Below are positions 1-64,000 of a stretch of 64,000 nucleotides of DNA, piece by piece. How positions within the stretch are numbered: the first letter of the stretch is position 1; the number at the start of each line of letters is the position of its first letter. Made by a program: the position numbers and the translations under genes. Origin of the DNA: an uncultured Clostridia bacterium (GTDB lineage: Bacteria; Bacillota; Clostridia; UBA1381); NCBI GenBank assembly GCA_947591315.1, contig CANQDD010000003.1, positions 62,001-126,000 of the forward strand, read 5' to 3'. Below the pieces are notes generated by a model, which worked only from the letters and a program-made list of their open reading frames with translations, was not told where the DNA came from and did not search any database.

Positions 1-660
1 GATTTGTCGCTCATTCTCCACGCGGAACACGGCGGCGGCAACAATTCAACGTTCACAACGCATGTCGTCACCTCATCGGGAACGGATACATATTCGGCAG
101 TTGCGGCATCGCTCGGCGCGCTCAAGGGTCCCAAGCACGGCGGCGCGAATATAAAGGTAACGCAGATGTTCGAGAACATGAAAAGCGTTATCAAAAACTG
201 GCATGACGATAAGGAAATAGAGCAGTATCTGTCGGATATTCTGAATAAGAAGGCGTTCGACCGCAGCGGACTTATATACGGTATGGGACACGCTGTTTAC
301 TCGCTGTCCGACCCGCGCGCGAACGCGTTTAAGGTGTTTGTGGAGCGTCTGTCGAAGGAAAAGGGCAGGGAGGAGGAGTTTGACCTTTACTCGCGCGTGG
401 AAAGGCTCGCGCCGCAGGTCATTGCGTCGGAGAGGAAGATTTACAAGGGCGTAAGCGCGAATGTTGACTTTTATTCGGGATTTGTGTACAGTATGCTCGG
501 TATACCGATGGAGCTGTATACGCCGATGTTCGCGATAGCGCGTATCGCCGGCTGGAGCGCGCATAGGATAGAGGAGCTTGTGAACCCCGGTAAAATTATC
601 CGTCCCGCGTATAAGGCTGTGGCGGAGCATAAGGAATATAAACCGATCGGGGAGAGATAG
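1..660 (+). CDS. Citrate synthase, C-terminal part (cut by window start)
   Basis: This is the last 219 codons of a citrate synthase or 2-methylcitrate synthase, which condenses acetyl-CoA (or propionyl-CoA) with oxaloacetate. The frame is already open at base 1, so the start lies outside the window. Family signatures visible are the active-site stretch HAEHGGGNNSTF near the left edge, LKGPKHGGAN about 30 residues later, and the late arginine segment near SAHRIEE. The neighbourhood does not separate citrate from methylcitrate synthase. A hairpin terminator follows within 10 bases, so this is the end of a transcription unit. The family call is firm; substrate is open. Confidence 0.93.
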   Translation, partial: DLSLILHAEHGGGNNSTFTTHVVTSSGTDTYSAVAASLGALKGPKHGGANIKVTQMFENMKSVIKNWHDDKEIEQYLSDILNKKAFDRSGLIYGMGHAVYSLSDPRANAFKVFVERLSKEKGREEEFDLYSRVERLAPQVIASERKIYKGVSANVDFYSGFVYSMLGIPMELYTPMFAIARIAGWSAHRIEELVNPGKIIRPAYKAVAEHKEYKPIGER

Positions 661-669
661 GAGATAAGA

Positions 670-696
670 AAAACGGCTCTTATGAGCCGTTTTTTG
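670..696 (+). terminator. Rho-independent terminator after citrate synthase
   Basis: A stem ACGGCTC/GAGCCGT with a 3-base loop is followed by a run of six T. It lies directly after the citrate synthase stop codon. Confidence 0.85.
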
Positions 697-717
697 TGGT
701 AAATTATGATTTGGCGC

Positions 718-838
718 AGTGAGGCCCCCTTGTCAAAGGGGGCTGTCGGCGGAGCCGACTGGGGGATTCCTTTTCAATTTTCACAATGAATCCCTCCACC
801 GCCTTCGGCGGTCCCCCTCCCTTTGACAAGGGAGGCTA
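718..838. repeat. Large palindromic intergenic repeat, type 1
   Basis: About 120 bases can fold into one long interrupted hairpin. The ends are CCCCCTTGTCAAAGGGGG and CCCTCCCTTTGACAAGGG, with inner sub-hairpins (GTCGGCGGAGCCGAC, CCGCCTTCGGCGG) and an AT-rich centre. A second copy in the opposite orientation lies at 41542-41660; its centre is nearly identical while the stem tips differ. It does not look coding. It resembles a mobile miniature repeat. Confidence 0.75.
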
Positions 839-840
839 AC

Positions 841-864
841 GGGCGAACACGGTTCGCCCCTACG
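841..864. repeat. Short palindromic repeat (GGGCGAAC-GTTCGCCC)
   Basis: A 24-base unit reads GGGCGAACACGGTTCGCC followed by CCTACG. The same unit occurs exactly at 13717-13740, in reverse at about 11520-11546 and as a variant at 41661-41706. Each time it sits beside a larger palindromic element. Confidence 0.75.
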
Positions 865-896
865 CCCACACCGCCGATACGCACATAAATCACAAT

Positions 897-1919
897 TTAC
901 TCCACCAAATACACATCTCGATACACCGTGCCGAGGCGCATCACCGTTTCGTGATCCTCGACGGCGATGTCTATATGGTTCGTGCCGATACCGCCGCCGG
1001 TATCCTCGGCGCGGCGCAGACCGTAGCCTTCTATATACACCCATGACAGCGGCGCTATAACATTGGGGTTAACGCCTATGGTGCGTCCGGGTGTTATCTC
1101 GCCCGCCCACGCTGTGCCGCTGCCCCAGCTTCCGTTGCAGATTTCGCAGGGGCAGTAATGCGTTATACGAAAATTTCCGAGATATGTTCCCGTATTCTCA
1201 TACGCGTACGCCAGTCCGTCGCCGCCGTTCATCAATTCCCGGTAATTATAGCTTGTGTACTCGCGTAAATTTTCTTCGGTGGGAGCAAACTCGCCCTCGC
1301 CGTTATTCGGTATAACTCTCAGATTATTCGGCACCGTTACCGTTTCCGGAACGGATACGTACGCGCACATCTCGTCCTGGTTCCAGCCTACGGTAAGACC
1401 GAATATTTCCATAGAATCCCTTAGCGGCAGCATAAGCGTGCCGTCGTCTATAAGTATTGTTTTGGATACCATTTCATATTCGCAGCCGACGGCTATATAA
1501 TCGCCCTCGCTGTCACGGAAGTTGTAGCGTATTACAGCCGTGGAAGAGTCAAGCTTGATCGCCGCCGTAATATCCACCGGCACAAGTCCGGGAGTGGGCG
1601 GATCTACCATCGAGATTGCTTTTGCGGCGTACCGCTCTATCGGCTTTTCGGAGTACAGTCCTATTTTAAGGAGCAGTATCGCCGTCTGCGTGGGCTGATC
1701 CCACACGACCTCCATACCCGCCGCTTCAGCCATTGCCCTTGCCGGAACGAGCGTGCGGCTGTCAAGCTGCACCGGTTTAATGTCTCCGAACTGCACGTAC
1801 CGTGAATCGTCCGCGGTGATGCCGTCCATTCTTACCGAAATGTCGTAATCCGCATAGACAGCGGCGGCTGTCATAATAAGGATAAGCGCAGTGCATACCG
1901 CCGTTATTATCTTTTTCAT
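897..1919 (-). CDS. Secreted stalk-domain / 3D-domain protein
   Basis: A 340-residue exported protein that probably acts on cell-wall glycan. It has a Sec signal peptide (residues 1-23, ending AVYA). A copper amine oxidase N-terminal (stalk) region follows at about 40-190, with the typical RTLVPARAMAEA and LMLPLRDSMEI repeats. The C-terminal 3D domain at about 245-340 contains HYCPCEICNG, AEDTGG and HIDIAV, which supply the three conserved aspartates. 3D domains are related to MltA-type lytic transglycosylases and Rpf proteins. The gene is last in a minus-strand run with the secreted protein at 1964-3088 and the DUF815 ATPase. Domain calls are firm; the substrate is unknown. Confidence 0.85.
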   Translation of the reverse strand: MKKIITAVCTALILIMTAAAVYADYDISVRMDGITADDSRYVQFGDIKPVQLDSRTLVPARAMAEAAGMEVVWDQPTQTAILLLKIGLYSEKPIERYAAKAISMVDPPTPGLVPVDITAAIKLDSSTAVIRYNFRDSEGDYIAVGCEYEMVSKTILIDDGTLMLPLRDSMEIFGLTVGWNQDEMCAYVSVPETVTVPNNLRVIPNNGEGEFAPTEENLREYTSYNYRELMNGGDGLAYAYENTGTYLGNFRITHYCPCEICNGSWGSGTAWAGEITPGRTIGVNPNVIAPLSWVYIEGYGLRRAEDTGGGIGTNHIDIAVEDHETVMRLGTVYRDVYLVE

Positions 1920-1963
1920 CGGATATTCGTCCTTTCTCTTTTGTATAACCGTTTTCCTCCATA

Positions 1964-3088
1964 TCAGTAATTATAATTGTTAAACGTAACGATGTCCGTA
2001 GCCGTACCCTCGACCATTCTCACAAGCGCGTAGTTGTAGCTGTAGCTGTCGTCGAGAGTGATCCTGTCCCTCAAAAGCGACGAGGGGAGAGTCGTTTCTA
2101 TGTCGTATATGCCGCCGAGGTAGAAATCGTAGTCCTTGCCGCTTGTGTCGCAGGAATAAACGTATGTGTTTTTGTCAAGGTCTATTTCCATGGCCCTGTA
2201 ACGTCCGCCGCTGTTATTGAGAAGCGTCAGAACCCTGTCGTTTGCCGTGCCGACAATTCCGAACGCGTAGCTGTACTTCGCGTTTGACTGTTTCGCGCCG
2301 TATTTTTCATACTGCCATTTATTCGCCACAAGCGCGCCGGAGACGAACAAGTCCTCAAAGTTATCGCCGTAGTCGGAATTGCTTGTGACAATATCCTCCT
2401 TCGTCGGGCGCATGATGAGGTCGAGCGTTTTGATTCTCGTTCCCGCGATATTCGCCGAGGTGCAGATCACATCGCCTTTTTTGAGGCTTGCGGCGGTCTG
2501 TCCGGCTAAATCCGCGTGAGCCTTCGGCGCGGTGGAAATCTTAACGTCGTCCTCCACCGGCAGAACGACCTCGTTGCCCTGATAGTATACCGTAAGCGAG
2601 GTAATTTCCTCATCGTCGCTGTTTATGCTTCTTGCCACATTTGTAACGAGCGCGGACGCGAATACTCCGTCGGCAGCTTTTTCGTACGGCGTTTCATTCG
2701 TTTCGGGCGCAGCCGTAGGCTTTGCCGAAGCCGCGGGAGATGGCGAAGGTTCGGGACTTGCGGACGGCGTCGGTTCGGGTGACGGACTTGCCGAGGGCGC
2801 AGTCGTTTCTTCGGGCGTTACCTTTTCCGCGTCGTCAAAATCGCCGATTGTGTTCGAGCCGACATAATATACCTTTTTGTCCGTATCCTTGTACTCGTCG
2901 GGAATTTCAACGTCAAAAGCGCCGTTTTCCGATTTGAGCAGCGAGCTGTAAACGAGCTTGCCGCCGTCGTAGCAGATAAGCACCGCTCTTTCGTTACCCA
3001 TATCCTTAATTGCCGTGTTTTCGGCAAAAACGGTTAAGGGCATCGCCATTACCGCCGCAAGTATAAGGGATAATAGCTTTTTCTTCAT
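1964..3088 (-). CDS. Secreted protein with Ser/Pro-rich linker, unknown function
   Basis: A 374-residue protein with a clear signal peptide (residues 1-22, cut after VFA). A short beta-rich domain spans about 25-90 and a low-complexity PSPEPTPSASPEP linker about 95-130. The remaining 240 residues match no family I recognise. The last residues (ALVRMVEGTATDIVTF) resemble the C-terminal strand of the SLH protein at 60560-63550 (ILVFMSKGTAKLIII), so both may end in the same surface fold. The start codon lies just 1 base beyond the stop of the DUF815 gene, so the two are probably co-transcribed and translationally coupled. The product is probably a surface or wall protein. Confidence 0.6.
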   Translation of the reverse strand: MKKKLLSLILAAVMAMPLTVFAENTAIKDMGNERAVLICYDGGKLVYSSLLKSENGAFDVEIPDEYKDTDKKVYYVGSNTIGDFDDAEKVTPEETTAPSASPSPEPTPSASPEPSPSPAASAKPTAAPETNETPYEKAADGVFASALVTNVARSINSDDEEITSLTVYYQGNEVVLPVEDDVKISTAPKAHADLAGQTAASLKKGDVICTSANIAGTRIKTLDLIMRPTKEDIVTSNSDYGDNFEDLFVSGALVANKWQYEKYGAKQSNAKYSYAFGIVGTANDRVLTLLNNSGGRYRAMEIDLDKNTYVYSCDTSGKDYDFYLGGIYDIETTLPSSLLRDRITLDDSYSYNYALVRMVEGTATDIVTFNNYNY

Positions 3089-3089
3089 T

Positions 3090-4256
3090 TTAATCTTCTC
3101 CTTTTTCCTTATGACCGGCTATATAAGATGTTACAAACTGTTTCGCGCAGCGCGCGCTTCTTCCTCCGTAATTCATCGCCCACACGATAGCTTCCTTTTC
3201 CGTGTCGGCTGTCATCTTTTTTCCGCGCTTTTTGAGCATTTCGGAAACTATGTTGAGATATTCCTTCTGGCTCGGCAGCGAGAACACGAGGCTTATGCCG
3301 AAGCGCTCCGAAAGCGACAGCGTTTCCTGCATCTGGTCGTTTTTATGCACCTCGCCGCCCTCGCGGTCAGCCCACGTTTCGCGTATGAGGTGGCGGCGGT
3401 TCGACGTCGCGTATATCAGCACGTTCGACGGATTAGCCTGAAGCTGACCTTCCATCGCAATCTTAAGCGCGCGGTACTCCGTCTCGTGCGACTCGAACGT
3501 GAGGTCGTCAAGGAATATTATGTACTTGTTCGGACTTTGCGAAAGCAGCTTTGACAGCTTCGGAATATCGCTTATACGGTGCTTAGGCACCTCCACGACT
3601 CTAAGCCCTTTGTCCGCGAACATATTTAAAAGCGCCTTTACCGACGACGATTTACCGCTTCCCCTGTCGCCGAACAGCAGCACGTTGTTCGCGCTCTTGC
3701 CGTCGAGGAACGCGCGTGTGTTGTCTATGAGCGTCTTTTTCTGGTACTCGATGCCGATGAGGTCGTCAAACGTTATGCCGTCCGTTTCCGTTACACCCTC
3801 TAAAGAGCCGTCGTACTTAAATGCCGCGTACTTCGCGAGCGTGCCGCAGCCGAGCGTTCTGTAATGCGTGATAAGCGCGCCCAGAAGCTCCTTCGCGCTC
3901 TTTGACCCCGTTATCGCGCGCATGGACTGTATGTAACCCTCGTAAAAGCCGGTGTCGTTGTCCGACGGCGCGTACTTTATCTGTATCGAAAACAGCTTGT
4001 TGTATATATCCTGTATGTCAAGCAGTGCGAGCTTGTATAAATCCTCGCCTATCTTTTTGCCCGACTTCGCGAGGTCGGAAAGCACGTTGTCGTCGTTCGC
4101 CAGAAGCGACGCGACATACTCCTTTATCGCGTTCGACGTGACGCCCTCCGTTTCGCAGAATTTTACCGCTCCGCGCAGCACTCCCACGTTGTCCTTATTC
4201 AAAATCGCCTGTATGCAGCTATCGTTTTCTATCTTATCAAATATGAGCAGATCCAC
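3090..4256 (-). CDS. DUF815-family AAA ATPase
   Basis: A 388-residue cytosolic ATPase of the DUF815 family. The Walker A motif GDRGSGKS lies at residues 196-203 and Walker B IIFLDD at about 246-251. A sensor-like segment YATSNRRHLIRETW follows, and arginines near ERFGISLVF fit the AAA fold. The N-terminal 160 residues are helical. The start is GTG at 4254-4256, preceded by GGAGAG about 9 bases away; no better start exists. Its promoter is annotated at 4290-4318. The biological role of DUF815 proteins is not established. The following gene encodes a secreted protein, which gives no firm hint. Confidence 0.85.
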   Translation of the reverse strand: MDLLIFDKIENDSCIQAILNKDNVGVLRGAVKFCETEGVTSNAIKEYVASLLANDDNVLSDLAKSGKKIGEDLYKLALLDIQDIYNKLFSIQIKYAPSDNDTGFYEGYIQSMRAITGSKSAKELLGALITHYRTLGCGTLAKYAAFKYDGSLEGVTETDGITFDDLIGIEYQKKTLIDNTRAFLDGKSANNVLLFGDRGSGKSSSVKALLNMFADKGLRVVEVPKHRISDIPKLSKLLSQSPNKYIIFLDDLTFESHETEYRALKIAMEGQLQANPSNVLIYATSNRRHLIRETWADREGGEVHKNDQMQETLSLSERFGISLVFSLPSQKEYLNIVSEMLKKRGKKMTADTEKEAIVWAMNYGGRSARCAKQFVTSYIAGHKEKGED

Positions 4257-4289
4257 TATCTATCACTCTCCGTTTTTCTTGTTCATGTT

Positions 4290-4318
4290 ATTTTACCACA
4301 TATCAAGCAAAAAAGCAA
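4290..4318 (-). promoter_or_regulatory. Sigma-A promoter for the DUF815 operon
   Basis: On the minus strand TTGCTT (4318-4313) and TAAAAT (4295-4290) are separated by 17 bases, about 35 bases upstream of the GTG start. Confidence 0.65.
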
Positions 4319-4469
4319 CTTTTTATTGATTTTTCCGCATAATAAAGCCATTTTTCGGTAAAAATGCCGCCGCTATAGGCAAAATCCACAAAAACGGAAT
4401 TGAAATTTTGTGAAACATTACTTTCGTAAAAAATATACATTATTTTGTGCAAAATGTTTATAAAAACAC

Positions 4470-4498
4470 TTGAAAAGACCAATATATTGTGGTAAAAT
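4470..4498 (+). promoter_or_regulatory. Upstream promoter candidate for the BMC operon
   Basis: TTGAAA, a 17-base spacer and TAAAAT lie about 155 bases before the aldolase start in a very AT-rich intergenic region. With the promoter at 4573-4601 the operon may have two start sites. No repressor or catabolite-control site was recognised between them. Confidence 0.5.
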
Positions 4499-4572
4499 AC
4501 TGCTATACAGCTTTTTTTAAGGTTCGGCTTTGCGAATGTCGGAAAAAATGCAAAAAACAAACGTAAAGAGTC

Positions 4573-4601
4573 TTTACAATTAGGCTGGCATAGTGTATAA
4601 T
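4573..4601 (+). promoter_or_regulatory. Proximal sigma-A promoter of the BMC operon
   Basis: TTTACA, a 17-base spacer and a consensus TATAAT lie 51 bases upstream of the aldolase ATG. This is the strongest promoter match in the 400-base intergenic region and should drive the whole BMC operon to the terminator at 13496-13522. Confidence 0.75.
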
Positions 4602-4652
4602 AAAGACAAAACAAAATAAAACCAAGAAAAACAAAGAAAAGAGGAAAGAAAC

Positions 4653-5528
4653 ATGTTCAAATCCGATTACGAAATCAAAAAAGAACTTTGCGAAATCGGC
4701 AGAAGGATTTACAACGACGGTTTTGTTGCCGCGAACGACGGTAACTTTTCCGTACAGATAGATCCCGACACCTATTACGTAACGCCGACCGGCGTATCGA
4801 AGGGCTTTATGACGCCCGACATGATTTGTAAGGTTGACGGACAGGGTAATCTGAAGGAGTCAAACGGCCCCTGGAAGCCCTCGTCGGAGTTCAAGATGCA
4901 CCTCAAGGTGTACCAGTCGAGACCGGATGTCAAGGCTGTCGTTCACGCTCATCCTCCGATCGCGACGTCGTTCGCTATCGCGGGTATTCCGCTGGACAAG
5001 CTCATCATGCCGGAGGCTATTATATTCCTCGGCGCTGTTCCTATCGCGCAGTACGGCACACCGTCCACGATGGAAATACCCGAGTCGCTCGAGCCGTATC
5101 TCCAGGATTATGACGCGATCCTTCTCGCCAACCACGGCGCTCTGTCGTTCGGCTGCGACCTCAATACCGCGTTCTTCAGAATGGAGTCGACGGAGTTTTA
5201 CGCGAAGCTCCTCTTCCACGCGAGAATGCTCGGCGGCGAGCAGGAAATCCCCTGCGGCGAGGTCAAGAAGCTCGTTGAGCTCAGAAAGCAGTTCGGCGTA
5301 CCGGGCAAGCACCCGATGGAAAAGCTCTGCCCCGGCTGCTACGCGGGAGACGACACATGCGCGATGTCGCCGACGGAAGCAAACGAGAAGTACGGCGTTG
5401 AGTCGTCGGCTGCTTATCACGGCTTCCAGCCGCTTCCCAGTCAGGTATGCCCGACGCCAGCGAACAAGGACATCGAGGGAATAGTCGCGGAGGTTACCAA
5501 AAAGGTACTGGAGCAGATGAACAAGTAA
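4653..5528 (+). CDS. Class II sugar-phosphate aldolase with C-terminal encapsulation peptide
   Basis: First gene of the BMC operon. The class II aldolase/adducin domain spans residues 1-215 and resembles L-fuculose-phosphate aldolase. Zinc ligands are His98 and His100 (VVHAHPP) and His161 (ANHGA); Glu79 matches the catalytic acid. Such enzymes cleave fuculose- or rhamnulose-1-phosphate to DHAP and lactaldehyde. The extra C-terminal 75 residues hold a Cys-rich segment (CPGCYAGDDTC, 226-236), a linker and a final amphipathic helix (IEGIVAEVTKKVLEQM), typical of cargo peptides that target enzymes into BMC lumens. The family is usually about 215 residues, so the extension is real. RBS AGAGGAAAG fits the ATG. 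Exact sugar specificity is inferred; ribulose-type substrates are possible. Confidence 0.88.
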   Translation: MFKSDYEIKKELCEIGRRIYNDGFVAANDGNFSVQIDPDTYYVTPTGVSKGFMTPDMICKVDGQGNLKESNGPWKPSSEFKMHLKVYQSRPDVKAVVHAHPPIATSFAIAGIPLDKLIMPEAIIFLGAVPIAQYGTPSTMEIPESLEPYLQDYDAILLANHGALSFGCDLNTAFFRMESTEFYAKLLFHARMLGGEQEIPCGEVKKLVELRKQFGVPGKHPMEKLCPGCYAGDDTCAMSPTEANEKYGVESSAAYHGFQPLPSQVCPTPANKDIEGIVAEVTKKVLEQMNK

Positions 5529-5550
5529 AATTCGTAACGGGAGGCTCACG

Positions 5551-6090
5551 ATGAAAACAATAGAAGAACTCGTGGCACAGGTTGCGAAAAACATCGGCGC
5601 GGACAAACCGCCCGCACCGAAGCCGAAAACGGCTGAAAAACCCGTTCCCGTAAAGACGGAAAGCGCGAAAGAAGTTACATATAAAAATTGTAAAATGACG
5701 CTCGAAACTGCCAAAAAAGCCGCTGAAGCGGCGGTGATCGCGGCGAAAAAAATCGGCGTGAAAATAGTGGTCGCCGTATGCGACGAGGGCGCGAATCTTG
5801 TGCTTCTGAACGCTATGGACGACAGCTATATAGCATCGGTGCGAGCGGCGCAGGATAAGGCGTACACGGCTGTGGCTCTTAAAATGCCGACACACGCGGC
5901 TTTAAAGGAGTCGCGCGGCGGCGCGCTTGACGGACTTACAAACGGAAACGGAATACTGCTTTTGGGCGGAGGCTTTCCGCTCGAATGCGGCAATAAAATA
6001 TACGGCGGTATCGGAGTAAGCGGCGGCACGAAGGAGCAGGATACGCTCATTGCCGCAGTCGCGAAGGAAACGCTCCGCATATTGCTGTAA
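5551..6090 (+). CDS. GlcG/HbpS-like (PduO C-terminal-type) BMC protein
   Basis: A 179-residue protein with three parts. An N-terminal amphipathic encapsulation-type helix (IEELVAQVAKNIGA) is followed by a Pro/Lys linker (residues 20-48), then a GlcG/HbpS domain (about 50-179, DUF336). That domain has the typical AAIAAAKKIGVKIVVAVCDEGANLV start and a GLLLGGGFPL-like glycine turn. The same domain forms the C-terminal half of PduO and binds haem or flavin-like ligands in some homologues. Here the adenosyltransferase half of PduO is absent, which agrees with the absence of a B12 enzyme in the locus. It lies 22 bases after the aldolase with RBS GGGAGG. Its role inside the compartment is unknown. 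Confidence 0.8.
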   Translation: MKTIEELVAQVAKNIGADKPPAPKPKTAEKPVPVKTESAKEVTYKNCKMTLETAKKAAEAAVIAAKKIGVKIVVAVCDEGANLVLLNAMDDSYIASVRAAQDKAYTAVALKMPTHAALKESRGGALDGLTNGNGILLLGGGFPLECGNKIYGGIGVSGGTKEQDTLIAAVAKETLRILL

Positions 6091-6111
6091 GAAGGAGGTC
6101 TGAAATTCAAC

Positions 6112-7536
6112 ATGGTAGATGAAAAGCAGGTAAGCGAAATCGTAAAGAATGTGCTTGCCGGAATGGATCTCTCGGCTTTTGAAGCGCCGAAGCGCAAGCA
6201 GCTCGGCGTGTTCGACACGATGGATGAGGCTATAGCGGCTTGTAACAAGGCGTATACGACCTTCAGACATTATAATAAGGAACAGAGAGAAAATATCATA
6301 AACGAAATCAGGAAGCTTACCCACGCCGAAGCCGAAACAATGGCGAAGCTCGCCGTTGAGGACACCGGCATGGGAAACGTTTACCACAAGATTTTGAAGC
6401 ATCATCTCGTTGCCGACAAAACTCTCGGCACGTCCGACCTGGAAACTCGCGCTCTCGCGGGTGACGGCGGTCTGACGCTCATCGAGATGGCGCCGTTCGG
6501 AATAATAGGCGCGATAACGCCGTCCACAAATCCGAGCTGCACGATTATCTGTAACAGTATTTGTATGCTCGCGGGCGGCAACGGTGTTCTGTTTAATCCG
6601 CACCCGCACGCGAAGAGAATATCGGCGTACGCGGTCGATCTTGTAAACAGAGCGATACTTGCCGCGGGCGGCCCCGAAAACATAGTCGCGACGGTAGCTA
6701 ACCCGACGATGGAAACGTCCAATAAAATGGTAAACGACCCGTCGGTAAGAATGCTTGTAGCAACGGGCGGCCCCGGAGTTGTTAAGATGCTTCTGTCGAG
6801 CGGCAAGAAGGCTATCGGCGCGGGCGCGGGCAATCCGCCGGTCGTAGTTGACGACACCGCCGACATACCAAAGGCTGCGAAGGATATAATCGACGGCTGC
6901 ACGTTTGACAACAACCTGCCGTGTATCGCGGAAAAAGAGGTGTTTGTTTTAAGGAACGTAGCCGACGAGCTTATACACCACATGCTTAAAAACGGCGCGT
7001 ACATGATAAACGACGCGCAGGTAAAGCAGCTTGAGGACGTTGTTCTCGTGTGGTCGAAGCCGAAGAAGGAGGGCGACAAGCCCAAGCGCGTCATCAACAA
7101 GGACTGGGTCGGACGCGACGCGAGAAAGATACTCGCGCAGATAGGCATTAACGCGAAAGAGGACGTCAGATGTATAATATGTGAGACGGAGTTCTCACAG
7201 GCGTTCGTCCAGACGGAGCTTATGATGCCGATACTCCCGATAGTTAGAGTTGACACGTTTGACGAGGCTGTCGAAATGGCTGTAAAGGCCGAGCACGGCA
7301 ACCGCCACAGCGCGCATCTCCACTCAAAGAACGTGGATCACATGACACAGTATGCAAAGGCAATCTGCACGACTATATTTGTAAAGAACGCTCCGAGCTA
7401 CGCCGGTATAGGCTTTAACGCGGAGGGCTGGACGACGTTCACGATAGCCGGCCCGACCGGTGAGGGTATTACCTCGCCGAGGAGCTTTACGCGTATAAGA
7501 CGCTGCGTATTGTCAGACGCGTTGAATATAATTTAA
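6112..7536 (+). CDS. CoA-acylating aldehyde dehydrogenase (PduP-like), BMC core enzyme
   Basis: A 474-residue member of the PduP/EutE family, which oxidises an aldehyde to acyl-CoA with NAD+ and CoA. The catalytic cysteine is Cys271 in DNNLPCIAEKE. A glycine turn (VATGGPGVV, 217-225) and GAGAGNPPVVVD lie where expected. Residues 1-20 (VDEKQVSEIVKNVLAGMDL) form an encapsulation-type helix joined by a short linker. RBS AAGGAGG lies about 15 bases upstream of the ATG. Given the upstream aldolase, lactaldehyde to lactyl-CoA is the most economical reaction, with PduL (10402-11040) then recycling CoA. Family assignment is firm; substrate is inferred. Confidence 0.92.
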   Translation: MVDEKQVSEIVKNVLAGMDLSAFEAPKRKQLGVFDTMDEAIAACNKAYTTFRHYNKEQRENIINEIRKLTHAEAETMAKLAVEDTGMGNVYHKILKHHLVADKTLGTSDLETRALAGDGGLTLIEMAPFGIIGAITPSTNPSCTIICNSICMLAGGNGVLFNPHPHAKRISAYAVDLVNRAILAAGGPENIVATVANPTMETSNKMVNDPSVRMLVATGGPGVVKMLLSSGKKAIGAGAGNPPVVVDDTADIPKAAKDIIDGCTFDNNLPCIAEKEVFVLRNVADELIHHMLKNGAYMINDAQVKQLEDVVLVWSKPKKEGDKPKRVINKDWVGRDARKILAQIGINAKEDVRCIICETEFSQAFVQTELMMPILPIVRVDTFDEAVEMAVKAEHGNRHSAHLHSKNVDHMTQYAKAICTTIFVKNAPSYAGIGFNAEGWTTFTIAGPTGEGITSPRSFTRIRRCVLSDALNII

Positions 7537-7550
7537 AAGGAGTGATAATC

Positions 7551-8777
7551 TTGGCAGTAAACGAACAGGAAATAGCAAAGCTTGTAGCGCAGGTTTTGCA
7601 GGAAATGACAGGTAACGCTCCCGCGTCAGGCAGCAGCTATTCATCGTCAAAGCAGGCGTCGGGCGCTATCCCCAAGACGGCGCACGTAGCGATGATGACA
7701 AAGCTAAAGCACTTTGAAATTCAGGAATATCCCATTCCCGAGCTCGGTGACGATGATATACTCGTAAAGGTAGAGGGCTGCGGCGTGTGCGGCACGGACG
7801 CTCACGAGTACAAGAACGATCCGTTCTCGCTTATCCCCGTTGTTCTCGGTCACGAGGGTACGGGCGAGATAGTGAAAATGGGTAAGAACGTGTCGAAGGA
7901 CAGCGCGGGCAAGCCGTTAAAGGTCGGAGATAAAGTCGTTACGTGTATGATATTCAAGGACAACCCCGACATTACGATGTTCGATCTCAACAAGCAGAAT
8001 GTCGGCGGTGCGGACGTGTACGGACTTCTTCCCGACGACGATGTGCATCTTAACGGCTGGTACAGCGATTACATACTTATAAGAGGCGGCTCGACGGTGT
8101 TTAACGTAAGCGACCTCGACCTCGATTCGAGAATACTCATCGAGCCGTGCGCGGTACTCGTTCACGCGGTTGAGAGAGCTAAGCTGACGAACATTCTCCG
8201 CTTCAATTCGAGAGTTGTCGTACAGGGCTGCGGCCCCATAGGTCTTATCTGTATCGCGGTACTCCGCACAATGGGTATAGAAAACATCGTAGCCGTTGAC
8301 GGTAACGAGCAGCGTCTTGAGTTTGCGAAGAGAATGGGCGCGGACAACACCGTGAACTTCATGAACCACAAGGGTATTGACGCTCTTACGGAGGCTGTTA
8401 AGGACGCGTTCGGCGGATATTTGTGCGACTTCGCGTTCCAGTGCACCGGCTCGCCGGTGGCGCACTCGAACATTTACCACTTCATCAGAAACGGCGGCGG
8501 TCTGTGCGAGCTCGGATTCTTTATCAACGGCGGTGACGCTACGATAAATCCGCACTTCGACCTCTGCTCGAAGGAGATAACACTCGTAGGCTCGTGGGTT
8601 TACACGCTCCGCGACTACGCGACGACGTTCGACTTCTTAAAGAGAGCGATAGCGATAGGACTTCCGATAAAGGAGCTTATCACGCACCGTTTCGGTCTGA
8701 GCGAGATGAACGAGGCGCTTGAAACGAACCTGGCGCAGAAGGGTTTGAAGATAGCGTATATAAACCCCGATTTTTAA
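7551..8777 (+). CDS. Zinc-family (MDR) alcohol dehydrogenase with encapsulation peptide
   Basis: A medium-chain dehydrogenase of about 408 residues. The start is taken as TTG at 7551, because AAGGAG (7537-7542) is 8 bases upstream; a GTG at 7542 overlaps that RBS. Residues 2-20 (VNEQEIAKLVAQVLQEM) are an encapsulation-type helix, followed by a Ser/Ala linker. The catalytic zinc site is present (GCGVCGTDAHEYK, then LGHEGTGEIV), as is the Rossmann motif GCGPIG. The structural-zinc loop with four cysteines, normal after GDKVV, is missing and replaced by a Cys-poor insert. It probably reduces the pathway aldehyde (lactaldehyde to propanediol), regenerating NAD+ inside the shell for the aldehyde dehydrogenase. 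Confidence 0.86.
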   Translation: MAVNEQEIAKLVAQVLQEMTGNAPASGSSYSSSKQASGAIPKTAHVAMMTKLKHFEIQEYPIPELGDDDILVKVEGCGVCGTDAHEYKNDPFSLIPVVLGHEGTGEIVKMGKNVSKDSAGKPLKVGDKVVTCMIFKDNPDITMFDLNKQNVGGADVYGLLPDDDVHLNGWYSDYILIRGGSTVFNVSDLDLDSRILIEPCAVLVHAVERAKLTNILRFNSRVVVQGCGPIGLICIAVLRTMGIENIVAVDGNEQRLEFAKRMGADNTVNFMNHKGIDALTEAVKDAFGGYLCDFAFQCTGSPVAHSNIYHFIRNGGGLCELGFFINGGDATINPHFDLCSKEITLVGSWVYTLRDYATTFDFLKRAIAIGLPIKELITHRFGLSEMNEALETNLAQKGLKIAYINPDF

Positions 8778-8814
8778 TGACGGGGAACACCGAAGAAAGG
8801 CGTAGGGTGTTACA

Positions 8815-9156
8815 ATGAATGAGGCAATAGGAATAATCGAAATGTTCGGCTTTGTCACGGCGATAACGGCTGCGGACGCGGCTGCGAAGGCGGCGGACGT
8901 TAAAATAATCGCGATCGACTCCAACAAGCCCGCGAACGCGGAAAGCGTTGAGGTGCCGCTTATCATGGCGGTCAAGGTTCAGGGCGAGGTCAGCGCGGTC
9001 GAGGCGGCTGTCGAAGCCGCGGCAAAAGCTGCGGAGAGCGTTTCGGGACTTATAAACAAGCACGTAATTGCAAGACCCACAGACGACGCCGTAAAAATGG
9101 CAAACCGTATAAGCGTCGGACGCGACAGGGTAGGTCATATACCGAATAACGCGTAA
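8815..9156 (+). CDS. BMC-H shell protein, divergent pore loop
   Basis: A 113-residue single-domain shell protein that should form hexamers. The fold is clear from [27 protein letters not shown] and [10 protein letters not shown]. Two features differ from its neighbours. The loop that lines the central pore, normally KIGSG, is replaced by a longer stretch ([13 protein letters not shown]). There is also a 16-residue C-terminal tail after the core domain. Hexamers built from it would therefore have a different pore. The RBS is weak (AAAGG about 15 bases upstream), so it may be a minor shell component. Confidence 0.88.
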
Positions 9157-9167
9157 GGAGGGATTCA

Positions 9168-9443
9168 ATGTTACAGTCTTTGGGATTTATAGAAACAAGA
9201 AGCCTGACGGCAGCCATTGAAGCCTCCGACGCTATGACGAAGGCGGCGGACGTCAGATTGATAGGAACGGTAAAAATCGGTTCCGGTCTTGTGAATGTAG
9301 TGATTGAAGGCGAGGTCAGCGCGGTCGAAGCCGCCGTTAAGGCGGGCGAAACGGTCGCGCGGGAGCTTGGCGAGGTGTACGCGGTACACGTTATACCGCG
9401 TCCGCATCAGGACATCGCCAAAATTCTACCTTCGTTCTATTGA
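9168..9443 (+). CDS. BMC-H shell protein (PduA-type)
   Basis: A 91-residue hexameric shell protein of standard length. It contains [21 protein letters not shown], the pore loop KIGSG and HVIPRPH near the end. A KIGSG pore, as in PduA, is known to favour small polar metabolites such as propanediol. RBS GGAGGG is 8 bases upstream of the ATG. The gene starts 11 bases after the previous shell gene and ends 20 bases before the next. Confidence 0.93.
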
Positions 9444-9463
9444 TTGAGGGGAGGCAGAGTGAA

Positions 9464-9883
9464 ATGGCGGATTTTTCATTGGGACTTGTCGAGGTATCGG
9501 CTCTCGGTAACGCTATAATAATGCTTGACGATATGCTCAAGGTGGCGGACGTGGAGTTTGTGGCGACAGAAAGAAAGCTCGGCGGCAGGCTCGTAACGAT
9601 AGTCGTTAAGGGCGAGCTGACGGGAGTTCAGGCATCGGTGGACGCCGGCGTTAAGAGAGCGAAAAAGTGCGACTGCTACAAGGCGTCACAGGTAATCGCA
9701 AGACCGCATGACGAAATATTAAAATTCCTGCATCTCGACGACGAGAAGGCGAAGGAAGCCAACTCGGAGATCGCGGGTACGCACGTGGGTAAAATCCCGT
9801 CGGGCGGAAAGAGCGAGCCGAAGGCGGAAAAGAAGCCGGCTGCTCGCAAAAGAACAACCCGTTCAAAGAAAACGGAAAAATAA
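9464..9883 (+). CDS. BMC-H shell protein with Lys/Arg-rich C-terminal tail
   Basis: A 139-residue shell protein. I start it at ATG 9464 because GGGGAGG (9448-9454) is 9 bases upstream; an in-frame TTG at 9440 has no RBS. Residues 1-90 are a BMC-H domain with pore loop KLGGR instead of GSG and a CDC motif near the end of the domain. After a 20-residue linker, the last 25 residues are strongly basic (KAEKKPAARKRTTRSKK), like histone or ribosomal-protein tails. The tail should hang from one face of the hexamer and could bind nucleic acid, an acidic cargo or another shell facet; none of this is proven. Confidence 0.88.
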   Translation: MADFSLGLVEVSALGNAIIMLDDMLKVADVEFVATERKLGGRLVTIVVKGELTGVQASVDAGVKRAKKCDCYKASQVIARPHDEILKFLHLDDEKAKEANSEIAGTHVGKIPSGGKSEPKAEKKPAARKRTTRSKKTEK

Positions 9884-9964
9884 CAACGTTCTTCAGGCGT
9901 AAGCCTTAAGATATAAAAAACAAAGTAAAATAAGGGCACAGCCCAAAAACAGGAGGAAATAAAA

Positions 9965-10240
9965 ATGGCAGTAGAAGCATTGGGAATGGTAGAAACAAGA
10001 GGTCTTGTTGCGGCAATCGAGGCTGCTGATGCAATGGTAAAGGCAGCTAACGTAACACTCATCGGCACAGAGAGAATCGGCTCCGGTCTTGTTACCGTTA
10101 TGGTAAGAGGCGACGTAGGCGCTGTTCAGGCTGCTACAGACGCAGGCGCAGCGGCTGGTTCGAGACTCGGCGAGCTTATCTCGGTACACGTAATTCCGCG
10201 TCCGCATAACGACGTAGAGAAGATTCTCCCCGCTAACTAA
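9965..10240 (+). CDS. Major BMC-H shell protein (PduA-type)
   Basis: A 91-residue hexameric shell protein with pore loop RIGSG and the [14 protein letters not shown] ending. It is probably the major shell component. It has a strong RBS (AGGAGGAAATAAAA), a more A/T-ending and apparently highly expressed codon choice than its neighbours, an 81-base leader gap before it and a structured 160-base gap after it. In known BMC operons such spacing gives one shell gene a more stable transcript; here that is inference. Confidence 0.93.
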
Positions 10241-10266
10241 TTCCAGAAGGATTAAACGGGGCGAAG

Positions 10267-10340
10267 ATGTAGTTACAGCTACATAAAAAACGAAATCATA
10301 TTTCCTTTCCGCGGGAGGGAAACCTTCCGCGGAATAAGGG
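10267..10340 (+). other. Two intercistronic hairpins after the major shell gene
   Basis: The 160-base gap between the major BMC-H gene and pduL holds two stems without T-runs: ATGTAG/CTACAT (10267-10284) and TTCCGCGG/CCGCGGAA (10307-10334). They are not terminators in form. They could be processing or stabilising elements that raise shell mRNA relative to downstream genes. Confidence 0.55.
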
Positions 10341-10401
10341 ATTTGGTTTTTGTACGCATTTTGATGTAAAACAAACCTCATTTTATCGGGAGGAACACGG
10401 A

Positions 10402-11040
10402 ATGGACAACAATATACAGGACGTGATTGCAAAAGCCGTTGTTGATATTCTGAAGCAAAAGGAAGCGAACGACGGTATTAAGGTAGGTGTGTCGGCAAGA
10501 CACGTGCATTTGTCGCAGGAGCATCTTGAAATTCTTTTCGGAAAGGGTCACGAGCTGACCGTTAAGAAGATGCTTATGGGCGACCAGTTTGCCGCGGAGG
10601 AGTGCGTGACGCTCGTAAGCCCCTCGCTTCGTTCGATCGAGGGCGTGAGAGTGCTCGGACCGGTCAGAAAGCAGTCACAGGTTGAAATTTCAAGAACGGA
10701 TACCTTTAAGCTGAAGGTATCGCCGCCGGTACGCCCGTCGGGTGAGCTTGACGGCAGCGCGCCTATGGCTCTTGTGGGCCCCAAGGGAAGCGTATTTCTT
10801 AACGAGGGCTGCATTATAGCCAACAGACATATACATATGACGCCCGAGGACGCGGCGAAGTACGGCATAAAGGACAACGACATTGTGGACGTTGAGATAC
10901 AGAACTCCAAGCCGACGCGTTTCTTTAACGTGCAGGTAAGAGTCCGCGAGGACTTCAACACGGAAATGCACATCGACACGGACGACGCGAACGCGTGCGC
11001 GATCAAGACGGGCGACAGAGTAGTGATTTTAGAGAAATAG
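10402..11040 (+). CDS. pduL: PduL-type phosphotransacylase
   Basis: A 212-residue PduL phosphate acyltransferase, which converts acyl-CoA plus phosphate to acyl-phosphate and recycles CoA inside the compartment. The two zinc-binding motifs are SARHVHLS (His34, His36) and ANRHIHMTPED (His143, His145). Residues 1-20 (NNIQDVIAKAVVDILKQK) form an encapsulation peptide, as in other BMC PduL proteins. RBS GGGAGG precedes the ATG. It completes the core trio with the aldehyde and alcohol dehydrogenases. No acyl-phosphate kinase is encoded in the locus, so the final ATP-forming step must be supplied elsewhere. Confidence 0.94.
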   Translation: MDNNIQDVIAKAVVDILKQKEANDGIKVGVSARHVHLSQEHLEILFGKGHELTVKKMLMGDQFAAEECVTLVSPSLRSIEGVRVLGPVRKQSQVEISRTDTFKLKVSPPVRPSGELDGSAPMALVGPKGSVFLNEGCIIANRHIHMTPEDAAKYGIKDNDIVDVEIQNSKPTRFFNVQVRVREDFNTEMHIDTDDANACAIKTGDRVVILEK

Positions 11041-11080
11041 ACCTACCGCGCCGCGAGGCGGGGTAAAAGGATTGATTATA

Positions 11081-11341
11081 ATGATTATAGGCAGAGTATA
11101 CGGAAGCGTTGTTTCGACGCATAAGCTCGAGGCTCTCGTGGGCTACAAGTTTATGCTCGTGCAGTGTATCGAAAACGGTAGTCTTGTGGATAAGTTCCTT
11201 GTCGCGGTGGATATAATCGGCGCGGGTATAGGCGAGGATGTTATTATCACGCGCGGCAGCGGCGCGAGAATGGCGCTCGGTAAGCCGGACGCTCCCGTTG
11301 ACGCCGCGATTGTCGGTATTCTTGACGAAAAACAGGCGTAA
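11081..11341 (+). CDS. BMC-P pentameric vertex protein (EutN/CcmL)
   Basis: An 86-residue vertex protein that caps the shell corners. The start is ATG 11081, 8 bases after AAAAGGA; an in-frame TTG at 11072 overlaps this RBS. EutN/CcmL signatures are the opening MIIGRVYGSVVSTHK, the central VAVDIIGAGIGEDVII and the RGSGAR turn. It is the only BMC-P gene in the locus, enough for a closed shell. A palindromic repeat separates it from the next operon gene. Confidence 0.94.
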   Translation: MIIGRVYGSVVSTHKLEALVGYKFMLVQCIENGSLVDKFLVAVDIIGAGIGEDVIITRGSGARMALGKPDAPVDAAIVGILDEKQA

Positions 11342-11371
11342 ATGGTCGCGCCTTCGGCGCTGTTATTTATC

Positions 11372-11546
11372 AGCCTCCCCTTGAGGGGAGGTGTCATTGC
11401 GAAGCAATGACGGAGAGGTGGCAACGAACTATTTAAAAACCACCTCTCAGTCGCGCTACGCGCGCCAGCTCCCCTCAAGGGGAGCCTTACAAAAAATGCC
11501 GCACATTCAAAGTAGCGACCGTAGGGGCGAACCGTGTTCGCCCGCA
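11372..11546. repeat. Palindromic repeat pair inside the BMC operon
   Basis: The 248-base gap between the EutN and PduS-like genes holds a type-2 palindrome at 11372-11487. Its ends are CCTCCCCTTGAGGGGAGG and CTCCCCTCAAGGGGAG, with inner stem tips GTCATTGCGAAGCAATGAC and GCGCTACGCGCGC. A reverse copy of the GGGCGAAC-GTTCGCCC unit follows at about 11520-11546. The same type-2 element is at 13744-13871. No promoter or terminator T-run was seen, so transcription probably reads through. Confidence 0.75.
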
Positions 11547-11589
11547 AGTGTACACATACCCACAACTATAACGTAAAAGAGGACATAAT

Positions 11590-12924
11590 ATGAATTTAGC
11601 GGAGCTGCAAAAAATTGTATACGACGCGGGAATAGTCGGCGCGGGAGGCGCGGGCTTCCCGACGCATAGAAAATTTTCCGACAAGGTAAAGCAGATAATA
11701 GTAAACGCGGCTGAATGCGAGCCTTTAATGATGGTTGACCACCACATTTTGGAGCATCACCTTCAGGCGCTTATTGACACGCTTAACCTTCTTATCGACA
11801 CGCTCGGCGCGGACGAGGCGATTATCGGCATAAAGGGCAAGAATATGCACCTGCTCGATGAAAAAATCGTAGCGTCGCTCAAGGGTACGCGCGTGAGCAT
11901 ACACGAGATACCCGACATTTATCCGGCGGGCGACGAGGTTGTGCTTACGTACGAGACGACCGGCAAAATCATCCCCGAAGGCGCGATACCCGTAATGGTC
12001 GGCGTAATGGTTATAAACGTTGAAACCGTTTACAACATTCACCGCATAGTAACGCGAGGCGAGCCTGTGACGGACAAGTACATAACGATAGGCGGCGACG
12101 TGCCGAAGGATATAACCGTTAAAGCTCCCGTGGGCATAAAGATAAAGGAGCTTCTCGAAACGGCGGGATACGGCGACCTCGACGGCAAGGCTGTTATAAA
12201 CGGCGGTCCCATGATGGGCAAGCTTGTCGATATTGAGAACGACGTCGTTACAAAGACGACGAAGGGACTTCTGATTTTCCCTGTGACGCACTCGATTATA
12301 CAGCGCAAGAAAATGCCGATGTCGATGACGTTAAAGCGCGCGTCGGCGGCTTGCTGCAACTGCACGATGTGTTCCGACCTGTGTCCGCGACAGCTTCTGG
12401 GTTATGATTTGCACGTGCACAAGACGCTCCGCGCGGCTTCGCACAGCGAGGTCATGAACACGGAGAGCTTCCTGCAGTCGGCGCTTTGCTGCGGCTGCGG
12501 TGTGTGCACGGTTGTGGCGTGTCAGCAGATGCTCGATCCGCAGGCGATTTCGATGGAGGTCAAGGGCGAGCTCGGCAAGCAGGGACTTCGCAGACAGAAC
12601 AATAAAGCCCCCGAGAAGGTTCGTCCCGAAAGGGCGGGCAGACTTGTTTCCTCGCAGACGCTTATAGATAAGCTCGGCATAAGAAAGTACGTCAAGGACT
12701 CCGTAACGAGGGATTATATGAAGTTTGACCCCAAAACGGTGTACATAGAGCTTAAGCAGCATGTCGGCAAACCGGCAAGCGCGACCGTTAAGGCGGGCGA
12801 CAAGGTAAAGGTCGGCGACGTTGTGGCGGCGACCGCGTACGAGGATTTGGGAACAACGATGCACGCAAGCATCAACGGAACAGTCAAAGCAGTCACCGAC
12901 CGCTTTGTGATTATAGAAAGATAG
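11590..12924 (+). CDS. PduS/RnfC-like flavin and Fe-S oxidoreductase of the BMC
   Basis: A 444-residue PduS-type protein. The N-terminal glycine-rich nucleotide site GAGGAGFPTH lies at 17-26. A SLBB-like middle region is followed by two ferredoxin clusters (Cys255/258/261/265 and Cys300/303/306/311) and a C-terminal barrel-sandwich segment. PduS in the B12-dependent Pdu system is an NADH-dependent cobalamin reductase. No B12 enzyme or adenosyltransferase is present here, so it more likely oxidises NADH and passes electrons out through the BMC-T protein that follows 13 bases later. It has no encapsulation-type helix; start ATG with RBS AGAGGA. Confidence 0.88.
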   Translation: MNLAELQKIVYDAGIVGAGGAGFPTHRKFSDKVKQIIVNAAECEPLMMVDHHILEHHLQALIDTLNLLIDTLGADEAIIGIKGKNMHLLDEKIVASLKGTRVSIHEIPDIYPAGDEVVLTYETTGKIIPEGAIPVMVGVMVINVETVYNIHRIVTRGEPVTDKYITIGGDVPKDITVKAPVGIKIKELLETAGYGDLDGKAVINGGPMMGKLVDIENDVVTKTTKGLLIFPVTHSIIQRKKMPMSMTLKRASAACCNCTMCSDLCPRQLLGYDLHVHKTLRAASHSEVMNTESFLQSALCCGCGVCTVVACQQMLDPQAISMEVKGELGKQGLRRQNNKAPEKVRPERAGRLVSSQTLIDKLGIRKYVKDSVTRDYMKFDPKTVYIELKQHVGKPASATVKAGDKVKVGDVVAATAYEDLGTTMHASINGTVKAVTDRFVIIER

Positions 12925-12937
12925 GTAGGTGACGGAT

Positions 12938-13483
12938 ATGAATTCAATAGGATTGGTAGAAGTAAAGAACGTGTCAAAGGGTGTTGTCGTAACTGATGAA
13001 ATGCTCAAAAGCGCGGGCGTGACGCTCATAAGCTCCGGCTCGGTATGTCCGGGCAAATTCGTGACTATAGTCGGCGGAGAATTGAGCGCGATACACGCGG
13101 CTGTCGATAAGGCGGTACTCGTCGCGGAGGACGCGCTCATAGACAAGTTTGTGATAGGTAATCTCGGCGACAACGTGTACGAGGCTGTGTGCGGCACGGC
13201 GGAAGTGAAAGAAAAGCGCGCGCTCGGCATAGTCGAGACGTTCACCGCCGCAAGCGCGATCGAAGCAGCCGACGCTGCTGTGAAGTCGGGAGACATACAG
13301 CTTATCGAGGTGCGCGTGGCGCGCGGTATGGCTGGCAAGTGCTTCGTTTCAATGACCGGCGACGTCGCGGACGTTAAGGCTGGCGTTGAAGCCGGCGCAA
13401 GAATTGCCGCAAATCAGGGCGTTCTTATCAACACCGAGGTTATAGCAAACCCGCACCCCGAGCTTTGGGAAGCGGTGCTGTAA
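12938..13483 (+). CDS. BMC-T trimeric shell protein with Fe-S-type cysteine (PduT-like)
   Basis: A 181-residue tandem BMC protein that should form pseudohexameric trimers. The start is ATG 12938 with AGGTAGGTG as RBS; the GTG at 12929 lies inside it. The first BMC domain spans about 1-88 and the second 95-181 (RALGIVETFTAASAIEAADAA). The pore loop of the first domain contains Cys37 in SGSVCPGKF, matching the PduT cysteine that binds a [4Fe-4S] cluster at the three-fold axis. Adjacent to the PduS-like gene, it probably carries electrons across the shell. Last gene of the operon. Confidence 0.92.
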   Translation: MNSIGLVEVKNVSKGVVVTDEMLKSAGVTLISSGSVCPGKFVTIVGGELSAIHAAVDKAVLVAEDALIDKFVIGNLGDNVYEAVCGTAEVKEKRALGIVETFTAASAIEAADAAVKSGDIQLIEVRVARGMAGKCFVSMTGDVADVKAGVEAGARIAANQGVLINTEVIANPHPELWEAVL

Positions 13484-13495
13484 ATAGAAAAAACG

Positions 13496-13522
13496 CGATT
13501 CCTTCGGGAATCGTTTTTTTTG
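13496..13522 (+). terminator. Rho-independent terminator of the BMC operon
   Basis: CGATTCC, a TTCG tetraloop and GGAATCG are followed by eight T, 12 bases after the BMC-T stop codon. Confidence 0.92.
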
Positions 13523-13595
13523 TGAAAAAATTTTTCGGCTTTAAGGTTTATTTAAGGAATGGGGTTTATAATGTAGGTATGTTGAGGGTACGGAT

Positions 13596-13871
13596 GACCC
13601 CCTCTCCGAGGGGGTCAAAACTCACTTGTGAGTTTTGGGGGGTGTTATTCGGACGAAAAATGATACACCCCCCGAAATCAAAGATTTCGACCCCCTCAGT
13701 GAGGGGGCCATACGGCGGGCGAACACGGTTCGCCCCTACGAAAGGCTTCCCCTTGAGGGGAAGCTGTCACACGAAGCGTGACTGATGAGGTGAGCAAATA
13801 CGCCTACGACGCAAAGTGTCATTCACCTCATCCGACGCCTGCGGCGCCACCTTCCCCTCAAGGGGAAGGCT
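13596..13871. repeat. Cluster of three palindromic intergenic repeats
   Basis: The 417-base gap between the BMC operon and the VTC gene is filled by three repeats. 13596-13709 is a third palindrome type (GACCCCCTCTCCGAGGGGGTC at one end, GACCCCCTCAGTGAGGGGG at the other). 13717-13740 is an exact copy of the GGGCGAAC-GTTCGCCC unit. 13744-13871 is a type-2 palindrome (TTCCCCTTGAGGGGAA and TTCCCCTCAAGGGGAA ends). No gene was seen in this stretch. Confidence 0.78.
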
Positions 13872-13900
13872 AATATATCAACCGTAAGGAGCGAAAAAAC

Positions 13901-14656
13901 ATGGCAATAGAGATATTCAACCGATACGAGCACAAATACAAATTAGACACGGAAACGCTCAAAAAGGCGCTTGACGTAATCGAGGAGCACATGGAGCTTG
14001 ACGGCTACTGCAAGAACCACTCGCTTTACACAATCGCGAACATATACTACGACACGCCCGATGACGCGCTTATCCGCGCATCGCTGTCGCGTCCGGCGTA
14101 CAAGGAAAAAATGCGTCTGCGCTCGTACGGCGTGCCCGACGAAAATTCCGAGGTATTTCTCGAAATCAAGAAAAAGGTCGAGGGACTCGTAAACAAGCGC
14201 CGCACGACGCTGCGTCTCGGCGAGGCGTACGAATTTATAAAAAGCGGCAAGGCTCCCGAAATCATGAGCTACATGAACCCGCAGGTGGTACACGAGCTTG
14301 AATATTTCCTTACCAACTACGATTTAAGCCCGAAGGTATACATTGCGTACGACCGTCTCGCGTACTTTGAAAAGGGCAACGACGACCTGCGCATTTCCTT
14401 TGACACTAATATCCGCACGCGCCGTTACGATGTGGCGCTCGAAAAGGGCGATCACGGCGAAAAGCTGCTCGGCGACGGCGTATGGCTCATGGAGATAAAG
14501 ACAAGCACCGCAAAACCCTTGTGGCTGTGCGATATGCTGTCCGCGCTGGAGCTTAGGAAGGTGCAGTTTTCAAAGTACGGCACGGAATACAAGCACGTGC
14601 TTCAGGGCGGCGCGCGCCGCTACCACCGCGCGGAGTTGTTAAAGCACGCGGTATAA
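13901..14656 (+). CDS. VTC-domain protein (polyphosphate polymerase-like)
   Basis: A 251-residue protein of the VTC family, the catalytic domain of yeast vacuolar polyphosphate polymerase, a triphosphate-tunnel-type barrel. Basic and acidic tunnel positions are recognisable: YEHKYKL at the start, MRLRSYG, VFLEIKKKV, YDRLAYF and WLMEIKTS. RBS AAGGAG precedes the ATG. It overlaps in function with the DUF4956 membrane protein that starts 18 bases later; this pair is common in Firmicutes and often occurs with CotH kinases. Whether these bacterial members make polyphosphate or another chain is not settled. Confidence 0.85.
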   Translation: MAIEIFNRYEHKYKLDTETLKKALDVIEEHMELDGYCKNHSLYTIANIYYDTPDDALIRASLSRPAYKEKMRLRSYGVPDENSEVFLEIKKKVEGLVNKRRTTLRLGEAYEFIKSGKAPEIMSYMNPQVVHELEYFLTNYDLSPKVYIAYDRLAYFEKGNDDLRISFDTNIRTRRYDVALEKGDHGEKLLGDGVWLMEIKTSTAKPLWLCDMLSALELRKVQFSKYGTEYKHVLQGGARRYHRAELLKHAV

Positions 14657-14674
14657 CGGAAGGAGAACGGATAA

Positions 14675-15373
14675 ATGGAATTTATAACAAACTTTTTTCA
14701 TACGCTTAACGCCGGCGCGGACATTGAGATCAACTCGTTCACGTTCGCCGGCTCAATATGCGCGTCGCTCATATTCGGCTTGCTCATAGGTCTTACATAC
14801 ATTTACACGCACAAGGACAGACACACACAGTCGTTTGTACTGACACTGACGATGCTTCCGGCAATTCTGACGGTAATTATACTGTTTGTCGGCTCGAACT
14901 GGGCGAGAGCGTTCTCGCTTGCCGGCACGCTTTCAATCATACGCTTCAGGAGCGCGCCGGGAGATCCCGAGGATATAGGATATGTATTCTTCGCGGTTGC
15001 CGCGGGTCTCGCGGGCGGTGTGGGGCTTTTCCTCTACGGCATAATCTTTATTGTTATACTCTGCCTGTTTATGCTGCTGACGTCGAAGCTCAACTTCGCG
15101 AGACCCAAGTCAACCGCGAAGCATCTCAAAATCACAATTCCCGAGGATTTGGACTACGAGGGCGTGTTTGACGGCATTTTAAGACGCTATACAAACTCGT
15201 ACGAGCTTATTAAGGTAAAAACGGTCGATCTCGGCTCGCTGTTCGAGCTTACTTATGAGCTTAAAATGATTAAGAACGTCAATGAGAAGGAGTTTATCGA
15301 CGAGCTTCGCACCAGAAACGGCAATCTGAACATCATTCTTTCGCTCGCGGAGAACGATGTGTACGGCAAATGA
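14675..15373 (+). CDS. DUF4956 membrane protein
   Basis: A 232-residue membrane protein. About four transmembrane segments occupy residues 20-145, including FAGSICASLIFGLLIGLTY and a conserved loop GTLSIIRFRSAPGDPEDI that is the DUF4956 hallmark. The remaining C-terminal 85 residues form a soluble domain. It is operonic with the VTC gene and is probably its membrane partner. RBS GGAAGGAG. Biochemical function is unknown. Confidence 0.85.
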   Translation: MEFITNFFHTLNAGADIEINSFTFAGSICASLIFGLLIGLTYIYTHKDRHTQSFVLTLTMLPAILTVIILFVGSNWARAFSLAGTLSIIRFRSAPGDPEDIGYVFFAVAAGLAGGVGLFLYGIIFIVILCLFMLLTSKLNFARPKSTAKHLKITIPEDLDYEGVFDGILRRYTNSYELIKVKTVDLGSLFELTYELKMIKNVNEKEFIDELRTRNGNLNIILSLAENDVYGK

Positions 15374-15406
15374 TTGAAAATTAGCGGAAATTTTCACAAA
15401 AAAGTC

Positions 15407-15435
15407 TTGCAAACCTTTCCCCCTTATGCTATAAT
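15407..15435 (+). promoter_or_regulatory. Sigma-A promoter upstream of the DMT transporter gene
   Basis: TTGCAA, a 17-base spacer and TATAAT. Transcription should start near 15442, leaving a leader of about 170 bases before the ATG at 15613. Confidence 0.75.
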
Positions 15436-15442
15436 AGGATAT

Positions 15443-15609
15443 GTAGAAAAGAATTTCTTAATTTGCAAAGAAAGACATCAAATTCTACCCTTTTATCCTA
15501 TACATAGCAGAAAAAACGTCCCCGTCGGACGTTTTTTCATTATGTACCGCTTTAATAAGCGGATAAAATTACTCCTTTTTGCGGATATTAAAGCAAAAAG
15601 GAGTTTTTT
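15443..15609 (+). promoter_or_regulatory. Structured leader with two terminators, the second hiding the RBS
   Basis: In order, the leader holds the following. A stem GTAGAA/TTCTAC encloses an inner stem TTTCTT/AAGAAA (15443-15488). A terminator-like hairpin AACGTCC/GGACGTT plus T6 lies at about 15514-15537. A small stem CCGCTT/AAGCGG (15548-15562) follows. Last is a 12-base perfect stem ACTCCTTTTTGC/GCAAAAAGGAGT with a T-run (15571-15609). The right arm of the last stem contains the AAGGAG ribosome binding site of the next gene. The layout suggests attenuation or a riboswitch; it matches no class I recognise. Confidence 0.6.
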
Positions 15610-15612
15610 GTT

Positions 15613-16038
15613 ATGGGATTTGTCTGGTCGGCGATAGCGGGCGCGGCGATGAGCGTACAGGGTGTGATGAACACGCGCCTCGGCGAAAAGATAGGCATAT
15701 ATGAGTCAAACGCGTTTGTTCAGGGTACGGCGTTTATTTTGTCGCTCCTTGCCGTATGGATTTTGGGCAAGGGCAGCTTCCGCGAGCTTGCGGGCGTAAA
15801 TAAGCTGTATCTGTTCGGCGGCGTGCTGGGGCTGGTGATAACGGTGACGGTGATGCTCGGTATAGGCAAGCTAAGTCCGACCGTCGCGATTTCGACTATC
15901 CTTATATCGCAGCTTTTCGTTGCCGCGCTTATAGACGCGTTCGGGTGGCTCGGCAGCGAACAGATGGCGTTCGGGTGGAATAAATATGTCGGTCTCGCCG
16001 TGATGATAGGCGGCGTGCTGCTGTTTAAGTGGCGGTAG
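15613..16038 (+). CDS. DMT-superfamily transporter, YdcZ (DUF606) type
   Basis: A 141-residue integral membrane protein with about five transmembrane helices, the half-size DUF606/YdcZ form of the drug/metabolite transporter superfamily. It begins VWSAIAGAAMSVQGVMNTRLGEKIG, the typical opening of the family, and contains SPTVAISTILISQLFVAALID. The substrate is unknown. Its ribosome binding site lies in the right arm of a terminator-like hairpin, so expression is probably regulated in the leader. It is a single-gene unit facing the convergent GGDEF gene 2 bases away. Confidence 0.8.
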   Translation: MGFVWSAIAGAAMSVQGVMNTRLGEKIGIYESNAFVQGTAFILSLLAVWILGKGSFRELAGVNKLYLFGGVLGLVITVTVMLGIGKLSPTVAISTILISQLFVAALIDAFGWLGSEQMAFGWNKYVGLAVMIGGVLLFKWR

Positions 16039-16040
16039 GT

Positions 16041-18119
16041 TTATAAATATTTATTCTCAAACTTATCCCACGACATAGGCTTATCGAAGTAATATCCCTG
16101 AACCTCGTCGCAGCCGATTTCGCGAAGGGCGGTAAGCTCCTGCTCGTTTTCCACGCCCGCGGCGACGATACGGATATTCTCATTGTGGCATATCTGCATA
16201 ATGGACGTTGACAAAAGCTGTGTTTTCTTATCCGTTTCAATCTTATACACCATATCGCCGTCAAGCTTCAATATATCGAATTTCAACTCGGCAAACAGGT
16301 AAAGGTCGGCGTACTTTGAGCCGAAGTTGTCTATTGCCAGACGGAAGCCGCTCTTTTTAAGCTCACTAAGGATTTCCGCAATATCGGTAATGCCCCCTCT
16401 GTCATGGTTCTCGCTTACCTCGATGACGATAAGCTCCTTCGGAACATTGTAGTCGTACCATATTTCCATGATGTTTTCTATTATGTTCGGCTTTTCGAGC
16501 GTCGAGTGCGACATGTTGATAGACACAGGCAAAGCCTTCCTGCCCTTTTTGATCCAACCCGCAAGGTACTCGCACACGCGGCGGAACACGTACAGGTCGA
16601 GCAGATGTATCGTGTCGTTTTCTTCCATTTCGGGAATAAAATCCATCGGCGAAACTATCATGCCGTCCTCGCCGAAAAATCGAATAAACGCTTCGCTCCC
16701 GCACATTTCGTTCGTGACGGCTGAAAATCTCGGCTGGAACCATATAACGAACCTGTTGTCACGCATGAGGTTTTTGATACGCTCCGGCGTCGAAATGGCT
16801 ATGTAGCTGTCGTTGCGCACTCTGTAACGTCCGTACTGTCCCGTGTGACGGTAAAACGCCTTTTTGTCGCGGTACATATTTTCGTCAGCCGCCTTGACGA
16901 CCTCGTTTATGTCACCCGCGCTTTGAGAATAACGGTAACCGACGGCGATTTTGTGCTTGCTGTTGTCGTTTTGTCTGGCAAACTCGTCAATAAGCAAATT
17001 AAACGTTTCCTCGTCCGTGTTACGGCATATTACGGCGAACTCGTCGCCGCCTATTCTGTAGCAGTCGTACTTGCCGAACACGCTGCGTATGACGGCGGCA
17101 ATCTCTTTAATCGCGCTGTCACCCTCGCCGTGACCGTTTTTGTCGTTTATTTCCTTAAGACCGTTAAGATCCATGTAAACTACGCCGAAGTTTGTTTCAC
17201 CGTCCTGCGCCAGTATATCGCAGTCCTCGATGAACTTGTTGCGGTTGTATATGCCCGTGAGCGTGTCCACATAGCTTAGTCTGCGCAGCGCGTTTGACGC
17301 GCGGTCGCGCACGATAACGGTGGAAATAAACGCGGAAAGCGTGAGGAATATAGACTTTCCGTCGTCCATATTTCTGTTGGGCAGATTGTCCGCGCCTATA
17401 ACGCCGACAAATTCGCTGTCAACATATATCGGTGCGGCAATAAGGTTTTTTATGCCCATATGCTGCAAAAACAGATACCCTTCTGGGTACTCCTTTTTAA
17501 GCTCCCTTACATCGTTGATAACGGTGCTTGTATGGTTTTTGAACACATCGAGCATTTTAATTTTCTGCACTATTTCCGGAGACGAGCTGTTTTTGCCGCA
17601 CCAGCTATGTGTTTTAACCATAAATTCGTTTTCATACTTAAATAAGTAAACGTGCTCCGCTTCAAGAAAGTTTCCGGTAAGCTGAAGAATTTTGTCTATC
17701 GTATCGTCGAACGGCTTGTTGTCCTGCAGTTCCATTATACAGCTTACAATCAAATGCTCTCTGTTAAGGCGCACCCGATACTCCTTGCGCTCCTCTTCGG
17801 CGTCGGTAATATCGACCGCCGTTTCTACAATAATCTCACCGTCGCCGGTGTCCTCGCGCGAAGAGTAAACGGCGTAGGTCATGCCGTTTACGGCGCTGTA
17901 AATTCCGACCGTCACGTCGCCGCCCGTATATATTCTGTAAGGGCGCATATCGTGCCTGAGCGTCAGAATGCCGTTTAAGGTTTCGGTGCGTGTTTTGCCG
18001 ATGCTGTTACCCAAAAGCTCCTTTGCCGAATTATTCATATATATAATTTTATCGCTGTCCGCCTTGTACGCGTAGACAAGACCGGGAAATGCGTTCAGTA
18101 TTGTGTTTGTATCGAGCAT
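16041..18119 (-). CDS. PAS-GAF-GGDEF-EAL signalling protein, EAL probably inactive
   Basis: A 692-residue c-di-GMP-type sensor. The start is ATG at 18119 because GGAGGG lies 7 bases upstream; the longer frame has no RBS. It has a PAS-like segment (about 1-110), a GAF domain (about 125-280), a GGDEF domain (about 290-440) with intact GGDEF, and a C-terminal EAL domain (about 450-690). In the EAL domain the DDFGTG loop is DNFGSK and the AEGVE motif is AAGVE, so two metal-site positions are lost. It likely makes c-di-GMP while the EAL half senses it or is regulatory. No transmembrane segment is visible. Confidence 0.85.
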   Translation of the reverse strand: MLDTNTILNAFPGLVYAYKADSDKIIYMNNSAKELLGNSIGKTRTETLNGILTLRHDMRPYRIYTGGDVTVGIYSAVNGMTYAVYSSREDTGDGEIIVETAVDITDAEEERKEYRVRLNREHLIVSCIMELQDNKPFDDTIDKILQLTGNFLEAEHVYLFKYENEFMVKTHSWCGKNSSSPEIVQKIKMLDVFKNHTSTVINDVRELKKEYPEGYLFLQHMGIKNLIAAPIYVDSEFVGVIGADNLPNRNMDDGKSIFLTLSAFISTVIVRDRASNALRRLSYVDTLTGIYNRNKFIEDCDILAQDGETNFGVVYMDLNGLKEINDKNGHGEGDSAIKEIAAVIRSVFGKYDCYRIGGDEFAVICRNTDEETFNLLIDEFARQNDNSKHKIAVGYRYSQSAGDINEVVKAADENMYRDKKAFYRHTGQYGRYRVRNDSYIAISTPERIKNLMRDNRFVIWFQPRFSAVTNEMCGSEAFIRFFGEDGMIVSPMDFIPEMEENDTIHLLDLYVFRRVCEYLAGWIKKGRKALPVSINMSHSTLEKPNIIENIMEIWYDYNVPKELIVIEVSENHDRGGITDIAEILSELKKSGFRLAIDNFGSKYADLYLFAELKFDILKLDGDMVYKIETDKKTQLLSTSIMQICHNENIRIVAAGVENEQELTALREIGCDEVQGYYFDKPMSWDKFENKYL

Positions 18120-18259
18120 AGCTTTGCCCTCCGTAAGACCGTAATTTTTAAATAACATGGTCAATTTTATCATATTCGCGGGAGAATTTCAATATAAAAT
18201 ACAGTATTATCCGTATTTTTGACGTAATCAAATCCTATAAAAGAATATTTTGTTAAATA

Positions 18260-18288
18260 TTGACAATTTTTTGATTTTTAGTTATAAT
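18260..18288 (+). promoter_or_regulatory. Consensus sigma-A promoter for the small helical protein gene
   Basis: TTGACA, a 17-base spacer and TATAAT lie 35 bases before the start codon. Both hexamers are perfect consensus. Confidence 0.85.
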
Positions 18289-18322
18289 TTTATTATAAAA
18301 ATAATATAAGGAGGTAACAACA

Positions 18323-18643
18323 ATGGATTTAAACTCAATTAAAGAATCGGTTGAAAAGCTGGTACAGGACGAGGCTACGAAGGAACAGCTCAAGAAAGAT
18401 CCTATCCACACCATCGAGCAGACATTCGGCGTTGATTTACCCGACGAGCAGGTTCACGCTATCATAGGACACCTCAAGGAAAAAATTGGTGAAGGCGACT
18501 ATCTTGACAAGATCAAGGAAAAGTTCACAAGCGGCGAGATAGTTGAAAAGGTCAAGGACGAAGCCGAGGAAATCATCGAAAAGGTCAAGGAAGGCGGCAG
18601 CGGCATCGTTGACAAAATCAAGGGTATTTTCCATAAGGAATAA
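18323..18643 (+). CDS. Small helical, charged protein of unknown function
   Basis: A 106-residue protein with no signal peptide or membrane segment. The first half has a compact helical pattern with VDLPDEQVHAIIGHLKEKIG, and the second half is a heptad-like run of Lys/Glu repeats (EKVKDEAEEIIEKVKEG). A consensus promoter, RBS AAGGAGGT 8 bases upstream and a terminator 7 bases after its stop show that it is a real, single-gene and probably well-expressed unit. Family not recognised. Confidence 0.75.
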   Translation: MDLNSIKESVEKLVQDEATKEQLKKDPIHTIEQTFGVDLPDEQVHAIIGHLKEKIGEGDYLDKIKEKFTSGEIVEKVKDEAEEIIEKVKEGGSGIVDKIKGIFHKE

Positions 18644-18649
18644 GACAAT

Positions 18650-18677
18650 AAAAAAACGGTTCGGCTATATGTCGAAC
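18650..18677. terminator. Rho-independent terminator
   Basis: AAACGGTTCG and CGAACCGTTT flank a short loop, with A7 before and T6 after, so it can serve both the plus-strand gene and the minus-strand gene ending at 18743. Confidence 0.85.
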
Positions 18678-18742
18678 CGTTTTTTGTGGGGATGTGAAAA
18701 CACGGGAAGTATCGCAGACAATATCTCAGAACAAAATTTATT

Positions 18743-19795
18743 TTAGTTGACGTATTTCGATACATCATATGACTGGAATATTTTTTGTTTATTCATCTGT
18801 AAATACAACGCTTCTTTTGCAAGTTCCATGCCGTGCATGGAACCCTTACCATAAGAATCTCTTTTTATTTGTTCCCCATAACTTTCTAAATCCATAATCA
18901 TCTGTTTGGTAGTCATATCAAAGATAATCGTTGTTTCATCTCTGGTAGTACCGCCAAACGAATTTTGACCGGAGCTGTCAATAATTGCTGCCAATGCTTC
19001 ACCGCTATCATCCTCATTGTAATCCGAACGCTCATAATATCCGGCGTAAATAGAATATATTTTTGCGCTCGAAGGATTTTTAAAGCTTGCTATGTGTTTA
19101 TCAACCGCTGTTTGTATAAACTTTTCCAAAAGCTCCTGTTCCTTTTGTTTGATACGTTCGTCATTATATTCGTTATATTTTGTCCTAGCTGAATTATACA
19201 AGTCATCAATAATTGCAATATCTGCATCCGATATGGTATGATATGTTTTTGCATTTTCGCATTCCTGCATAGCTTCAAGGTACAATCCGTCGTTAATAAA
19301 GCCTTTTATTTGATTTACATTTGCGGAAATGTCCTCATATGAAATGGGGGCAACTTCACCTGCGTCGGACGATGTAATAGTTACCGTTCTTGTATCGCCG
19401 TTCCAGTCAACATTTGTATTATATGCTTCCGAAATCGCTCTTACCGGCACGAGCGTCCGACCATCCACAACACACGCGGGACTGTCAAGAGTTACCTCAT
19501 TGTCGTTTACGTACATTATACTGCTGTCAACAGTCATTTTTATTGATGTGCCGTCTTTTTCCGAAGTAATTGTACGAGTTGCTTCGTCCCAGTTAACGCT
19601 TGCGCCGAGAGCTTCAAATATAGCACGCAAGGGAACCATTGTTCTTTCGTTGATTATCTGCGGCGGAACGTCAAATTCCAGTGGCTGACCTCCACTAAAC
19701 TTAACTGTTATTGCATCATCTGCCATTACTGAAATCTGCGTCAATGACAATAAAATTGATAATACAATAGTAATAATTAAAAATTTCTTTTTCAT
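18743..19795 (-). CDS. Secreted stalk-domain protein with unknown C-terminal region
   Basis: A 350-residue exported protein: signal peptide (1-25) and two stalk (copper amine oxidase N-terminal) repeats at about 30-145, with RTMVPLRAIFEALG and RTLVPVRAISEAY. A 50-residue charged helical stretch follows (about 175-235), then a C-terminal domain of about 120 residues (HIASFKNPSSAKIYSIYAG) that I do not recognise. Base composition is more AT-rich than the flanking housekeeping genes, as in the next two small genes, hinting at acquisition. The position of stalk domains suggests display at the cell surface. Confidence 0.7.
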   Translation of the reverse strand: MKKKFLIITIVLSILLSLTQISVMADDAITVKFSGGQPLEFDVPPQIINERTMVPLRAIFEALGASVNWDEATRTITSEKDGTSIKMTVDSSIMYVNDNEVTLDSPACVVDGRTLVPVRAISEAYNTNVDWNGDTRTVTITSSDAGEVAPISYEDISANVNQIKGFINDGLYLEAMQECENAKTYHTISDADIAIIDDLYNSARTKYNEYNDERIKQKEQELLEKFIQTAVDKHIASFKNPSSAKIYSIYAGYYERSDYNEDDSGEALAAIIDSSGQNSFGGTTRDETTIIFDMTTKQMIMDLESYGEQIKRDSYGKGSMHGMELAKEALYLQMNKQKIFQSYDVSKYVN

Positions 19796-19813
19796 TTTAC
19801 TGCATCCTTTCTT

Positions 19814-20044
19814 TTAATTTCTGTTAATGTATTGGTTTGACTGTCTTGCGGCTCTTTGCACTCGTTCAATGCCTAGGTCGTTTTCTTCTATTATTTTCCT
19901 AAACTTTGTTCCCAGAGGACCGCGATAATTCCCCATTTCTGCCCATGGATCAGGCTCAAAAAGATCTTTTAATTCAAATGCTTGATTTGCAGGCATTTGC
20001 TTTGCTTTTTCCAAAGCAAAATTTAATAATGAATCATAATTCAT
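19814..20044 (-). CDS. DUF1413-like small protein
   Basis: A 76-residue protein. The start is ATG at 20044 with GGGGGAA upstream. The central pattern (AKQMPANQAFELKDLF, a tryptophan, then GTKFRKIIEEN) resembles DUF1413 proteins found in mobile and plasmid regions. It diverges from an XRE regulator with which it shares a short control region containing direct repeats; the pair may be a small regulated accessory locus. Family call is tentative. Confidence 0.55.
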   Translation of the reverse strand: MNYDSLLNFALEKAKQMPANQAFELKDLFEPDPWAEMGNYRGPLGTKFRKIIEENDLGIERVQRAARQSNQYINRN

Positions 20045-20073
20045 ATATATTCCCCCAATACTTATTGTAATTA

Positions 20074-20129
20074 CCAATATAATTATAGCATAAACCAATC
20101 ATAAAGTCAAGAATATCCAATATAATTAT
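20074..20129. promoter_or_regulatory. Divergent control region: direct repeats and a minus-strand promoter
   Basis: CCAATATAATTAT occurs at 20074-20086 and again at 20117-20129. On the minus strand TTGACT (20110-20105) and TATAAT (20087-20082) with a 17-base spacer form the promoter of the DUF1413-like gene; the first repeat covers its -10. Related CAAT/ATTG segments flank both sides. The likely binder is the XRE protein encoded at 20161-20487. Confidence 0.6.
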
Positions 20130-20160
20130 TTGTATAAGCAATATTATTGGGAGGATAGTC

Positions 20161-20487
20161 ATGAATAGAATAGCGGAGTTAAGAAAAGAAAAACATTTAA
20201 ACCAAATCGGGCTTGCCATGAAATTAAATATATCACAGTATATGGTAAGTTCATACGAAACAGGCAGACATCAGCCGACAATGGATATGCTGATAGAATT
20301 GGCTGATTTTTTTAATGTTTCTATTGATTATTTAGTGGGAAAAAGCGAAGTGCGCTATCCTGCCGATATTTTCCTTAATAATAATATATCAAAGAAAGAA
20401 CTGGCATTATTAAATATATTCCGAACATTAACGAAAGAAAAACAAGAGCAGGCAATAGGTGTTTTGTTCACACTGCAGAATCTATAA
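20161..20487 (+). CDS. XRE-family helix-turn-helix regulator
   Basis: A 108-residue repressor-type protein. The helix-turn-helix occupies residues 1-60 (LRKEKHLNQIGLAMKLNISQYMVSSYETGRHQP). The remainder is a short helical tail with RTLTKEKQEQAIGVL. It is divergently transcribed from the DUF1413-like gene and probably autoregulates through the direct repeats between them. RBS GGGAGGA. Confidence 0.9.
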   Translation: MNRIAELRKEKHLNQIGLAMKLNISQYMVSSYETGRHQPTMDMLIELADFFNVSIDYLVGKSEVRYPADIFLNNNISKKELALLNIFRTLTKEKQEQAIGVLFTLQNL

Positions 20488-20512
20488 AAGAAGTATTCCG
20501 ACATATAAACAT

Positions 20513-20580
20513 GGGGTAAACCGCATTTTACCCCGCAATACACACACAAAAAAATCCCGCTTATACAAGCGGGATTTTAT
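20513..20580. terminator. Hairpin plus bidirectional terminator
   Basis: A stem GGGGTAAA/TTTACCCC (20513-20534) is followed by AATCCCGCTT/AAGCGGGATT (20553-20577) with A-rich and T-rich flanks. The second stem can end both the XRE gene and the convergent stalk gene. Confidence 0.8.
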
Positions 20581-20587
20581 ATCCTTT

Positions 20588-21049
20588 TTACTCCGTCTTT
20601 TCCATATCCTTTGTGATTGTAACGGTTCTCGTGTTTTCGTCCCAGTCCACCTGACTGTGCATACCCTCGGAAACGGCTCTTACAGGAACGACCGTTCTGT
20701 CATTCACAAGCCTTGCAGGAACGTCAAGCTCCACCGGCGTTTCGCCGACAAATATTGTCGCGGAGTCTACCTGCATGGTTATGCTTACGTCGCTTATAGG
20801 ATCGTATGAAACAACCGTTTTTGTATCTTGATCCCAGTTTATATACGCGCCGAGCGCTTCAAAAATCGCGCGCATAGGTACAAGCGTGCGTCCCTCCTCA
20901 ATATACGGCTGCGTGTCGCCTTCGGGTATGACGAGAGCCTCTCCGTTTATTATAACCGTTACGGGTTCGTCGTCCGCAGCCGCGGGCAATGAAGCCGCGC
21001 CGAGTACGGTCATTGCCGCAGCCGTCAGCGCTATAATCTTTTTATTCAT
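20588..21049 (-). CDS. Small secreted stalk-domain protein
   Basis: A 153-residue protein consisting of a signal peptide (1-24) and one copper amine oxidase N-terminal (stalk) domain: RTLVPMRAIFEALG, a beta segment, then RTVVPVRAVSEGM and a closing RTVTI strand. The start ATG at 21049 follows GGAGGT by 9 bases; upstream in-frame starts lack an RBS. No enzymatic domain is attached, so it is either a minimal surface module or an adaptor. Confidence 0.82.
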   Translation of the reverse strand: MNKKIIALTAAAMTVLGAASLPAAADDEPVTVIINGEALVIPEGDTQPYIEEGRTLVPMRAIFEALGAYINWDQDTKTVVSYDPISDVSITMQVDSATIFVGETPVELDVPARLVNDRTVVPVRAVSEGMHSQVDWDENTRTVTITKDMEKTE

Positions 21050-21149
21050 ACGTATTACCTCCATAAACAATTTCACTTACAGTAAGTATACCACACTGTA
21101 ATGAATTTTTCAACAATATTTTTTCATAAGGGAAAATTAAGTAAAATAC

Positions 21150-21240
21150 TTGACAACACGGGAAAAGTGATATATAATATCTGGGTTCGCAAACTGCGGA
21201 CAATCCTTGCCTGCAAATGGTTTTGCAGGACTAATGTCCA
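21150..21240 (+). promoter_or_regulatory. rpsF promoter and structured leader
   Basis: TTGACA (21150-21155), 17 bases and TATAAT (21173-21178) form a consensus promoter. The leader then folds into an outer stem GGACA/TGTCC (21198-21202 with 21235-21239) and an inner 8-base stem CCTGCAAA/TTTGCAGG with internal loops, ending just before the RBS. Position and form fit an S6:S18 autoregulatory leader, as reported upstream of rpsF in many bacteria. Confidence 0.6.
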
Positions 21241-21256
21241 TAAGGAGGTGCAGAAA

Positions 21257-21559
21257 ATGGCTGAAAAAATCATGAACAGCTATGAAACAATCTTTATCAT
21301 TGACGCAACTCTCGACGAGGAGAACGTAACGGCGCTTAAGGATAAGTTTACATCGCTTATCGAGGCGAACGGCGAGCTTGAATCCGTTGACGAGTGGGGT
21401 AAGAGACGACTCGCTTACGAAATCAATGACAGAACAGAGGGTTTCTACTATCTTGTAAACTTCAAGGCTGAACCGGAATTTCCGAAGGAGCTTGAAAGAC
21501 AGTACAGGATCACAGACGGAATACTCAGGACGATCATTGTAAGAAAAGACGAGGAATAA
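21257..21559 (+). CDS. rpsF: Ribosomal protein S6
   Basis: A 100-residue S6 of the 30S subunit, which binds S18 and 16S rRNA. It has the typical YETIFIIDATLDEE opening and the WGKRRLAYEINDRTEGFYYLVNF core. The start is ATG 21257 behind AAGGAGGT. It heads the conserved rpsF-ssb-rpsR operon. Confidence 0.97.
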   Translation: MAEKIMNSYETIFIIDATLDEENVTALKDKFTSLIEANGELESVDEWGKRRLAYEINDRTEGFYYLVNFKAEPEFPKELERQYRITDGILRTIIVRKDEE

Positions 21560-21586
21560 GTCAAAGGCGAGAAAGCGGTGTAAGGA

Positions 21587-22063
21587 ATGAACAAAGTAAT
21601 TTTAATGGGACGTCTTACCCGTGACGTCGAAATGCGTCAGACGCCGAGCGGAGTTTCGCTCGCGAGATTTTCAATCGCCGTAAACAGACGTTTCGCAGGC
21701 AAAGACGGTCAGCAGCAGGCTGATTTTATAAACTGCGTGGCGTGGAGGCAGACGGGCGAGTTTATCGCGAGATATTTCCGCAAGGGCAGCATGATTGCCG
21801 TAGTCGGCAGCCTGCAGTCGAGAAGCTGGGACGGTCAGGACGGTAAGAGACAGTATTCCACCGAGGTACAGGTGGACGAGGCGTACTTTACCGGTTCAAA
21901 AGCCGAAACGGGTACAACGGGCGGCAGCTACAGCGGCAACCAGGGCGGCTACAATCAAAGTGCGCCGCAGAATAACGCGCCGAGCGCGCCGGATTTCGGC
22001 GACGACTTTAACATGGACGGATTTTCCGACCTTGACGGCAGCGAGGACGATCTGCCGTTCTAA
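21587..22063 (+). CDS. ssb: Single-stranded DNA-binding protein
   Basis: A 158-residue SSB. The OB fold covers residues 1-105 (NKVILMGRLTRDVEMR, FINCVAWRQTGEFIARYFRKGS). A Gly/Asn/Gln-rich linker follows and the acidic C-terminal tip DDLPF recruits partner proteins. It sits between rpsF and rpsR as is usual in Firmicutes. Confidence 0.97.
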   Translation: MNKVILMGRLTRDVEMRQTPSGVSLARFSIAVNRRFAGKDGQQQADFINCVAWRQTGEFIARYFRKGSMIAVVGSLQSRSWDGQDGKRQYSTEVQVDEAYFTGSKAETGTTGGSYSGNQGGYNQSAPQNNAPSAPDFGDDFNMDGFSDLDGSEDDLPF

Positions 22064-22096
22064 CCCCGCATAAAATTTGATAAGGAGGAAACACAG

Positions 22097-22342
22097 ATGG
22101 CTGAAAGAAGTGAAAGACCTCAGAGAACAAGACGACCGAAGAAAAAGGTCTGCATGTTCTGTGTGGATAAGGTAGAGCATATCGATTACAAGGACACAGC
22201 AAAGCTCCGCAGATACGTTACGGAAAGAGGAAAGATTGTTCCCCGCCGTATCAGCGGTAACTGTGCGAAGCATCAGAGACAGCTCACCACAGCTATAAAG
22301 AGAGCGAGAATTATTGCGCTTCTCCCGTTCGTAGCTGAATAA
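22097..22342 (+). CDS. rpsR: Ribosomal protein S18
   Basis: An 81-residue S18. It retains cysteines (VCMFC plus a later NCAKHQ), the zinc-type version. The C-terminal core [20 protein letters not shown] is characteristic. Last gene of the rpsF operon; a terminator follows. Confidence 0.97.
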
Positions 22343-22351
22343 TTTTGAACT

Positions 22352-22388
22352 TAATCCCCCGGATATGCAAATCCGAGGGGATTTTTGT
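22352..22388 (+). terminator. Terminator of the rpsF-ssb-rpsR operon
   Basis: AATCCCCCGGAT and ATCCGAGGGGATT form a long stem followed by T5. Confidence 0.88.
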
Positions 22389-22448
22389 ATACGCCGCTTC
22401 CACGCCCGTGCGGGCGGTAGCACGAAGCATTACGGAGGTTTGTTGAAT

Positions 22449-22907
22449 ATGATAAGGGTTATGATGATATGCTACGGCAATATATGCCGCAGTCCGATGG
22501 CGGAGTTCCTCCTGCGCGACATGGTGCAGAAGCGCGGTATCGGCGATAAATTTTACATAGCGTCCGCCGCCACGAGTACCGAGGAAATCGGTAACGGCGT
22601 GCATTACGGCACACGTAAAAAACTTGCGGAACACGGCATATCGACTGACGGCAAGACGGCGGTGCAGCTTAAACGCTCCGACGCGGACAATTACGACTAT
22701 TTTATCGGTATGGACGCGCAGAACATACGCGCCATAACGCGCATACTCGGCGAGGGGCACAAAGACAAGATTTTCCGTCTGCTCGATTTCTCCGACAACC
22801 CGCGCGACATAGCCGATCCGTGGTACACGCACAATTTCGACGTTACATACGATGATATTGTCGAGGGCTGCGAGGCTTTTCTTAAATATATAAATGATTT
22901 TTCGTAA
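22449..22907 (+). CDS. Low-molecular-weight protein tyrosine phosphatase
   Basis: A 152-residue phosphatase. I start at ATG 22449, 10 bases after GGAGG; the longer open frame has no RBS. The P-loop is CYGNICRS (Cys8 nucleophile, Arg14) and the general acid lies in DPWY near residue 118. LMW-PTPs dephosphorylate tyrosine (or arginine) phosphates and often regulate exopolysaccharide or stress pathways. It is between the rpsF operon and lysS, with no dedicated partner kinase nearby. Confidence 0.92.
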   Translation: MIRVMMICYGNICRSPMAEFLLRDMVQKRGIGDKFYIASAATSTEEIGNGVHYGTRKKLAEHGISTDGKTAVQLKRSDADNYDYFIGMDAQNIRAITRILGEGHKDKIFRLLDFSDNPRDIADPWYTHNFDVTYDDIVEGCEAFLKYINDFS

Positions 22908-22913
22908 AAAACA

Positions 22914-22942
22914 TTGTCAAACGGACGAAAATGGTATATAAT
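22914..22942 (+). promoter_or_regulatory. Sigma-A promoter of lysS
   Basis: TTGTCA, 17-base spacer, TATAAT, about 50 bases before the lysS ATG. No T-box features were seen in the short leader. Confidence 0.75.
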
Positions 22943-22994
22943 GTTTCAGTCTGTAGATTAAAATCAGAATAAAACCGAGGAGGATTTTTAATAA

Positions 22995-24545
22995 ATGGAT
23001 AACACGGAAAATACAAAGGAATTGTCGGCTCTCTTACAGGTGCGCCGCGACAAGTTCGCGGAGCTGCAAAGCGAGGGCAGAGATCCGTTCCAGATTACGA
23101 AATTTAACCGCACTCACACGTCCGGCGAGCTTAAGAACGGCGCGCGCGAGGAGCAGCGCGAGCTGACAAAGCGCGGCTCGGACGAGGTCGAGATAATCAC
23201 CGCGAAAATTTCAAAATACGACGGTCAGCAGGTGTCGGTCGCGGGCAGAATTATGTCCAAGCGCGGCATGGGTAAGGTAGGATTTGTCCACATCGCGGAC
23301 ATTGACGGGCAAATTCAGCTTTTCGTCAAGAAGGATATTCTCGGCGAGGACGAGTATAATCGTTTTAAGAAGCTCGACATCGGCGATATAGTGGGCGCGC
23401 ACGGCGAGGTGTTCACCACTCAGACCGGCGAAATTTCGATAAGGGTTGACGAGATAACGCTGCTCACAAAATCGCTCCAGCCGCTGCCGGAGAAGTTCCA
23501 CGGTATGACCGATACCGATTTGCGCTATCGTCAGCGCTATATCGACCTCATTATGAACGAGGACGTGAAAAAGACGTTTATGAACCGCTCGAAGATAATC
23601 GCGTCGATCCGCTCGTATCTGAACGGGCTGGGCTTTCTTGAGGTCGAAACGCCGATGCTCGTGTCAAACGCGGGCGGCGCGGCGGCAAGACCGTTTGAAA
23701 CGCACTTTAACGCGCTCGACGAGGACTTTAAGCTTCGTATTTCGCTGGAGCTGTACTTAAAGCGCCTCATCGTGGGCGGCTTCGAGAAGGTTTACGAGAT
23801 AGGCAGAGTGTTCAGAAACGAGGGTCTCGACACGCGCCACAACCCCGAATTCACGCTGATGGAGCTGTATCAGGCGTACACGGATTATCACGGCATGATG
23901 GATCTCACCGAGAATATGTACCGCCACGTCGCGCAGGAGGTGCTCGGCACGACGAAGATAACGTATAACGGCGTGGAAATGGACCTCGGCAAGCCGTTTG
24001 AGCGTATTACAATGGTTGACGCGGTGAAGAAGTATTCGGGCGTTGACTTTAACGAGATACACACGCTCGACGAGGCTCGCGCGGCTGCGGACGAGCATCA
24101 TGTGGAGTACGAGAAGCGTCACAAGAAGGGCGATATTTTGAACCTTTTCTTCGAGCATTTCGCCGAGGAGCACATGATCCAGCCGACATTCGTAATGGAT
24201 CACCCGATAGAGATCTCGCCGCTCACAAAGAAAAAGCCGGACAACCCGGAATATGTGGAGCGTTTCGAGTTTTTCATGAACGGCTGGGAAATGGCGAACG
24301 CGTACTCGGAGCTTAACGACCCGATAGACCAGCGCGAGCGGTTCAAGGCGCAGGAGGAGCAGCTGGCGCAGGGCGACGAGGAAGCAAACACCACCGACGA
24401 AGATTTCATGCGCGCGCTTGAGATAGGCATGCCGCCTACCGGCGGTATCGGGTTTGGAATCGACAGAATGTGTATGCTCCTGACCGATTCGCCGGCAATA
24501 CGCGATGTATTGCTGTTCCCCACGATGAAGCCATTATCCGAATAA
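22995..24545 (+). CDS. lysS: Lysyl-tRNA synthetase, class II
   Basis: A 516-residue class II LysRS that charges tRNA-Lys. It has the anticodon-binding OB fold (about 70-170), motif 2 in the segment [11 protein letters not shown] with [14 protein letters not shown], and motif 3 in [13 protein letters not shown]. The 3' end encodes FPTMKPLSE and serves as the attachment site of the integrated element that follows: an almost identical copy of the last 30 coding bases is found at 33865. The gene remains intact after integration. Confidence 0.97.
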
Positions 24546-24554
24546 ACGGCATAA
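24514..24554 (+). other. Left attachment site (attL) in the lysS 3' end
   Basis: The core begins TGTTCCC and ends GGCATAA; 36 of about 41 positions match the copy at 33865. Just outside the core, inside the element, the 10-mer TTACGACCAA occurs twice (about 24589-24610), a plausible integrase arm-binding repeat. Confidence 0.72.
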
Positions 24555-24631
24555 AACAAGGCTTTACAAGGCTTGCAAGCCTAAATTTACGACCAACTTA
24601 CGACCAAATAAAGAGAACACGCTAAAAAGAT

Positions 24632-24668
24632 AAATCCCCCTTAAGGAAATAAGCCTTAAGGGGGATAT
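24632..24668. terminator. Strong symmetric terminator
   Basis: ATCCCCCTTAAGG and CCTTAAGGGGGAT form a perfect 13-base stem around a 7-base loop, between lysS and the convergent NPCBM fragment. Confidence 0.82.
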
Positions 24669-24680
24669 TTAACTTATTGT

Positions 24681-25031
24681 TTATTCTGCAAGAAAGCTCG
24701 CGTCGTACAGAGCAAGATTATTCTCTGTTATTTTTATTTCAAGATTTACTACACCTTTCAGATTTACATCAATGTCGATTGGATCTTCTGTTTGTTTTAA
24801 GTCATAATTTGCAATTTCTGTTTTTGTGCCATCATTTTCTACACTGTAAAATATAATATTACCTTCTTTTTGTGAGCCAACGGCTGTATAAGGATATACG
24901 ACCTTTCCAATAAATCTGCTATAGTTATTGTTAAGGACATATAAATTAGAGCAATATTCAAAGCCTGATGACGAGGTCCATACGGTAGTTCCTAGCATAA
25001 GATTGTTACATTGAATTTCCTTGTCTTTCAT
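24681..25031 (-). pseudogene. NPCBM-domain fragment (5'-truncated secreted protein)
   Basis: A 116-residue frame whose body matches the NPCBM/NEW2 carbohydrate-binding module seen at the ends of glycosidases (SRFIGKVVYPYTAVGSQKEG, IFYSVENDG, and the closing LYDASFLAE). It lacks the signal peptide and any catalytic part that such secreted proteins have. Its upstream edge coincides with the start of the 200-base direct repeat at 25025, which suggests recombination cut the gene. No good RBS precedes the ATG. It is probably a remnant. Confidence 0.6.
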
Positions 25032-25230
25032 TACAAATTTTGAAAACAGGGTTCACAAAACCCCGACTTCATTCCATATAAGTGAGAGGACAATTCAAAA
25101 AATCAAGCAATCCTAAAACAGACGTGTACAAATGCTTCTTTTCAACGCTACATATTGGGAGGGTAAAATCTTGAACTATTCCTCTCACAAAAACTTAATA
25201 AGTCATTCACCAGGCACATTACCGATTAAA
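25025..25230. repeat. Direct repeat, left copy (about 200 bases)
   Basis: This copy and the one at 31727-31930 share long identical blocks such as CATTCCATATAAGTGAGAGG and CAGACGTGTACAAATGCTTC. They differ by scattered substitutions and single-base indels. Both include GGGAGGGTAAAATCTTG, an RBS-like sequence before a TTG whose frame is not conserved between copies. They are probably duplicated backbone remnants of an integrative element. Confidence 0.78.
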
Positions 25231-25340
25231 TTTTATTTATTGAAAGACTTGCGGAAACGGCAATTCCGTGTTATGATATATGTGCTGTTAATATAATTGT
25301 AGTGATGAACACAAAGATCGGATTTATAAAGGGGAAAAAG

Positions 25341-25898
25341 ATGTGTGTTATTAAAACAGAACGGCTGTATATCAGAAAATGCACCGAAAACGATTACAAA
25401 TATTATGCAATGTTATATGGAAGTGGCAACAGCCCATTAGCAAAATGGTTTAAAGATAGTCCTGAAACGTTTGAAGAAGTTTGCTATAATATATTTAAAA
25501 AATGCAGTGATGAAATTTTTTTGATATTCAGAAAAGATACAAACGAATTTTGCGGTCAACTGGAACTGCGAAATGACGATAACGGAGGCAAGGAATTAGG
25601 TATAAATTTTTTGCCGGAACAACAGAATAAAGGTTTTGGTACGGAATCAATCATTGGATTTTCAAATTGGCTATATAAAGAAAGAGCCTATTCTCATCTT
25701 ACAATTTGTATAGATCCCGAAAATAACAGAAGCCAACACGTATTTAAAAAATTAGGAGCAATTTTTGTTGAGCAAAACTTGGGAATTTCTCCTGATTTAA
25801 TTGAATTAATGAAAAAGAGTGATATAAATTACAATAAATTTGGTGTGTACTGTTATAAATTGCCTTTGCCTATCAAAACCTTAAATAAGGAAAACTAA
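25341..25898 (+). CDS. GNAT acetyltransferase
   Basis: A 185-residue N-acetyltransferase of the RimJ/RimL-like GNAT type. It opens with IKTERLYIRKCTENDYKYY. The acetyl-CoA site is seen in LPEQQNKGFGTESI and the late motif in IDPENNRSQHVFKKLGA. The start is ATG 25341, behind AAAGGGG; the frame opens earlier without an RBS. A promoter TTGCGG-17-TATGAT lies at 25249-25277. Strongly AT-rich, unlike the flanking chromosome, so acquired. The substrate (antibiotic, peptide or protein) cannot be told. Confidence 0.88.
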   Translation: MCVIKTERLYIRKCTENDYKYYAMLYGSGNSPLAKWFKDSPETFEEVCYNIFKKCSDEIFLIFRKDTNEFCGQLELRNDDNGGKELGINFLPEQQNKGFGTESIIGFSNWLYKERAYSHLTICIDPENNRSQHVFKKLGAIFVEQNLGISPDLIELMKKSDINYNKFGVYCYKLPLPIKTLNKEN

Positions 25899-26130
25899 TA
25901 GGCGATGCTGCATAATGAATGTAAAATAGATAAAAAAGTGAAACGGGAATTTTCAGAGCCGATAATAATTTATACAATAGAGATGTTGTTATGGAAGTAA
26001 CGACATTTCTTTTTGTATCTAAAAATTACCAAACAGAAATCGAAGCGACAGAGGGTACACACCTTGCGGAAATTGCCGCCCGTGATGTGGTGTATTTTAC
26101 TTAGTATTTAAGTCGTAAAAATCATCGGCA
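25899..26130. other. Gap without a clear gene
   Basis: This 230-base stretch between the GNAT gene and the convergent repeat-protein gene shows only short open frames without RBS, and no strong hairpin. It may hold gene debris. Confidence 0.5.
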
Positions 26131-26988
26131 TCATACCAGCAGCTTTGACAAGAAAAATATTGCAATGAACGTTCCCAGAAATATCGCCATCAGCATTGCC
26201 GCTATCGCATAGATCCGGTGGTACTTCGTTGAGAAAATGAATATCACCGCCGCCGCTAAGAGCATCAGCACACCTGTTACGGGCGCTGTTACAAGCTTAA
26301 TCAATCCGAGAAACGCGATGACATACGCGGCGCATATCAGGAACGCGCTTTTCCATGCGCTTCTCATGGATTTAAGTGTCGATTTCTTTATTTCGTCCAT
26401 TTCATCTTGAGTCATTCCCACATGATAAGAATTTCGCGGGGACGTATTTTCGGAGTTGACCGTTGTCCGTTCTGTGTTTACGTACGCGCCTGATGTGCCC
26501 AATCCATGAGTGTGGTATTCATTTTCACTGTTGTCGGCGCCGCACGAATATGGCTGCGTTGGTGAGTTTTCACGGGTGATTTTGATTTCGTTTCCGTCAC
26601 CGAACACGTTTGACAGTGAGCTGTTTGTAATTCTAAAGCGGTTGCCGTGCGCGTCCTCCGCTATTTTTTCATATCCATCGCCGAACACGTTTTGAAGGCT
26701 TGTATTGCGGATTGTATATTCGTTTGATCCGCTGTCCGAATACGGGGACGGGCTTTCGCGCGTGACCTTTATTTCATGTCCGTCACCGAACACATTTGTC
26801 AGCGAGCCGTTTGTGATCCTGAAACGGTTGCCGTGTTTATCCTCCGCAATTTTCTCATAACCATCGCCGAAAACATTATGCATACTTGTGTTTCTGATAG
26901 TGTATTCGTTTCCGTCGTCATCGGTATATATCTGCACATAACCGTCGCCGAAGGTGTTTGTTATGCTCGTATTTCTTAACGTACCCAT
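26131..26988 (-). CDS. Tandem-repeat membrane protein of the WYL/AAA/GIY-YIG module
   Basis: A 285-residue protein. Residues 1-147 are five tandem units of about 28 residues with the core (R-I/T-N-x-S-hydrophobic-x-N-x-FGDG), e.g. EYTIRNTSMHNVFGDGYEKI. Every unit ends in FGDG and is followed by a charged loop (DKHGNRF). A polar linker (148-205) leads to about three transmembrane helices (210-285) ending FFLSKLLV. There is no signal peptide, so the repeats are probably cytosolic. RBS AAGGAGGG. It is divergent from the WYL regulator and its control region carries the operator-like motif at 27027. The repeat family is not one I recognise. Confidence 0.72.
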   Translation of the reverse strand: MGTLRNTSITNTFGDGYVQIYTDDDGNEYTIRNTSMHNVFGDGYEKIAEDKHGNRFRITNGSLTNVFGDGHEIKVTRESPSPYSDSGSNEYTIRNTSLQNVFGDGYEKIAEDAHGNRFRITNSSLSNVFGDGNEIKITRENSPTQPYSCGADNSENEYHTHGLGTSGAYVNTERTTVNSENTSPRNSYHVGMTQDEMDEIKKSTLKSMRSAWKSAFLICAAYVIAFLGLIKLVTAPVTGVLMLLAAAVIFIFSTKYHRIYAIAAMLMAIFLGTFIAIFFLSKLLV

Positions 26989-27026
26989 GAAAATCCCTCC
27001 TTGATTTTACAGTATCACATTTTATA

Positions 27027-27041
27027 TGCAAAAAATTGTAC
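27027..27041 (-). promoter_or_regulatory. Operator-like motif, copy 1 (repeat protein / WYL gene)
   Basis: On the minus strand GTACAATTTTTTGCA; it is the exact reverse complement of the copy at 28081. In the direction of the repeat-protein gene, TTGCAT, 16 bases and TAAAAT follow, the same layout as before the AAA gene. It lies between two divergent genes. Confidence 0.7.
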
Positions 27042-27103
27042 TGTACTGTTTTTCGTACATCTAATATGGTATATTTATATTAAAGAAAAGGAGCTGAGAA
27101 AAA

Positions 27104-28078
27104 ATGAAGCTTACGGCAAAGGCTAACACGATATGCCTGTGGGAGATTCTCAACGAATATTCAGACTGCGACAATATCCTCAGAATGAGCGATATAATTT
27201 ACAAAATGAGACGCGACTATGATTTGTCCGTTGACCGCCGCACGGTTTACAGCTGCGTAGCGGTGCTGACGGAAATGGGGTACGATATTTCCATACCCGA
27301 TGAAAACGGGCGCGGATACTACCTCGCCTCGCGCGATTTCGACGTGTCGGAAATCCGGCTGCTCACCGACAGCGTGTGCGTCAATCCCGGCATATCGGGC
27401 GTTCACTCAGCGCAGCTTATAAAAAAGCTTCAAAAGCTGCTGCCGGTCGGCAAGCGCCATAAATACAAAAATCTTTCAATCGCGAACGCTGGCAGGAAAA
27501 CCGATAACAGGGAGGTTTTTTTGAATATCGACTATCTTGACGAGGCAATCTCAAAACGCAGAAAGGTAGCGTTTACATATATGAAATACGGGTTTGACAA
27601 AAAGCTGAAGCCGCGCCGCGAGGAAAAGTATATCGTAAGCCCGTATGAAATGGTCGCCGCGAACGAGCGGTACTATCTGCTCTGCAAATGCGACAGCCAC
27701 GAAAACGCGGTAAGTCAGTTCAGAATCGACAAGATAAAGGATATTGAGATAGTCGGCGGCAAATATATTCCCGCGCCGGAAAGCTTTTCGCCGAAGCAGT
27801 ACCGCGACAGGTCGGTGTTTATGTATGGCGGCGAGGTCGGTCATGCGGTTATACGCTGCGATAACGGTATGCTCGATCAGGTAATTGACTTTTTTGGCAA
27901 AGACGCGCGTATCGCTCCGAACGGCGACGGGAAAACGTTTGATCTCACCGTCACCGGCAGCCTCGAGGGACTTAGCTACTGGGCGGGGCATTACATCGAC
28001 ACATGCGAGGTGCTCGAGCCCGCGGGTATGCGCGAAAGCGTGATGAACGTGATAAGGAATAACGTGTACGGAATATAG
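27104..28078 (+). CDS. WYL-domain transcriptional regulator
   Basis: A 324-residue regulator. A winged helix-turn-helix occupies residues 1-75 (VDRRTVYSCVAVLTEMGYDI), the WYL ligand-sensing domain about 145-235 (KYIVSPYEMVAANERYYLLCKC, FRIDKIKDIEI), and a WCX C-terminal domain about 240-320. WYL proteins commonly control phage-defence genes by sensing nucleic-acid ligands. Here the gene is central to a module and operator-like motifs lie on both sides of it and before the nuclease gene, so it probably controls all three targets. RBS AAAGGAG. Confidence 0.9.
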   Translation: MKLTAKANTICLWEILNEYSDCDNILRMSDIIYKMRRDYDLSVDRRTVYSCVAVLTEMGYDISIPDENGRGYYLASRDFDVSEIRLLTDSVCVNPGISGVHSAQLIKKLQKLLPVGKRHKYKNLSIANAGRKTDNREVFLNIDYLDEAISKRRKVAFTYMKYGFDKKLKPRREEKYIVSPYEMVAANERYYLLCKCDSHENAVSQFRIDKIKDIEIVGGKYIPAPESFSPKQYRDRSVFMYGGEVGHAVIRCDNGMLDQVIDFFGKDARIAPNGDGKTFDLTVTGSLEGLSYWAGHYIDTCEVLEPAGMRESVMNVIRNNVYGI

Positions 28079-28080
28079 AT

Positions 28081-28118
28081 GTACAATTTTTTGCACACCG
28101 ATTATGATATATTATAAT
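28081..28118 (+). promoter_or_regulatory. Operator-like motif copy 2 and promoter of the AAA gene
   Basis: GTACAATTTTTTGCA (28081-28095) begins 2 bases after the WYL stop codon and overlaps the -35 TTGCAC (28091-28096). TATAAT follows at 28113-28118 after 16 bases. A bound regulator would block the promoter. Confidence 0.7.
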
Positions 28119-28148
28119 TATAATAAACGATTGGCGGGGGTGGAGAAA

Positions 28149-30131
28149 ATGATATTGTACAAGATAACGGCAAAAAGAAGTATCACAGAAGACGACGTCA
28201 ATGAAAATCAAGCCGGTATAATCAGAAACAACACAGAGAAGCTGTACAGCAATTCGGGGAAAAAGTGTATAGCCGCGGTAACGGAGCTTGACAATGACTA
28301 CTGTGAAATAGCCGCGGCGGTCAAGGCCGAAGCCGCGCGCGAATACACTCCGGAGAAAATCGCTGATATTATAGGCGGCATGAACGGCTGGAATCTTTCT
28401 CATGTGAGCTCATCGGAGCTTGTTGTGCGTGATTTCAAAAAAGCTTTGCGTGAAGCGGAGATGGGGAATTTCATCATAAGCTATAAAAAGCTCCTGTGTG
28501 ATATAAAAATCAATCCGCATAACGGTACAGATGACGAGTGTATCGCCGAAACGCTGCCGCGCTCTGAATTCGGGAGCCTTGCGGAAAACCTGCTTTGCAA
28601 AAGCACGCTGCTGCCGGAAATCGACCGTATATTCAAGCAAAGGAATATGACGGGCAGACTGTTTCATCCTGTGCACTACATAATCAAATCCGACAGCAAA
28701 CGCGACGATAGCGAGATTATAAACTGCTTGATAAGCGCGCTTTACGAAAACGACCGCCTGTTATCGGAAAGATACGCGACGGTAGATTTTTATACGAACG
28801 ATTATATTGACGAGGACGACTTATCCAAGCTATACGAAACTCATGCGGGCGGCACGGTAGTTGTCCGTATGTATCCAGAAGAGGAAAACAACAATCCGTT
28901 CTGCAGATCCGATCCGGATGAAAATATGCAAGTCCTGATAAACGTGATAAATAAGTACAACGACAATACTCTTACGATTGCCGTTTTCCCATGCGGGAAC
29001 ACAAAGGAAACGGGGAAGCTGTATCAGGGCGTGCTCTCACCGTTTGTGGAGATATACACCGAAAACGCGTCCGGCGGCGCGGCAAGGCAAAATCTTATCC
29101 ACCGCGCAAAACGCGCCGGAATGGAGTGCGACGGTGAGCTGACAGATGTTGTAAAAGATAACAAAACCTACTGTCCGTCAGAACTTAGCGAGCATTTCGA
29201 GCGATGGTACAAAAAGAAAACCACAGCGCAGCTTTATCCGCAGTATGCACAGCTTACAAACGTCAGTTCGGCGAAATCTGAACCGGGCAGCGGCGCTGCG
29301 CTCTGCGCGCTGAACAGTATGGTCGGCTTGTCGGCAGCAAAGGAAGTTATACACAAAGCGCTCGATTTCTACAAGGTTCAGCGAATGTACCGCGAATTCG
29401 GGAAACAGCGCAAAACGCTGTCCATGCACATGGTATTTACCGGAAGCCCCGGTACCGCGAAAACAACAACGGCGCGGCTTTTCGCGGAAATTTTAAAGGA
29501 TAACAGCATAATCACGAACGGCAGACTCGTCGAGGTCGGGCGCGCGGATTTAATCGGCAAATATATAGGTCATACTGCGCCGCGTGTAAAAAAAGCGTTT
29601 GCGGATGCGAAAGGCGGAGTGCTGTTTATCGACGAGGCGTATTCGCTTCTCGACCACGATAATAATCTTTACGGCGATGAGGCGATTAACACCATTGTGC
29701 AGGAAATGGAAAACAGACGTAATGACACGATTGTGATTTTCGCGGGATATACAAATGAAATGGAGCAATTCTTAGACCGCAATCCCGGACTGCGCTCACG
29801 AATAGCGTTTAATGTTCCATTCGAGGACTATACTCCGGAGGAGCTTCTTAAAATCGCCGCGCTTATGGCGGACAACAAGGAAAACAAAATCGCTCCCGAC
29901 GCGAACGGTAAGCTGCTCGGCATATTCCGTGACGCGTCAAAAGCGGAGAATTTCGGCAACGGACGATTTGTGAGAAATATCATGGAACAAGCCGAAATGA
30001 ACCGCGCGAGCCGCATCGCGAAAACGGACGCGGCGAAGATAACGCGCGATATGCTTGAAACATTTACAGCCGACGATTTTGAATATGCACCTCCGAAGGC
30101 GATAAAGAATGGAATAGGGTTCGCAAGATAA
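28149..30131 (+). CDS. AAA ATPase, CbbX/SpoVK type, with long N-terminal region
   Basis: A 660-residue ATPase. The C-terminal AAA+ domain (about 385-640) has Walker A GSPGTAKTT (about 432-440), Walker B VLFIDEAYSLL (about 491-501), the pore-side GRADLIGKYIG and arginine-rich sensor NPGLRSRIAF; CbbX, SpoVK and EccA share this type. The N-terminal 380 residues look like a degenerate AAA fold plus lid, ending DNKTYCPSELSEHFERWY, with no Walker A. It forms ring assemblies in known relatives and remodels protein partners; the partner here is likely encoded in the module. Start ATG 28149 (RBS GGTGGAG). It is the only enzyme of the module besides the nuclease. Confidence 0.85.
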   Translation: MILYKITAKRSITEDDVNENQAGIIRNNTEKLYSNSGKKCIAAVTELDNDYCEIAAAVKAEAAREYTPEKIADIIGGMNGWNLSHVSSSELVVRDFKKALREAEMGNFIISYKKLLCDIKINPHNGTDDECIAETLPRSEFGSLAENLLCKSTLLPEIDRIFKQRNMTGRLFHPVHYIIKSDSKRDDSEIINCLISALYENDRLLSERYATVDFYTNDYIDEDDLSKLYETHAGGTVVVRMYPEEENNNPFCRSDPDENMQVLINVINKYNDNTLTIAVFPCGNTKETGKLYQGVLSPFVEIYTENASGGAARQNLIHRAKRAGMECDGELTDVVKDNKTYCPSELSEHFERWYKKKTTAQLYPQYAQLTNVSSAKSEPGSGAALCALNSMVGLSAAKEVIHKALDFYKVQRMYREFGKQRKTLSMHMVFTGSPGTAKTTTARLFAEILKDNSIITNGRLVEVGRADLIGKYIGHTAPRVKKAFADAKGGVLFIDEAYSLLDHDNNLYGDEAINTIVQEMENRRNDTIVIFAGYTNEMEQFLDRNPGLRSRIAFNVPFEDYTPEELLKIAALMADNKENKIAPDANGKLLGIFRDASKAENFGNGRFVRNIMEQAEMNRASRIAKTDAAKITRDMLETFTADDFEYAPPKAIKNGIGFAR

Positions 30132-30152
30132 AATCAATTATACGGATAAATA

Positions 30153-30190
30153 AACAGGTCGGGGAAGCTCCCGACCTGTTTGTGGGTTAA
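30153..30190. terminator. Bidirectional terminator between AAA and GIY-YIG genes
   Basis: AACAGGTCGGG and CCCGACCTGTT form an 11-base stem between the two convergent genes. The T-tract is TTTGTG in the plus direction and TTTATTTAT in the minus direction. Confidence 0.75.
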
Positions 30191-31335
30191 TTTGTCTTTT
30201 TCTTTTTAAATTCGCCGTTAGCTTCAAAGTTGAAAAAGATCTTTTGCCAATACTCACCGTTGATGTACTCGGAAAAATCAATATATTTGCCGATAAATTT
30301 TTCGCGCAGTGCCGTAAGCCTGTTCTTATCATCCTCGGATGTCAGATCCGCTTCAAAGAACATTCTGTATTTTCCTTTTTCAAGAGTTCTGTTTTTAATC
30401 TGATTCTTTATCTTTTTATATTCCGATTCGCGTATATCCTTAATAGCAGACGGAAGCTTTTTTTTCGTTTCCTTTAAATCCTTTTTTTGTATCCAGTTTT
30501 TTTCATCTTTGTTGACGGAGTAAATACCCACAATCTGCGATTGATATAACGCGAAAACATATTCGATTTTATCGAGCCGTTCCTGTGCAACATCCCAAAA
30601 TCCGCTTGCCGCGTCAAGTATTCTATTTTTCTCGTCGTCGAAGCCTTTACAGAAATTAGGATATAAATGATTTATCTTTACAAACAAAATCCCGCATCCT
30701 TCTGCTGCCGTCTCTACGGTACATCCTTTGAGCTCCTGATATACGTCAAGAATTTCGGACAGCGGCTTCGCGGGCTCGACGCAGTTTGTCTCAAAGTCCT
30801 CAATTTTTTGTGCTTCGGTTTTGCAATAACGATTTTCCTTTTCTTTTTTGCTCATATGTCCGTTTGCAATATTGGTCAGAGGATTTTTACTGTCGATAAA
30901 CTTATACATATTTATAAGCGCGGATTCGACCATGTATGCCTCATCATTTGTAAGTCCCCATTTAACTATAACCTTAGTTACGTTGCCGCTGCCGAGGTCT
31001 TTTATTCTTTTGTATTTTTCGCTGAGTTCATTTTCAAGCTTTGAACGAAAATCTTTTACTTGCTGTTTTTTCTTCGCTTTTTTCTCTTCGTCTTCCTCCT
31101 CATCGGAAGAATTTTTATTGAGTTCCTCTTCAAATTTTCTGACTTCCTCATCAATTTCTTCCTCTTTTGCGTGGGCACCCTCTTCATGCTGCCATATTCG
31201 CCCGCCCTCGCCTTTTCCTATATAAAACGGCTTCTTGTCTGCATCACACAGCATATAAACATAATATTTTTTCTTATCATTCCCTTGTCCCAGCGTGTTG
31301 CATATCAATTCCTTGTTTAATTCTTTGTCCTCCAT
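30187..31335 (-). CDS. GIY-YIG endonuclease-domain protein
   Basis: A 382-residue protein. The GIY-YIG domain (about 23-145) has KYYVYMLCDADKKPFYIGKG with the VYM and YIG tripeptides (Tyr27, Tyr38), Arg46 and catalytic Glu137 (YMVESAL). A highly charged coiled insertion (55-110) splits the domain, as in LEM-3-like nucleases. The C-terminal 180 residues (ILFVKINHLYPNF, ASGFWDV, FALYQSQIVGIYSV) resemble an EVE-like accessory domain. The gene is convergent with the AAA gene, and its own promoter region carries the third operator-like motif (31426). A DNA- or RNA-cutting effector is a plausible role but is not shown. Confidence 0.82.
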   Translation of the reverse strand: MEDKELNKELICNTLGQGNDKKKYYVYMLCDADKKPFYIGKGEGGRIWQHEEGAHAKEEEIDEEVRKFEEELNKNSSDEEEDEEKKAKKKQQVKDFRSKLENELSEKYKRIKDLGSGNVTKVIVKWGLTNDEAYMVESALINMYKFIDSKNPLTNIANGHMSKKEKENRYCKTEAQKIEDFETNCVEPAKPLSEILDVYQELKGCTVETAAEGCGILFVKINHLYPNFCKGFDDEKNRILDAASGFWDVAQERLDKIEYVFALYQSQIVGIYSVNKDEKNWIQKKDLKETKKKLPSAIKDIRESEYKKIKNQIKNRTLEKGKYRMFFEADLTSEDDKNRLTALREKFIGKYIDFSEYINGEYWQKIFFNFEANGEFKKKKTN

Positions 31336-31408
31336 AACAATTCCCCTCTCATATAAAATTTTTATTTTACATATTGTACCACAAAACTATAATTTTTGCA
31401 ACACATCA

Positions 31409-31441
31409 ATTATATCACAATATATGTACAAAAAATCGTAC
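31409..31441 (-). promoter_or_regulatory. Operator-like motif copy 3 before the GIY-YIG gene
   Basis: On the minus strand GTACGATTTTTTGTACA (31441-31425) matches the motif at 27027 and 28081, here with symmetric GTAC ends. GATTTT, 17 bases and TATAAT (31414-31409) form the probable promoter. Confidence 0.68.
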
Positions 31442-31510
31442 TGTTTTCCCGTATCAAGCCTGACACCATTGCGGTGGATATACGACTTACTGATTAAACT
31501 GTGCCATCTG

Positions 31511-31578
31511 TAGCAAGCAGTGTTCTTGTGCTACAAAAACGTAAAAATGAAAATCCCGCCTAACGCAAGATTTCCATT
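31511..31578. repeat. Short shared repeat, copy at 31511
   Basis: TAGCAAGCAGTGTTCTTGT, CAAAAACGTAAAAA and AAAATCCCGC are shared with 53356-53424 beside the Z1 gene, in the same orientation and order. The 3' half is a stem (AATCCCGC with a GC-rich partner) and may be a terminator. Confidence 0.68.
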
Positions 31579-32158
31579 TTTGCTTGTTGGGGATAATTCC
31601 CCAAACCCCAAGAACAAAGGCTTACACCTTTGAGCCACGCCCCGGAACGGGGCTTTTTGCTTTTGCTCAAGTTGAACAAAAGCGGGATAATTAAAAATTC
31701 CTCCACATACTAAATATTTTATTTTCATTAAAATTTTGAAAACAGGGGTCACAAAACCTCGATTTCATTCCATATAAGTGAGAGGACAATTCAAAAAAGT
31801 CAAACAAACCTTAAAACAGACGTGTACAAATGCTTCTTTTCAACGCCTACATATTGGGAGGGTAAAATCTTGGACCATTCCTCTCCCAAAAACTTAATAA
31901 GTCATTCATCAGGCACATTGCCGATTGAAGGAGCTGTGCGGACCGGGCGCGATAACCTTTTATTAAAGCGAGCGACAAACCGGATTTGCAATCTTTGATT
32001 TGCCGTCAAAGACGCGACGAGAGCAATCGGGTACAATGATACTTCCGTAATTCGCGGCTCGGTCATAAAGAAGACGGAGAGGTTAAACTCCTATGGAGCG
32101 ATTGACAAATCGCCGCTTGATGAGGACAAAAATATTTCATCAAAGGGAGCGATATTAC
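31579..32158. other. Degenerate element backbone, includes right copy of the direct repeat
   Basis: There is no supported gene here. A GC-hairpin (CCCCGGAACGGGG) lies at about 31640. 31727-31930 is the right copy of the 200-base direct repeat. The rest up to the xis gene reads like coding debris (ACCGGGCGCGATAACC, AAGAAGACGGAGAGG) without an intact frame. This is what remains of the genes normally to the left of xis in Tn916-like elements. Confidence 0.6.
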
Positions 32159-32359
32159 TTGAAGTATGAAGTACCAATATGGGAGAAATTCACATTGAGC
32201 ATAGAAGAAGCAGCGGCGTATTTTAGAATAGGCGAGAATAAACTGCGTCGCATTGTCAGTGAGAATCAAAATGCTGATTTTATTCTGTGGAATGGAAGCA
32301 GACCTCAAATAAAACGAGAAAAACTTGAGTCCGTAATAAACGATATTCATAATATATGA
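32159..32359 (+). CDS. xis: Excisionase, Tn916 Xis-like
   Basis: A 66-residue excisionase. The start is TTG 32159 with AGGGAG 9 bases upstream, giving almost the length of Tn916 Xis (67). The sequence VPIWEKFTLSIEEAAAYFRI, then GENKLRRIVSENQNADFI and NGSRPQIKREKLE, follows Tn916 Xis closely. It directs excision by the integrase encoded 95 bases downstream. Confidence 0.92.
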   Translation: MKYEVPIWEKFTLSIEEAAAYFRIGENKLRRIVSENQNADFILWNGSRPQIKREKLESVINDIHNI

Positions 32360-32454
32360 GATTAAAATCACTTTAAACGGTTGAATTTTTGATGAGGATA
32401 TGATAAAATATTACAGTACATTTTATTACGGCTCTAATCTGAAAGGAGATTTCT

Positions 32455-33723
32455 ATGTCAGAAAAGAGACGAGATAATAAAGGGAGGATACTTCTTCCGA
32501 ATGAACGACAAAGAGCCGATGGAAAGTACGAATACAGATATACAGACAGCACCGGCAAAAAGCACAGCGTTTACAGCTGGAGGCTGGTTGCCACCGACAA
32601 AACTCCGCAAGGTAAAAAACATTCCGAGCCTTTACGGGAAACAGAACGGAAAATCAAACGGGATTTAGAAGATGATATTGATTCATTTAATGCGCGGCGT
32701 ACAACGCTAAATCATTTTTATGAAGAGTATATTGAATCGAAATTTGAACTCAAGCAATCAACAAGAACAAACTATAAATATATGTATGAAAAGTATGTTG
32801 CGGATTGCTTGGGTAGGAAGAAAATCTCGGAGATAAAATACAGCGATGTAAAAAGGTTTTATATCCATCTGATAAAAGATATAGGATTTAAACCAAACAG
32901 TATGGAAGTAATCCATACAATATTGCATCCTGTGTTTTCTGTTGCGGTTCGGGACGGCTACATACGTACAAATCCGACTGACGGAGTTATGGCAGAAATA
33001 AAGAAAATCCATGATTGGAAGAAAACCAAAAGACACGCGCTGACTGTTCCTCAACAAGAGGCATTTGTGAACTTTTGTTCCGCAAACGCTCAATACAGTC
33101 ATTGGATGACGATATTCACGTTTCTTTTGGGAACAGGATGCCGTGTGGGCGAAGCTGTAGGCTTACGCTGGGAAGACTGTGATTTTGAGGAAAATATGAT
33201 TTCGATAAATCATAATCTTATCTATCGCAAGCAAGATAACGGGAAATGTGAATTTCATATCACAACACCAAAAACATCTGTGGGAACGAGAATAATACCG
33301 ATGTTCTCCGCCGTAAAAACCGCATTGACGCAGGAATACGAACGGCAAAAGCTTACTGGTTTCAATATGGCAGAGATTGACGGATATTCAGGATTTATCT
33401 TTATGAATCGCTTTGGTGATGTTATGTCCCCTCATTGCATAAACAGGGCAATAGACAGAATTGCAAGAGATTATAACGAGCGGGAGCGTATCAAAGCTGC
33501 GGAAGAACACAGAGAGCCGTTAATACTTCCTCATTTTTCGGCGCATAATCTGAGACATACATTCTGTACTCGATTTTGTGAGAATGAAACAAACATCAAA
33601 ATCATTCAAGAGATAATGGGACATGCGGACATCAGCACCACTATGGATATTTACAACGAAGCGACAACCGAAAAGAAGATTGAGAGCTTCGCCAATCTTG
33701 AAGGTAAGATTAAAATATGCTGA
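32455..33723 (+). CDS. int: Tyrosine integrase, Tn916 Int-like
   Basis: A 422-residue tyrosine recombinase. The N-terminus MSEKRRDNKGRILL and YSWRLVATDKTPQGK is the arm-binding domain of Tn916 Int. The core-binding domain spans about 85-185. The catalytic domain (about 195-410) has Arg in GTGCRVGEAVGLRWED, HNLRHTF with His/Arg, and the tyrosine nucleophile in TMDIYNEAT. It recombines the lysS 3' end. Direct repeats TACCACTTTT just after the gene (about 33731-33753) may be its arm sites. Confidence 0.96.
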   Translation: MSEKRRDNKGRILLPNERQRADGKYEYRYTDSTGKKHSVYSWRLVATDKTPQGKKHSEPLRETERKIKRDLEDDIDSFNARRTTLNHFYEEYIESKFELKQSTRTNYKYMYEKYVADCLGRKKISEIKYSDVKRFYIHLIKDIGFKPNSMEVIHTILHPVFSVAVRDGYIRTNPTDGVMAEIKKIHDWKKTKRHALTVPQQEAFVNFCSANAQYSHWMTIFTFLLGTGCRVGEAVGLRWEDCDFEENMISINHNLIYRKQDNGKCEFHITTPKTSVGTRIIPMFSAVKTALTQEYERQKLTGFNMAEIDGYSGFIFMNRFGDVMSPHCINRAIDRIARDYNERERIKAAEEHREPLILPHFSAHNLRHTFCTRFCENETNIKIIQEIMGHADISTTMDIYNEATTEKKIESFANLEGKIKIC

Positions 33724-33864
33724 ACGACATTACCACTTTTTCTACCACTTTTGACGGCAAAGTTATAAAAAGATACAAGAAGATGTATGAAAAATAAACT
33801 GCCGTAAAGCGCATAACCGTGGCAATTCGGGAAGTTATGAAAAATTATGTGCGGATTCCAAAAA

Positions 33865-33905
33865 TGTTCCCGACGATGAAACCGTTATCCGAGTAAATGG
33901 CATAA
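33865..33905 (+). other. Right attachment site (attR): displaced lysS 3' end
   Basis: It contains 30 bases encoding FPTMKPLSE-stop exactly like lysS. It differs from lysS only at third codon positions (CCG for CCC, AAA for AAG, CCG for CCA, GAG for GAA) and one base past the stop. No start or RBS precedes it. The rest of the 386-base gap holds AT-rich sequence, possible int arm repeats and the terminator at 34004. Confidence 0.78.
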
Positions 33906-34003
33906 CAGCGTGGTTCTTTGGGGTTTCACTGCTCCTACTACACCATTACTGCACCATTTTATGCAAAAATTTATGTTTGAAAAGACAATATGTTAATCAT
34001 CAC

Positions 34004-34040
34004 AAATGAACCGTAGAATATTCTGCGGTTCATTTTGTTT
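34004..34040. terminator. Terminator after attR, possibly the original lysS terminator
   Basis: AAATGAACCG and CGGTTCATTT pair around a 12-base loop with T-rich sequence after. Lying just right of the displaced lysS end, it may have ended lysS before the element inserted. Confidence 0.7.
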
Positions 34041-34109
34041 TGAGAAATTTGGGAAGGAGAAATTACAATCCAAATATTCTGTAAACGACCGCCTATATTC
34101 AAAACAAAC

Positions 34110-36080
34110 CTAAGCGCGTTTATGCCCTGTCAGCCACCGAATAATATCCCTGTCGTGCGCTATATACCAGCCGCCGCCGTGGTAGCTTGACGTGCCCGCG
34201 GGGAAGTATTCGTCCGGCTTTATATCGAGGACGAGCAGATCATCAAGCTCGTCACCTGTTATGTCTATTCCTTCGTAGGCTGATTTTAATCCCTCATACG
34301 CGCGTCTTGCCGTGTCCGAGCCGTAATACTCGTCATGCTCCGCCATGCTGATGTAGACGGGCATTTTGTGCTCCGCGACAGTGTCATAGCCGCCGTCCCA
34401 CTGTGTCGCGCAATGCAGATATGCGGCGAACAGTTCAGGGCGCATATCGACAACTCGTGAAAGCGTTTCGCCGCCCGCGCTGAAACCTGCGGCGTATATC
34501 CGCGAAGTGTCAACATTATAATTTTCAATAAACCAATCCGCCAGCTCTATCGTCTGCCTTGCCGATTTTTCGCCCCAGTCGGTCAGGTTCGGCGACACAA
34601 CGATCATATCGCCGTTAAGCTCCGTCCAGACCTCGGCGTTGCTTTTCGCATACGCGTTGTCGGTAAGCGGCGTTGTCGTGATAGTGTTAAATCTGTTGCT
34701 CCAGCCGGGGAGCGTCATAAGCATCGGATATGCTTTGTTCCTGTCATAACCCGATGGGAGATAATATGTGTAATGGAGCGTTCCGTCCGCCGTGTCAAGC
34801 GTGTTGTTGAGGTATTCTGTAAGTTCCGTTCTCTCAATTTTGAGATCATCAAACGAAACGCATTGCGTAAGCGGCTTCATAGTACCCTTTTCCCATGCAA
34901 ATATTTTCATTTTATATGAACCGTCGGGCAGATCACCAAATTCACCTTCCGATTTGTCCGTCCGTACCGCATAAAGCGTTCCGTTTTCGTCATAAAGCGC
35001 GGCTATCAGATACATATTGTCGGCGTTCGTATTTACGGAAAATTTAATGCTTCTTCCTTCAACGATTGGTTCATCGGCTTCAAGCTCCGGCAGAGGCAAT
35101 TCCTCCTTCGGGAACACGCTCATAAGAAATTCGTCAAAATCGGGACACCAGTTGCCGTTCGCGCCGAAGCCGTGCGAATAGCCTTCGAGCATATTCACGC
35201 CCACGGTTACTCCCGCTTCACGGAGCGCCGTAATATGACGCTCGATCTGACTTCTGAACACCTCGTTTGTGCCGTAGCACACATAAGTCGGCGGCAGGTT
35301 TGCGTTTCTCAATTTTTCAACGTCAAGCTCCGCCACGCTCAATCTGCCGTAGAACGAATATATTACGCCCACCGCCGCAACGTCGGCATTTACCTCGTCC
35401 AGTTCATCGGGGATATAGCTGCTGTCGAGCGCCGTTCCGTTTACGCTGCCCTTAAAATTCATAGCCTGCTCGCCCGCTTGTATGCCGCCCGCGCTGAAGC
35501 CCGCGACCACGATATTGTCGGGATCGATGCGGTAAATATCCGCGTTCTTTCTCACGAACCGCACCGCGCGCTGAAGGTCTAACGCGCCCTCCTCCTGCGT
35601 GTACGGGTGAAGCCGGTAATCGACTATAAAGCACTGATAGCCGAGCTTGTTCATTTCCTCCGCCGTCGGTGCGGTGTCGGTATAGTCGCCGCGAAACGCG
35701 AACGCGCCGCCCGCGCAGAGCAGTACCGCGCCCTTCGGCTTAACGTCCTCCGGCACGAGCATCGAAGTTACATACGGGACAAAATCGGGATCGTCATAGT
35801 AGTTTCCGTTATTCGTCGTGTAATTCGTTCTCGCGGGAACATTGTTTTTATCCCATAAATACAAGCTCTGTTCGGTATATCCGTCAGCCCTTGCGGTCGT
35901 CACCGTGTTGCTCACGCCCTCCACGGGGAACGGCGGCTTTCTTTGCCAGTCGCCCGTGTAATCGCGTATATTTGAGGGAGAGTCTACCTTCGTTTCGGTC
36001 GGCGCGGCGTATGATGTTATGCCAACTGAGAGCATCGCGGTCAATATAATACCTGTTTTTACAATTCTTGAGATAATCAT
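34110..36080 (-). CDS. Secreted double-esterase (two alpha/beta hydrolase domains)
   Basis: A 656-residue exported protein with signal peptide (1-24). Hydrolase domain 1 (about 85-320) has an oxyanion-type LLCAGGAFAFRG and nucleophile VAGFSAGG, like BD-FAE acetyl-xylan/feruloyl esterases. A beta accessory domain (about 335-410, ending in FAWEKGTMKPLTQCVSF) follows. Hydrolase domain 2 (about 420-655) has AAGFSAGGETL and a late HGGGWYIAHD, like PHB-depolymerase/feruloyl esterases. The start at 36080 overlaps the previous stop as ATGA, so the two esterases are translationally coupled. Likely substrates are acetyl or feruloyl esters of plant polysaccharides; this is inferred. Confidence 0.85.
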   Translation of the reverse strand: MIISRIVKTGIILTAMLSVGITSYAAPTETKVDSPSNIRDYTGDWQRKPPFPVEGVSNTVTTARADGYTEQSLYLWDKNNVPARTNYTTNNGNYYDDPDFVPYVTSMLVPEDVKPKGAVLLCAGGAFAFRGDYTDTAPTAEEMNKLGYQCFIVDYRLHPYTQEEGALDLQRAVRFVRKNADIYRIDPDNIVVAGFSAGGIQAGEQAMNFKGSVNGTALDSSYIPDELDEVNADVAAVGVIYSFYGRLSVAELDVEKLRNANLPPTYVCYGTNEVFRSQIERHITALREAGVTVGVNMLEGYSHGFGANGNWCPDFDEFLMSVFPKEELPLPELEADEPIVEGRSIKFSVNTNADNMYLIAALYDENGTLYAVRTDKSEGEFGDLPDGSYKMKIFAWEKGTMKPLTQCVSFDDLKIERTELTEYLNNTLDTADGTLHYTYYLPSGYDRNKAYPMLMTLPGWSNRFNTITTTPLTDNAYAKSNAEVWTELNGDMIVVSPNLTDWGEKSARQTIELADWFIENYNVDTSRIYAAGFSAGGETLSRVVDMRPELFAAYLHCATQWDGGYDTVAEHKMPVYISMAEHDEYYGSDTARRAYEGLKSAYEGIDITGDELDDLLVLDIKPDEYFPAGTSSYHGGGWYIAHDRDIIRWLTGHKRA

Positions 36081-37315
36081 TTCATATTCCTTTCCCAAAA
36101 CGCGACGGCGTTATTTATCCAACCCTCCGCGACCGTACCCTGACCGAGCCCGAATCCGTGCGGAAGTCCGTCGAAGACCTCTATCATAGCGTCCGTGCCG
36201 TTTGCCTTAATTCGCTCAATTCTGTTCTCCATTGTTCGATACGACGCGATACCGTCGCTCGTGCCGACGCAGTTGTACGTCGGCGGCTCATTGCCCGTGA
36301 CCTCGCTGTGACCTGTGTACTGCATTATGACCGCGCCCGCTTTCGGATACTCGGCTTCGCCGTAGTATTCCGTACCGTATGTGCCGAGATCGGCAGCCAT
36401 TCTCGCGCCCGCACTGCCGCCCCAAAGCGAATAATCGTCAACGTCTATCTCAAGCTCCGCCGCGTGGTCGTGAATAAACGCGATCGCCCGCGCCAGATCC
36501 TCCATAGCGGTGTCCCAGCCGGGACGATAAATAAGCGCGAACGCGTTATAGCCCATTTTGCTGAGTTCAAGCGCGTGGGGGAAGCTGTCGTGCATAGCCC
36601 CGACATACGAGAAACCGCCTCCGGCGTTGCATATCGCCGTTTTAGCGTTTTTATCTCCTCTGAAAAAGAACAGTCCCGTATCGCGTTTCGCGCTGTCAGC
36701 CGCCTTTTCCGCGTCGCTGTAAATGTCGTAAAAAATCGTATTTCCCTTTAGTGCGTTTTCCTTCATGTAGTTTACAATTTCAACGGTCTTGTCGGGATTG
36801 ATATAGTTATACCATGTAAGGCGCAGATCATCAAGGGTATCGCCACTCCAATAGCTCGTGTTTACCGGGAAAATCAGTCTGCCGTAATCACCGAACGCGG
36901 GATCGGACATTACATCGGATATTTTTGTGTCGCGGGTAAACGGTTCAAAGTCCGCCGGCGTATCACTGTCGGGAGTATTATTTGTCGTAAGCTCATCGAA
37001 GCTGACAGCATCGCAGAGCGGCTCTAAATTTTCCTTTTTCCACGCGAATATTTTTAATTTGTAGCTCCTGCCGCTTTTCATCTCAAATTCACCATCCGAA
37101 GCGTTAATTTTAACAGCCGATAATACTCCTTCGTCGTAGAGCGCGCTGAGCAGCAAGGCGTCGTTCATGTCTAAGTCGGTTTGAACCGAATATGAGAGAG
37201 TGCTGCCCGAAATCACGGGCGTTACCTTCAATATATTATCCTCTTCCGCGGCACAGGCGGAAACCGAGCCGAACACCACGGAAATTCCCAATAGCAGAGA
37301 TATTAGTTTCTTCAT
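36077..37315 (-). CDS. Secreted alpha/beta hydrolase (esterase) with N-terminal accessory domain
   Basis: A 412-residue exported esterase. Signal peptide 1-22; accessory beta domain about 28-105 (KLKIFAWKKENLEPLCDAVSF), the same module that lies in the middle of the 34110 protein; catalytic domain about 190-412. The oxyanion region is CNAGGGFSYVG and the nucleophile lies in LWGGSAGARMA; the late GLPHGFGLG supplies His. Family: BD-FAE/acetyl esterase-like. It is 11 bases downstream of the permease gene and coupled to the next esterase. Confidence 0.87.
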   Translation of the reverse strand: MKKLISLLLGISVVFGSVSACAAEEDNILKVTPVISGSTLSYSVQTDLDMNDALLLSALYDEGVLSAVKINASDGEFEMKSGRSYKLKIFAWKKENLEPLCDAVSFDELTTNNTPDSDTPADFEPFTRDTKISDVMSDPAFGDYGRLIFPVNTSYWSGDTLDDLRLTWYNYINPDKTVEIVNYMKENALKGNTIFYDIYSDAEKAADSAKRDTGLFFFRGDKNAKTAICNAGGGFSYVGAMHDSFPHALELSKMGYNAFALIYRPGWDTAMEDLARAIAFIHDHAAELEIDVDDYSLWGGSAGARMAADLGTYGTEYYGEAEYPKAGAVIMQYTGHSEVTGNEPPTYNCVGTSDGIASYRTMENRIERIKANGTDAMIEVFDGLPHGFGLGQGTVAEGWINNAVAFWERNMK

Positions 37316-37326
37316 AGCCGTTCTCC

Positions 37327-38238
37327 TTACGCAATCAAATTCACGATAAATCCGCTCACGAGGGCGTAGAACATAACGAACGCAAAGTACATCGCAAAAT
37401 GCTTTATACCGAGTACGATTTTAAGCGCGCCGAGGTTTGTTATCTTCGTCGCGGGACCTGTTATCATAAACGCGGTCGCGCTGCCCATGCTCATGCCGTC
37501 AGCGAGCCATTGCTGTAACAATGGAATTGTTCCGCCGCCGCAGGCGTAGAGCGGTACGCCGATCGTCGCCGCCATTAAAAGACCGAAGCCTCTGTTATTC
37601 ACAAACAGGCTTGCGAACGCGTCCTGCGGAACGTATCTTTGGAATAACGCACTAAGCAGAATACCAAGCAGAAAATAGGGACCTGTCGCTTTGATGTTTC
37701 GTCCGATATTTTTCAAAAGCCGCATAAACGGGTTAGGATCGGTGTCGTGGCTCGCGCGCTCGGAAAAGCCGTCGAAGTTGAAAAAATGCTTGTCCTTAAA
37801 GCAGAACCTCACAACCAATCCCGCCGCAATTCCGCATAAGAAGCACGATATAAATCTCACGCACAATGCAAAATTGCCAAGAGCGGCGCTATATATGAGA
37901 AGCTGTGGATTGAGTAGAATACTGCTCATCATAAACGCCGCGAGGTAATCGTCGCGCATACCCTTCTGTGAAAACGATGCGGCGATTGGGATCGTGCCGT
38001 ACATACACAAGGGCGATGCTATTCCGATAAGGCTTGCCGGAATTATGCCGAACACACCGAGGTGCTTGTCCTGAATGACCGTCATAAGCGAGTGTATCTT
38101 CTGCTTGCCGAACACGGATATAACCGAGCCGATAACAATACCGAGCGCCCAATAAAATACTATCTGCCGCAGCTGTACCTCGAAATAGTACCATATATAA
38201 ACAAATTCACGATGGAGTATATCAAGCATTTCAGCCAC
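37327..38238 (-). CDS. ArsP/DUF318-type permease
   Basis: A 303-residue membrane protein with about eight transmembrane helices in two halves. Each half carries a family motif: ASPLCMYGTIPIAASF near 75 and GVPLYACGGGTIPLLQQW near 235. DUF318 permeases are linked to export of organoarsenicals or metals; the cysteines in both motifs would suit a thiophilic substrate. It lies 5 bases after larE, so it may serve the same unknown pathway. Confidence 0.85.
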   Translation of the reverse strand: MAEMLDILHREFVYIWYYFEVQLRQIVFYWALGIVIGSVISVFGKQKIHSLMTVIQDKHLGVFGIIPASLIGIASPLCMYGTIPIAASFSQKGMRDDYLAAFMMSSILLNPQLLIYSAALGNFALCVRFISCFLCGIAAGLVVRFCFKDKHFFNFDGFSERASHDTDPNPFMRLLKNIGRNIKATGPYFLLGILLSALFQRYVPQDAFASLFVNNRGFGLLMAATIGVPLYACGGGTIPLLQQWLADGMSMGSATAFMITGPATKITNLGALKIVLGIKHFAMYFAFVMFYALVSGFIVNLIA

Positions 38239-38243
38239 TCTCC

Positions 38244-39041
38244 TTATTTCTCAAGCGTTTCATTCATACTGCCCGTTCTGTACCCGCCCAGGTCGAGCGA
38301 AACGTATGTAAATCCGAGCGATTTCAAATAATCGTACACGCTGTCCGATTTTTCAAGGATTTTCGGAAATTCGTTTTGGTTAATCTCAATTCTTGCCATG
38401 TCCCCGTGTACGCGCACGCGAACCTGCGTAAAGCCCAAGTCAAGAAGATACTGCTCCGCTTTATCGACCATACCGAGCTTTTCCTCCGTGATCGTTTCGC
38501 CGTACACAAATCGTGACGAAAGACAGGCGAACGACTGCTTATTCCATGTATCTAAACCCAATGCTTTGGATAATTCTCGTATTTCGTTTTTCGTAAGTCC
38601 CGCGTGACGAAGCGGACTTTTAATATTTTGCTCCTTAACCGCGATAAGTCCGGGGCGATAGTCGCCGTTATCGTCGATATTCGAGCCTTCCGCGATGTTT
38701 TCTATGCCAAGCTCCGCAGCGGCTTTTCGCATTTTTGTAAATAATTCCGTCTTGCAGAGGTAACAGCGGTTTTTCGGATTTTGCGCGAAGCCGTCAATAC
38801 CAAGCTCCTCAGACTCGATAACTATATGTTTTATCCCTTCCTTTTCGCAGAACGCCTTTGCTTCGTTAAGCTCGCGCTGCGGAAACGAGCAGGAGCGCGC
38901 CGTTATTGCGACGCACCTGTCGCCCAAAACATCATGCGCGGTTTTAAGCAAAAACGTCGAGTCCACGCCGCCCGAAAAGGCAACAGCAACGGATTTTAAT
39001 GATTTTATATATTCCTTCAGATCGTTATATTTTTCGTTCAT
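38244..39041 (-). CDS. larE: LarE-type sacrificial sulfur transferase
   Basis: A 265-residue PP-loop enzyme. The ATP motif AFSGGVDSTFLLK lies near 21-33; RCYLCKTELF near 93-102 and NKQSFACLSSRFVYG near 165-180 are family positions, the latter holding the candidate sacrificial cysteine. LarE adds sulfur to the nickel-pincer nucleotide cofactor of lactate racemase. larA, larB and larC are not in the window, so the partner enzyme is unknown. Its operon continues with a permease and two secreted esterases. Confidence 0.9.
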   Translation of the reverse strand: MNEKYNDLKEYIKSLKSVAVAFSGGVDSTFLLKTAHDVLGDRCVAITARSCSFPQRELNEAKAFCEKEGIKHIVIESEELGIDGFAQNPKNRCYLCKTELFTKMRKAAAELGIENIAEGSNIDDNGDYRPGLIAVKEQNIKSPLRHAGLTKNEIRELSKALGLDTWNKQSFACLSSRFVYGETITEEKLGMVDKAEQYLLDLGFTQVRVRVHGDMARIEINQNEFPKILEKSDSVYDYLKSLGFTYVSLDLGGYRTGSMNETLEK

Positions 39042-39111
39042 GTTATATTCTCCTTTACTCGAAACGGCTCCGCGCTTTTGCGAAGCCGTTTCAAAAAATT
39101 AAGAATGGGAG

Positions 39112-39459
39112 TTAACTTTGTAATTCTGCCGGACGTTTTGCGATTGAGTTGGTAACCGCGACAATTCCCGCCCATACCGCAGTAACGAGAAGCGCCATTC
39201 CCACGCCGGACGTTGCCATTTCGTGAAGCATCTCAGCCGTGCTTGCGGGCGTCGCGGCGTTCGTGAGGAACGGGAACCACGGCACTACTTCTCCGTGCCA
39301 AACGTGCTCGAATGCGAGAAGCGCAGAGCCGCCCCAAAGCATATTGTTGAGCCAGTTAAGTCTTTTGATAAAAGGATTGTGAGTTTCCTTTTTATCCGTG
39401 GTTTTCTTTACAATCGTTGTTACGACTGCCTCCGCAGCCGGTGCTATAAAACAAGCCAT
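39112..39459 (-). CDS. Small hydrophobic protein, first gene of the larE operon
   Basis: A 115-residue protein with two or three hydrophobic segments (about 4-18, 38-52 and 88-106) and no recognised domain. It has conserved-looking WLNNMLWGGSALLAFEHVWHGEVVPWFPFL in the middle, with two His and several Trp that could bind metal. It starts the operon behind a consensus promoter and RBS AAGGAGG. A GC-rich hairpin (GAAACGGCT pairing with AGCCGTTTC) lies between it and larE, without a T-run. A membrane partner of the permease is possible but only a guess. Confidence 0.65.
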   Translation of the reverse strand: MACFIAPAAEAVVTTIVKKTTDKKETHNPFIKRLNWLNNMLWGGSALLAFEHVWHGEVVPWFPFLTNAATPASTAEMLHEMATSGVGMALLVTAVWAGIVAVTNSIAKRPAELQS

Positions 39460-39505
39460 TTTGTTTTCCTCCTTGTATTGAATTATGGTTTTTTATACCA
39501 ATTAA

Positions 39506-39534
39506 ATTATACTGTTTTTAATTTGCTCTGTCAA
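39506..39534 (-). promoter_or_regulatory. Consensus promoter of the larE-permease-esterase operon
   Basis: On the minus strand TTGACA (39534-39529), 17 bases, TATAAT (39511-39506). It lies directly after the upstream DUF362 gene and should drive genes from 39459 down to 34110. Confidence 0.85.
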
Positions 39535-39536
39535 TA

Positions 39537-41492
39537 TTATGAATCTATGCTGACTAAGTTATATTCGCGGCTTCCCAAGCCTATTTCAGCCGCATGTTCG
39601 AGCGTATGCAGACCGTTTCTACTCTCAATACGGTTTACCAAAGATGCGCCGTCGCCGTCCTTTTGCGCGTAGACTAAATCAAGGCACGCTTGGTCGAGAG
39701 CAACGGGGTCATACGAGGCGAGTATGCCTATATCGTGCATATCCGGCTCAGCGGGATTTCCGTCGCAGTCGCAGTCTACGGAAAGGCGGTTCATTACGTT
39801 AATATATACAACCTTGCCGTCAAGGAAATTGACAACGCTGCTTGTCGCGTCGCCCATCGACTCAAGAAATTTATCTTGATCTCCGCCCCACGGACTGTCA
39901 TGCGACTGACCGCCGGTATGGATAAGGCACTTGCCCTCCTGCGAGCCGATACCGATCGACATATTCTTTATCGCTCCGCCGTAGCCCGCCATAGCGTGAC
40001 CTTTGAAGTGGGCAAGTGAAATAAGCGAGTCATAATTTTCAAGATGCGCTCCGACATAGTTTTCCGTTATCGTCGATGACGCGCCCGTTGCGGGCGTGGG
40101 AACGGGAATTATCTTAGAGCCGTCTCTGTCCATAATATCGACAAATCCGTCTTTTGAAATTGTGTCAAGCTCATGATCTTTTATTACCTGCTCGTGCATG
40201 GCTGTTTCGCTTCTTGAACCGCCGTAAGCCGTGTTGCACTCGACAATCGTTCCGTCAACCTTTTTAACCAAATCGCCGATAAGCTCAGGTCTTAAGTAGT
40301 TGCTGTTGGGCGGCTCGCCCGTTGACATTTTAACCGCCACGTTACCCTCCGGCTCAAAGCCGAGCTTATCATAGATTTCTACAAGCGCTTCCGGCGTGAT
40401 ATCGGTTGTCATGTAAACCGTTGAAGCAGCCGCGGTTGTTCCCGTGCCGCCCGATGCCGGCAGGTCAAGACTGTCGATCCATTCTTGCACCTGTTCATCC
40501 GTTGCGCTCGAACCGAAACGCATACCGTCGAGCCACGTTCCCGTAGTCGTTTTCTCCGCCAAATGCTTCGCGCTGTCGCCAAGTCCCGACGACATCGACG
40601 TGCAGAACGGAACAACTGTTTTGCCGGTGAAGTCGGTATTCTCGACAAACTCGTCGATTACCCACGAGAACTCCTGCCACCATATCGGCGCGCCGATATA
40701 GACGGTATTATAGCTGTCCCAGTTGGGAACGTCCGTTGTTACAAGCTCCACGTCCGTATTATCAAGGTCGTTATGCTCCTTCACAACGCGGCTGTTGTCG
40801 TCTGTCCAATCAAGGTCGTCGTCCGTGTACGGCTCTTTCGGCTCAAGCTCGAACAAGTCCGCGCCGGTGTAATCGGCAATTTTCTGCGCCACGCCTTCGG
40901 TAGTGTTCGTCGCCGAGAAGTACACCACAACCGATTTTGAAGCTGTGTCAGTATTCGGCGCCGTTGCATCCGGCGTCTGGGCATCAGCAGGAACGGTTAT
41001 CGTTACCGTCTGTGTGTTCGCATTCCAGTCTACCGTAAACTTAAAGCTCTCCGCGATAAACCGTATCGGAAGCATTGTACGGTCGTTGATGATAACAGGC
41101 GTTACGTCAAGCGTCTGCGCCGCGTCGTTCAGATATGCAGTAGTGCTGTCGATAGTGAGCTTTATTACATCGCTCTTATACGTCAGCGTGGTCGTGCGAG
41201 TATCGCCGTCCCACTCGACCGTGCCGCCGACAGCCTCTACTACCGCGCGCACAGGTAGAAGCGTTCTCTCGTCAATGATTACCGGCACGGTGCCGCTGTC
41301 GTCGATGTTGACGCTTTCACCGTCAACCGTCATTTGCGGATTGCCTATCTGCAGAGTTAAGATCTGTTCCGCGCTTGCGGCAAGAGCCGACTCGCCGCTC
41401 GGCTTGTTTGTATGCCATGCGAACAGTCCGAACGCAAGACAAACCACCGCCATAGCCGTGATAAAGGCTATGCTTTTCTTTGCTTTTGTCAT
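39537..41492 (-). CDS. Exported stalk-flavodoxin-DUF362 fusion
   Basis: A 651-residue protein. The start is ATG at 41492 behind GGGAGA. A signal/anchor segment (5-30) is followed by two stalk repeats (about 45-168; RTLLPVRAVVEAVGG, RTMLPIRFIAESF). A flavodoxin-like domain (about 187-350) has VVYFSATNTTEGVA as FMN phosphate loop and YIGAPIWW. A DUF362 domain (about 357-651) carries SLAHFKGHAMAGYGGAIKNM and a DCDCDG motif. DUF362 proteins are usually linked to Fe-S redox functions. Exported flavodoxin is unusual, as FMN loading outside is needed. It is a paralogue of the 41714 gene with the two redox domains in opposite order. Confidence 0.85.
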   Translation of the reverse strand: MTKAKKSIAFITAMAVVCLAFGLFAWHTNKPSGESALAASAEQILTLQIGNPQMTVDGESVNIDDSGTVPVIIDERTLLPVRAVVEAVGGTVEWDGDTRTTTLTYKSDVIKLTIDSTTAYLNDAAQTLDVTPVIINDRTMLPIRFIAESFKFTVDWNANTQTVTITVPADAQTPDATAPNTDTASKSVVVYFSATNTTEGVAQKIADYTGADLFELEPKEPYTDDDLDWTDDNSRVVKEHNDLDNTDVELVTTDVPNWDSYNTVYIGAPIWWQEFSWVIDEFVENTDFTGKTVVPFCTSMSSGLGDSAKHLAEKTTTGTWLDGMRFGSSATDEQVQEWIDSLDLPASGGTGTTAAASTVYMTTDITPEALVEIYDKLGFEPEGNVAVKMSTGEPPNSNYLRPELIGDLVKKVDGTIVECNTAYGGSRSETAMHEQVIKDHELDTISKDGFVDIMDRDGSKIIPVPTPATGASSTITENYVGAHLENYDSLISLAHFKGHAMAGYGGAIKNMSIGIGSQEGKCLIHTGGQSHDSPWGGDQDKFLESMGDATSSVVNFLDGKVVYINVMNRLSVDCDCDGNPAEPDMHDIGILASYDPVALDQACLDLVYAQKDGDGASLVNRIESRNGLHTLEHAAEIGLGSREYNLVSIDS

Positions 41493-41541
41493 ATTGACAT
41501 CTCCCTTCATGTATGTATGTGAAATATTTATGGCATGCATC

Positions 41542-41706
41542 AGCCTCCCTTGTCAAAGGGAGGGGGACCATGCGGAGCATGGTGGAGGGATTCATTGTGT
41601 AAATTGAAAAGGAATCCCCCAGTCAGTTCCGCTGACAGCCCCTTTAACAAGGGGGCCTTTCGTAGGGGCGACCATTGGTCGCCCGCGGGCGGCGAATCGC
41701 CGCCCC
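41542..41706. repeat. Type-1 palindromic repeat (reverse copy) plus GC-palindromes
   Basis: 41542-41660 is the reverse-orientation copy of the element at 718-838. The centre, with GAATCCC and CATTGTG near AAATTGAAAAGG, is shared. The stem tips differ (CCATGCGGAGCATGG here, CCGCCTTCGGCGG there) yet still pair. 41661-41706 holds GGGGCGACCATTGGTCGCCC and GGCGGCGAATCGCCGCC, a variant of the short unit. It sits between the two paralogous flavodoxin-DUF362 genes. Confidence 0.75.
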
Positions 41707-41713
41707 GACAAAT

Positions 41714-43501
41714 TTAATTCAAATTCAAGCTATCAATCCACGACTGTACATCTGTGTCCGATGCGCTCGAGTCGAAGCGCCTACCGTCGAGCCAATTTCC
41801 ACCGCTTGATTTTGCCGCCAAATGCTTCGCGCTATCCCCAAGCAGAGTCGATGATGACGTGCAGAACGGAACAACTGTTTTGTCCGTGAAGTCGGCATTC
41901 TCGACAAAATCGTCAATTACCCATGAAAACTCGCCCCACCATATCGGCGCGCCGATATAGACGGTATCGTAGCTGTCCCAGTTGGGAACGTTGATCGTTT
42001 CAAGCTCCACATGACGGTTAGGGTCGTTATGCTCGGTAACAACTCGGCTCGATGGACTACTCCAATTCAAATCATCGCTTGTATACGGCTGCTTAGGCTG
42101 AAGTTCAAACATATCGGCTCCGGTGTAATCGGCGATTTTCTGCGCCACGCCTTCGGTAGTGTTCGTTGCCGAGAAATACACCACAACGGTATCAATAGTT
42201 CCCGTTTCAACCGTAACCGGCTCACACAGCGGCAGCATTTCACCGATCGTACTCCACAGCATAAACTTATCGCCGTTTCTCGTTCCAATCTGCTGCGTAC
42301 CGTTTGCCGCGTCGGTTATTTCAACCTTTGAAAGCGCGCCGTTTGTGTATGACGCGTGGATGAGCTTTGCGCTGCCTTCGAGGTCGCTTATCGTAAGCGC
42401 TCCGTTCGCGTAGGTCATAGTCGCCGTCGGTGTTTCCGGCGGAATTTCCGGCGGAATTTCTTCGTTGTCTATGTCAATCAGATTATACGACCTGCTGCCC
42501 AAGCCGATTTCCTCCGCGTGTTCGAGCGTATGCAGACCGTTCCTCGACTCGATACGGTTTACCAAAGAAGCGCCGTCGCCGTCCTTCTGCTCGTAGATTA
42601 AATCAAGACACGCTTGGTCGAGCGCAACGGGATCATACGAGGCGAGTATGCCTATATCGTGCATATCCGGCTCGTGGGGATTTCCGTCGCAGTCGCAGTC
42701 TATGGAAAGGCGGTTCATTACGTTAATATACACGACCTTGCCATCAAAGAAATTTACAACGCTGCTCGTCGCGTCGCCCATTGATTCAAGGAATTTATCC
42801 TGATCGCCGCCCCACGGACTTGTACTTGAACTTCCGCCCGTGTGAATTAAACATTTACCCGCTACCGAGCCTATACCTATTGACATATTCTTAATCGCTC
42901 CGCCGTAGCCCGCCATAGCATGACCTTTGAAGTGTGCGAGCGAGATAAGGGAATCATAGTTTTGAAGGTGCGCACCAACACGATTTGTTGTAATTGTGGA
43001 AGTCGCACCGGCGGGCGGCGTAGGAACGTTGATCGTCATATCGCCTTCCTCGTCCATAATATCGGCAGCGCCGTTCTTTGATATTGCGTTAAGACCATGA
43101 TCCTCTATAACCTGCTTGTGCAAAGCGGTTGAGGAACGCTGTCCTCCGTATGCGGTATTACATTCAACGATCGTGCCGTCGACCTGTTGTACCAGTTTGC
43201 CGATAAGTTCGGGTCTTAAATAGTTACTGTTGGGCTGCTCGCCCGTTGACATTTTAACCGCTACTTCGCCGGTCGGCTCAAATCCGAGCCTGTCGTAAAT
43301 TTTTACAAGCGCGTCGGGAGTGATCTCAGTCGTCATATACACGTCCGGCGCATTGGGATCGTCCGTGAGATAAATCACATCGTCCGCATACGCCGTGTCT
43401 GTTTCCGCGTCCTTATGCGTAAACACCGCAAATCCCGCGCATATCAGCGCCATTGTCATGATGAACGCGGCTCCCTTTTTCAAAGCGGATAAATTTTTCA
43501 T
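41714..43501 (-). CDS. Exported DUF362-accessory-flavodoxin fusion
   Basis: A 595-residue protein. A signal/anchor segment (about 8-35) is followed by a DUF362 domain (about 50-345; SLAHFKGHAMAGYGGAIKNM, DCDCDG). Next is the small accessory beta domain (about 357-430; KFMLWSTIGEMLPLCEPVTV), then a flavodoxin domain (about 437-595) with VVYFSATNTTEGVA. Sequence identity with the 39537 protein is high in both redox domains, but their order is reversed and the stalk domain is missing. Start with RBS AAGGAGGT, 17 bases downstream of the 1287-residue protein gene, so co-transcribed. Confidence 0.85.
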   Translation of the reverse strand: MKNLSALKKGAAFIMTMALICAGFAVFTHKDAETDTAYADDVIYLTDDPNAPDVYMTTEITPDALVKIYDRLGFEPTGEVAVKMSTGEQPNSNYLRPELIGKLVQQVDGTIVECNTAYGGQRSSTALHKQVIEDHGLNAISKNGAADIMDEEGDMTINVPTPPAGATSTITTNRVGAHLQNYDSLISLAHFKGHAMAGYGGAIKNMSIGIGSVAGKCLIHTGGSSSTSPWGGDQDKFLESMGDATSSVVNFFDGKVVYINVMNRLSIDCDCDGNPHEPDMHDIGILASYDPVALDQACLDLIYEQKDGDGASLVNRIESRNGLHTLEHAEEIGLGSRSYNLIDIDNEEIPPEIPPETPTATMTYANGALTISDLEGSAKLIHASYTNGALSKVEITDAANGTQQIGTRNGDKFMLWSTIGEMLPLCEPVTVETGTIDTVVVYFSATNTTEGVAQKIADYTGADMFELQPKQPYTSDDLNWSSPSSRVVTEHNDPNRHVELETINVPNWDSYDTVYIGAPIWWGEFSWVIDDFVENADFTDKTVVPFCTSSSTLLGDSAKHLAAKSSGGNWLDGRRFDSSASDTDVQSWIDSLNLN

Positions 43502-43518
43502 ACCGCACCTCCTTAATT

Positions 43519-46500
43519 TTAATATTTGTAATCAGGCTCCAACATTTCAAACAACGTCTTGTCATGGTTATGAGCAAGATATGATTCGTCGTCCAAAATC
43601 ATCATCGCCATATTTTCTCTGTCATACGCTTCCCATTCGGGCAAGCCGTCTGCCGACGGAACTCCGGTTTTTGCAAAATTCGCCCATGCCTCGCTCATCG
43701 TATCGGCGAGCTTATCGTCGGCACTGCCGAATACAAACGGAATTTCCGCGCCGTGATACGAGCCCATATCGCCGATTTGCTTTGTGAACAAATACGCGTA
43801 AACCTTCGCGCCGTTCTGGTCGGCTTTATGCGACATGATTTTCAGCATCGGCTTTCTTATCAGCGTATCGACGTAAACAGCCGTTTCGGGTGCTTCGTTG
43901 GGATACGCTTTTTCATACTCAGCTTTTTCGGCGTCGGTCATATCCGTATGCGCCTCCGTCGGTATCCACATTGACCACTCGTTGAGATTGCTGCCTATGA
44001 GCAGCGGAATATCCTTTCCCGCCTCCGCGAAGCCGTTTTCGAGAACGGGGTCGGTCGGGAGAAAATCGCCGTCCACAACGGGCTCCCACTCATAAGCGTA
44101 GCCTTCGCCGAGCGATACGGGTATTTTATACTTTTCCGCGACCTCTGCCATAGCCTCATTGGACGCGTTCTGGATTTCCGCGTTTGATTTATTCTGTATT
44201 TCATCTACCGTTTGAGCGGTAAGTCCGAGCTTTTCAAGCGTCAGCGCGCCTATTTCCTCACTGTGTTCTTTTTTCGCAAAATACACGCCCATTCCCTCGG
44301 TAGCGCCGCTTTCGACTATGCCCTTGCCGAACAGTCCTTTCGCGTATGGGCTTGTCATAAGCGCGAGTACCTTCGCGCCGCCGCCCGATTCGCCGAATAC
44401 GGTCACATTGGAGCTGTCGCCGCCGAAGCTCTCAATATTATTTTTTATCCATGTAAGCGCGTCGATAATATCCCAAATGCCTATGTTTTCGGAATATTTG
44501 TACTTCTCGCCGTATGATGAAAGGTCAAGATGTCCGAACACGTTGAGCCGGTGATTTACGCCTACGACCACAACGTCTTGATTTTTCGCAAGATTTGCGC
44601 CATTAAACTGTTCCTCGTTCGCGCTGCCCGACGAAAATCCGCCGCCGTGCAGCCATACCATAACGGCGCGCTTTTTGCCGTCATTCGCGGGCGTCCAGAT
44701 ATTGAGGTTCTGACAGTTATTGCTCGTTCCGTCGCCGGAATCAATGTTCGTTCCGCCAGCGATCGCGCCCTGCGGCGATGTATTGCCGTACTGCGTCGCG
44801 TCGCGCACACCGTCCCACGGCGTTACCGCGTCGGCTCTCACAAACATTTCCTTTGCCTCTGCATAGGGTACGCCGAGATATTGATAAACGCCGTCCGTAT
44901 AGCTGCCGTGAACCTGCCCCGCCGTCGTTTGAGCTATCGCGGAGCTGTCGCTTGTACCGCGCGCCGAGGTATATTCCTCCTCCGTTACGGCTTTGTCCCA
45001 CGTTATTTTATCGTTTCCGGGATCGCCATTTACCGCGATATACGCAAAATTACCGTCAGCCGCGCCGTGCCAGTGCTTCACTCCCGGCGCAGCCGTTATC
45101 ACGTCGCCCGCCTTTATAATCCGCGGCTCGCCGCCTTCCTCTTGGTAAACGCCCGTGCCGTTAGTTACGGCGATTATCTGACCGCCCTCGTGAGAGTGCC
45201 ATGCTGTGCGCGCTCCGGCTTCAAATGTGTAATTGTTCACTTCGGGGCAGTTCCATACGCTCTCATATTCCACGAGCGTGTTTTTATGGATCGTTCCCGT
45301 ATAACCTTCGCCGCTGAAGCTGTTTCCGATGGGGAACATTGTCGTATTATCAACAGTTCTCGCGGGCTGCGCCTTTGCCTCTGCGACAAACTGCGCGTAT
45401 TCCTCATCGCTTACCTTTTCAAACCAGTTCGTTGTTCCCGCGTTCGGATTTGTGGAAAGCGCTATATGCGCGAACCAACTGTCGTCCGCCGCCGCGTGGA
45501 CGTGCTTTTTGCCCGGAGGAATGAGAATAACGTCGCCCGGCATCATATACCGCGCGTCCTCGCCCTCCATTTTGAATATACCCTTGCCCTCGGTCACGAG
45601 GAGTATCTGCTCGCCGTCGTGAGAGTGCCAGTCTGTTCTCGTACACGGCTCGAACGTCACCAGTCCCATTGACGGGATCTTCATTGTTTCGTCATAGCCG
45701 GTAAGAAAATTCAGATACGATGTTCCCGTAAAATTCGGGACGGGGTTTTCGCTGCCGCGCGGAAAAACGTAATTGATTTTATCCGCGTTCATAATAGTCA
45801 CGGTTTGCGTATCTGAGTTCCACATCACCGTGTAACCGAAGCTCTCCGCGATAAAGCGTATCGGGAGCATTGTGCGGTCGTTTATTATGACCGGCGTAAC
45901 GTCGAGCGTCTGCGCCTCGTCGTTTAAGTACGCTGTCGTGCTGTCAATAGTCAGCTTTATCACATTGCCGTTGTACGCGAGCGTAGCGGTTTTTGCGCTT
46001 TCGTCCCATTCGACCGTGCCGCCTATGCCCTCGACAAACGCGCGGACAGGAAGCAGAGTTCTGTCGTCGATTATAACGGGAACAGTGCCGTTTTCGTCGA
46101 TATTCTTTTCCGCGCCGTTTATCGTCATGACGGGATCGTTTATCCGCATCGTAACCGTTGTTTTATCCGATTGTGCCGGCGCGGCGTTCACCGCCGAATT
46201 TATCGCGCTCATGATATTGAGCGTTCTGGGAAAACCGTTGTACGGCGTGCAAAGGAGCGCGGCAGCAAGCATTGTGTCGGCAGTATTGCCCGCCGCTATA
46301 TTCGCCGCGTAATTTGCGGGAACCTCGTCCTCGCGTCCGCCCTGTGCCGCTATGACGGTCAGGTCGATAAGCGCCTTAGCTTTCGCGTCGTCCGACGTGG
46401 GAACGGCTGTCCCTTCGATCACCGCGTTTACCGTATTTAAGATAACCTCCTGCGTCTTGGCATCGAGATTTTTGTCTATAAAACCGTCCTTGTCGTCCGC

Positions 46501-47382
46501 GTCATAATGCGCGATTATTCCCAAAAGCTCCTCGCTGTCGCTCTTGTAGGAGGTCGTTATCGTTTCCGTTTTTCCTGTCGGCTCTGTCGGAGCGGTTTTA
46601 CTTTCGCCGCTGTCAACCGTGTTTATTACGCTTAACGCAAGCGCGGTCTTTTCCGCGCCGTTGTATTTTTCGTTGAGCAACACCGCCGCGCGGAGCATAT
46701 CAGCCGAATGACCGACGTTCAGATTACCGTTCGCGTGTCCCATAAGCTGACCGCCGCAGTTACCATTCGCGACGATCGTGCAGAACGTCAGGAACTCGCG
46801 CGTGTAAAGCGAAAGACCTGTTCTGTTATAAAAATCGCCGAAGCAAATTCCCGACAGATAAAGCGTTTGCAGCTTCATAGCCTCGCTCATATCGTCCGTG
46901 ATAGTGCCAATCTGCGGACCGAATAATTCACGCTGCACATTAAGTCCGTCGTTATATCTATTTTCCTCGGTCGAGGTTATGCGGCTCGAATACGGAATAT
47001 CCTTTCCGAGAGATTTCAGCGCCTCGTCCGCCGCGTCGAGCGCACCTGCGGCGCGTGTGTAGCCGCAGTATGCCGCGCTGTGATATATCGCCTCTTTGAT
47101 CTCGACCGCCGTAAGTCCGTCGTCAAGAGCGGCTTTCACCTCGTCGGCGACCGCGTCATACGCTCGGTTTGCGCTTAATGTCGCAAGCGTTGACAAATGC
47201 TGCATTTTTACATCAAGATTTTCATTTACAAATTCCGTTTTCTCAGTGTCGCTCATGCTCGTAAGCGTATCCGTCAGCACCGCCGTGTCGGTCGATTTCA
47301 AATCAACGTCCGCCGCAAACACCGTTGTCATGCCCGCAAGCGTAATCGCGAGCGCGGTAATTATCGCTAATACTCTTCTCAT
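43519..47382 (-). CDS. Giant exported fusion: decarboxylase-like x3, stalk, cupin x2, carboxylesterase
   Basis: A 1287-residue protein with signal peptide (1-23). Three carboxymuconolactone-decarboxylase-like (AhpD-fold) units lie at about 45-125, 140-255 and 285-400, and two stalk repeats at 410-530 (RTLLPVRAFVEG, RTMLPIRFIAES). Cupin 1 at about 560-645 has WHSHDGEQ and a late KKHVHAAAD. Cupin 2 at about 700-790 has WHSHEGGQ and VKHWHGAAD, so both keep the metal histidines. A type B carboxylesterase spans about 815-1287, nucleophile Ser999 in GESGGG, oxyanion HGGGFSSG and a late His in SYHGAEIPF. I do not know this architecture from any described protein. It sits in the LysR-linked redox island. 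Possibly a surface enzyme for aromatic or lactone esters. Confidence 0.85.
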   Translation of the reverse strand: MRRVLAIITALAITLAGMTTVFAADVDLKSTDTAVLTDTLTSMSDTEKTEFVNENLDVKMQHLSTLATLSANRAYDAVADEVKAALDDGLTAVEIKEAIYHSAAYCGYTRAAGALDAADEALKSLGKDIPYSSRITSTEENRYNDGLNVQRELFGPQIGTITDDMSEAMKLQTLYLSGICFGDFYNRTGLSLYTREFLTFCTIVANGNCGGQLMGHANGNLNVGHSADMLRAAVLLNEKYNGAEKTALALSVINTVDSGESKTAPTEPTGKTETITTSYKSDSEELLGIIAHYDADDKDGFIDKNLDAKTQEVILNTVNAVIEGTAVPTSDDAKAKALIDLTVIAAQGGREDEVPANYAANIAAGNTADTMLAAALLCTPYNGFPRTLNIMSAINSAVNAAPAQSDKTTVTMRINDPVMTINGAEKNIDENGTVPVIIDDRTLLPVRAFVEGIGGTVEWDESAKTATLAYNGNVIKLTIDSTTAYLNDEAQTLDVTPVIINDRTMLPIRFIAESFGYTVMWNSDTQTVTIMNADKINYVFPRGSENPVPNFTGTSYLNFLTGYDETMKIPSMGLVTFEPCTRTDWHSHDGEQILLVTEGKGIFKMEGEDARYMMPGDVILIPPGKKHVHAAADDSWFAHIALSTNPNAGTTNWFEKVSDEEYAQFVAEAKAQPARTVDNTTMFPIGNSFSGEGYTGTIHKNTLVEYESVWNCPEVNNYTFEAGARTAWHSHEGGQIIAVTNGTGVYQEEGGEPRIIKAGDVITAAPGVKHWHGAADGNFAYIAVNGDPGNDKITWDKAVTEEEYTSARGTSDSSAIAQTTAGQVHGSYTDGVYQYLGVPYAEAKEMFVRADAVTPWDGVRDATQYGNTSPQGAIAGGTNIDSGDGTSNNCQNLNIWTPANDGKKRAVMVWLHGGGFSSGSANEEQFNGANLAKNQDVVVVGVNHRLNVFGHLDLSSYGEKYKYSENIGIWDIIDALTWIKNNIESFGGDSSNVTVFGESGGGAKVLALMTSPYAKGLFGKGIVESGATEGMGVYFAKKEHSEEIGALTLEKLGLTAQTVDEIQNKSNAEIQNASNEAMAEVAEKYKIPVSLGEGYAYEWEPVVDGDFLPTDPVLENGFAEAGKDIPLLIGSNLNEWSMWIPTEAHTDMTDAEKAEYEKAYPNEAPETAVYVDTLIRKPMLKIMSHKADQNGAKVYAYLFTKQIGDMGSYHGAEIPFVFGSADDKLADTMSEAWANFAKTGVPSADGLPEWEAYDRENMAMMILDDESYLAHNHDKTLFEMLEPDYKY

Positions 47383-47411
47383 CTTAACTCTCCTGTTCGC
47401 CGTCGATAGGT

Positions 47412-48656
47412 TTATTTAACATTCTCTTTGATCCAATTTTCGATATGGCTCGCGATCTCCTCACTGTTCATCTCCTGGAACATGAAATGCGAATTGCCCG
47501 TTATGCCTATATCGGGAAGATTTATAACCGTGCAGTTGCCGCCGTCCGCGTTATACTGCTCCGCGAACGCGACCGCTCCGTCGCGGACGCCCTTCCAGAA
47601 GCCTGTGGACTGAATATCCTCCGGCCCGTTATCGATATAGTCGCCGAAGTAAATCACCATAGGAATTTTCGCGTCGAGGAATTTCTTGTACTGCTCCGAA
47701 CCTATCTCGGGAGTGCCGCCCGGCTCTATCGCAACGATCGCCGCGACATTTTCCGTATCGACGTCCCAGCCGACTCTGCCGCCCTGCGAGTGCGTAACGT
47801 ATATGCTCTTTTTGCCTGTCTTTTCCTTAACGTCCTTCATAACCTCATCCATCGCCGCGGCATCGACAGCCTGATCAAAGCTGCCCGTATTCGGCGTCAT
47901 CTGACGGAAGAACTGATCCTGCGCTTCCTCGCCTTCGGGGAACTGCGAGCCTTCATAGCGTTCCGGCGCGACGCGTCCTATTCTGAAATGCGTGTACCAC
48001 GCCTGATCGCCCGGCATATATTCCTTCGACTCAGCCGACCATGTGTCTATATTGTCGTTGGTCATCGCCGTTGTTGCTCCCGCTTCTCCTCTGCGCGGCT
48101 GATCCACGAGAAATACGCTGTGTCCTTTGCGAAGGAACGACGTTGACCAGCCCTCGCGTCCGTCGGGCGTCGTCATCCAGCCCATTCTCGACTGTCCGTA
48201 GCCATGCAGGAATACCATCGGCAAGCCCGTTTCATTTTCGGGTATCTGATACAAGACGTTTGCGTGGTCTACATGAGCGGTATTGCCCGCGCGCGTTCCG
48301 TCAAGCCAGTTCGTCGTTTCGTCAAACTCGCCCTCGACGGGTTCCGTAACCGTGCCGCCCGACGAGAACATACCTTCCTCGGCGATCGAAAGCGTGTTTG
48401 ACGTGTTTGACGCTTTCGACGATAATGCGATAGTGTCGTCCTTAAAATCAACATCGAAACCGCCGACCGTATCCGAAATATCGCGCAGCTTGAAATATGT
48501 GTAGTCCTCTATGTTGTAGCCTTCAATGTTTGCGGAATTTCCGTCAAACGTGATCGGAAACTCGTTCGGGGTAGCAATCAGATCCGCCGCAAGCGCGCCC
48601 GCCATACCGAATATTACCGCGCCCGCGATAAAGCCTGTTACAAAATTTCTTTTCAT
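47412..48656 (-). CDS. Exported alpha/beta hydrolase
   Basis: A 414-residue protein. The start is ATG at 48656 (8 bases after AGGAGG; an ATG at 48662 is too close). Signal peptide 1-24; a half stalk-like segment at about 45-80 (YTYFKLRDISDTVGGFDVDF); catalytic domain about 120-414. It has FLHGYGQSRMGW, nucleophile in VTHSQGGRVGW, and a late ITGNSHFMF for His. Such hydrolases act on lipophilic esters or lactones. Operon: 29 bases before the giant fusion gene, 13 after the iron alcohol dehydrogenase. Confidence 0.85.
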   Translation of the reverse strand: MKRNFVTGFIAGAVIFGMAGALAADLIATPNEFPITFDGNSANIEGYNIEDYTYFKLRDISDTVGGFDVDFKDDTIALSSKASNTSNTLSIAEEGMFSSGGTVTEPVEGEFDETTNWLDGTRAGNTAHVDHANVLYQIPENETGLPMVFLHGYGQSRMGWMTTPDGREGWSTSFLRKGHSVFLVDQPRRGEAGATTAMTNDNIDTWSAESKEYMPGDQAWYTHFRIGRVAPERYEGSQFPEGEEAQDQFFRQMTPNTGSFDQAVDAAAMDEVMKDVKEKTGKKSIYVTHSQGGRVGWDVDTENVAAIVAIEPGGTPEIGSEQYKKFLDAKIPMVIYFGDYIDNGPEDIQSTGFWKGVRDGAVAFAEQYNADGGNCTVINLPDIGITGNSHFMFQEMNSEEIASHIENWIKENVK

Positions 48657-48669
48657 TGTCATATCCTCC

Positions 48670-49836
48670 TTAATAACATTCGTTTAGTATATCTAAGATT
48701 TCGGAATGTGTAAGCTGCCTGTAGCTTCCCGCCGAAATATTGCACGACTGTGCGATTTCGGGTAATATTCCTTTATCCTCGATACCTAATTCACGCAAAT
48801 TTTTAGGCAGCTCGATCTCATTTATAAAGTCCTCAAGAGCCTTAATTCCCGCGAGAGCAAGCTCCTCGTCCGTTTTGCCGTCCGCGCTTATTTCCCAAAC
48901 ATTACGCGCAAATCTTACAAACTTGTCCAAACCGCTTTTATAAATATGTCTGTAATACGTCGGGTGAATGACCGCCAGTCCGCAGCCATGGTTACAGTCG
49001 GTGTACGCGCCGAGCTGATGCTCTATCTGATGCGCCTCGAAGTCCGTTTTCTTGCCGAGCTTTATAACCCTGTTTTCCGCCATAGTCGAAGCCCACATCA
49101 AATTGCTGCGCGCCGTGTAGTCCGCAGGATTTTCAAGCGCAATCGGGAGATTATGAATTACGCTTTTCATAAGGGCTTCGGCTATGTCGTCGGAAACATT
49201 GTTTTCGTCCGGCTCGCTGAAATATATTTCCATTATATGGCTCAGCGTGTCAAAGCCGCCGGAGGCTGTCTGTAATTTCGGTACACTGAAGGTGTATTCG
49301 GGATCCATCAGCGCAAAGCGCGGATTGCAAGCGGGATAATCACGTCCCGTTTTGATTTTAGTTTCCTCGTTCGTGATAACAGCGCCGCCGTTCATCTCGC
49401 TGCCCGTGCCGCTTACTGTCACCACCACTCCGAGAGGCAGAGGCTCGAAGGCGATACAGCCGTGGTTTTGCCAGAAATCTCTCCAAACGTCGCCGTCATA
49501 TACCGCCGCCATAGAGATCGCCTTGCAGCAGTCCATAACCGAGCCGCCGCCGACACCCAAAATCACGTCAACATTATTTTCACGAGCCATTCCCGCACCT
49601 TCTAAAACCTTAGAGTATGTAGGATTTGACGGAATACCGCCAAACTCCACTACGGTCTTATCCTCCTTTTCGAGAATCGTCATGATCTCATCGTAAATGC
49701 CGTTCCGTTTAATAGAGCCGCCTCCGTAGGCGAGCATCACGTTTTGATAATTTTTCAGCTTGCACGCAAGGTATTCCTTGACACAGCCCTTACCGAAATA
49801 TACCTTCGTGCTGTTTTCAAAAATAAAGTTATTCAT
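48670..49836 (-). CDS. Iron-containing alcohol dehydrogenase
   Basis: A 388-residue group III alcohol dehydrogenase, YqhD/butanol-dehydrogenase type, which uses NAD(P)H to reduce aldehydes. The nucleotide loop is GVGGGSVMDCCKAI and the metal ligands lie in GGFDTLSHIME and EAHQIEHQLGAYTDCNHGCGLAV. It is the first gene of the second LysR-linked operon and lacks a signal peptide, so it is cytosolic, unlike the following exported proteins. RBS GCGGAGG. Confidence 0.93.
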   Translation of the reverse strand: MNNFIFENSTKVYFGKGCVKEYLACKLKNYQNVMLAYGGGSIKRNGIYDEIMTILEKEDKTVVEFGGIPSNPTYSKVLEGAGMARENNVDVILGVGGGSVMDCCKAISMAAVYDGDVWRDFWQNHGCIAFEPLPLGVVVTVSGTGSEMNGGAVITNEETKIKTGRDYPACNPRFALMDPEYTFSVPKLQTASGGFDTLSHIMEIYFSEPDENNVSDDIAEALMKSVIHNLPIALENPADYTARSNLMWASTMAENRVIKLGKKTDFEAHQIEHQLGAYTDCNHGCGLAVIHPTYYRHIYKSGLDKFVRFARNVWEISADGKTDEELALAGIKALEDFINEIELPKNLRELGIEDKGILPEIAQSCNISAGSYRQLTHSEILDILNECY

Positions 49837-49871
49837 ATCTAATCCTCCGCTCTGTTTTGTTTGTTAATTCT

Positions 49872-49996
49872 ATTGTAACGCACATTTACCAAAATGAGAA
49901 GTTCCATTTAGTTCATCAGTTATAACTAAAAGTTATAACTGCTTCGCAGTTGCAATCGTTCGCAAGCTTTGCTTTAAGCAAGCTTAGCAAAGCATT
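49872..49996 (-). promoter_or_regulatory. Control region of the iron-ADH operon (duplicated module, copy 1)
   Basis: Read on the minus strand: a stem-loop block (GCTTTGC/GCAAAGC and AACTGC/GCAGTT), two palindromes AGTTATAACT at 49940-49931 and 49927-49918 separated by 3 bases, then -35 TTCTCA (49900-49895), 17 bases and TACAAT (49877-49872). The whole block recurs at 52078-52207. The weak -35 and upstream palindromes suggest an activator site. Confidence 0.7.
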
Positions 49997-50024
49997 GCTC
50001 CGATTTAAACTGATTTTTTACACA

Positions 50025-50055
50025 ATAAAAAAATGAGACCCGCGCGGGGTCTCAT
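50025..50055 (-). terminator. Terminator of the reductase operon
   Basis: TGAGACCC, GCGC-type loop and GGGTCTCA followed in the minus direction by T7, right after the aldo-keto reductase stop. Confidence 0.88.
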
Positions 50056-50060
50056 CAGTA

Positions 50061-50915
50061 TTATTTCTGTTCGTCCACAGGCGGAACCATCGCCGCGTAT
50101 TGCTTGAGCATTTGCGGTGTACTGTGATAGTAACGCTCGTTTTTGTCGAGTTTCTTGATTTCCGCCATTTCCTCGTCGGTAAGCTCGAAATCAAACAAAT
50201 CAAAATTCGCTTTGATATGGTCGGGATTTTTCGAGCCGGGTATCACGACGTTTTCGTCCTGAATGTGCCAGCGGAGGATGATCTGCGCGTTGCTCTTATT
50301 GTATTTTTCGGCAAGCCTTGTGAATATGTCCTCTCCGATAAGCGCCTTGTCGCCGTGTCCGAGCGGATACCACGCCTGAATTACAATGCCCTCCTTCGCG
50401 AGAAATTCCTTCAGCTCGCGCTCCTGCGAATATGGGTGCAGCTCCGTCTGCAAAATCGCGGGCTTTATTTCGCACTTGTCAAGGATCTCCTGTACCTGCT
50501 CCGCGCTGAAATTGGAAAGTCCTATCGCCTTTACCTTGCCCTCCTTATACGCCTTTTCCATAAGGCGGTATCCCGCGATATAGTTTCCGGCGGGCTGATG
50601 AATAAGCAGCAGGTCGATATAGTCCGTGCCGAGCCGCTCCAAGGTTTTCTCTACCGCGTCCTCCTGCTCGTAGAACGACGGCCATAATTTTGTTTCGAGG
50701 AAAATATTCTCTCTTGCCGCGCCCGACTTTCTCATCGCTCTGCCGACCGCCTTTTCGTTGACGTAAGCGTTTGCCGTGTCGATCAGCCGATACCCGTCCT
50801 TTAGCGCGGAAATGCAGGACGCTTCCGCCTCGTCGGGGCTTAACATAAACGTGCCGATACCCGCCACAGGCATCATAACTCCGTTGTTTAATTTGATATA
50901 CATTTGCTCACTCAT
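50061..50915 (-). CDS. Aldo-keto reductase (2,5-diketogluconate reductase type)
   Basis: A 284-residue AKR that reduces carbonyls with NADPH. The tetrad is visible: Asp in LIDTANAYVNE with its Tyr, Lys in LETKLWPS, His in LLLIHQP. The cofactor loop IPGSKNPDHIKAN is near the end. Last gene of the flavodoxin-flavin reductase-AKR operon, 15 bases after the flavin reductase. Cytosolic. Confidence 0.93.
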   Translation of the reverse strand: MSEQMYIKLNNGVMMPVAGIGTFMLSPDEAEASCISALKDGYRLIDTANAYVNEKAVGRAMRKSGAARENIFLETKLWPSFYEQEDAVEKTLERLGTDYIDLLLIHQPAGNYIAGYRLMEKAYKEGKVKAIGLSNFSAEQVQEILDKCEIKPAILQTELHPYSQERELKEFLAKEGIVIQAWYPLGHGDKALIGEDIFTRLAEKYNKSNAQIILRWHIQDENVVIPGSKNPDHIKANFDLFDFELTDEEMAEIKKLDKNERYYHSTPQMLKQYAAMVPPVDEQK

Positions 50916-50930
50916 TTTTCATTCTCCTTT

Positions 50931-51482
50931 TTATTTTAATTTCGCGCCGTCCTTAAACGCGTTTCCTACTTTTTCTCCGAGACGAATATATGCCGCGGCT
51001 GTCGGGTCAAATATAATCGCATCGAGCTTTTTATAATCTAATTTATCATCTGTCAATATGCTTTCATCTGCACTGACATTGATGATCTCTCCTATAACAT
51101 TTCCGTCCTCGTTGAATTTTAACAGCTTACACTCCAGTGTGAGAGGCAGTTCGTTGATTATCGGAGCGTCTACAAGCTCGCTCTTAACTACGGTAAAACC
51201 CGCTTTTTTGAGTTTATTCGGCTCATTGTTTGCGGATACAATACCAACGTAATCACAGGGGATTACCGTTCCCGCTGTTGCGAAGCTGACAGTAAATGCA
51301 CCTTTCAGCTTGATGTTGTCCGTTGTTTTGTGTGAGCCCAGACACAGCATAACGGTGTTTGCGCCATACTGTCCGCCCCATGCGGCATTCATCAGATTGG
51401 GCGTTCCGTTCTCATCGTATGTGCCGATCATCAGCACAGGCTGCGGATATACCCACGGCTTCTTTCCAAAATTTTTTCTCAT
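50931..51482 (-). CDS. Flavin reductase-like / flavoredoxin-type protein
   Basis: A 183-residue FMN-binding split-barrel protein of the flavin reductase/flavoredoxin family (PVLMIGTYDENGTPNLMNAAWGG, TTDNIKLKGAFTVSF). It probably reduces flavin or a flavin-bound substrate with NAD(P)H and could feed the neighbouring flavodoxin. RBS AAAGGAATG; between the flavodoxin and aldo-keto reductase genes. Confidence 0.88.
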   Translation of the reverse strand: MRKNFGKKPWVYPQPVLMIGTYDENGTPNLMNAAWGGQYGANTVMLCLGSHKTTDNIKLKGAFTVSFATAGTVIPCDYVGIVSANNEPNKLKKAGFTVVKSELVDAPIINELPLTLECKLLKFNEDGNVIGEIINVSADESILTDDKLDYKKLDAIIFDPTAAAYIRLGEKVGNAFKDGAKLK

Positions 51483-51500
51483 GTCAAATCATTCCTTTCT

Positions 51501-52001
51501 TTATATTATAATATTTTTTACATTTTCAATCCATTTTGAAATTTCTGCTTCCGGCGTTTCCAGATGCGCGCCGCCGGAGGAGTCAAATTGTATTTCCGCT
51601 TCACATACGAATTTTGCGCCTTTGCATAATTTCTTCATATCGCGGATAACATGACCGGGCCAACCGCCGTTTGTCATAAACGGAATAACCGTCTTGCTTG
51701 TCCAGTCATTACCGCTCAAATAAGTCAGAACCGCGGGCGCCGTTGTGTACCACCATGTCGGAGTTCCGACGGCAATATAATCGTAGTCGCCGATGTTATA
51801 CGGAAGTTGTTTTATTTCCGGCATAAAACCGCTGTCAACCTCGCGCTTACCCTGCTCTACAACGTCTTGATGACTTCCCTTATATTCCTCAACCGTTTCG
51901 ATTTCAGCCATATCCGCACCCGTTGCCTTTTGCAGCATTTGAGCAATTCTTTTTGTATTCCCGTTAGACCACGAATAATATACAATCAACATCTTTGCCA
52001 T
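51501..52001 (-). CDS. Flavodoxin
   Basis: A 166-residue cytosolic flavodoxin. The start is ATG at 52001, 9 bases after GGGAGG. The FMN phosphate loop SWSNGNTKR and GTPTWWYTT loop are present, together with a late FMTNGGWPG. It resembles the flavodoxin domains in the exported proteins at 39537 and 41714 but has no signal. First gene of its operon. Confidence 0.92.
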   Translation of the reverse strand: MAKMLIVYYSWSNGNTKRIAQMLQKATGADMAEIETVEEYKGSHQDVVEQGKREVDSGFMPEIKQLPYNIGDYDYIAVGTPTWWYTTAPAVLTYLSGNDWTSKTVIPFMTNGGWPGHVIRDMKKLCKGAKFVCEAEIQFDSSGGAHLETPEAEISKWIENVKNIII

Positions 52002-52077
52002 AAAAGTTCCTCCCATATTTTCTCGTTATTCCGTTATTCGGAATTACACATAAAACTCTTTTATAATTGATAACTCT

Positions 52078-52207
52078 ATTATAACGCAAAAGAGACCTCT
52101 TGAGAAGTCTCTTTTAGTTCATCAGTTATAACCAAAAGTTATAACTGCTTCGCAGTTGCAATCTGTCGCAAGCTCTGCTTTAAGCGAGCTTAGCAGAGCG
52201 TTGCTCC
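52078..52207 (-). promoter_or_regulatory. Control region of the flavodoxin operon (duplicated module, copy 2)
   Basis: Same order as at 49872-49996: a stem-loop block (GCTCTGC/GCAGAGC, AACTGC/GCAGTT), AGTTATAACT (52146-52137) and GGTTATAACT (52133-52124) separated by 3 bases, then -35 TTCTCA (52106-52101), 17 bases, TATAAT (52083-52078). The 17-base gap between palindrome and -35 is identical in both copies. A stem AAAAGAGAC/GTCTCTTTT overlaps the -35 here only and could end the lysR transcript. Confidence 0.7.
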
Positions 52208-52216
52208 GATTTAAAG

Positions 52217-53110
52217 CTACTCCTGTATAACCGTTTTCACCGCCGACAAAAACCGTTCGACGATTTCTGATGGCTTGGGCGAATACAGCACGCCGAACGG
52301 GATATTATATTCCCATTCCACCGGCACTACCTTCATCATCGGGTGAATACAGTCCCAATCGCGGATAACGACAAGCAGATCCTTATTCCGCTCGCAGGTG
52401 TTGAAAACGCCGACGTCGTAAAAATCGAAATCAATTACGTTTATCTGACTGTGATTTTGGAAAATATCGTCGCGCAAAGCGTCAATATATCTGCTCCAGT
52501 CGCGGTGGATAAGCATCAGATTTTCTCCGTACATATCACGCATCGTGAGCTTGTCCTTATTCGCGAGCGGGTGATTTATCGACATGGCGCAGCAGAGCGG
52601 CTCGCGGGCGATCTCAAAGCCCTCGCATTTTCGCAGATCGAGAAGCGTATCATCGAAAATACCCGTCACAATATCTATGTTCCGACCGAGATTTGCGAGG
52701 ATCTCTCTCGCGTTTTCGGGCGTGTTCTCGAATGGGATCAACTGAAAATGAATATCGGGACAATGCTCGTGTATCCTCGGCCATAAGTCCATCAAAATCT
52801 GCGCCGGAGTCATGGGCGATGTGCCGATTCGTATAACATTTTCGCTTTCGCTCATTGCCTGCCGCGCGCGCAAAACCGTTTCGCGCATATACTCTATTAT
52901 GTATTTCGAGTCCTTATAGAGCGAATTTCCCGCCGGAGTAAGCGTAAGTCCGCGGTGGGTGCGCTCAAACAACGGAGCGCCAAGCTCCGTTTCAAGCTGA
53001 TTAACCTGCTTGATAACAGCCGTGGACGTGATAAACATCTCCTCCGAAGCCTTGTTGAAGCTCCCCGCCTCGACTACCCGCACAAATGTTTCAAGCTGCG
53101 TAGTATTCAT
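52217..53110 (-). CDS. LysR-family regulator
   Basis: A 297-residue LysR regulator. The start is ATG at 53110 (10 bases after GGAGGT). The helix-turn-helix is residues 1-60 (LETFVRVVEAGSFNKASEEMFITSTAVIKQVNQLE); the effector domain follows from about 90. It heads the minus-strand island and its gene is directly upstream of the duplicated control region, so it most likely regulates the two redox operons; the inducer is unknown. Codons 14-23 are duplicated as a 30-base fragment at 56893. Confidence 0.93.
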   Translation of the reverse strand: MNTTQLETFVRVVEAGSFNKASEEMFITSTAVIKQVNQLETELGAPLFERTHRGLTLTPAGNSLYKDSKYIIEYMRETVLRARQAMSESENVIRIGTSPMTPAQILMDLWPRIHEHCPDIHFQLIPFENTPENAREILANLGRNIDIVTGIFDDTLLDLRKCEGFEIAREPLCCAMSINHPLANKDKLTMRDMYGENLMLIHRDWSRYIDALRDDIFQNHSQINVIDFDFYDVGVFNTCERNKDLLVVIRDWDCIHPMMKVVPVEWEYNIPFGVLYSPKPSEIVERFLSAVKTVIQE

Positions 53111-53146
53111 TTTTGCACCCACCTCCCAATTTTTTCGGCTATGTAT

Positions 53147-53177
53147 ATTATAGCAACACCTTCGGGCGGTAAGTCAA
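53147..53177 (-). promoter_or_regulatory. lysR promoter
   Basis: On the minus strand TTGACT (53177-53172), 19 bases, TATAAT (53152-53147) with TGC before it, an extended -10, about 37 bases from the start codon. Confidence 0.65.
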
Positions 53178-53505
53178 TAGGATTTGGGGAAAGTTTATAA
53201 AAAGTTTACAAATATATCGCCCTATCGTTTCGTCCCCGCGAAAGCGGCTGAGGGCTGCCCCGTCATGGTGTCCGTGCTGATTATACTTGCCGACAGGTAT
53301 TACTGCATATTTAGGCATGACCTCCTTAGGATATGATTTAGGATTTCACATTCTTTAGCAAGCAGTGTTCTTGTATATACAAAAACGTAAAAAAGAAAAT
53401 CCCGCTTTACGCGAGATTTCCGTTTTATAAAGGGGAAGGGAAAAGATATAGGTATTTACCGTAATACTCGTCATGAATATTTGAGGGATCCGGCGAAGCC
53501 TTGAC
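53178..53505. other. Gap between lysR and the Z1 gene; possible remnants
   Basis: On the minus strand an AGGAGGTC and ATG (near 53318) open a frame of about 57 codons (MPKYAVIPVGKYNQHG, then RFRGDETIGRY) that runs through the lysR -35. I do not recognise it and it may be a gene start cut by rearrangement. 53356-53424 is the second copy of the repeat at 31511, with a terminator-like stem. A 10-base stem AATATTTGAG/CTCAAATATT overlaps the Z1 stop codon. Confidence 0.5.
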
Positions 53506-56500
53506 TCAAATATTTGTTTCTATATCCCGATACGCTTTCGGCATATCACTAAGCGAATCGGTATACATATTTGAGTACAAATCGTTATACGCGCCGCGGC
53601 AGTCGGGACGTTCCTTTTCTTCAAGAATAAGACATCCGCTGTAGCCGCCGTCATACGGGAAATTTTCAACCTTTCGTATGGTGCGGATATATTTTATTAC
53701 GCTGTCGTCGCGTATCATATCCTTTGAATAGCACAGCGCAAAATATTCGGCAAGTGTTTCCTTTACTGCTCTTTGCTTCATAAAATCCCGGTTCTTGTAA
53801 ATCCACCTTCCGCTTTCGGTCATAACATCGGCATAATGCAGCGCGTGGAACATTTCATGCGATAATACGTTTTCAAACATAGCCGCCGCTGTTACCGAAT
53901 GATTTTCACACACATTTAAGATTGTGTTATAGTATAATTGTATTTCGCATTTGCCCGCGCCGGTTATTGTAAAGCAGCCGAAGGTTTCGAGGTTAAAGCT
54001 GACTAAATCCTCCGCTTCGTCAATCAATCGCTGCAGCTTGTCCTTGTATACCGCCTTATTTATTTTGCTGATTTCGTTAATAGCCGCCTCTCTGGTTATG
54101 TCCGTGATATGTATATCCTTTAAATCCGAGAAATAAGCGAGTATTTTATCGCGCCGCAGCATAGAGATTTCCTGCTCAGTCAGTATCTTTTCCGCTTCCG
54201 CGTAAATTTTTTCCAGCCGGCGTTCCGTGTCCTCTTTTGAGCCAATGAAGCCCTCGTCCATTATAACAACGGCACACTCTATCTTTTTCCGCTTTTCCCC
54301 GCTTTCAGGAATATTGTCAATGCGGAACAAGCTGTCGTAATATTCGCGCACATTCTGAACGCCGTCGTTTAATTTCGCGATGAGTTCCGCATCGATGCCC
54401 GCGTTATCCACAACCGGAAAGCTTTCTATTTCAATCGCGGACGCGCTCAGGCTGAAAATGTTTTCCCCGACGCCCGTTCTTTGACTTTCGTCAGCGTAAA
54501 TTCCTACGTTCATGTCTACGGGAGTGTAGTACACGGGCCACCAGAATTTCGCGCCCCATTCGGGATGAGTTTGCTCCGTCAGCACCAGAACCGGCATTTT
54601 CTGACGCAGTATTTTCGCCAGCGCGCCCTCGTTTTTACCGTCGTCAGGACTGTCCTGATACGCCGTTCCGTTACGCTTCATTTTGCTCAGTTTTCTGTTC
54701 GTTCTTACAATCAGCGCAACTCTGTCACCGCTCTTTTCAAGACGGTCAGACATTGAGAACCAGAAAATAGGGTCTAAATCCCTGAATTCATTGCATACTC
54801 CGTCGTCCTTCGGCATGATCACGGAATACGCCTGCTTTATCAATTCATTGGCTGTCTCCGAATCGACAACAACATATTTCCCGTCGGTTGAACTGCCATT
54901 TTCGTATACGGCGTTTGCTCCGGTCAAAATGGCGTTTAACGATTCCAATTCGCGCAATATCTCATCATGCGTCGTATTAGCCAGCTTTTTGTTAATATCA
55001 AATCCAACCGGCAGATATCGTTTTTCCGGCAATATGCTGTTGATTTTGGACGCGAGCACCTTCTGCGGCGAGCAGGATTTAATTTTACCGCCCGCCTCAA
55101 GATATATAACCTCGCCGCTGCTGTCGCTTTTCTGCATACGCGCTCTTAAAATGTTGTCTCGTATAGTGATTTCCTTCATGTCACTGAACAGGCGGTATGT
55201 AGTGTAAAAACGTGTTACCGACAGAAGCTCAGGCGCTCTGTAACCGAACATTCTGCAATGCTGCATAACCGTGTCCTGCTGCATTGTGACGGGGTCGCGT
55301 CCGTAGAAGAAGCTTATTATATTCGGAATAGTTATGCCTCTGTCCAGAACCTGACCGCCGACAAAAATTGTTATTGACGTTTCAAGCTTTAATTCGCCGG
55401 TGTTGCCGTTTAAAAGCGTCATTATGTCGTTATCGCTGTTGATTTCCTTAATGTCTATTTCGGTTATAAGTCCTTCAAGCTCTCCGTCTGAATTTACAGA
55501 TGCTATTCTGTTTATTACCGCGTCAAGCGGCGGCAGAGCAAGAACGCCGTATGCCGAGACGGATTGCGCCAGGTTATTGTATGACTGTTCTGCAAAGAAT
55601 CGGAAATCGGAATCGGATATATTTTCCTCAAGAACCGCCGTGACCTCATTTATCGCGCCCTCAATAAGCTCGCGCTCCTTTTTGTGTAGATTTTTCTGAA
55701 TTGCCGCATGGAGCACAGCGGACACATAATAATCCTCGTTGCCGGGATTAAGCTGTATTATCGCCGCTCCCACAAGCATATCAAAAAGCCAGCTTCGCAT
55801 TGATGGCAGTACAAATGTGGATTTTTTGCTTTGACCGCGCAGAAAGTTTTCTATTTTGACCGTCCGCTTGTCCGAGATTACATTCCTCTTGCCGCTGTTT
55901 TTACGCGAGCCGTTTAGAATACTCATTTCCTCCTGCTCGACAATGTACGGCAGATATTTCGCTTTTTTGTTATGCACAGCCGTTTCATCGTCCGAGTCTA
56001 TAAAATAGTACTGGCCGCCGATATAGCCTTTGCCTGTCGGCAGAACGACTGTCCTGTTCGGCTTGATAGGCATTATATTGTTGTCGGAAAACGACTCAGG
56101 CTGAAGATACAGCGCGTACGGCGTCGCCGTGACCTGCATGAGCGCATGTTCAATATTACTGTGAAGCTGTTTTCGCATAGTGTTGATCGCGCCCGATATA
56201 CGCCGCAGTGAAATGTCGTCGCGCTGCTTTATTTTCTCGTAGCCGATAGAGGTAATATCTGCCTCGTCATCGACGATGAGAATACGCTTATACACATTCT
56301 GCGCTATAAGCTCGCGTATAAACATATTCATTCTGTCAACATTGTCGGCTTGCTTTTTTACGACTATAATTCTTTTTTTGCCGGGGTATCGCTTGAGGAA
56401 TTTCCCGACAATCGCTTCTTTTTCAGACATTGTTTCAGTGCCGCTGAAGTCAATATCGAGAATATCCTGCGCCATAACGTCGCCGACGGTAGCGTTGCCG

Positions 56501-56814
56501 CTGCGGAATCCGCTGAACTCTGAAATCATACGGCTGACTGTCTGACTGACAAGAGCCTTACTGCATTTCGTAAGTATAATTGTCATATCAAAATCATTGT
56601 CGAAACAAAGCGACATAAGACCGATAAACGCTCTTGTTTTGCCGGACTGAATACTTCCCAGAAGCATAATAGGGGAGTATATCTCGTTGTTGATGTTGTC
56701 AAGACAAAGCTGCCCCGCCTGCTCTATGCAGCGCTTAAGCTCGCTTGAATATTTTTCGTTTCCCTCCGCGCTGTCGCCGGTTATCTGCGTATAAAATCTG
56801 CCGTTAGTAATCAT
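53506..56814 (-). CDS. Z1-domain ATPase fused to an HExxH metallopeptidase
   Basis: A 1102-residue single gene. The N-terminal superfamily 2-like Z1 ATPase region (about 1-600) has GSIQSGKT (53-60, Walker A), LIVDDEAD (179-186, Walker B) and VTATPY (228-233, motif III). GGQVLDRGITIP (486-497) and QHCRMFGYR (518-526, motif VI) complete it. The middle 600-900 is unassigned with a beta region. The C-terminal 930-1060 has HEMFHALH (His986, Glu987, His990) and a downstream Glu1023 in LAEYFALCY, the pattern of gluzincin metallopeptidases. Z1 proteins occur in restriction-type defence loci, usually with methylase and ATPase partners; none is near. Its separate position, island-like flanks and repeats suggest horizontal gain. 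ATP-driven recognition coupled to proteolysis is inferred. Confidence 0.8.
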   Translation of the reverse strand: MITNGRFYTQITGDSAEGNEKYSSELKRCIEQAGQLCLDNINNEIYSPIMLLGSIQSGKTRAFIGLMSLCFDNDFDMTIILTKCSKALVSQTVSRMISEFSGFRSGNATVGDVMAQDILDIDFSGTETMSEKEAIVGKFLKRYPGKKRIIVVKKQADNVDRMNMFIRELIAQNVYKRILIVDDEADITSIGYEKIKQRDDISLRRISGAINTMRKQLHSNIEHALMQVTATPYALYLQPESFSDNNIMPIKPNRTVVLPTGKGYIGGQYYFIDSDDETAVHNKKAKYLPYIVEQEEMSILNGSRKNSGKRNVISDKRTVKIENFLRGQSKKSTFVLPSMRSWLFDMLVGAAIIQLNPGNEDYYVSAVLHAAIQKNLHKKERELIEGAINEVTAVLEENISDSDFRFFAEQSYNNLAQSVSAYGVLALPPLDAVINRIASVNSDGELEGLITEIDIKEINSDNDIMTLLNGNTGELKLETSITIFVGGQVLDRGITIPNIISFFYGRDPVTMQQDTVMQHCRMFGYRAPELLSVTRFYTTYRLFSDMKEITIRDNILRARMQKSDSSGEVIYLEAGGKIKSCSPQKVLASKINSILPEKRYLPVGFDINKKLANTTHDEILRELESLNAILTGANAVYENGSSTDGKYVVVDSETANELIKQAYSVIMPKDDGVCNEFRDLDPIFWFSMSDRLEKSGDRVALIVRTNRKLSKMKRNGTAYQDSPDDGKNEGALAKILRQKMPVLVLTEQTHPEWGAKFWWPVYYTPVDMNVGIYADESQRTGVGENIFSLSASAIEIESFPVVDNAGIDAELIAKLNDGVQNVREYYDSLFRIDNIPESGEKRKKIECAVVIMDEGFIGSKEDTERRLEKIYAEAEKILTEQEISMLRRDKILAYFSDLKDIHITDITREAAINEISKINKAVYKDKLQRLIDEAEDLVSFNLETFGCFTITGAGKCEIQLYYNTILNVCENHSVTAAAMFENVLSHEMFHALHYADVMTESGRWIYKNRDFMKQRAVKETLAEYFALCYSKDMIRDDSVIKYIRTIRKVENFPYDGGYSGCLILEEKERPDCRGAYNDLYSNMYTDSLSDMPKAYRDIETNI

Positions 56815-56892
56815 TTTTTATCCTCCGATTAGCGTAATTCAATGCTCACAGGCGCCAAAGGCTTGCCTTTGATACCGTTATGTTTCAATGTT

Positions 56893-56922
56893 CTCCGAAG
56901 CCTTGTTGAAGCTCCCCGCCTC
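56893..56922 (+). repeat. 30-base exact duplicate of lysR coding sequence
   Basis: CTCCGAAGCCTTGTTGAAGC followed by TCCCCGCCTC is identical to 53042-53071 inside lysR and in the same orientation. It lies just upstream of the Z1 gene start. The two copies bracket the Z1 gene at a distance of 3.85 kb. Confidence 0.85.
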
Positions 56923-56934
56923 AAAAGCAAGAAA

Positions 56935-56960
56935 CGGCTCATCGTTTGATGAGCCGCAAA
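56935..56960 (-). terminator. Terminator of the small AUA-start gene
   Basis: CGGCTCATC, loop of 4 bases, GATGAGCCG, 26 bases beyond the minus-strand stop at 56986; followed by TTTCTT in the minus direction. Confidence 0.72.
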
Positions 56961-56985
56961 ATTCATTTTGTTAGGCTGCGGAAAA

Positions 56986-57204
56986 TTACACAAGCTTACC
57001 CAAAGGCCCGAGGATACTCATCATTTTATCCTTCATTTCAACAAGCTCCTTCGCCTTTGCTTTAAGGTCGTCGAGCTTACCCTCCGCGTGAAGCTGCTCA
57101 ATCTCCTTTTCCACCGACTCCAGAAGCGGATTAAAGTCCGAGCCGGCTTTTGCCGCTTCCTTGGATTTCTTTATGAAGTTCTTAACTCCGTCAAAAAATG
57201 CTAT
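56986..57204 (-). CDS. Small helical protein with apparent AUA start
   Basis: A 72-codon frame: (M)AFFDGVKNFIKKSKEAAK, then NPLLESVEKEIEQLHAEGKL and a closing MSILGPLGKLV. It has a promoter (57263-57235), an AAGGAAGG ribosome binding site 8 bases before the codon at 57204-57202, and a terminator, so it looks genuine. But that codon is ATA, and no in-frame ATG, GTG or TTG lies near. Either AUA initiates, or a start codon was mutated or misread. Amphipathic helical, no signal; function unknown. Confidence 0.58.
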   Translation of the reverse strand: MAFFDGVKNFIKKSKEAAKAGSDFNPLLESVEKEIEQLHAEGKLDDLKAKAKELVEMKDKMMSILGPLGKLV

Positions 57205-57234
57205 TTTTGTTTCCTTCCTTGTTTTTATTGACTT

Positions 57235-57263
57235 ATTTTATCACATACGGTTCAAAAAATCAA
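57235..57263 (-). promoter_or_regulatory. Promoter of the small AUA-start gene
   Basis: On the minus strand TTGATT (57263-57258), 17 bases, TAAAAT (57240-57235). It is back to back with the plus-strand promoter at 57270-57298. Confidence 0.7.
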
Positions 57264-57269
57264 TATATC

Positions 57270-57298
57270 TTGAAATTTTTCGGAATATGTGATATACT
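57270..57298 (+). promoter_or_regulatory. Promoter of the membrane protein-sigma factor operon
   Basis: TTGAAA, 17 bases, TATACT, 47 bases before ATG 57345. Confidence 0.7.
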
Positions 57299-57344
57299 GC
57301 ATATATCTGTTATATTTCGCGGAATACGGAGGGAGGATTGTTTT

Positions 57345-58007
57345 ATGGCTGAAAAATACGGCACCGTACCGCCGCGGTTTACGCGCGCGTGGTGGGAGTA
57401 TTTCTGGGAATATTACAAGTGGCATGTTATAATTACCGCGGCGGCGATACTCATAACGGTCGTTACTATCGTTCAGTGCGCGACGCGCAAGGAATATGAT
57501 TTTATAGTCGTGTACGGCGGCTATATGCACCTCGATGAAACAAGCGAAAGCGTACTCGACGAAACGGCGCAGAATTACGCGGTTGACGCGGACGGTAGCG
57601 GCGAAACGCTTACGCACATCGTACCGCTTGAATTTACGAATATTGACGGCAATGAGGATTACGATATGGCAATCCAGCAGAAGCTGGATATTACGTTCAT
57701 GGACGATTGCACGTTTATCTATCTGATGGACGAGACGCTTGCGCAGCGGTACGCCGAACGCAAGGATACGATGGTGGCGTTTGAGAATATAGAGGAAATC
57801 GTTGACACGTCGGGCGCGGAGGTACTGCGCCACGCTCCCGAGAACACCGGCTTCGCGGTAAGTCTGAAGGATAGCACGTATCTTAAGGAAAAGGGTATAA
57901 AGTGCGATAAGCTGTACCTGCTTGTGCGCCGTAACATGCGCGGCGGTGAGAAAAACGACAAGGCGTATGACGCAGCCGTGAACATGGCGCGGGAGCTTAT
58001 ACGGTAA
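57345..58007 (+). CDS. Single-span membrane protein preceding sigma factor
   Basis: A 220-residue protein. The start is ATG 57345 (RBS GGAGGGAGGA); the frame extends upstream without RBS. A Trp/Tyr-rich juxtamembrane stretch (TRAWWEYFWEYYKWHV) is followed by one transmembrane helix (about 27-46) and an extracytoplasmic domain of 170 residues that I do not recognise. It lies 27 bases before a SigB-type sigma factor gene. No RsbV/RsbW genes are near, so it could be the sigma factor's own membrane regulator, but this rests on position alone. Confidence 0.7.
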   Translation: MAEKYGTVPPRFTRAWWEYFWEYYKWHVIITAAAILITVVTIVQCATRKEYDFIVVYGGYMHLDETSESVLDETAQNYAVDADGSGETLTHIVPLEFTNIDGNEDYDMAIQQKLDITFMDDCTFIYLMDETLAQRYAERKDTMVAFENIEEIVDTSGAEVLRHAPENTGFAVSLKDSTYLKEKGIKCDKLYLLVRRNMRGGEKNDKAYDAAVNMARELIR

Positions 58008-58034
58008 AGCTATACCGAATGGGAGGGAAGAACC

Positions 58035-58772
58035 GTGGCTTTGGTTAAACCCGAGATAGTAACAAGTGAATACGAGCTGTTTTCGCGCTACAGACGGACG
58101 CACGATTCCAAGCTGCGCGACTCCCTCGTGGAGTCATACATATACATCGCAGAAATACTGTCGCGCAAATTCATAAACCGCGGCGTGGAATATGACGACA
58201 TATATCAGGTGGCGTGCCTCGGTATTCTGTACGCGGTGGAGCGGTTCGATCCCGACAGGGGCGTAAAATTCGCAACGTTCGCCACTCCCACGGTACTCGG
58301 TGAAATACGGCGTTATTTCCGCGACAAGGGCAATTTTATACGCATACCGCGGAAGCTCTACGAGGTGTTCTACAAGGCGGAAAAGATACGCCGCCTGTCG
58401 TCCGACATATCGCTCGCGGAAATCGCGAGAATACTGAATATACCGGAGCGTACGCTCGAATCGCTCTACGAGGCGGGGGATATGTCGTTTATAAAGTCGC
58501 TTGAATACGAGGCTTACGCCGACGGCGAGGCGGCGCTGTCAAGCGTCGTCGGAATTGACGACAAGCATTATCTTATGATAGAAAACCGCGATTTTATACG
58601 GTCGTGCATGGACAGGCTTGCAGAGGACGAAAAACAGTTCGTAAAGCTGCGCTACTACGAGGAAAAGAGCCAGAAGGAGATTGCGGATATTACCGGCGTG
58701 TCGCAGATGCAGATAAGCCGGCTTGAAAAGAAGGTACTGAAAAAGATAAGGAATATGTACTTCCGCGACTGA
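58035..58772 (+). CDS. SigB/SigF-type RNA polymerase sigma factor
   Basis: A 245-residue group 3 sigma factor. Region 2 (about 30-105) has DDIYQVACLGILYAVERFDP and FATFATPTVLGEIRRYFRDKG; region 3 follows; region 4 (about 185-243) has QKEIADITGVSQMQISRLEKKVLKKI. The start is GTG 58035 behind GGGAGG. Such factors drive general stress or sporulation-like regulons; anti-sigma and anti-anti-sigma genes are missing here. No recognised SigB-type promoter was found in the window. Confidence 0.93.
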   Translation: MALVKPEIVTSEYELFSRYRRTHDSKLRDSLVESYIYIAEILSRKFINRGVEYDDIYQVACLGILYAVERFDPDRGVKFATFATPTVLGEIRRYFRDKGNFIRIPRKLYEVFYKAEKIRRLSSDISLAEIARILNIPERTLESLYEAGDMSFIKSLEYEAYADGEAALSSVVGIDDKHYLMIENRDFIRSCMDRLAEDEKQFVKLRYYEEKSQKEIADITGVSQMQISRLEKKVLKKIRNMYFRD

Positions 58773-58786
58773 GAAAGGAGAAAATA

Positions 58787-59452
58787 ATGCTCAAAGAGGA
58801 AAAGAAGGAATTTATTGAATTTATGATGAAATCGGACGTGCTGCGGTTCGGCGATTTTGTCACAAAGAGCGGCAGAAACACGCCGTACTTCGTAAACACC
58901 GGCAATTTCAAAACCGGCGGACAAATCGCGACGCTCGGCAAATTTTACGCGTCGCTCATCAAGGGAAGCTGCGGCGACGCGTTCGACGCGATGTTCGGTC
59001 CGGCGTACAAGGGTATTCCGCTCGCTACGGCTGCTGCGTCGGCGCTCTACAACGAGTACGCGATAGACAAGCCGTACTTCTTCAACCGTAAGGAGGAGAA
59101 GGATCACGGCGAGGGCGGCTCGCTCGTCGGCTACAAGCCGAAGGACGGCGACAGAGTTATAATCATCGAGGACGTTATCACGGCGGGTACTGCTGTACGC
59201 GAGACGATGCCGATTTTGAAGGGCGCGGCTGACGTTACGGTAAACGACATGTTTATCTCGGTAAACCGCTGCGAGGTCGGACAAAACCCCGAAAAAACCA
59301 CCGTTATGGAGATAATGGAGGACTTCGGCATCAATATCCACGCAATCATCACCGTTAAGGACATATATGAATATTTAAAAGAAAACGGCAGCTACTCTGA
59401 TATGCTCCCGAAAATGGAGGCGTATATGGCGAAGTACTGCGTATTCGATTAA
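58787..59452 (+). CDS. pyrE: Orotate phosphoribosyltransferase
   Basis: A 221-residue OPRTase that makes OMP from orotate and PRPP in pyrimidine synthesis. The PRPP motif is VIIIEDVITAGTA (about 122-134) and the flexible loop with NRKEEKDHGEGG (about 98-109) precedes it. It lies 14 bases after the sigma factor gene with RBS AAAGGAG, so it is co-transcribed with the membrane protein and the sigma factor, an odd pairing. Confidence 0.95.
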   Translation: MLKEEKKEFIEFMMKSDVLRFGDFVTKSGRNTPYFVNTGNFKTGGQIATLGKFYASLIKGSCGDAFDAMFGPAYKGIPLATAAASALYNEYAIDKPYFFNRKEEKDHGEGGSLVGYKPKDGDRVIIIEDVITAGTAVRETMPILKGAADVTVNDMFISVNRCEVGQNPEKTTVMEIMEDFGINIHAIITVKDIYEYLKENGSYSDMLPKMEAYMAKYCVFD

Positions 59453-59465
59453 AGAAGGTGTAAAT

Positions 59466-60509
59466 GTGAAAAAATTACTTAAAGTATTTGCGGCTGCGGC
59501 GATAATATTGTCCGCATCCGTAACGGCGCACGCGTACAACGTCGTCAATCTGCCCGAAAGCATGACGTTTTCAGACGCGATTGAAATTTTTAACGCGTCG
59601 GATATAACAAGTATTACCGTGTCGGACATTGCAAACGGTGATTACACGGCTCTCGGCAGAGAGGATATTGACAAGTTTTACGACACTGTTAAAGACCTCA
59701 CGGTGCACAGGACGACAAACCCGACGCCGTTCCGCGGCATAGCCGTGAACATATTCTCGAATGACGGCACAAAAACATACTGCTTAAATTCGGGTATTGA
59801 AATAGGAAAGTTCGGCAGCGGCAATTACGTGTGCTACAAGCTGAGCGATTTTGACACCGAGAAGCTTTTGTACCTCGACAGCATGTACTGGGACGATACG
59901 GCAAAGGCAACGGGCGAGACGTTTTACAGAAGCACGGAGCGCGACTTTTTGAAAATGCCCGAAGCGCCGTGGTCGAGAACATTCGTCACCGAGGCGGCGG
60001 CAAAAAATCTGCTGCCGTACGAGTTTACGGCGAGCTACAGCGACAATATCACGCGCGAGCAGTTCTGTAAGCTTCTCGGCAACTTTATAGCCGTTAAGGA
60101 GAATTACAAGTCGCTGGAGGCGTATATGTCCGACAACGGCGGCGCGTACCTGCGCAACTACTTTGAGGACTGTGACGGCGTTGATAACTCGGTAAACATT
60201 CTGTACGCGCTGGGAATAGTAAACGGCAAGGACAGCACTCATTTCGATCCGCAAGGTATTATAACACGCGAGCAGGCGGCAACACTGCTCACAAAGGCGG
60301 CGGAAAAGTACTGGACGATAGAAACGACCACCTCGCTTCCTTACGAAGACGCGTGGAGCGTTTCGGAGTGGTCAAGGGTATACGTCACATGGGTGAACGA
60401 AAACCGCGTAATGACCGGCGTGTCCGCGACGGAATTCGCGCCGCAGGGAACATACACGGTTGAACAGGCAATCGCCACTATTGTCAGACTTTATAACCTG
60501 CTCGGATAA
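59466..60509 (+). CDS. Secreted SLH-like protein
   Basis: A 347-residue exported protein. The start is GTG 59466 (AAGGTG upstream). Signal peptide 1-23; an N-terminal domain of unknown type (24-180); SLH-type repeats at about 195-347 (ITREQFCKLLGNFI, ITREQAATLLTKAAE, YTVEQAIATIVRLYN). Such proteins attach to cell-wall polysaccharide. Starts 13 bases after pyrE and ends before a shared terminator. Confidence 0.82.
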   Translation: MKKLLKVFAAAAIILSASVTAHAYNVVNLPESMTFSDAIEIFNASDITSITVSDIANGDYTALGREDIDKFYDTVKDLTVHRTTNPTPFRGIAVNIFSNDGTKTYCLNSGIEIGKFGSGNYVCYKLSDFDTEKLLYLDSMYWDDTAKATGETFYRSTERDFLKMPEAPWSRTFVTEAAAKNLLPYEFTASYSDNITREQFCKLLGNFIAVKENYKSLEAYMSDNGGAYLRNYFEDCDGVDNSVNILYALGIVNGKDSTHFDPQGIITREQAATLLTKAAEKYWTIETTTSLPYEDAWSVSEWSRVYVTWVNENRVMTGVSATEFAPQGTYTVEQAIATIVRLYNLLG

Positions 60510-60513
60510 GCAA

Positions 60514-60546
60514 TAAAAAAGACGGTTTCCAAAACCGCCTTTTTTA
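60514..60546. terminator. Bidirectional terminator between convergent SLH genes
   Basis: A6, AGACGGTTT and AAACCGCCT around a short loop, then T6; usable in both directions. Confidence 0.85.
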
Positions 60547-60559
60547 CTGCGCTTTTTTA

Positions 60560-63550
60560 TCAGCTATAGATTATAATCAGCTTTGCCGTACCCTTTGACA
60601 TGAACACGAGTATCTTCGAGCAGTCGATGCCGTAATTCTTCGCGTCTCTCAGGTCGTTTATGCTGAGAGCGGAGGTCGTGTCGGCAACGTACGGACTTAC
60701 CTCGTCATAATCCGATTCCATACGTACGAATTTTGTTGACGAGGAGATTGGAATTTCCTCGTAATCCTCATCGTCGAGCTTCCACGCTCCGTCAACCTCT
60801 TCAAAGCCGTTCTTTGTAACGTACAGCTTCTTTTCTTCCGTAAGCACCTGGCTCACGTTGAACATAACGGCTCTTGAATTGGGTACTGTACCGTAGGTGG
60901 AGCTTGTATACACTTCATCGTTTGACGTACCCGCAACCTTGAACCTGTAATCGAATTTCATGGTCTGCATATTGTTTTCCTCGGTAGGCTCTACGGTTTC
61001 CGCCCAGTTATAAAGCTGACCGTCATTCATGCTGTTACCGTCAAGAACCTCTTTAATATCGGAGAATTTAATATTATTTATGCGTCCCTGTATCAAATTG
61101 TCGCTGTCGTACGCGAACTGGATAACATCGCCGACCTTAACGTCCGCAAATTCATTGTCGTCGTATGTGTTCCACGATTTTACGGTACTCGACGCGCCGG
61201 TGAACATATCTATTTTGAGTACGGTGCCGTCCTTAACCGAGCTGTACTCGCTCTGCGGCGCTTTTGCAACAACGGAGAAATCACTGTCCTTTTTAACCTT
61301 TGTAAGCGTTCCGTCGTTGCCGTAAAGAATAATCAATCCCGCCGTTCTCGATGAGTTTATGTCGTAAGCTTCGAGGTAGTACCGCTCGCCCGATGTAAAT
61401 GCCGAGGACGGTGCTTTTTTTGCGTACTTTTTCTTCTGGTCTCTGTCCTGCGGGATATATATAACAACAGTTGATGAATTTACGGAGAATGAGGTTTTTC
61501 CGTCGAGCGTAAAGCTGTTGTTTGAGTAGGTGTACTCGTCAAGCTCTCTGCACTTTACTATCTGCTCCTTATCCTCGTTCTGTGACTCCGTGTCCGCGCT
61601 TGTCAGCAGAACGATGTCGGTAACTTCGTTGTTTGTGATTTTCACCCTTGCCGCCTGAGAGTAATTTGTATTTTCCGGCACTTTGCCCGCGCCGTATATT
61701 TTATCGGCAAATTCGCTTTCGTCGGTTGTGTATCCGGCAGCCGCTTGTATTCTGGAAACGGCGTTTTCCGCCTTTACGCTTGCGCCGTTAATTCTGACGC
61801 TGCTCTTCAGCGGGTACGATGATGCCTCGCTCGTGCTTACCGACGGAGCGTACACCGTTATGTAATACTTGCCGTCCTCTCGGAAGGTGTTCGTTATATA
61901 CGCGTACGGTGACGCCGCGACCTCCTGTATCGTGCCATACACAGCCGTGCCGAACGCGTCGAGATAGAATGTACCGGTCGCGCCTGTCTTTATTTCCTTG
62001 CTGTTTTTTTCTCTGATATAATCGGCGCACTTATCGCCTATCACGTAATCCTCGCCGTTTATCGTCATTTCGTTGCTTTCCGGCGACATGGACGTTATCG
62101 ATCCCGTTACCGACTTGTTTGTTACAAGCAGCGTGTAATGCTCGTCGTCAAGATCCCTCGCGTAAAGAACAATGTCATTCGCGGCGATTGACGTTACGGG
62201 TATCTCGGAGCCGTCCTTTGTGATTGTGAACGTGTGATTTGCGCTCTGCGGATCGAGGATAATATAATTGCCCGATACGATTTTATCCGATATACGGTAA
62301 TCGGACGTTGACGGCGCAGAAAGAGCGACTATCGTTTCGTAATTGTAAATCTGAATCATATCGTAGCTGCCGTCATTGCCGTTGTCGGTAAGCTTTATGC
62401 TGCCGTATATGAAATTCTCGCTGTCGGGATTGAGCCATTCCAAAAGCGCTTCGTCTCTTGTGTAAACATCGTCTCCGAGCGTTATGCTGTCATCGGAGGC
62501 AACCGTTTTACCATTATATCTTACCGATACATCTTTTGGTTTAAGCGTAAGATTTCTCGATTTGTTGGAGTCCGAAACGTAATATTTAAGCGTTGTGCCG
62601 TCGTATTCGCCTATGTCGCGCGAAGCTATTTCAAGCGATGAATTTTTTGTTGTCTCCGCGTCTATGCTGATGAGGTGCCTGTCATCGCCTTCGCTTGTTT
62701 GTCTGTAATACAGCGTTATCGTGCTGCCCAAATACTTTGAAAGGTCGGACGCCTGCTGTGAATATGTCGAGTAGTCTATAACGATTTCCTCGCCTTTGCT
62801 TGTCAGAATGTCGATGCACTGCTCCGGAAGCGAGATTTTGCAGTCCTCGGTCACATCATTATCAACGCCCACAAGAGTACCCTTCAGCCTTTTTACCTTA
62901 AGGTAGTCGTTCATAAGCGTCTTTTCCGTTTTGACATTGGTAAAGCCGTTATTTTCGTACATCTCTATTTCGAGAGCGTTATCGAGTAACTGCGCCACAA
63001 CTCCGCGCGACGCCTCTCCGTAAAACGTCGTGTTGGTAATACCCTTGGTAAGACCGAGAATTCCTGCCTCCTGAATATACTTGTCCGCCCAGCCGCCTTC
63101 CGCTCCGTCGCTAAGCTCCAGAGCAAAGTCCTCATATCCGAGCGTGCAGACTACCATTTTAAGAGCCTGCGCGTATGTAACGCTTTCCTCAGACTTAAAG
63201 GTGCCGTCGTCAAAACCCGCGATAATGCCGCGGTCGTATCCTGTCTGTATGTAATTTCTCGCCCAGTGGTCGGCTGATACGTCCTCAAATGTATAATTCA
63301 TATACTCGATATCCTGCAAACCGAGCATGAACACTATGAGCTTTGTAAATTCGGCGCGCGTTATCGCACCGTCGGGTTTGAATGTATTGTCGTCATAACC
63401 GCTTATTACCGAAAGGGTTGAAAGAGTGGTAATAGCGTTTTTGTACGGATTTGTATCGCTGACGTCGCTGAACGCCGCGCTCACCGGTAGCTGAAAAACG
63501 TATGCCGCGAGCATGGCGGCAGTCATCAGCATTGCCATAAGCTTTTTCAT
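60560..63550 (-). CDS. Large S-layer homology (SLH) protein
   Basis: A 996-residue exported surface protein. Signal peptide 1-25; three SLH motifs at about 26-215 (FSDVSDTNPYKNAITTLSTL, AITRAEFTKLIVFML, FEDVSADHWARNYIQTGYDRGII). The remaining 780 residues are a long beta-rich region of repeated 20-40 residue strands, ending in ILVFMSKGTAKLIII. It is monocistronic with its own promoter (63684-63656). Probably a major S-layer or wall-linked protein; its own ligand is unknown. Confidence 0.9.
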   Translation of the reverse strand: MKKLMAMLMTAAMLAAYVFQLPVSAAFSDVSDTNPYKNAITTLSTLSVISGYDDNTFKPDGAITRAEFTKLIVFMLGLQDIEYMNYTFEDVSADHWARNYIQTGYDRGIIAGFDDGTFKSEESVTYAQALKMVVCTLGYEDFALELSDGAEGGWADKYIQEAGILGLTKGITNTTFYGEASRGVVAQLLDNALEIEMYENNGFTNVKTEKTLMNDYLKVKRLKGTLVGVDNDVTEDCKISLPEQCIDILTSKGEEIVIDYSTYSQQASDLSKYLGSTITLYYRQTSEGDDRHLISIDAETTKNSSLEIASRDIGEYDGTTLKYYVSDSNKSRNLTLKPKDVSVRYNGKTVASDDSITLGDDVYTRDEALLEWLNPDSENFIYGSIKLTDNGNDGSYDMIQIYNYETIVALSAPSTSDYRISDKIVSGNYIILDPQSANHTFTITKDGSEIPVTSIAANDIVLYARDLDDEHYTLLVTNKSVTGSITSMSPESNEMTINGEDYVIGDKCADYIREKNSKEIKTGATGTFYLDAFGTAVYGTIQEVAASPYAYITNTFREDGKYYITVYAPSVSTSEASSYPLKSSVRINGASVKAENAVSRIQAAAGYTTDESEFADKIYGAGKVPENTNYSQAARVKITNNEVTDIVLLTSADTESQNEDKEQIVKCRELDEYTYSNNSFTLDGKTSFSVNSSTVVIYIPQDRDQKKKYAKKAPSSAFTSGERYYLEAYDINSSRTAGLIILYGNDGTLTKVKKDSDFSVVAKAPQSEYSSVKDGTVLKIDMFTGASSTVKSWNTYDDNEFADVKVGDVIQFAYDSDNLIQGRINNIKFSDIKEVLDGNSMNDGQLYNWAETVEPTEENNMQTMKFDYRFKVAGTSNDEVYTSSTYGTVPNSRAVMFNVSQVLTEEKKLYVTKNGFEEVDGAWKLDDEDYEEIPISSSTKFVRMESDYDEVSPYVADTTSALSINDLRDAKNYGIDCSKILVFMSKGTAKLIIIYS

Positions 63551-63655
63551 GAATTTCTCATATCCTTTCCTTAATCTGCCTTTTCAATCCTCAGCAGAGA
63601 TTACCGCGCCGCTGCCGGCGCATATATCATTGGTTTATATATCAAACACACATGT

Positions 63656-63684
63656 ATTTTAACACTTCTCGGAGCATAAGTCAA
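63656..63684 (-). promoter_or_regulatory. Promoter of the large SLH gene
   Basis: On the minus strand TTGACT (63684-63679), 17 bases, TAAAAT (63661-63656). The 5' leader is about 100 bases; RBS AAGGA. Confidence 0.75.
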
Positions 63685-63736
63685 CCTAAATAATATATCC
63701 TATTTGTGAACAAATTGAGAATTATCAATAAAATTA

Positions 63737-63765
63737 TTGAAAAAATTTGAATATGGTGGTACAAT
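63737..63765 (+). promoter_or_regulatory. Promoter of ftsH
   Basis: TTGAAA, 17 bases, TACAAT, 42 bases before the ATG at 63807. Confidence 0.72.
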
Positions 63766-63806
63766 ATTAGCGGCTTATGCCCAAATCTTAGGAGGATAAA
63801 TTTATA

Positions 63807-64000
63807 ATGAACAACGATAAACAAAACCGATCGCCTTTCAAAAACCCGTTGGTAATGTTTCTCATCATATCCGTAATTGCAACCATTATCCTTAACGCGG
63901 CGATGATTTCGCTTCAATCGCTGCAAAAAGAGGAGATTTCTTATAATGAATTTACAGCCATGATTGATGAAGGCAAGGTCGACGAGGTTATAATCAACCG
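63807..64000 (+). CDS. ftsH: FtsH protease, N-terminal part (cut by window end)
   Basis: The first 64 codons of a membrane AAA protease. A short cytosolic start, one transmembrane helix (about 14-34, PLVMFLIISVIATIILNAAM) and the start of the extracytoplasmic domain (ISYNEFTAMIDEGKVDEVII) are typical of FtsH. RBS AGGAGG. The ATPase and peptidase domains are outside the window, so the call rests on the N-terminal pattern. Confidence 0.85.
   Translation, partial: MNNDKQNRSPFKNPLVMFLIISVIATIILNAAMISLQSLQKEEISYNEFTAMIDEGKVDEVIIN

Follow-up and report, generated by a model that had tools for sequence, protein, structure and literature searches.

A restriction-type ATPase and a zincin-like domain on one predicted chain in an uncultured Clostridia bacterium

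One gene in the 64,000-nucleotide stretch of clostridial DNA analysed here (the window) appears, from its sequence, to encode a rare combination, namely a restriction-system-type motor protein and a zinc-protease-like part on a single chain. The initial annotation had placed Z1-type motifs, HEMFH and a downstream Glu together on 1102 residues, and this was borne out by the located motifs, an alignment of 55 proteins and comparison of four fusions. Full-length homologues with the fusion were found in three other assemblies (L009, L010 and L011), and creation of the fusion by frameshift or misassembly was therefore rejected.

The ATPase module and its relatives

The gene and its features, all on the minus strand, are as follows.
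56822..56826 (-): GGAGG, a likely ribosome-binding site read from the sequence
53506..56814 (-): fusion gene, 1102 residues, with full-length homologues L009, L010 and L011
56635..56658 (-): GSIQSGKT at residues 53-60, the Walker A motif; Q56-T60 the same in all 55 aligned proteins
56257..56271 (-): Walker B type, DDEAD, residues 182-186; invariant in the 55
55324..55359 (-): GGQVLDRGITIP, residues 486-497; G486, G487, D491-G493 and T495 invariant in the 55
55237..55263 (-): QHCRMFGYR, residues 518-526; overlaps DTVMQHCRMFG
54025..54489 (-): fast-evolving, largely helical linker (from identity and model helices), residues 776-930
53509..54024 (-): zincin-like domain, residues 931-1102
53845..53859 (-): HEMFH, residues 986-990; HE[MI]FH in 4/4 fusions
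53737..53763 (-): KETLAEYFA, residues 1018-1026; contains E1019

The sequence DTVMQHCRMFG matches the DThhQXuRhFG motif of Iyer et al. (2008), and the protein scored 82.4 bits against 25 in the test for family membership. The N-proteins of CglI/NgoAVII are known to have dsDNA-dependent ATPase activity (PMC4267653). Related restriction-type proteins have a separate PLD nuclease, a C5 methyltransferase and another C-terminal domain, whereas the fusion carries a zincin-like extension and no partner was seen. The earlier statement that neither methylase nor nuclease is adjacent agrees with the scans for these two components of CglI/NgoAVII systems: a pattern test, and only that, found no methylase motif in the 44 window ORFs longer than 180 aa or within 6 kb at L010 and L011, and neither the fusion protein nor the three scanned neighbours gave a Pfam match to a PLD or B3 restriction nuclease at E 1. 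Against MzaC of the MZA system (PADLOC, NCBIfam) the protein reached 72.8 bits, where the equivalog cut-off is 1500, and no MZA genes were seen next to it. The operons combining GHKL/MORC, SF2 helicase and restriction genes are, in the available part of their description (PMC2292703), multi-gene and without a peptidase, unlike the fusion gene.

The zincin-like domain

The linker, whose helices come from a model, shares 27-28% identity with L009 and L011. Beyond it, HExxH and a downstream Glu, conserved among homologues as in gluzincins, were present in 4/4 fusions, so that the loss of HExxH which could have spoken against the initial annotation was not seen. E1019, conserved in all four fusions, would likely serve as the third zinc ligand. 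Both it and HExxH also occur in a free-standing cousin:
L008:1180-2286 (-): zincin-like protein L008, 369 aa

This cousin has HExFHxxHY, GRW, AVxExLAxYF and an SLxDMxKA end in common with the fused domain (profile probability 95% over 76 columns), but lacks the ATPase module, and its gene is solitary; one near-copy (97%) was found, in a same-genus genome, among 67 genomes of its order. A chance HExxH was rejected, and a dead domain was disfavoured by retention of the motifs in 3/3 homologues and by dN/dS in the sole non-saturated pair. The best score against Peptidase_M91 (PF14891) was 24.1 bits (L011), with 14.5 bits for the window domain, both below the curated Pfam cut-off of 25 bits. In the available text on pPIWI-RE (PMC3702460), a zincin-like domain is likewise fused to a bacterial conflict-system protein.

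Genomic setting

In the window a LysR gene and a SigB/F/G-like sigma factor gene flank the fusion gene, one per side. A housekeeping gene, which would have undercut the initial annotation, is disfavoured; nothing in the sibling genome G026 matches the fusion protein. Homology of G026 to the window (92-96%) runs up to 53426 and resumes at 56923, exactly beyond the second copy of a direct repeat that brackets the gene (copies 94% identical):
53037..53071 (+): copy 1, 35 bp, within the LysR gene at its start
56888..56922 (+): copy 2, a LysR-type coding-start fragment at the edge of the sibling homology

From these limits, and from copy 2 ending at 56922, the DNA foreign to G026 therefore appears to be little more than the fusion gene itself, and the repeat is possibly the scar of its insertion. 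The two flanks, however, lie about 42 kb apart in G026, with metabolic-looking and accessory genes between them.

Elsewhere in the window, 26131-30131 encodes a repeat protein of 285 aa, a regulator of WYL type and an AAA protein. Judged from the sequences, these are related to genes that adjoin LysR in G026 (L116), with a PDDEXK_4 protein between them there, which points to a rearrangement. By eye, the low-GC stretch 30187-33723 holds a GIY-YIG-like protein (30187-31335) and a tyrosine-recombinase-like protein (32455-33723), and a 1287-aa chain at 43519-47382 has carboxymuconolactone-decarboxylase-like, cupin-like and carboxylesterase-like parts after a signal-like start.

Possible functions

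The fusion of ATPase and metallopeptidase-like parts may be a one-gene defence device, as the initial annotation had it, and this is the preferred, though tentative, reading; the fusion itself was confirmed, and the defence interpretation as a whole was partly supported. The Lit protease of E. coli would resemble such a device in how it works, being activated when a phage infects the cell; it differs, according to the available part of PMC9712102, in its trigger, a capsid peptide, and no ATPase is named for it there.

Several non-immune or nucleolytic readings were weighed. An accessory DNA-maintenance machine, in which an ATP-driven motor brings the peptidase to remove proteins stuck on DNA, seems unlikely; in its favour, a motor of DNA type shares one chain with an HExxH domain, and the gene is solitary beside ordinary ones. 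The logic would be that of SPRTN/Wss1 proteases. Somewhat less probable is that the HExxH domain would be a metal-dependent nuclease and not a protease, making the protein a CglI/NgoAVII-kind nuclease-ATPase fusion with another nuclease fold. Least expected is an ATP-dependent protease with a regulatory role in host stress or differentiation, the neighbouring regulators being part of it: this would suit the LysR and sigma factor genes on either side in the window, but neither stands beside the gene at L010 or L011, and same-genus genomes without the fusion have relatives of these flank genes.

A bolder and less probable form of the defence reading is an immune machine of one gene, with no methylase, whose ATP-driven DNA-tracking module would directly control the fused metallopeptidase, patrolling DNA and destroying protein, not nucleic acid. 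Proteins of phage replication or bound to DNA could be its targets, as could an essential host protein. If this immune reading is true, the protein would be a protein-targeting counterpart of restriction enzymes.
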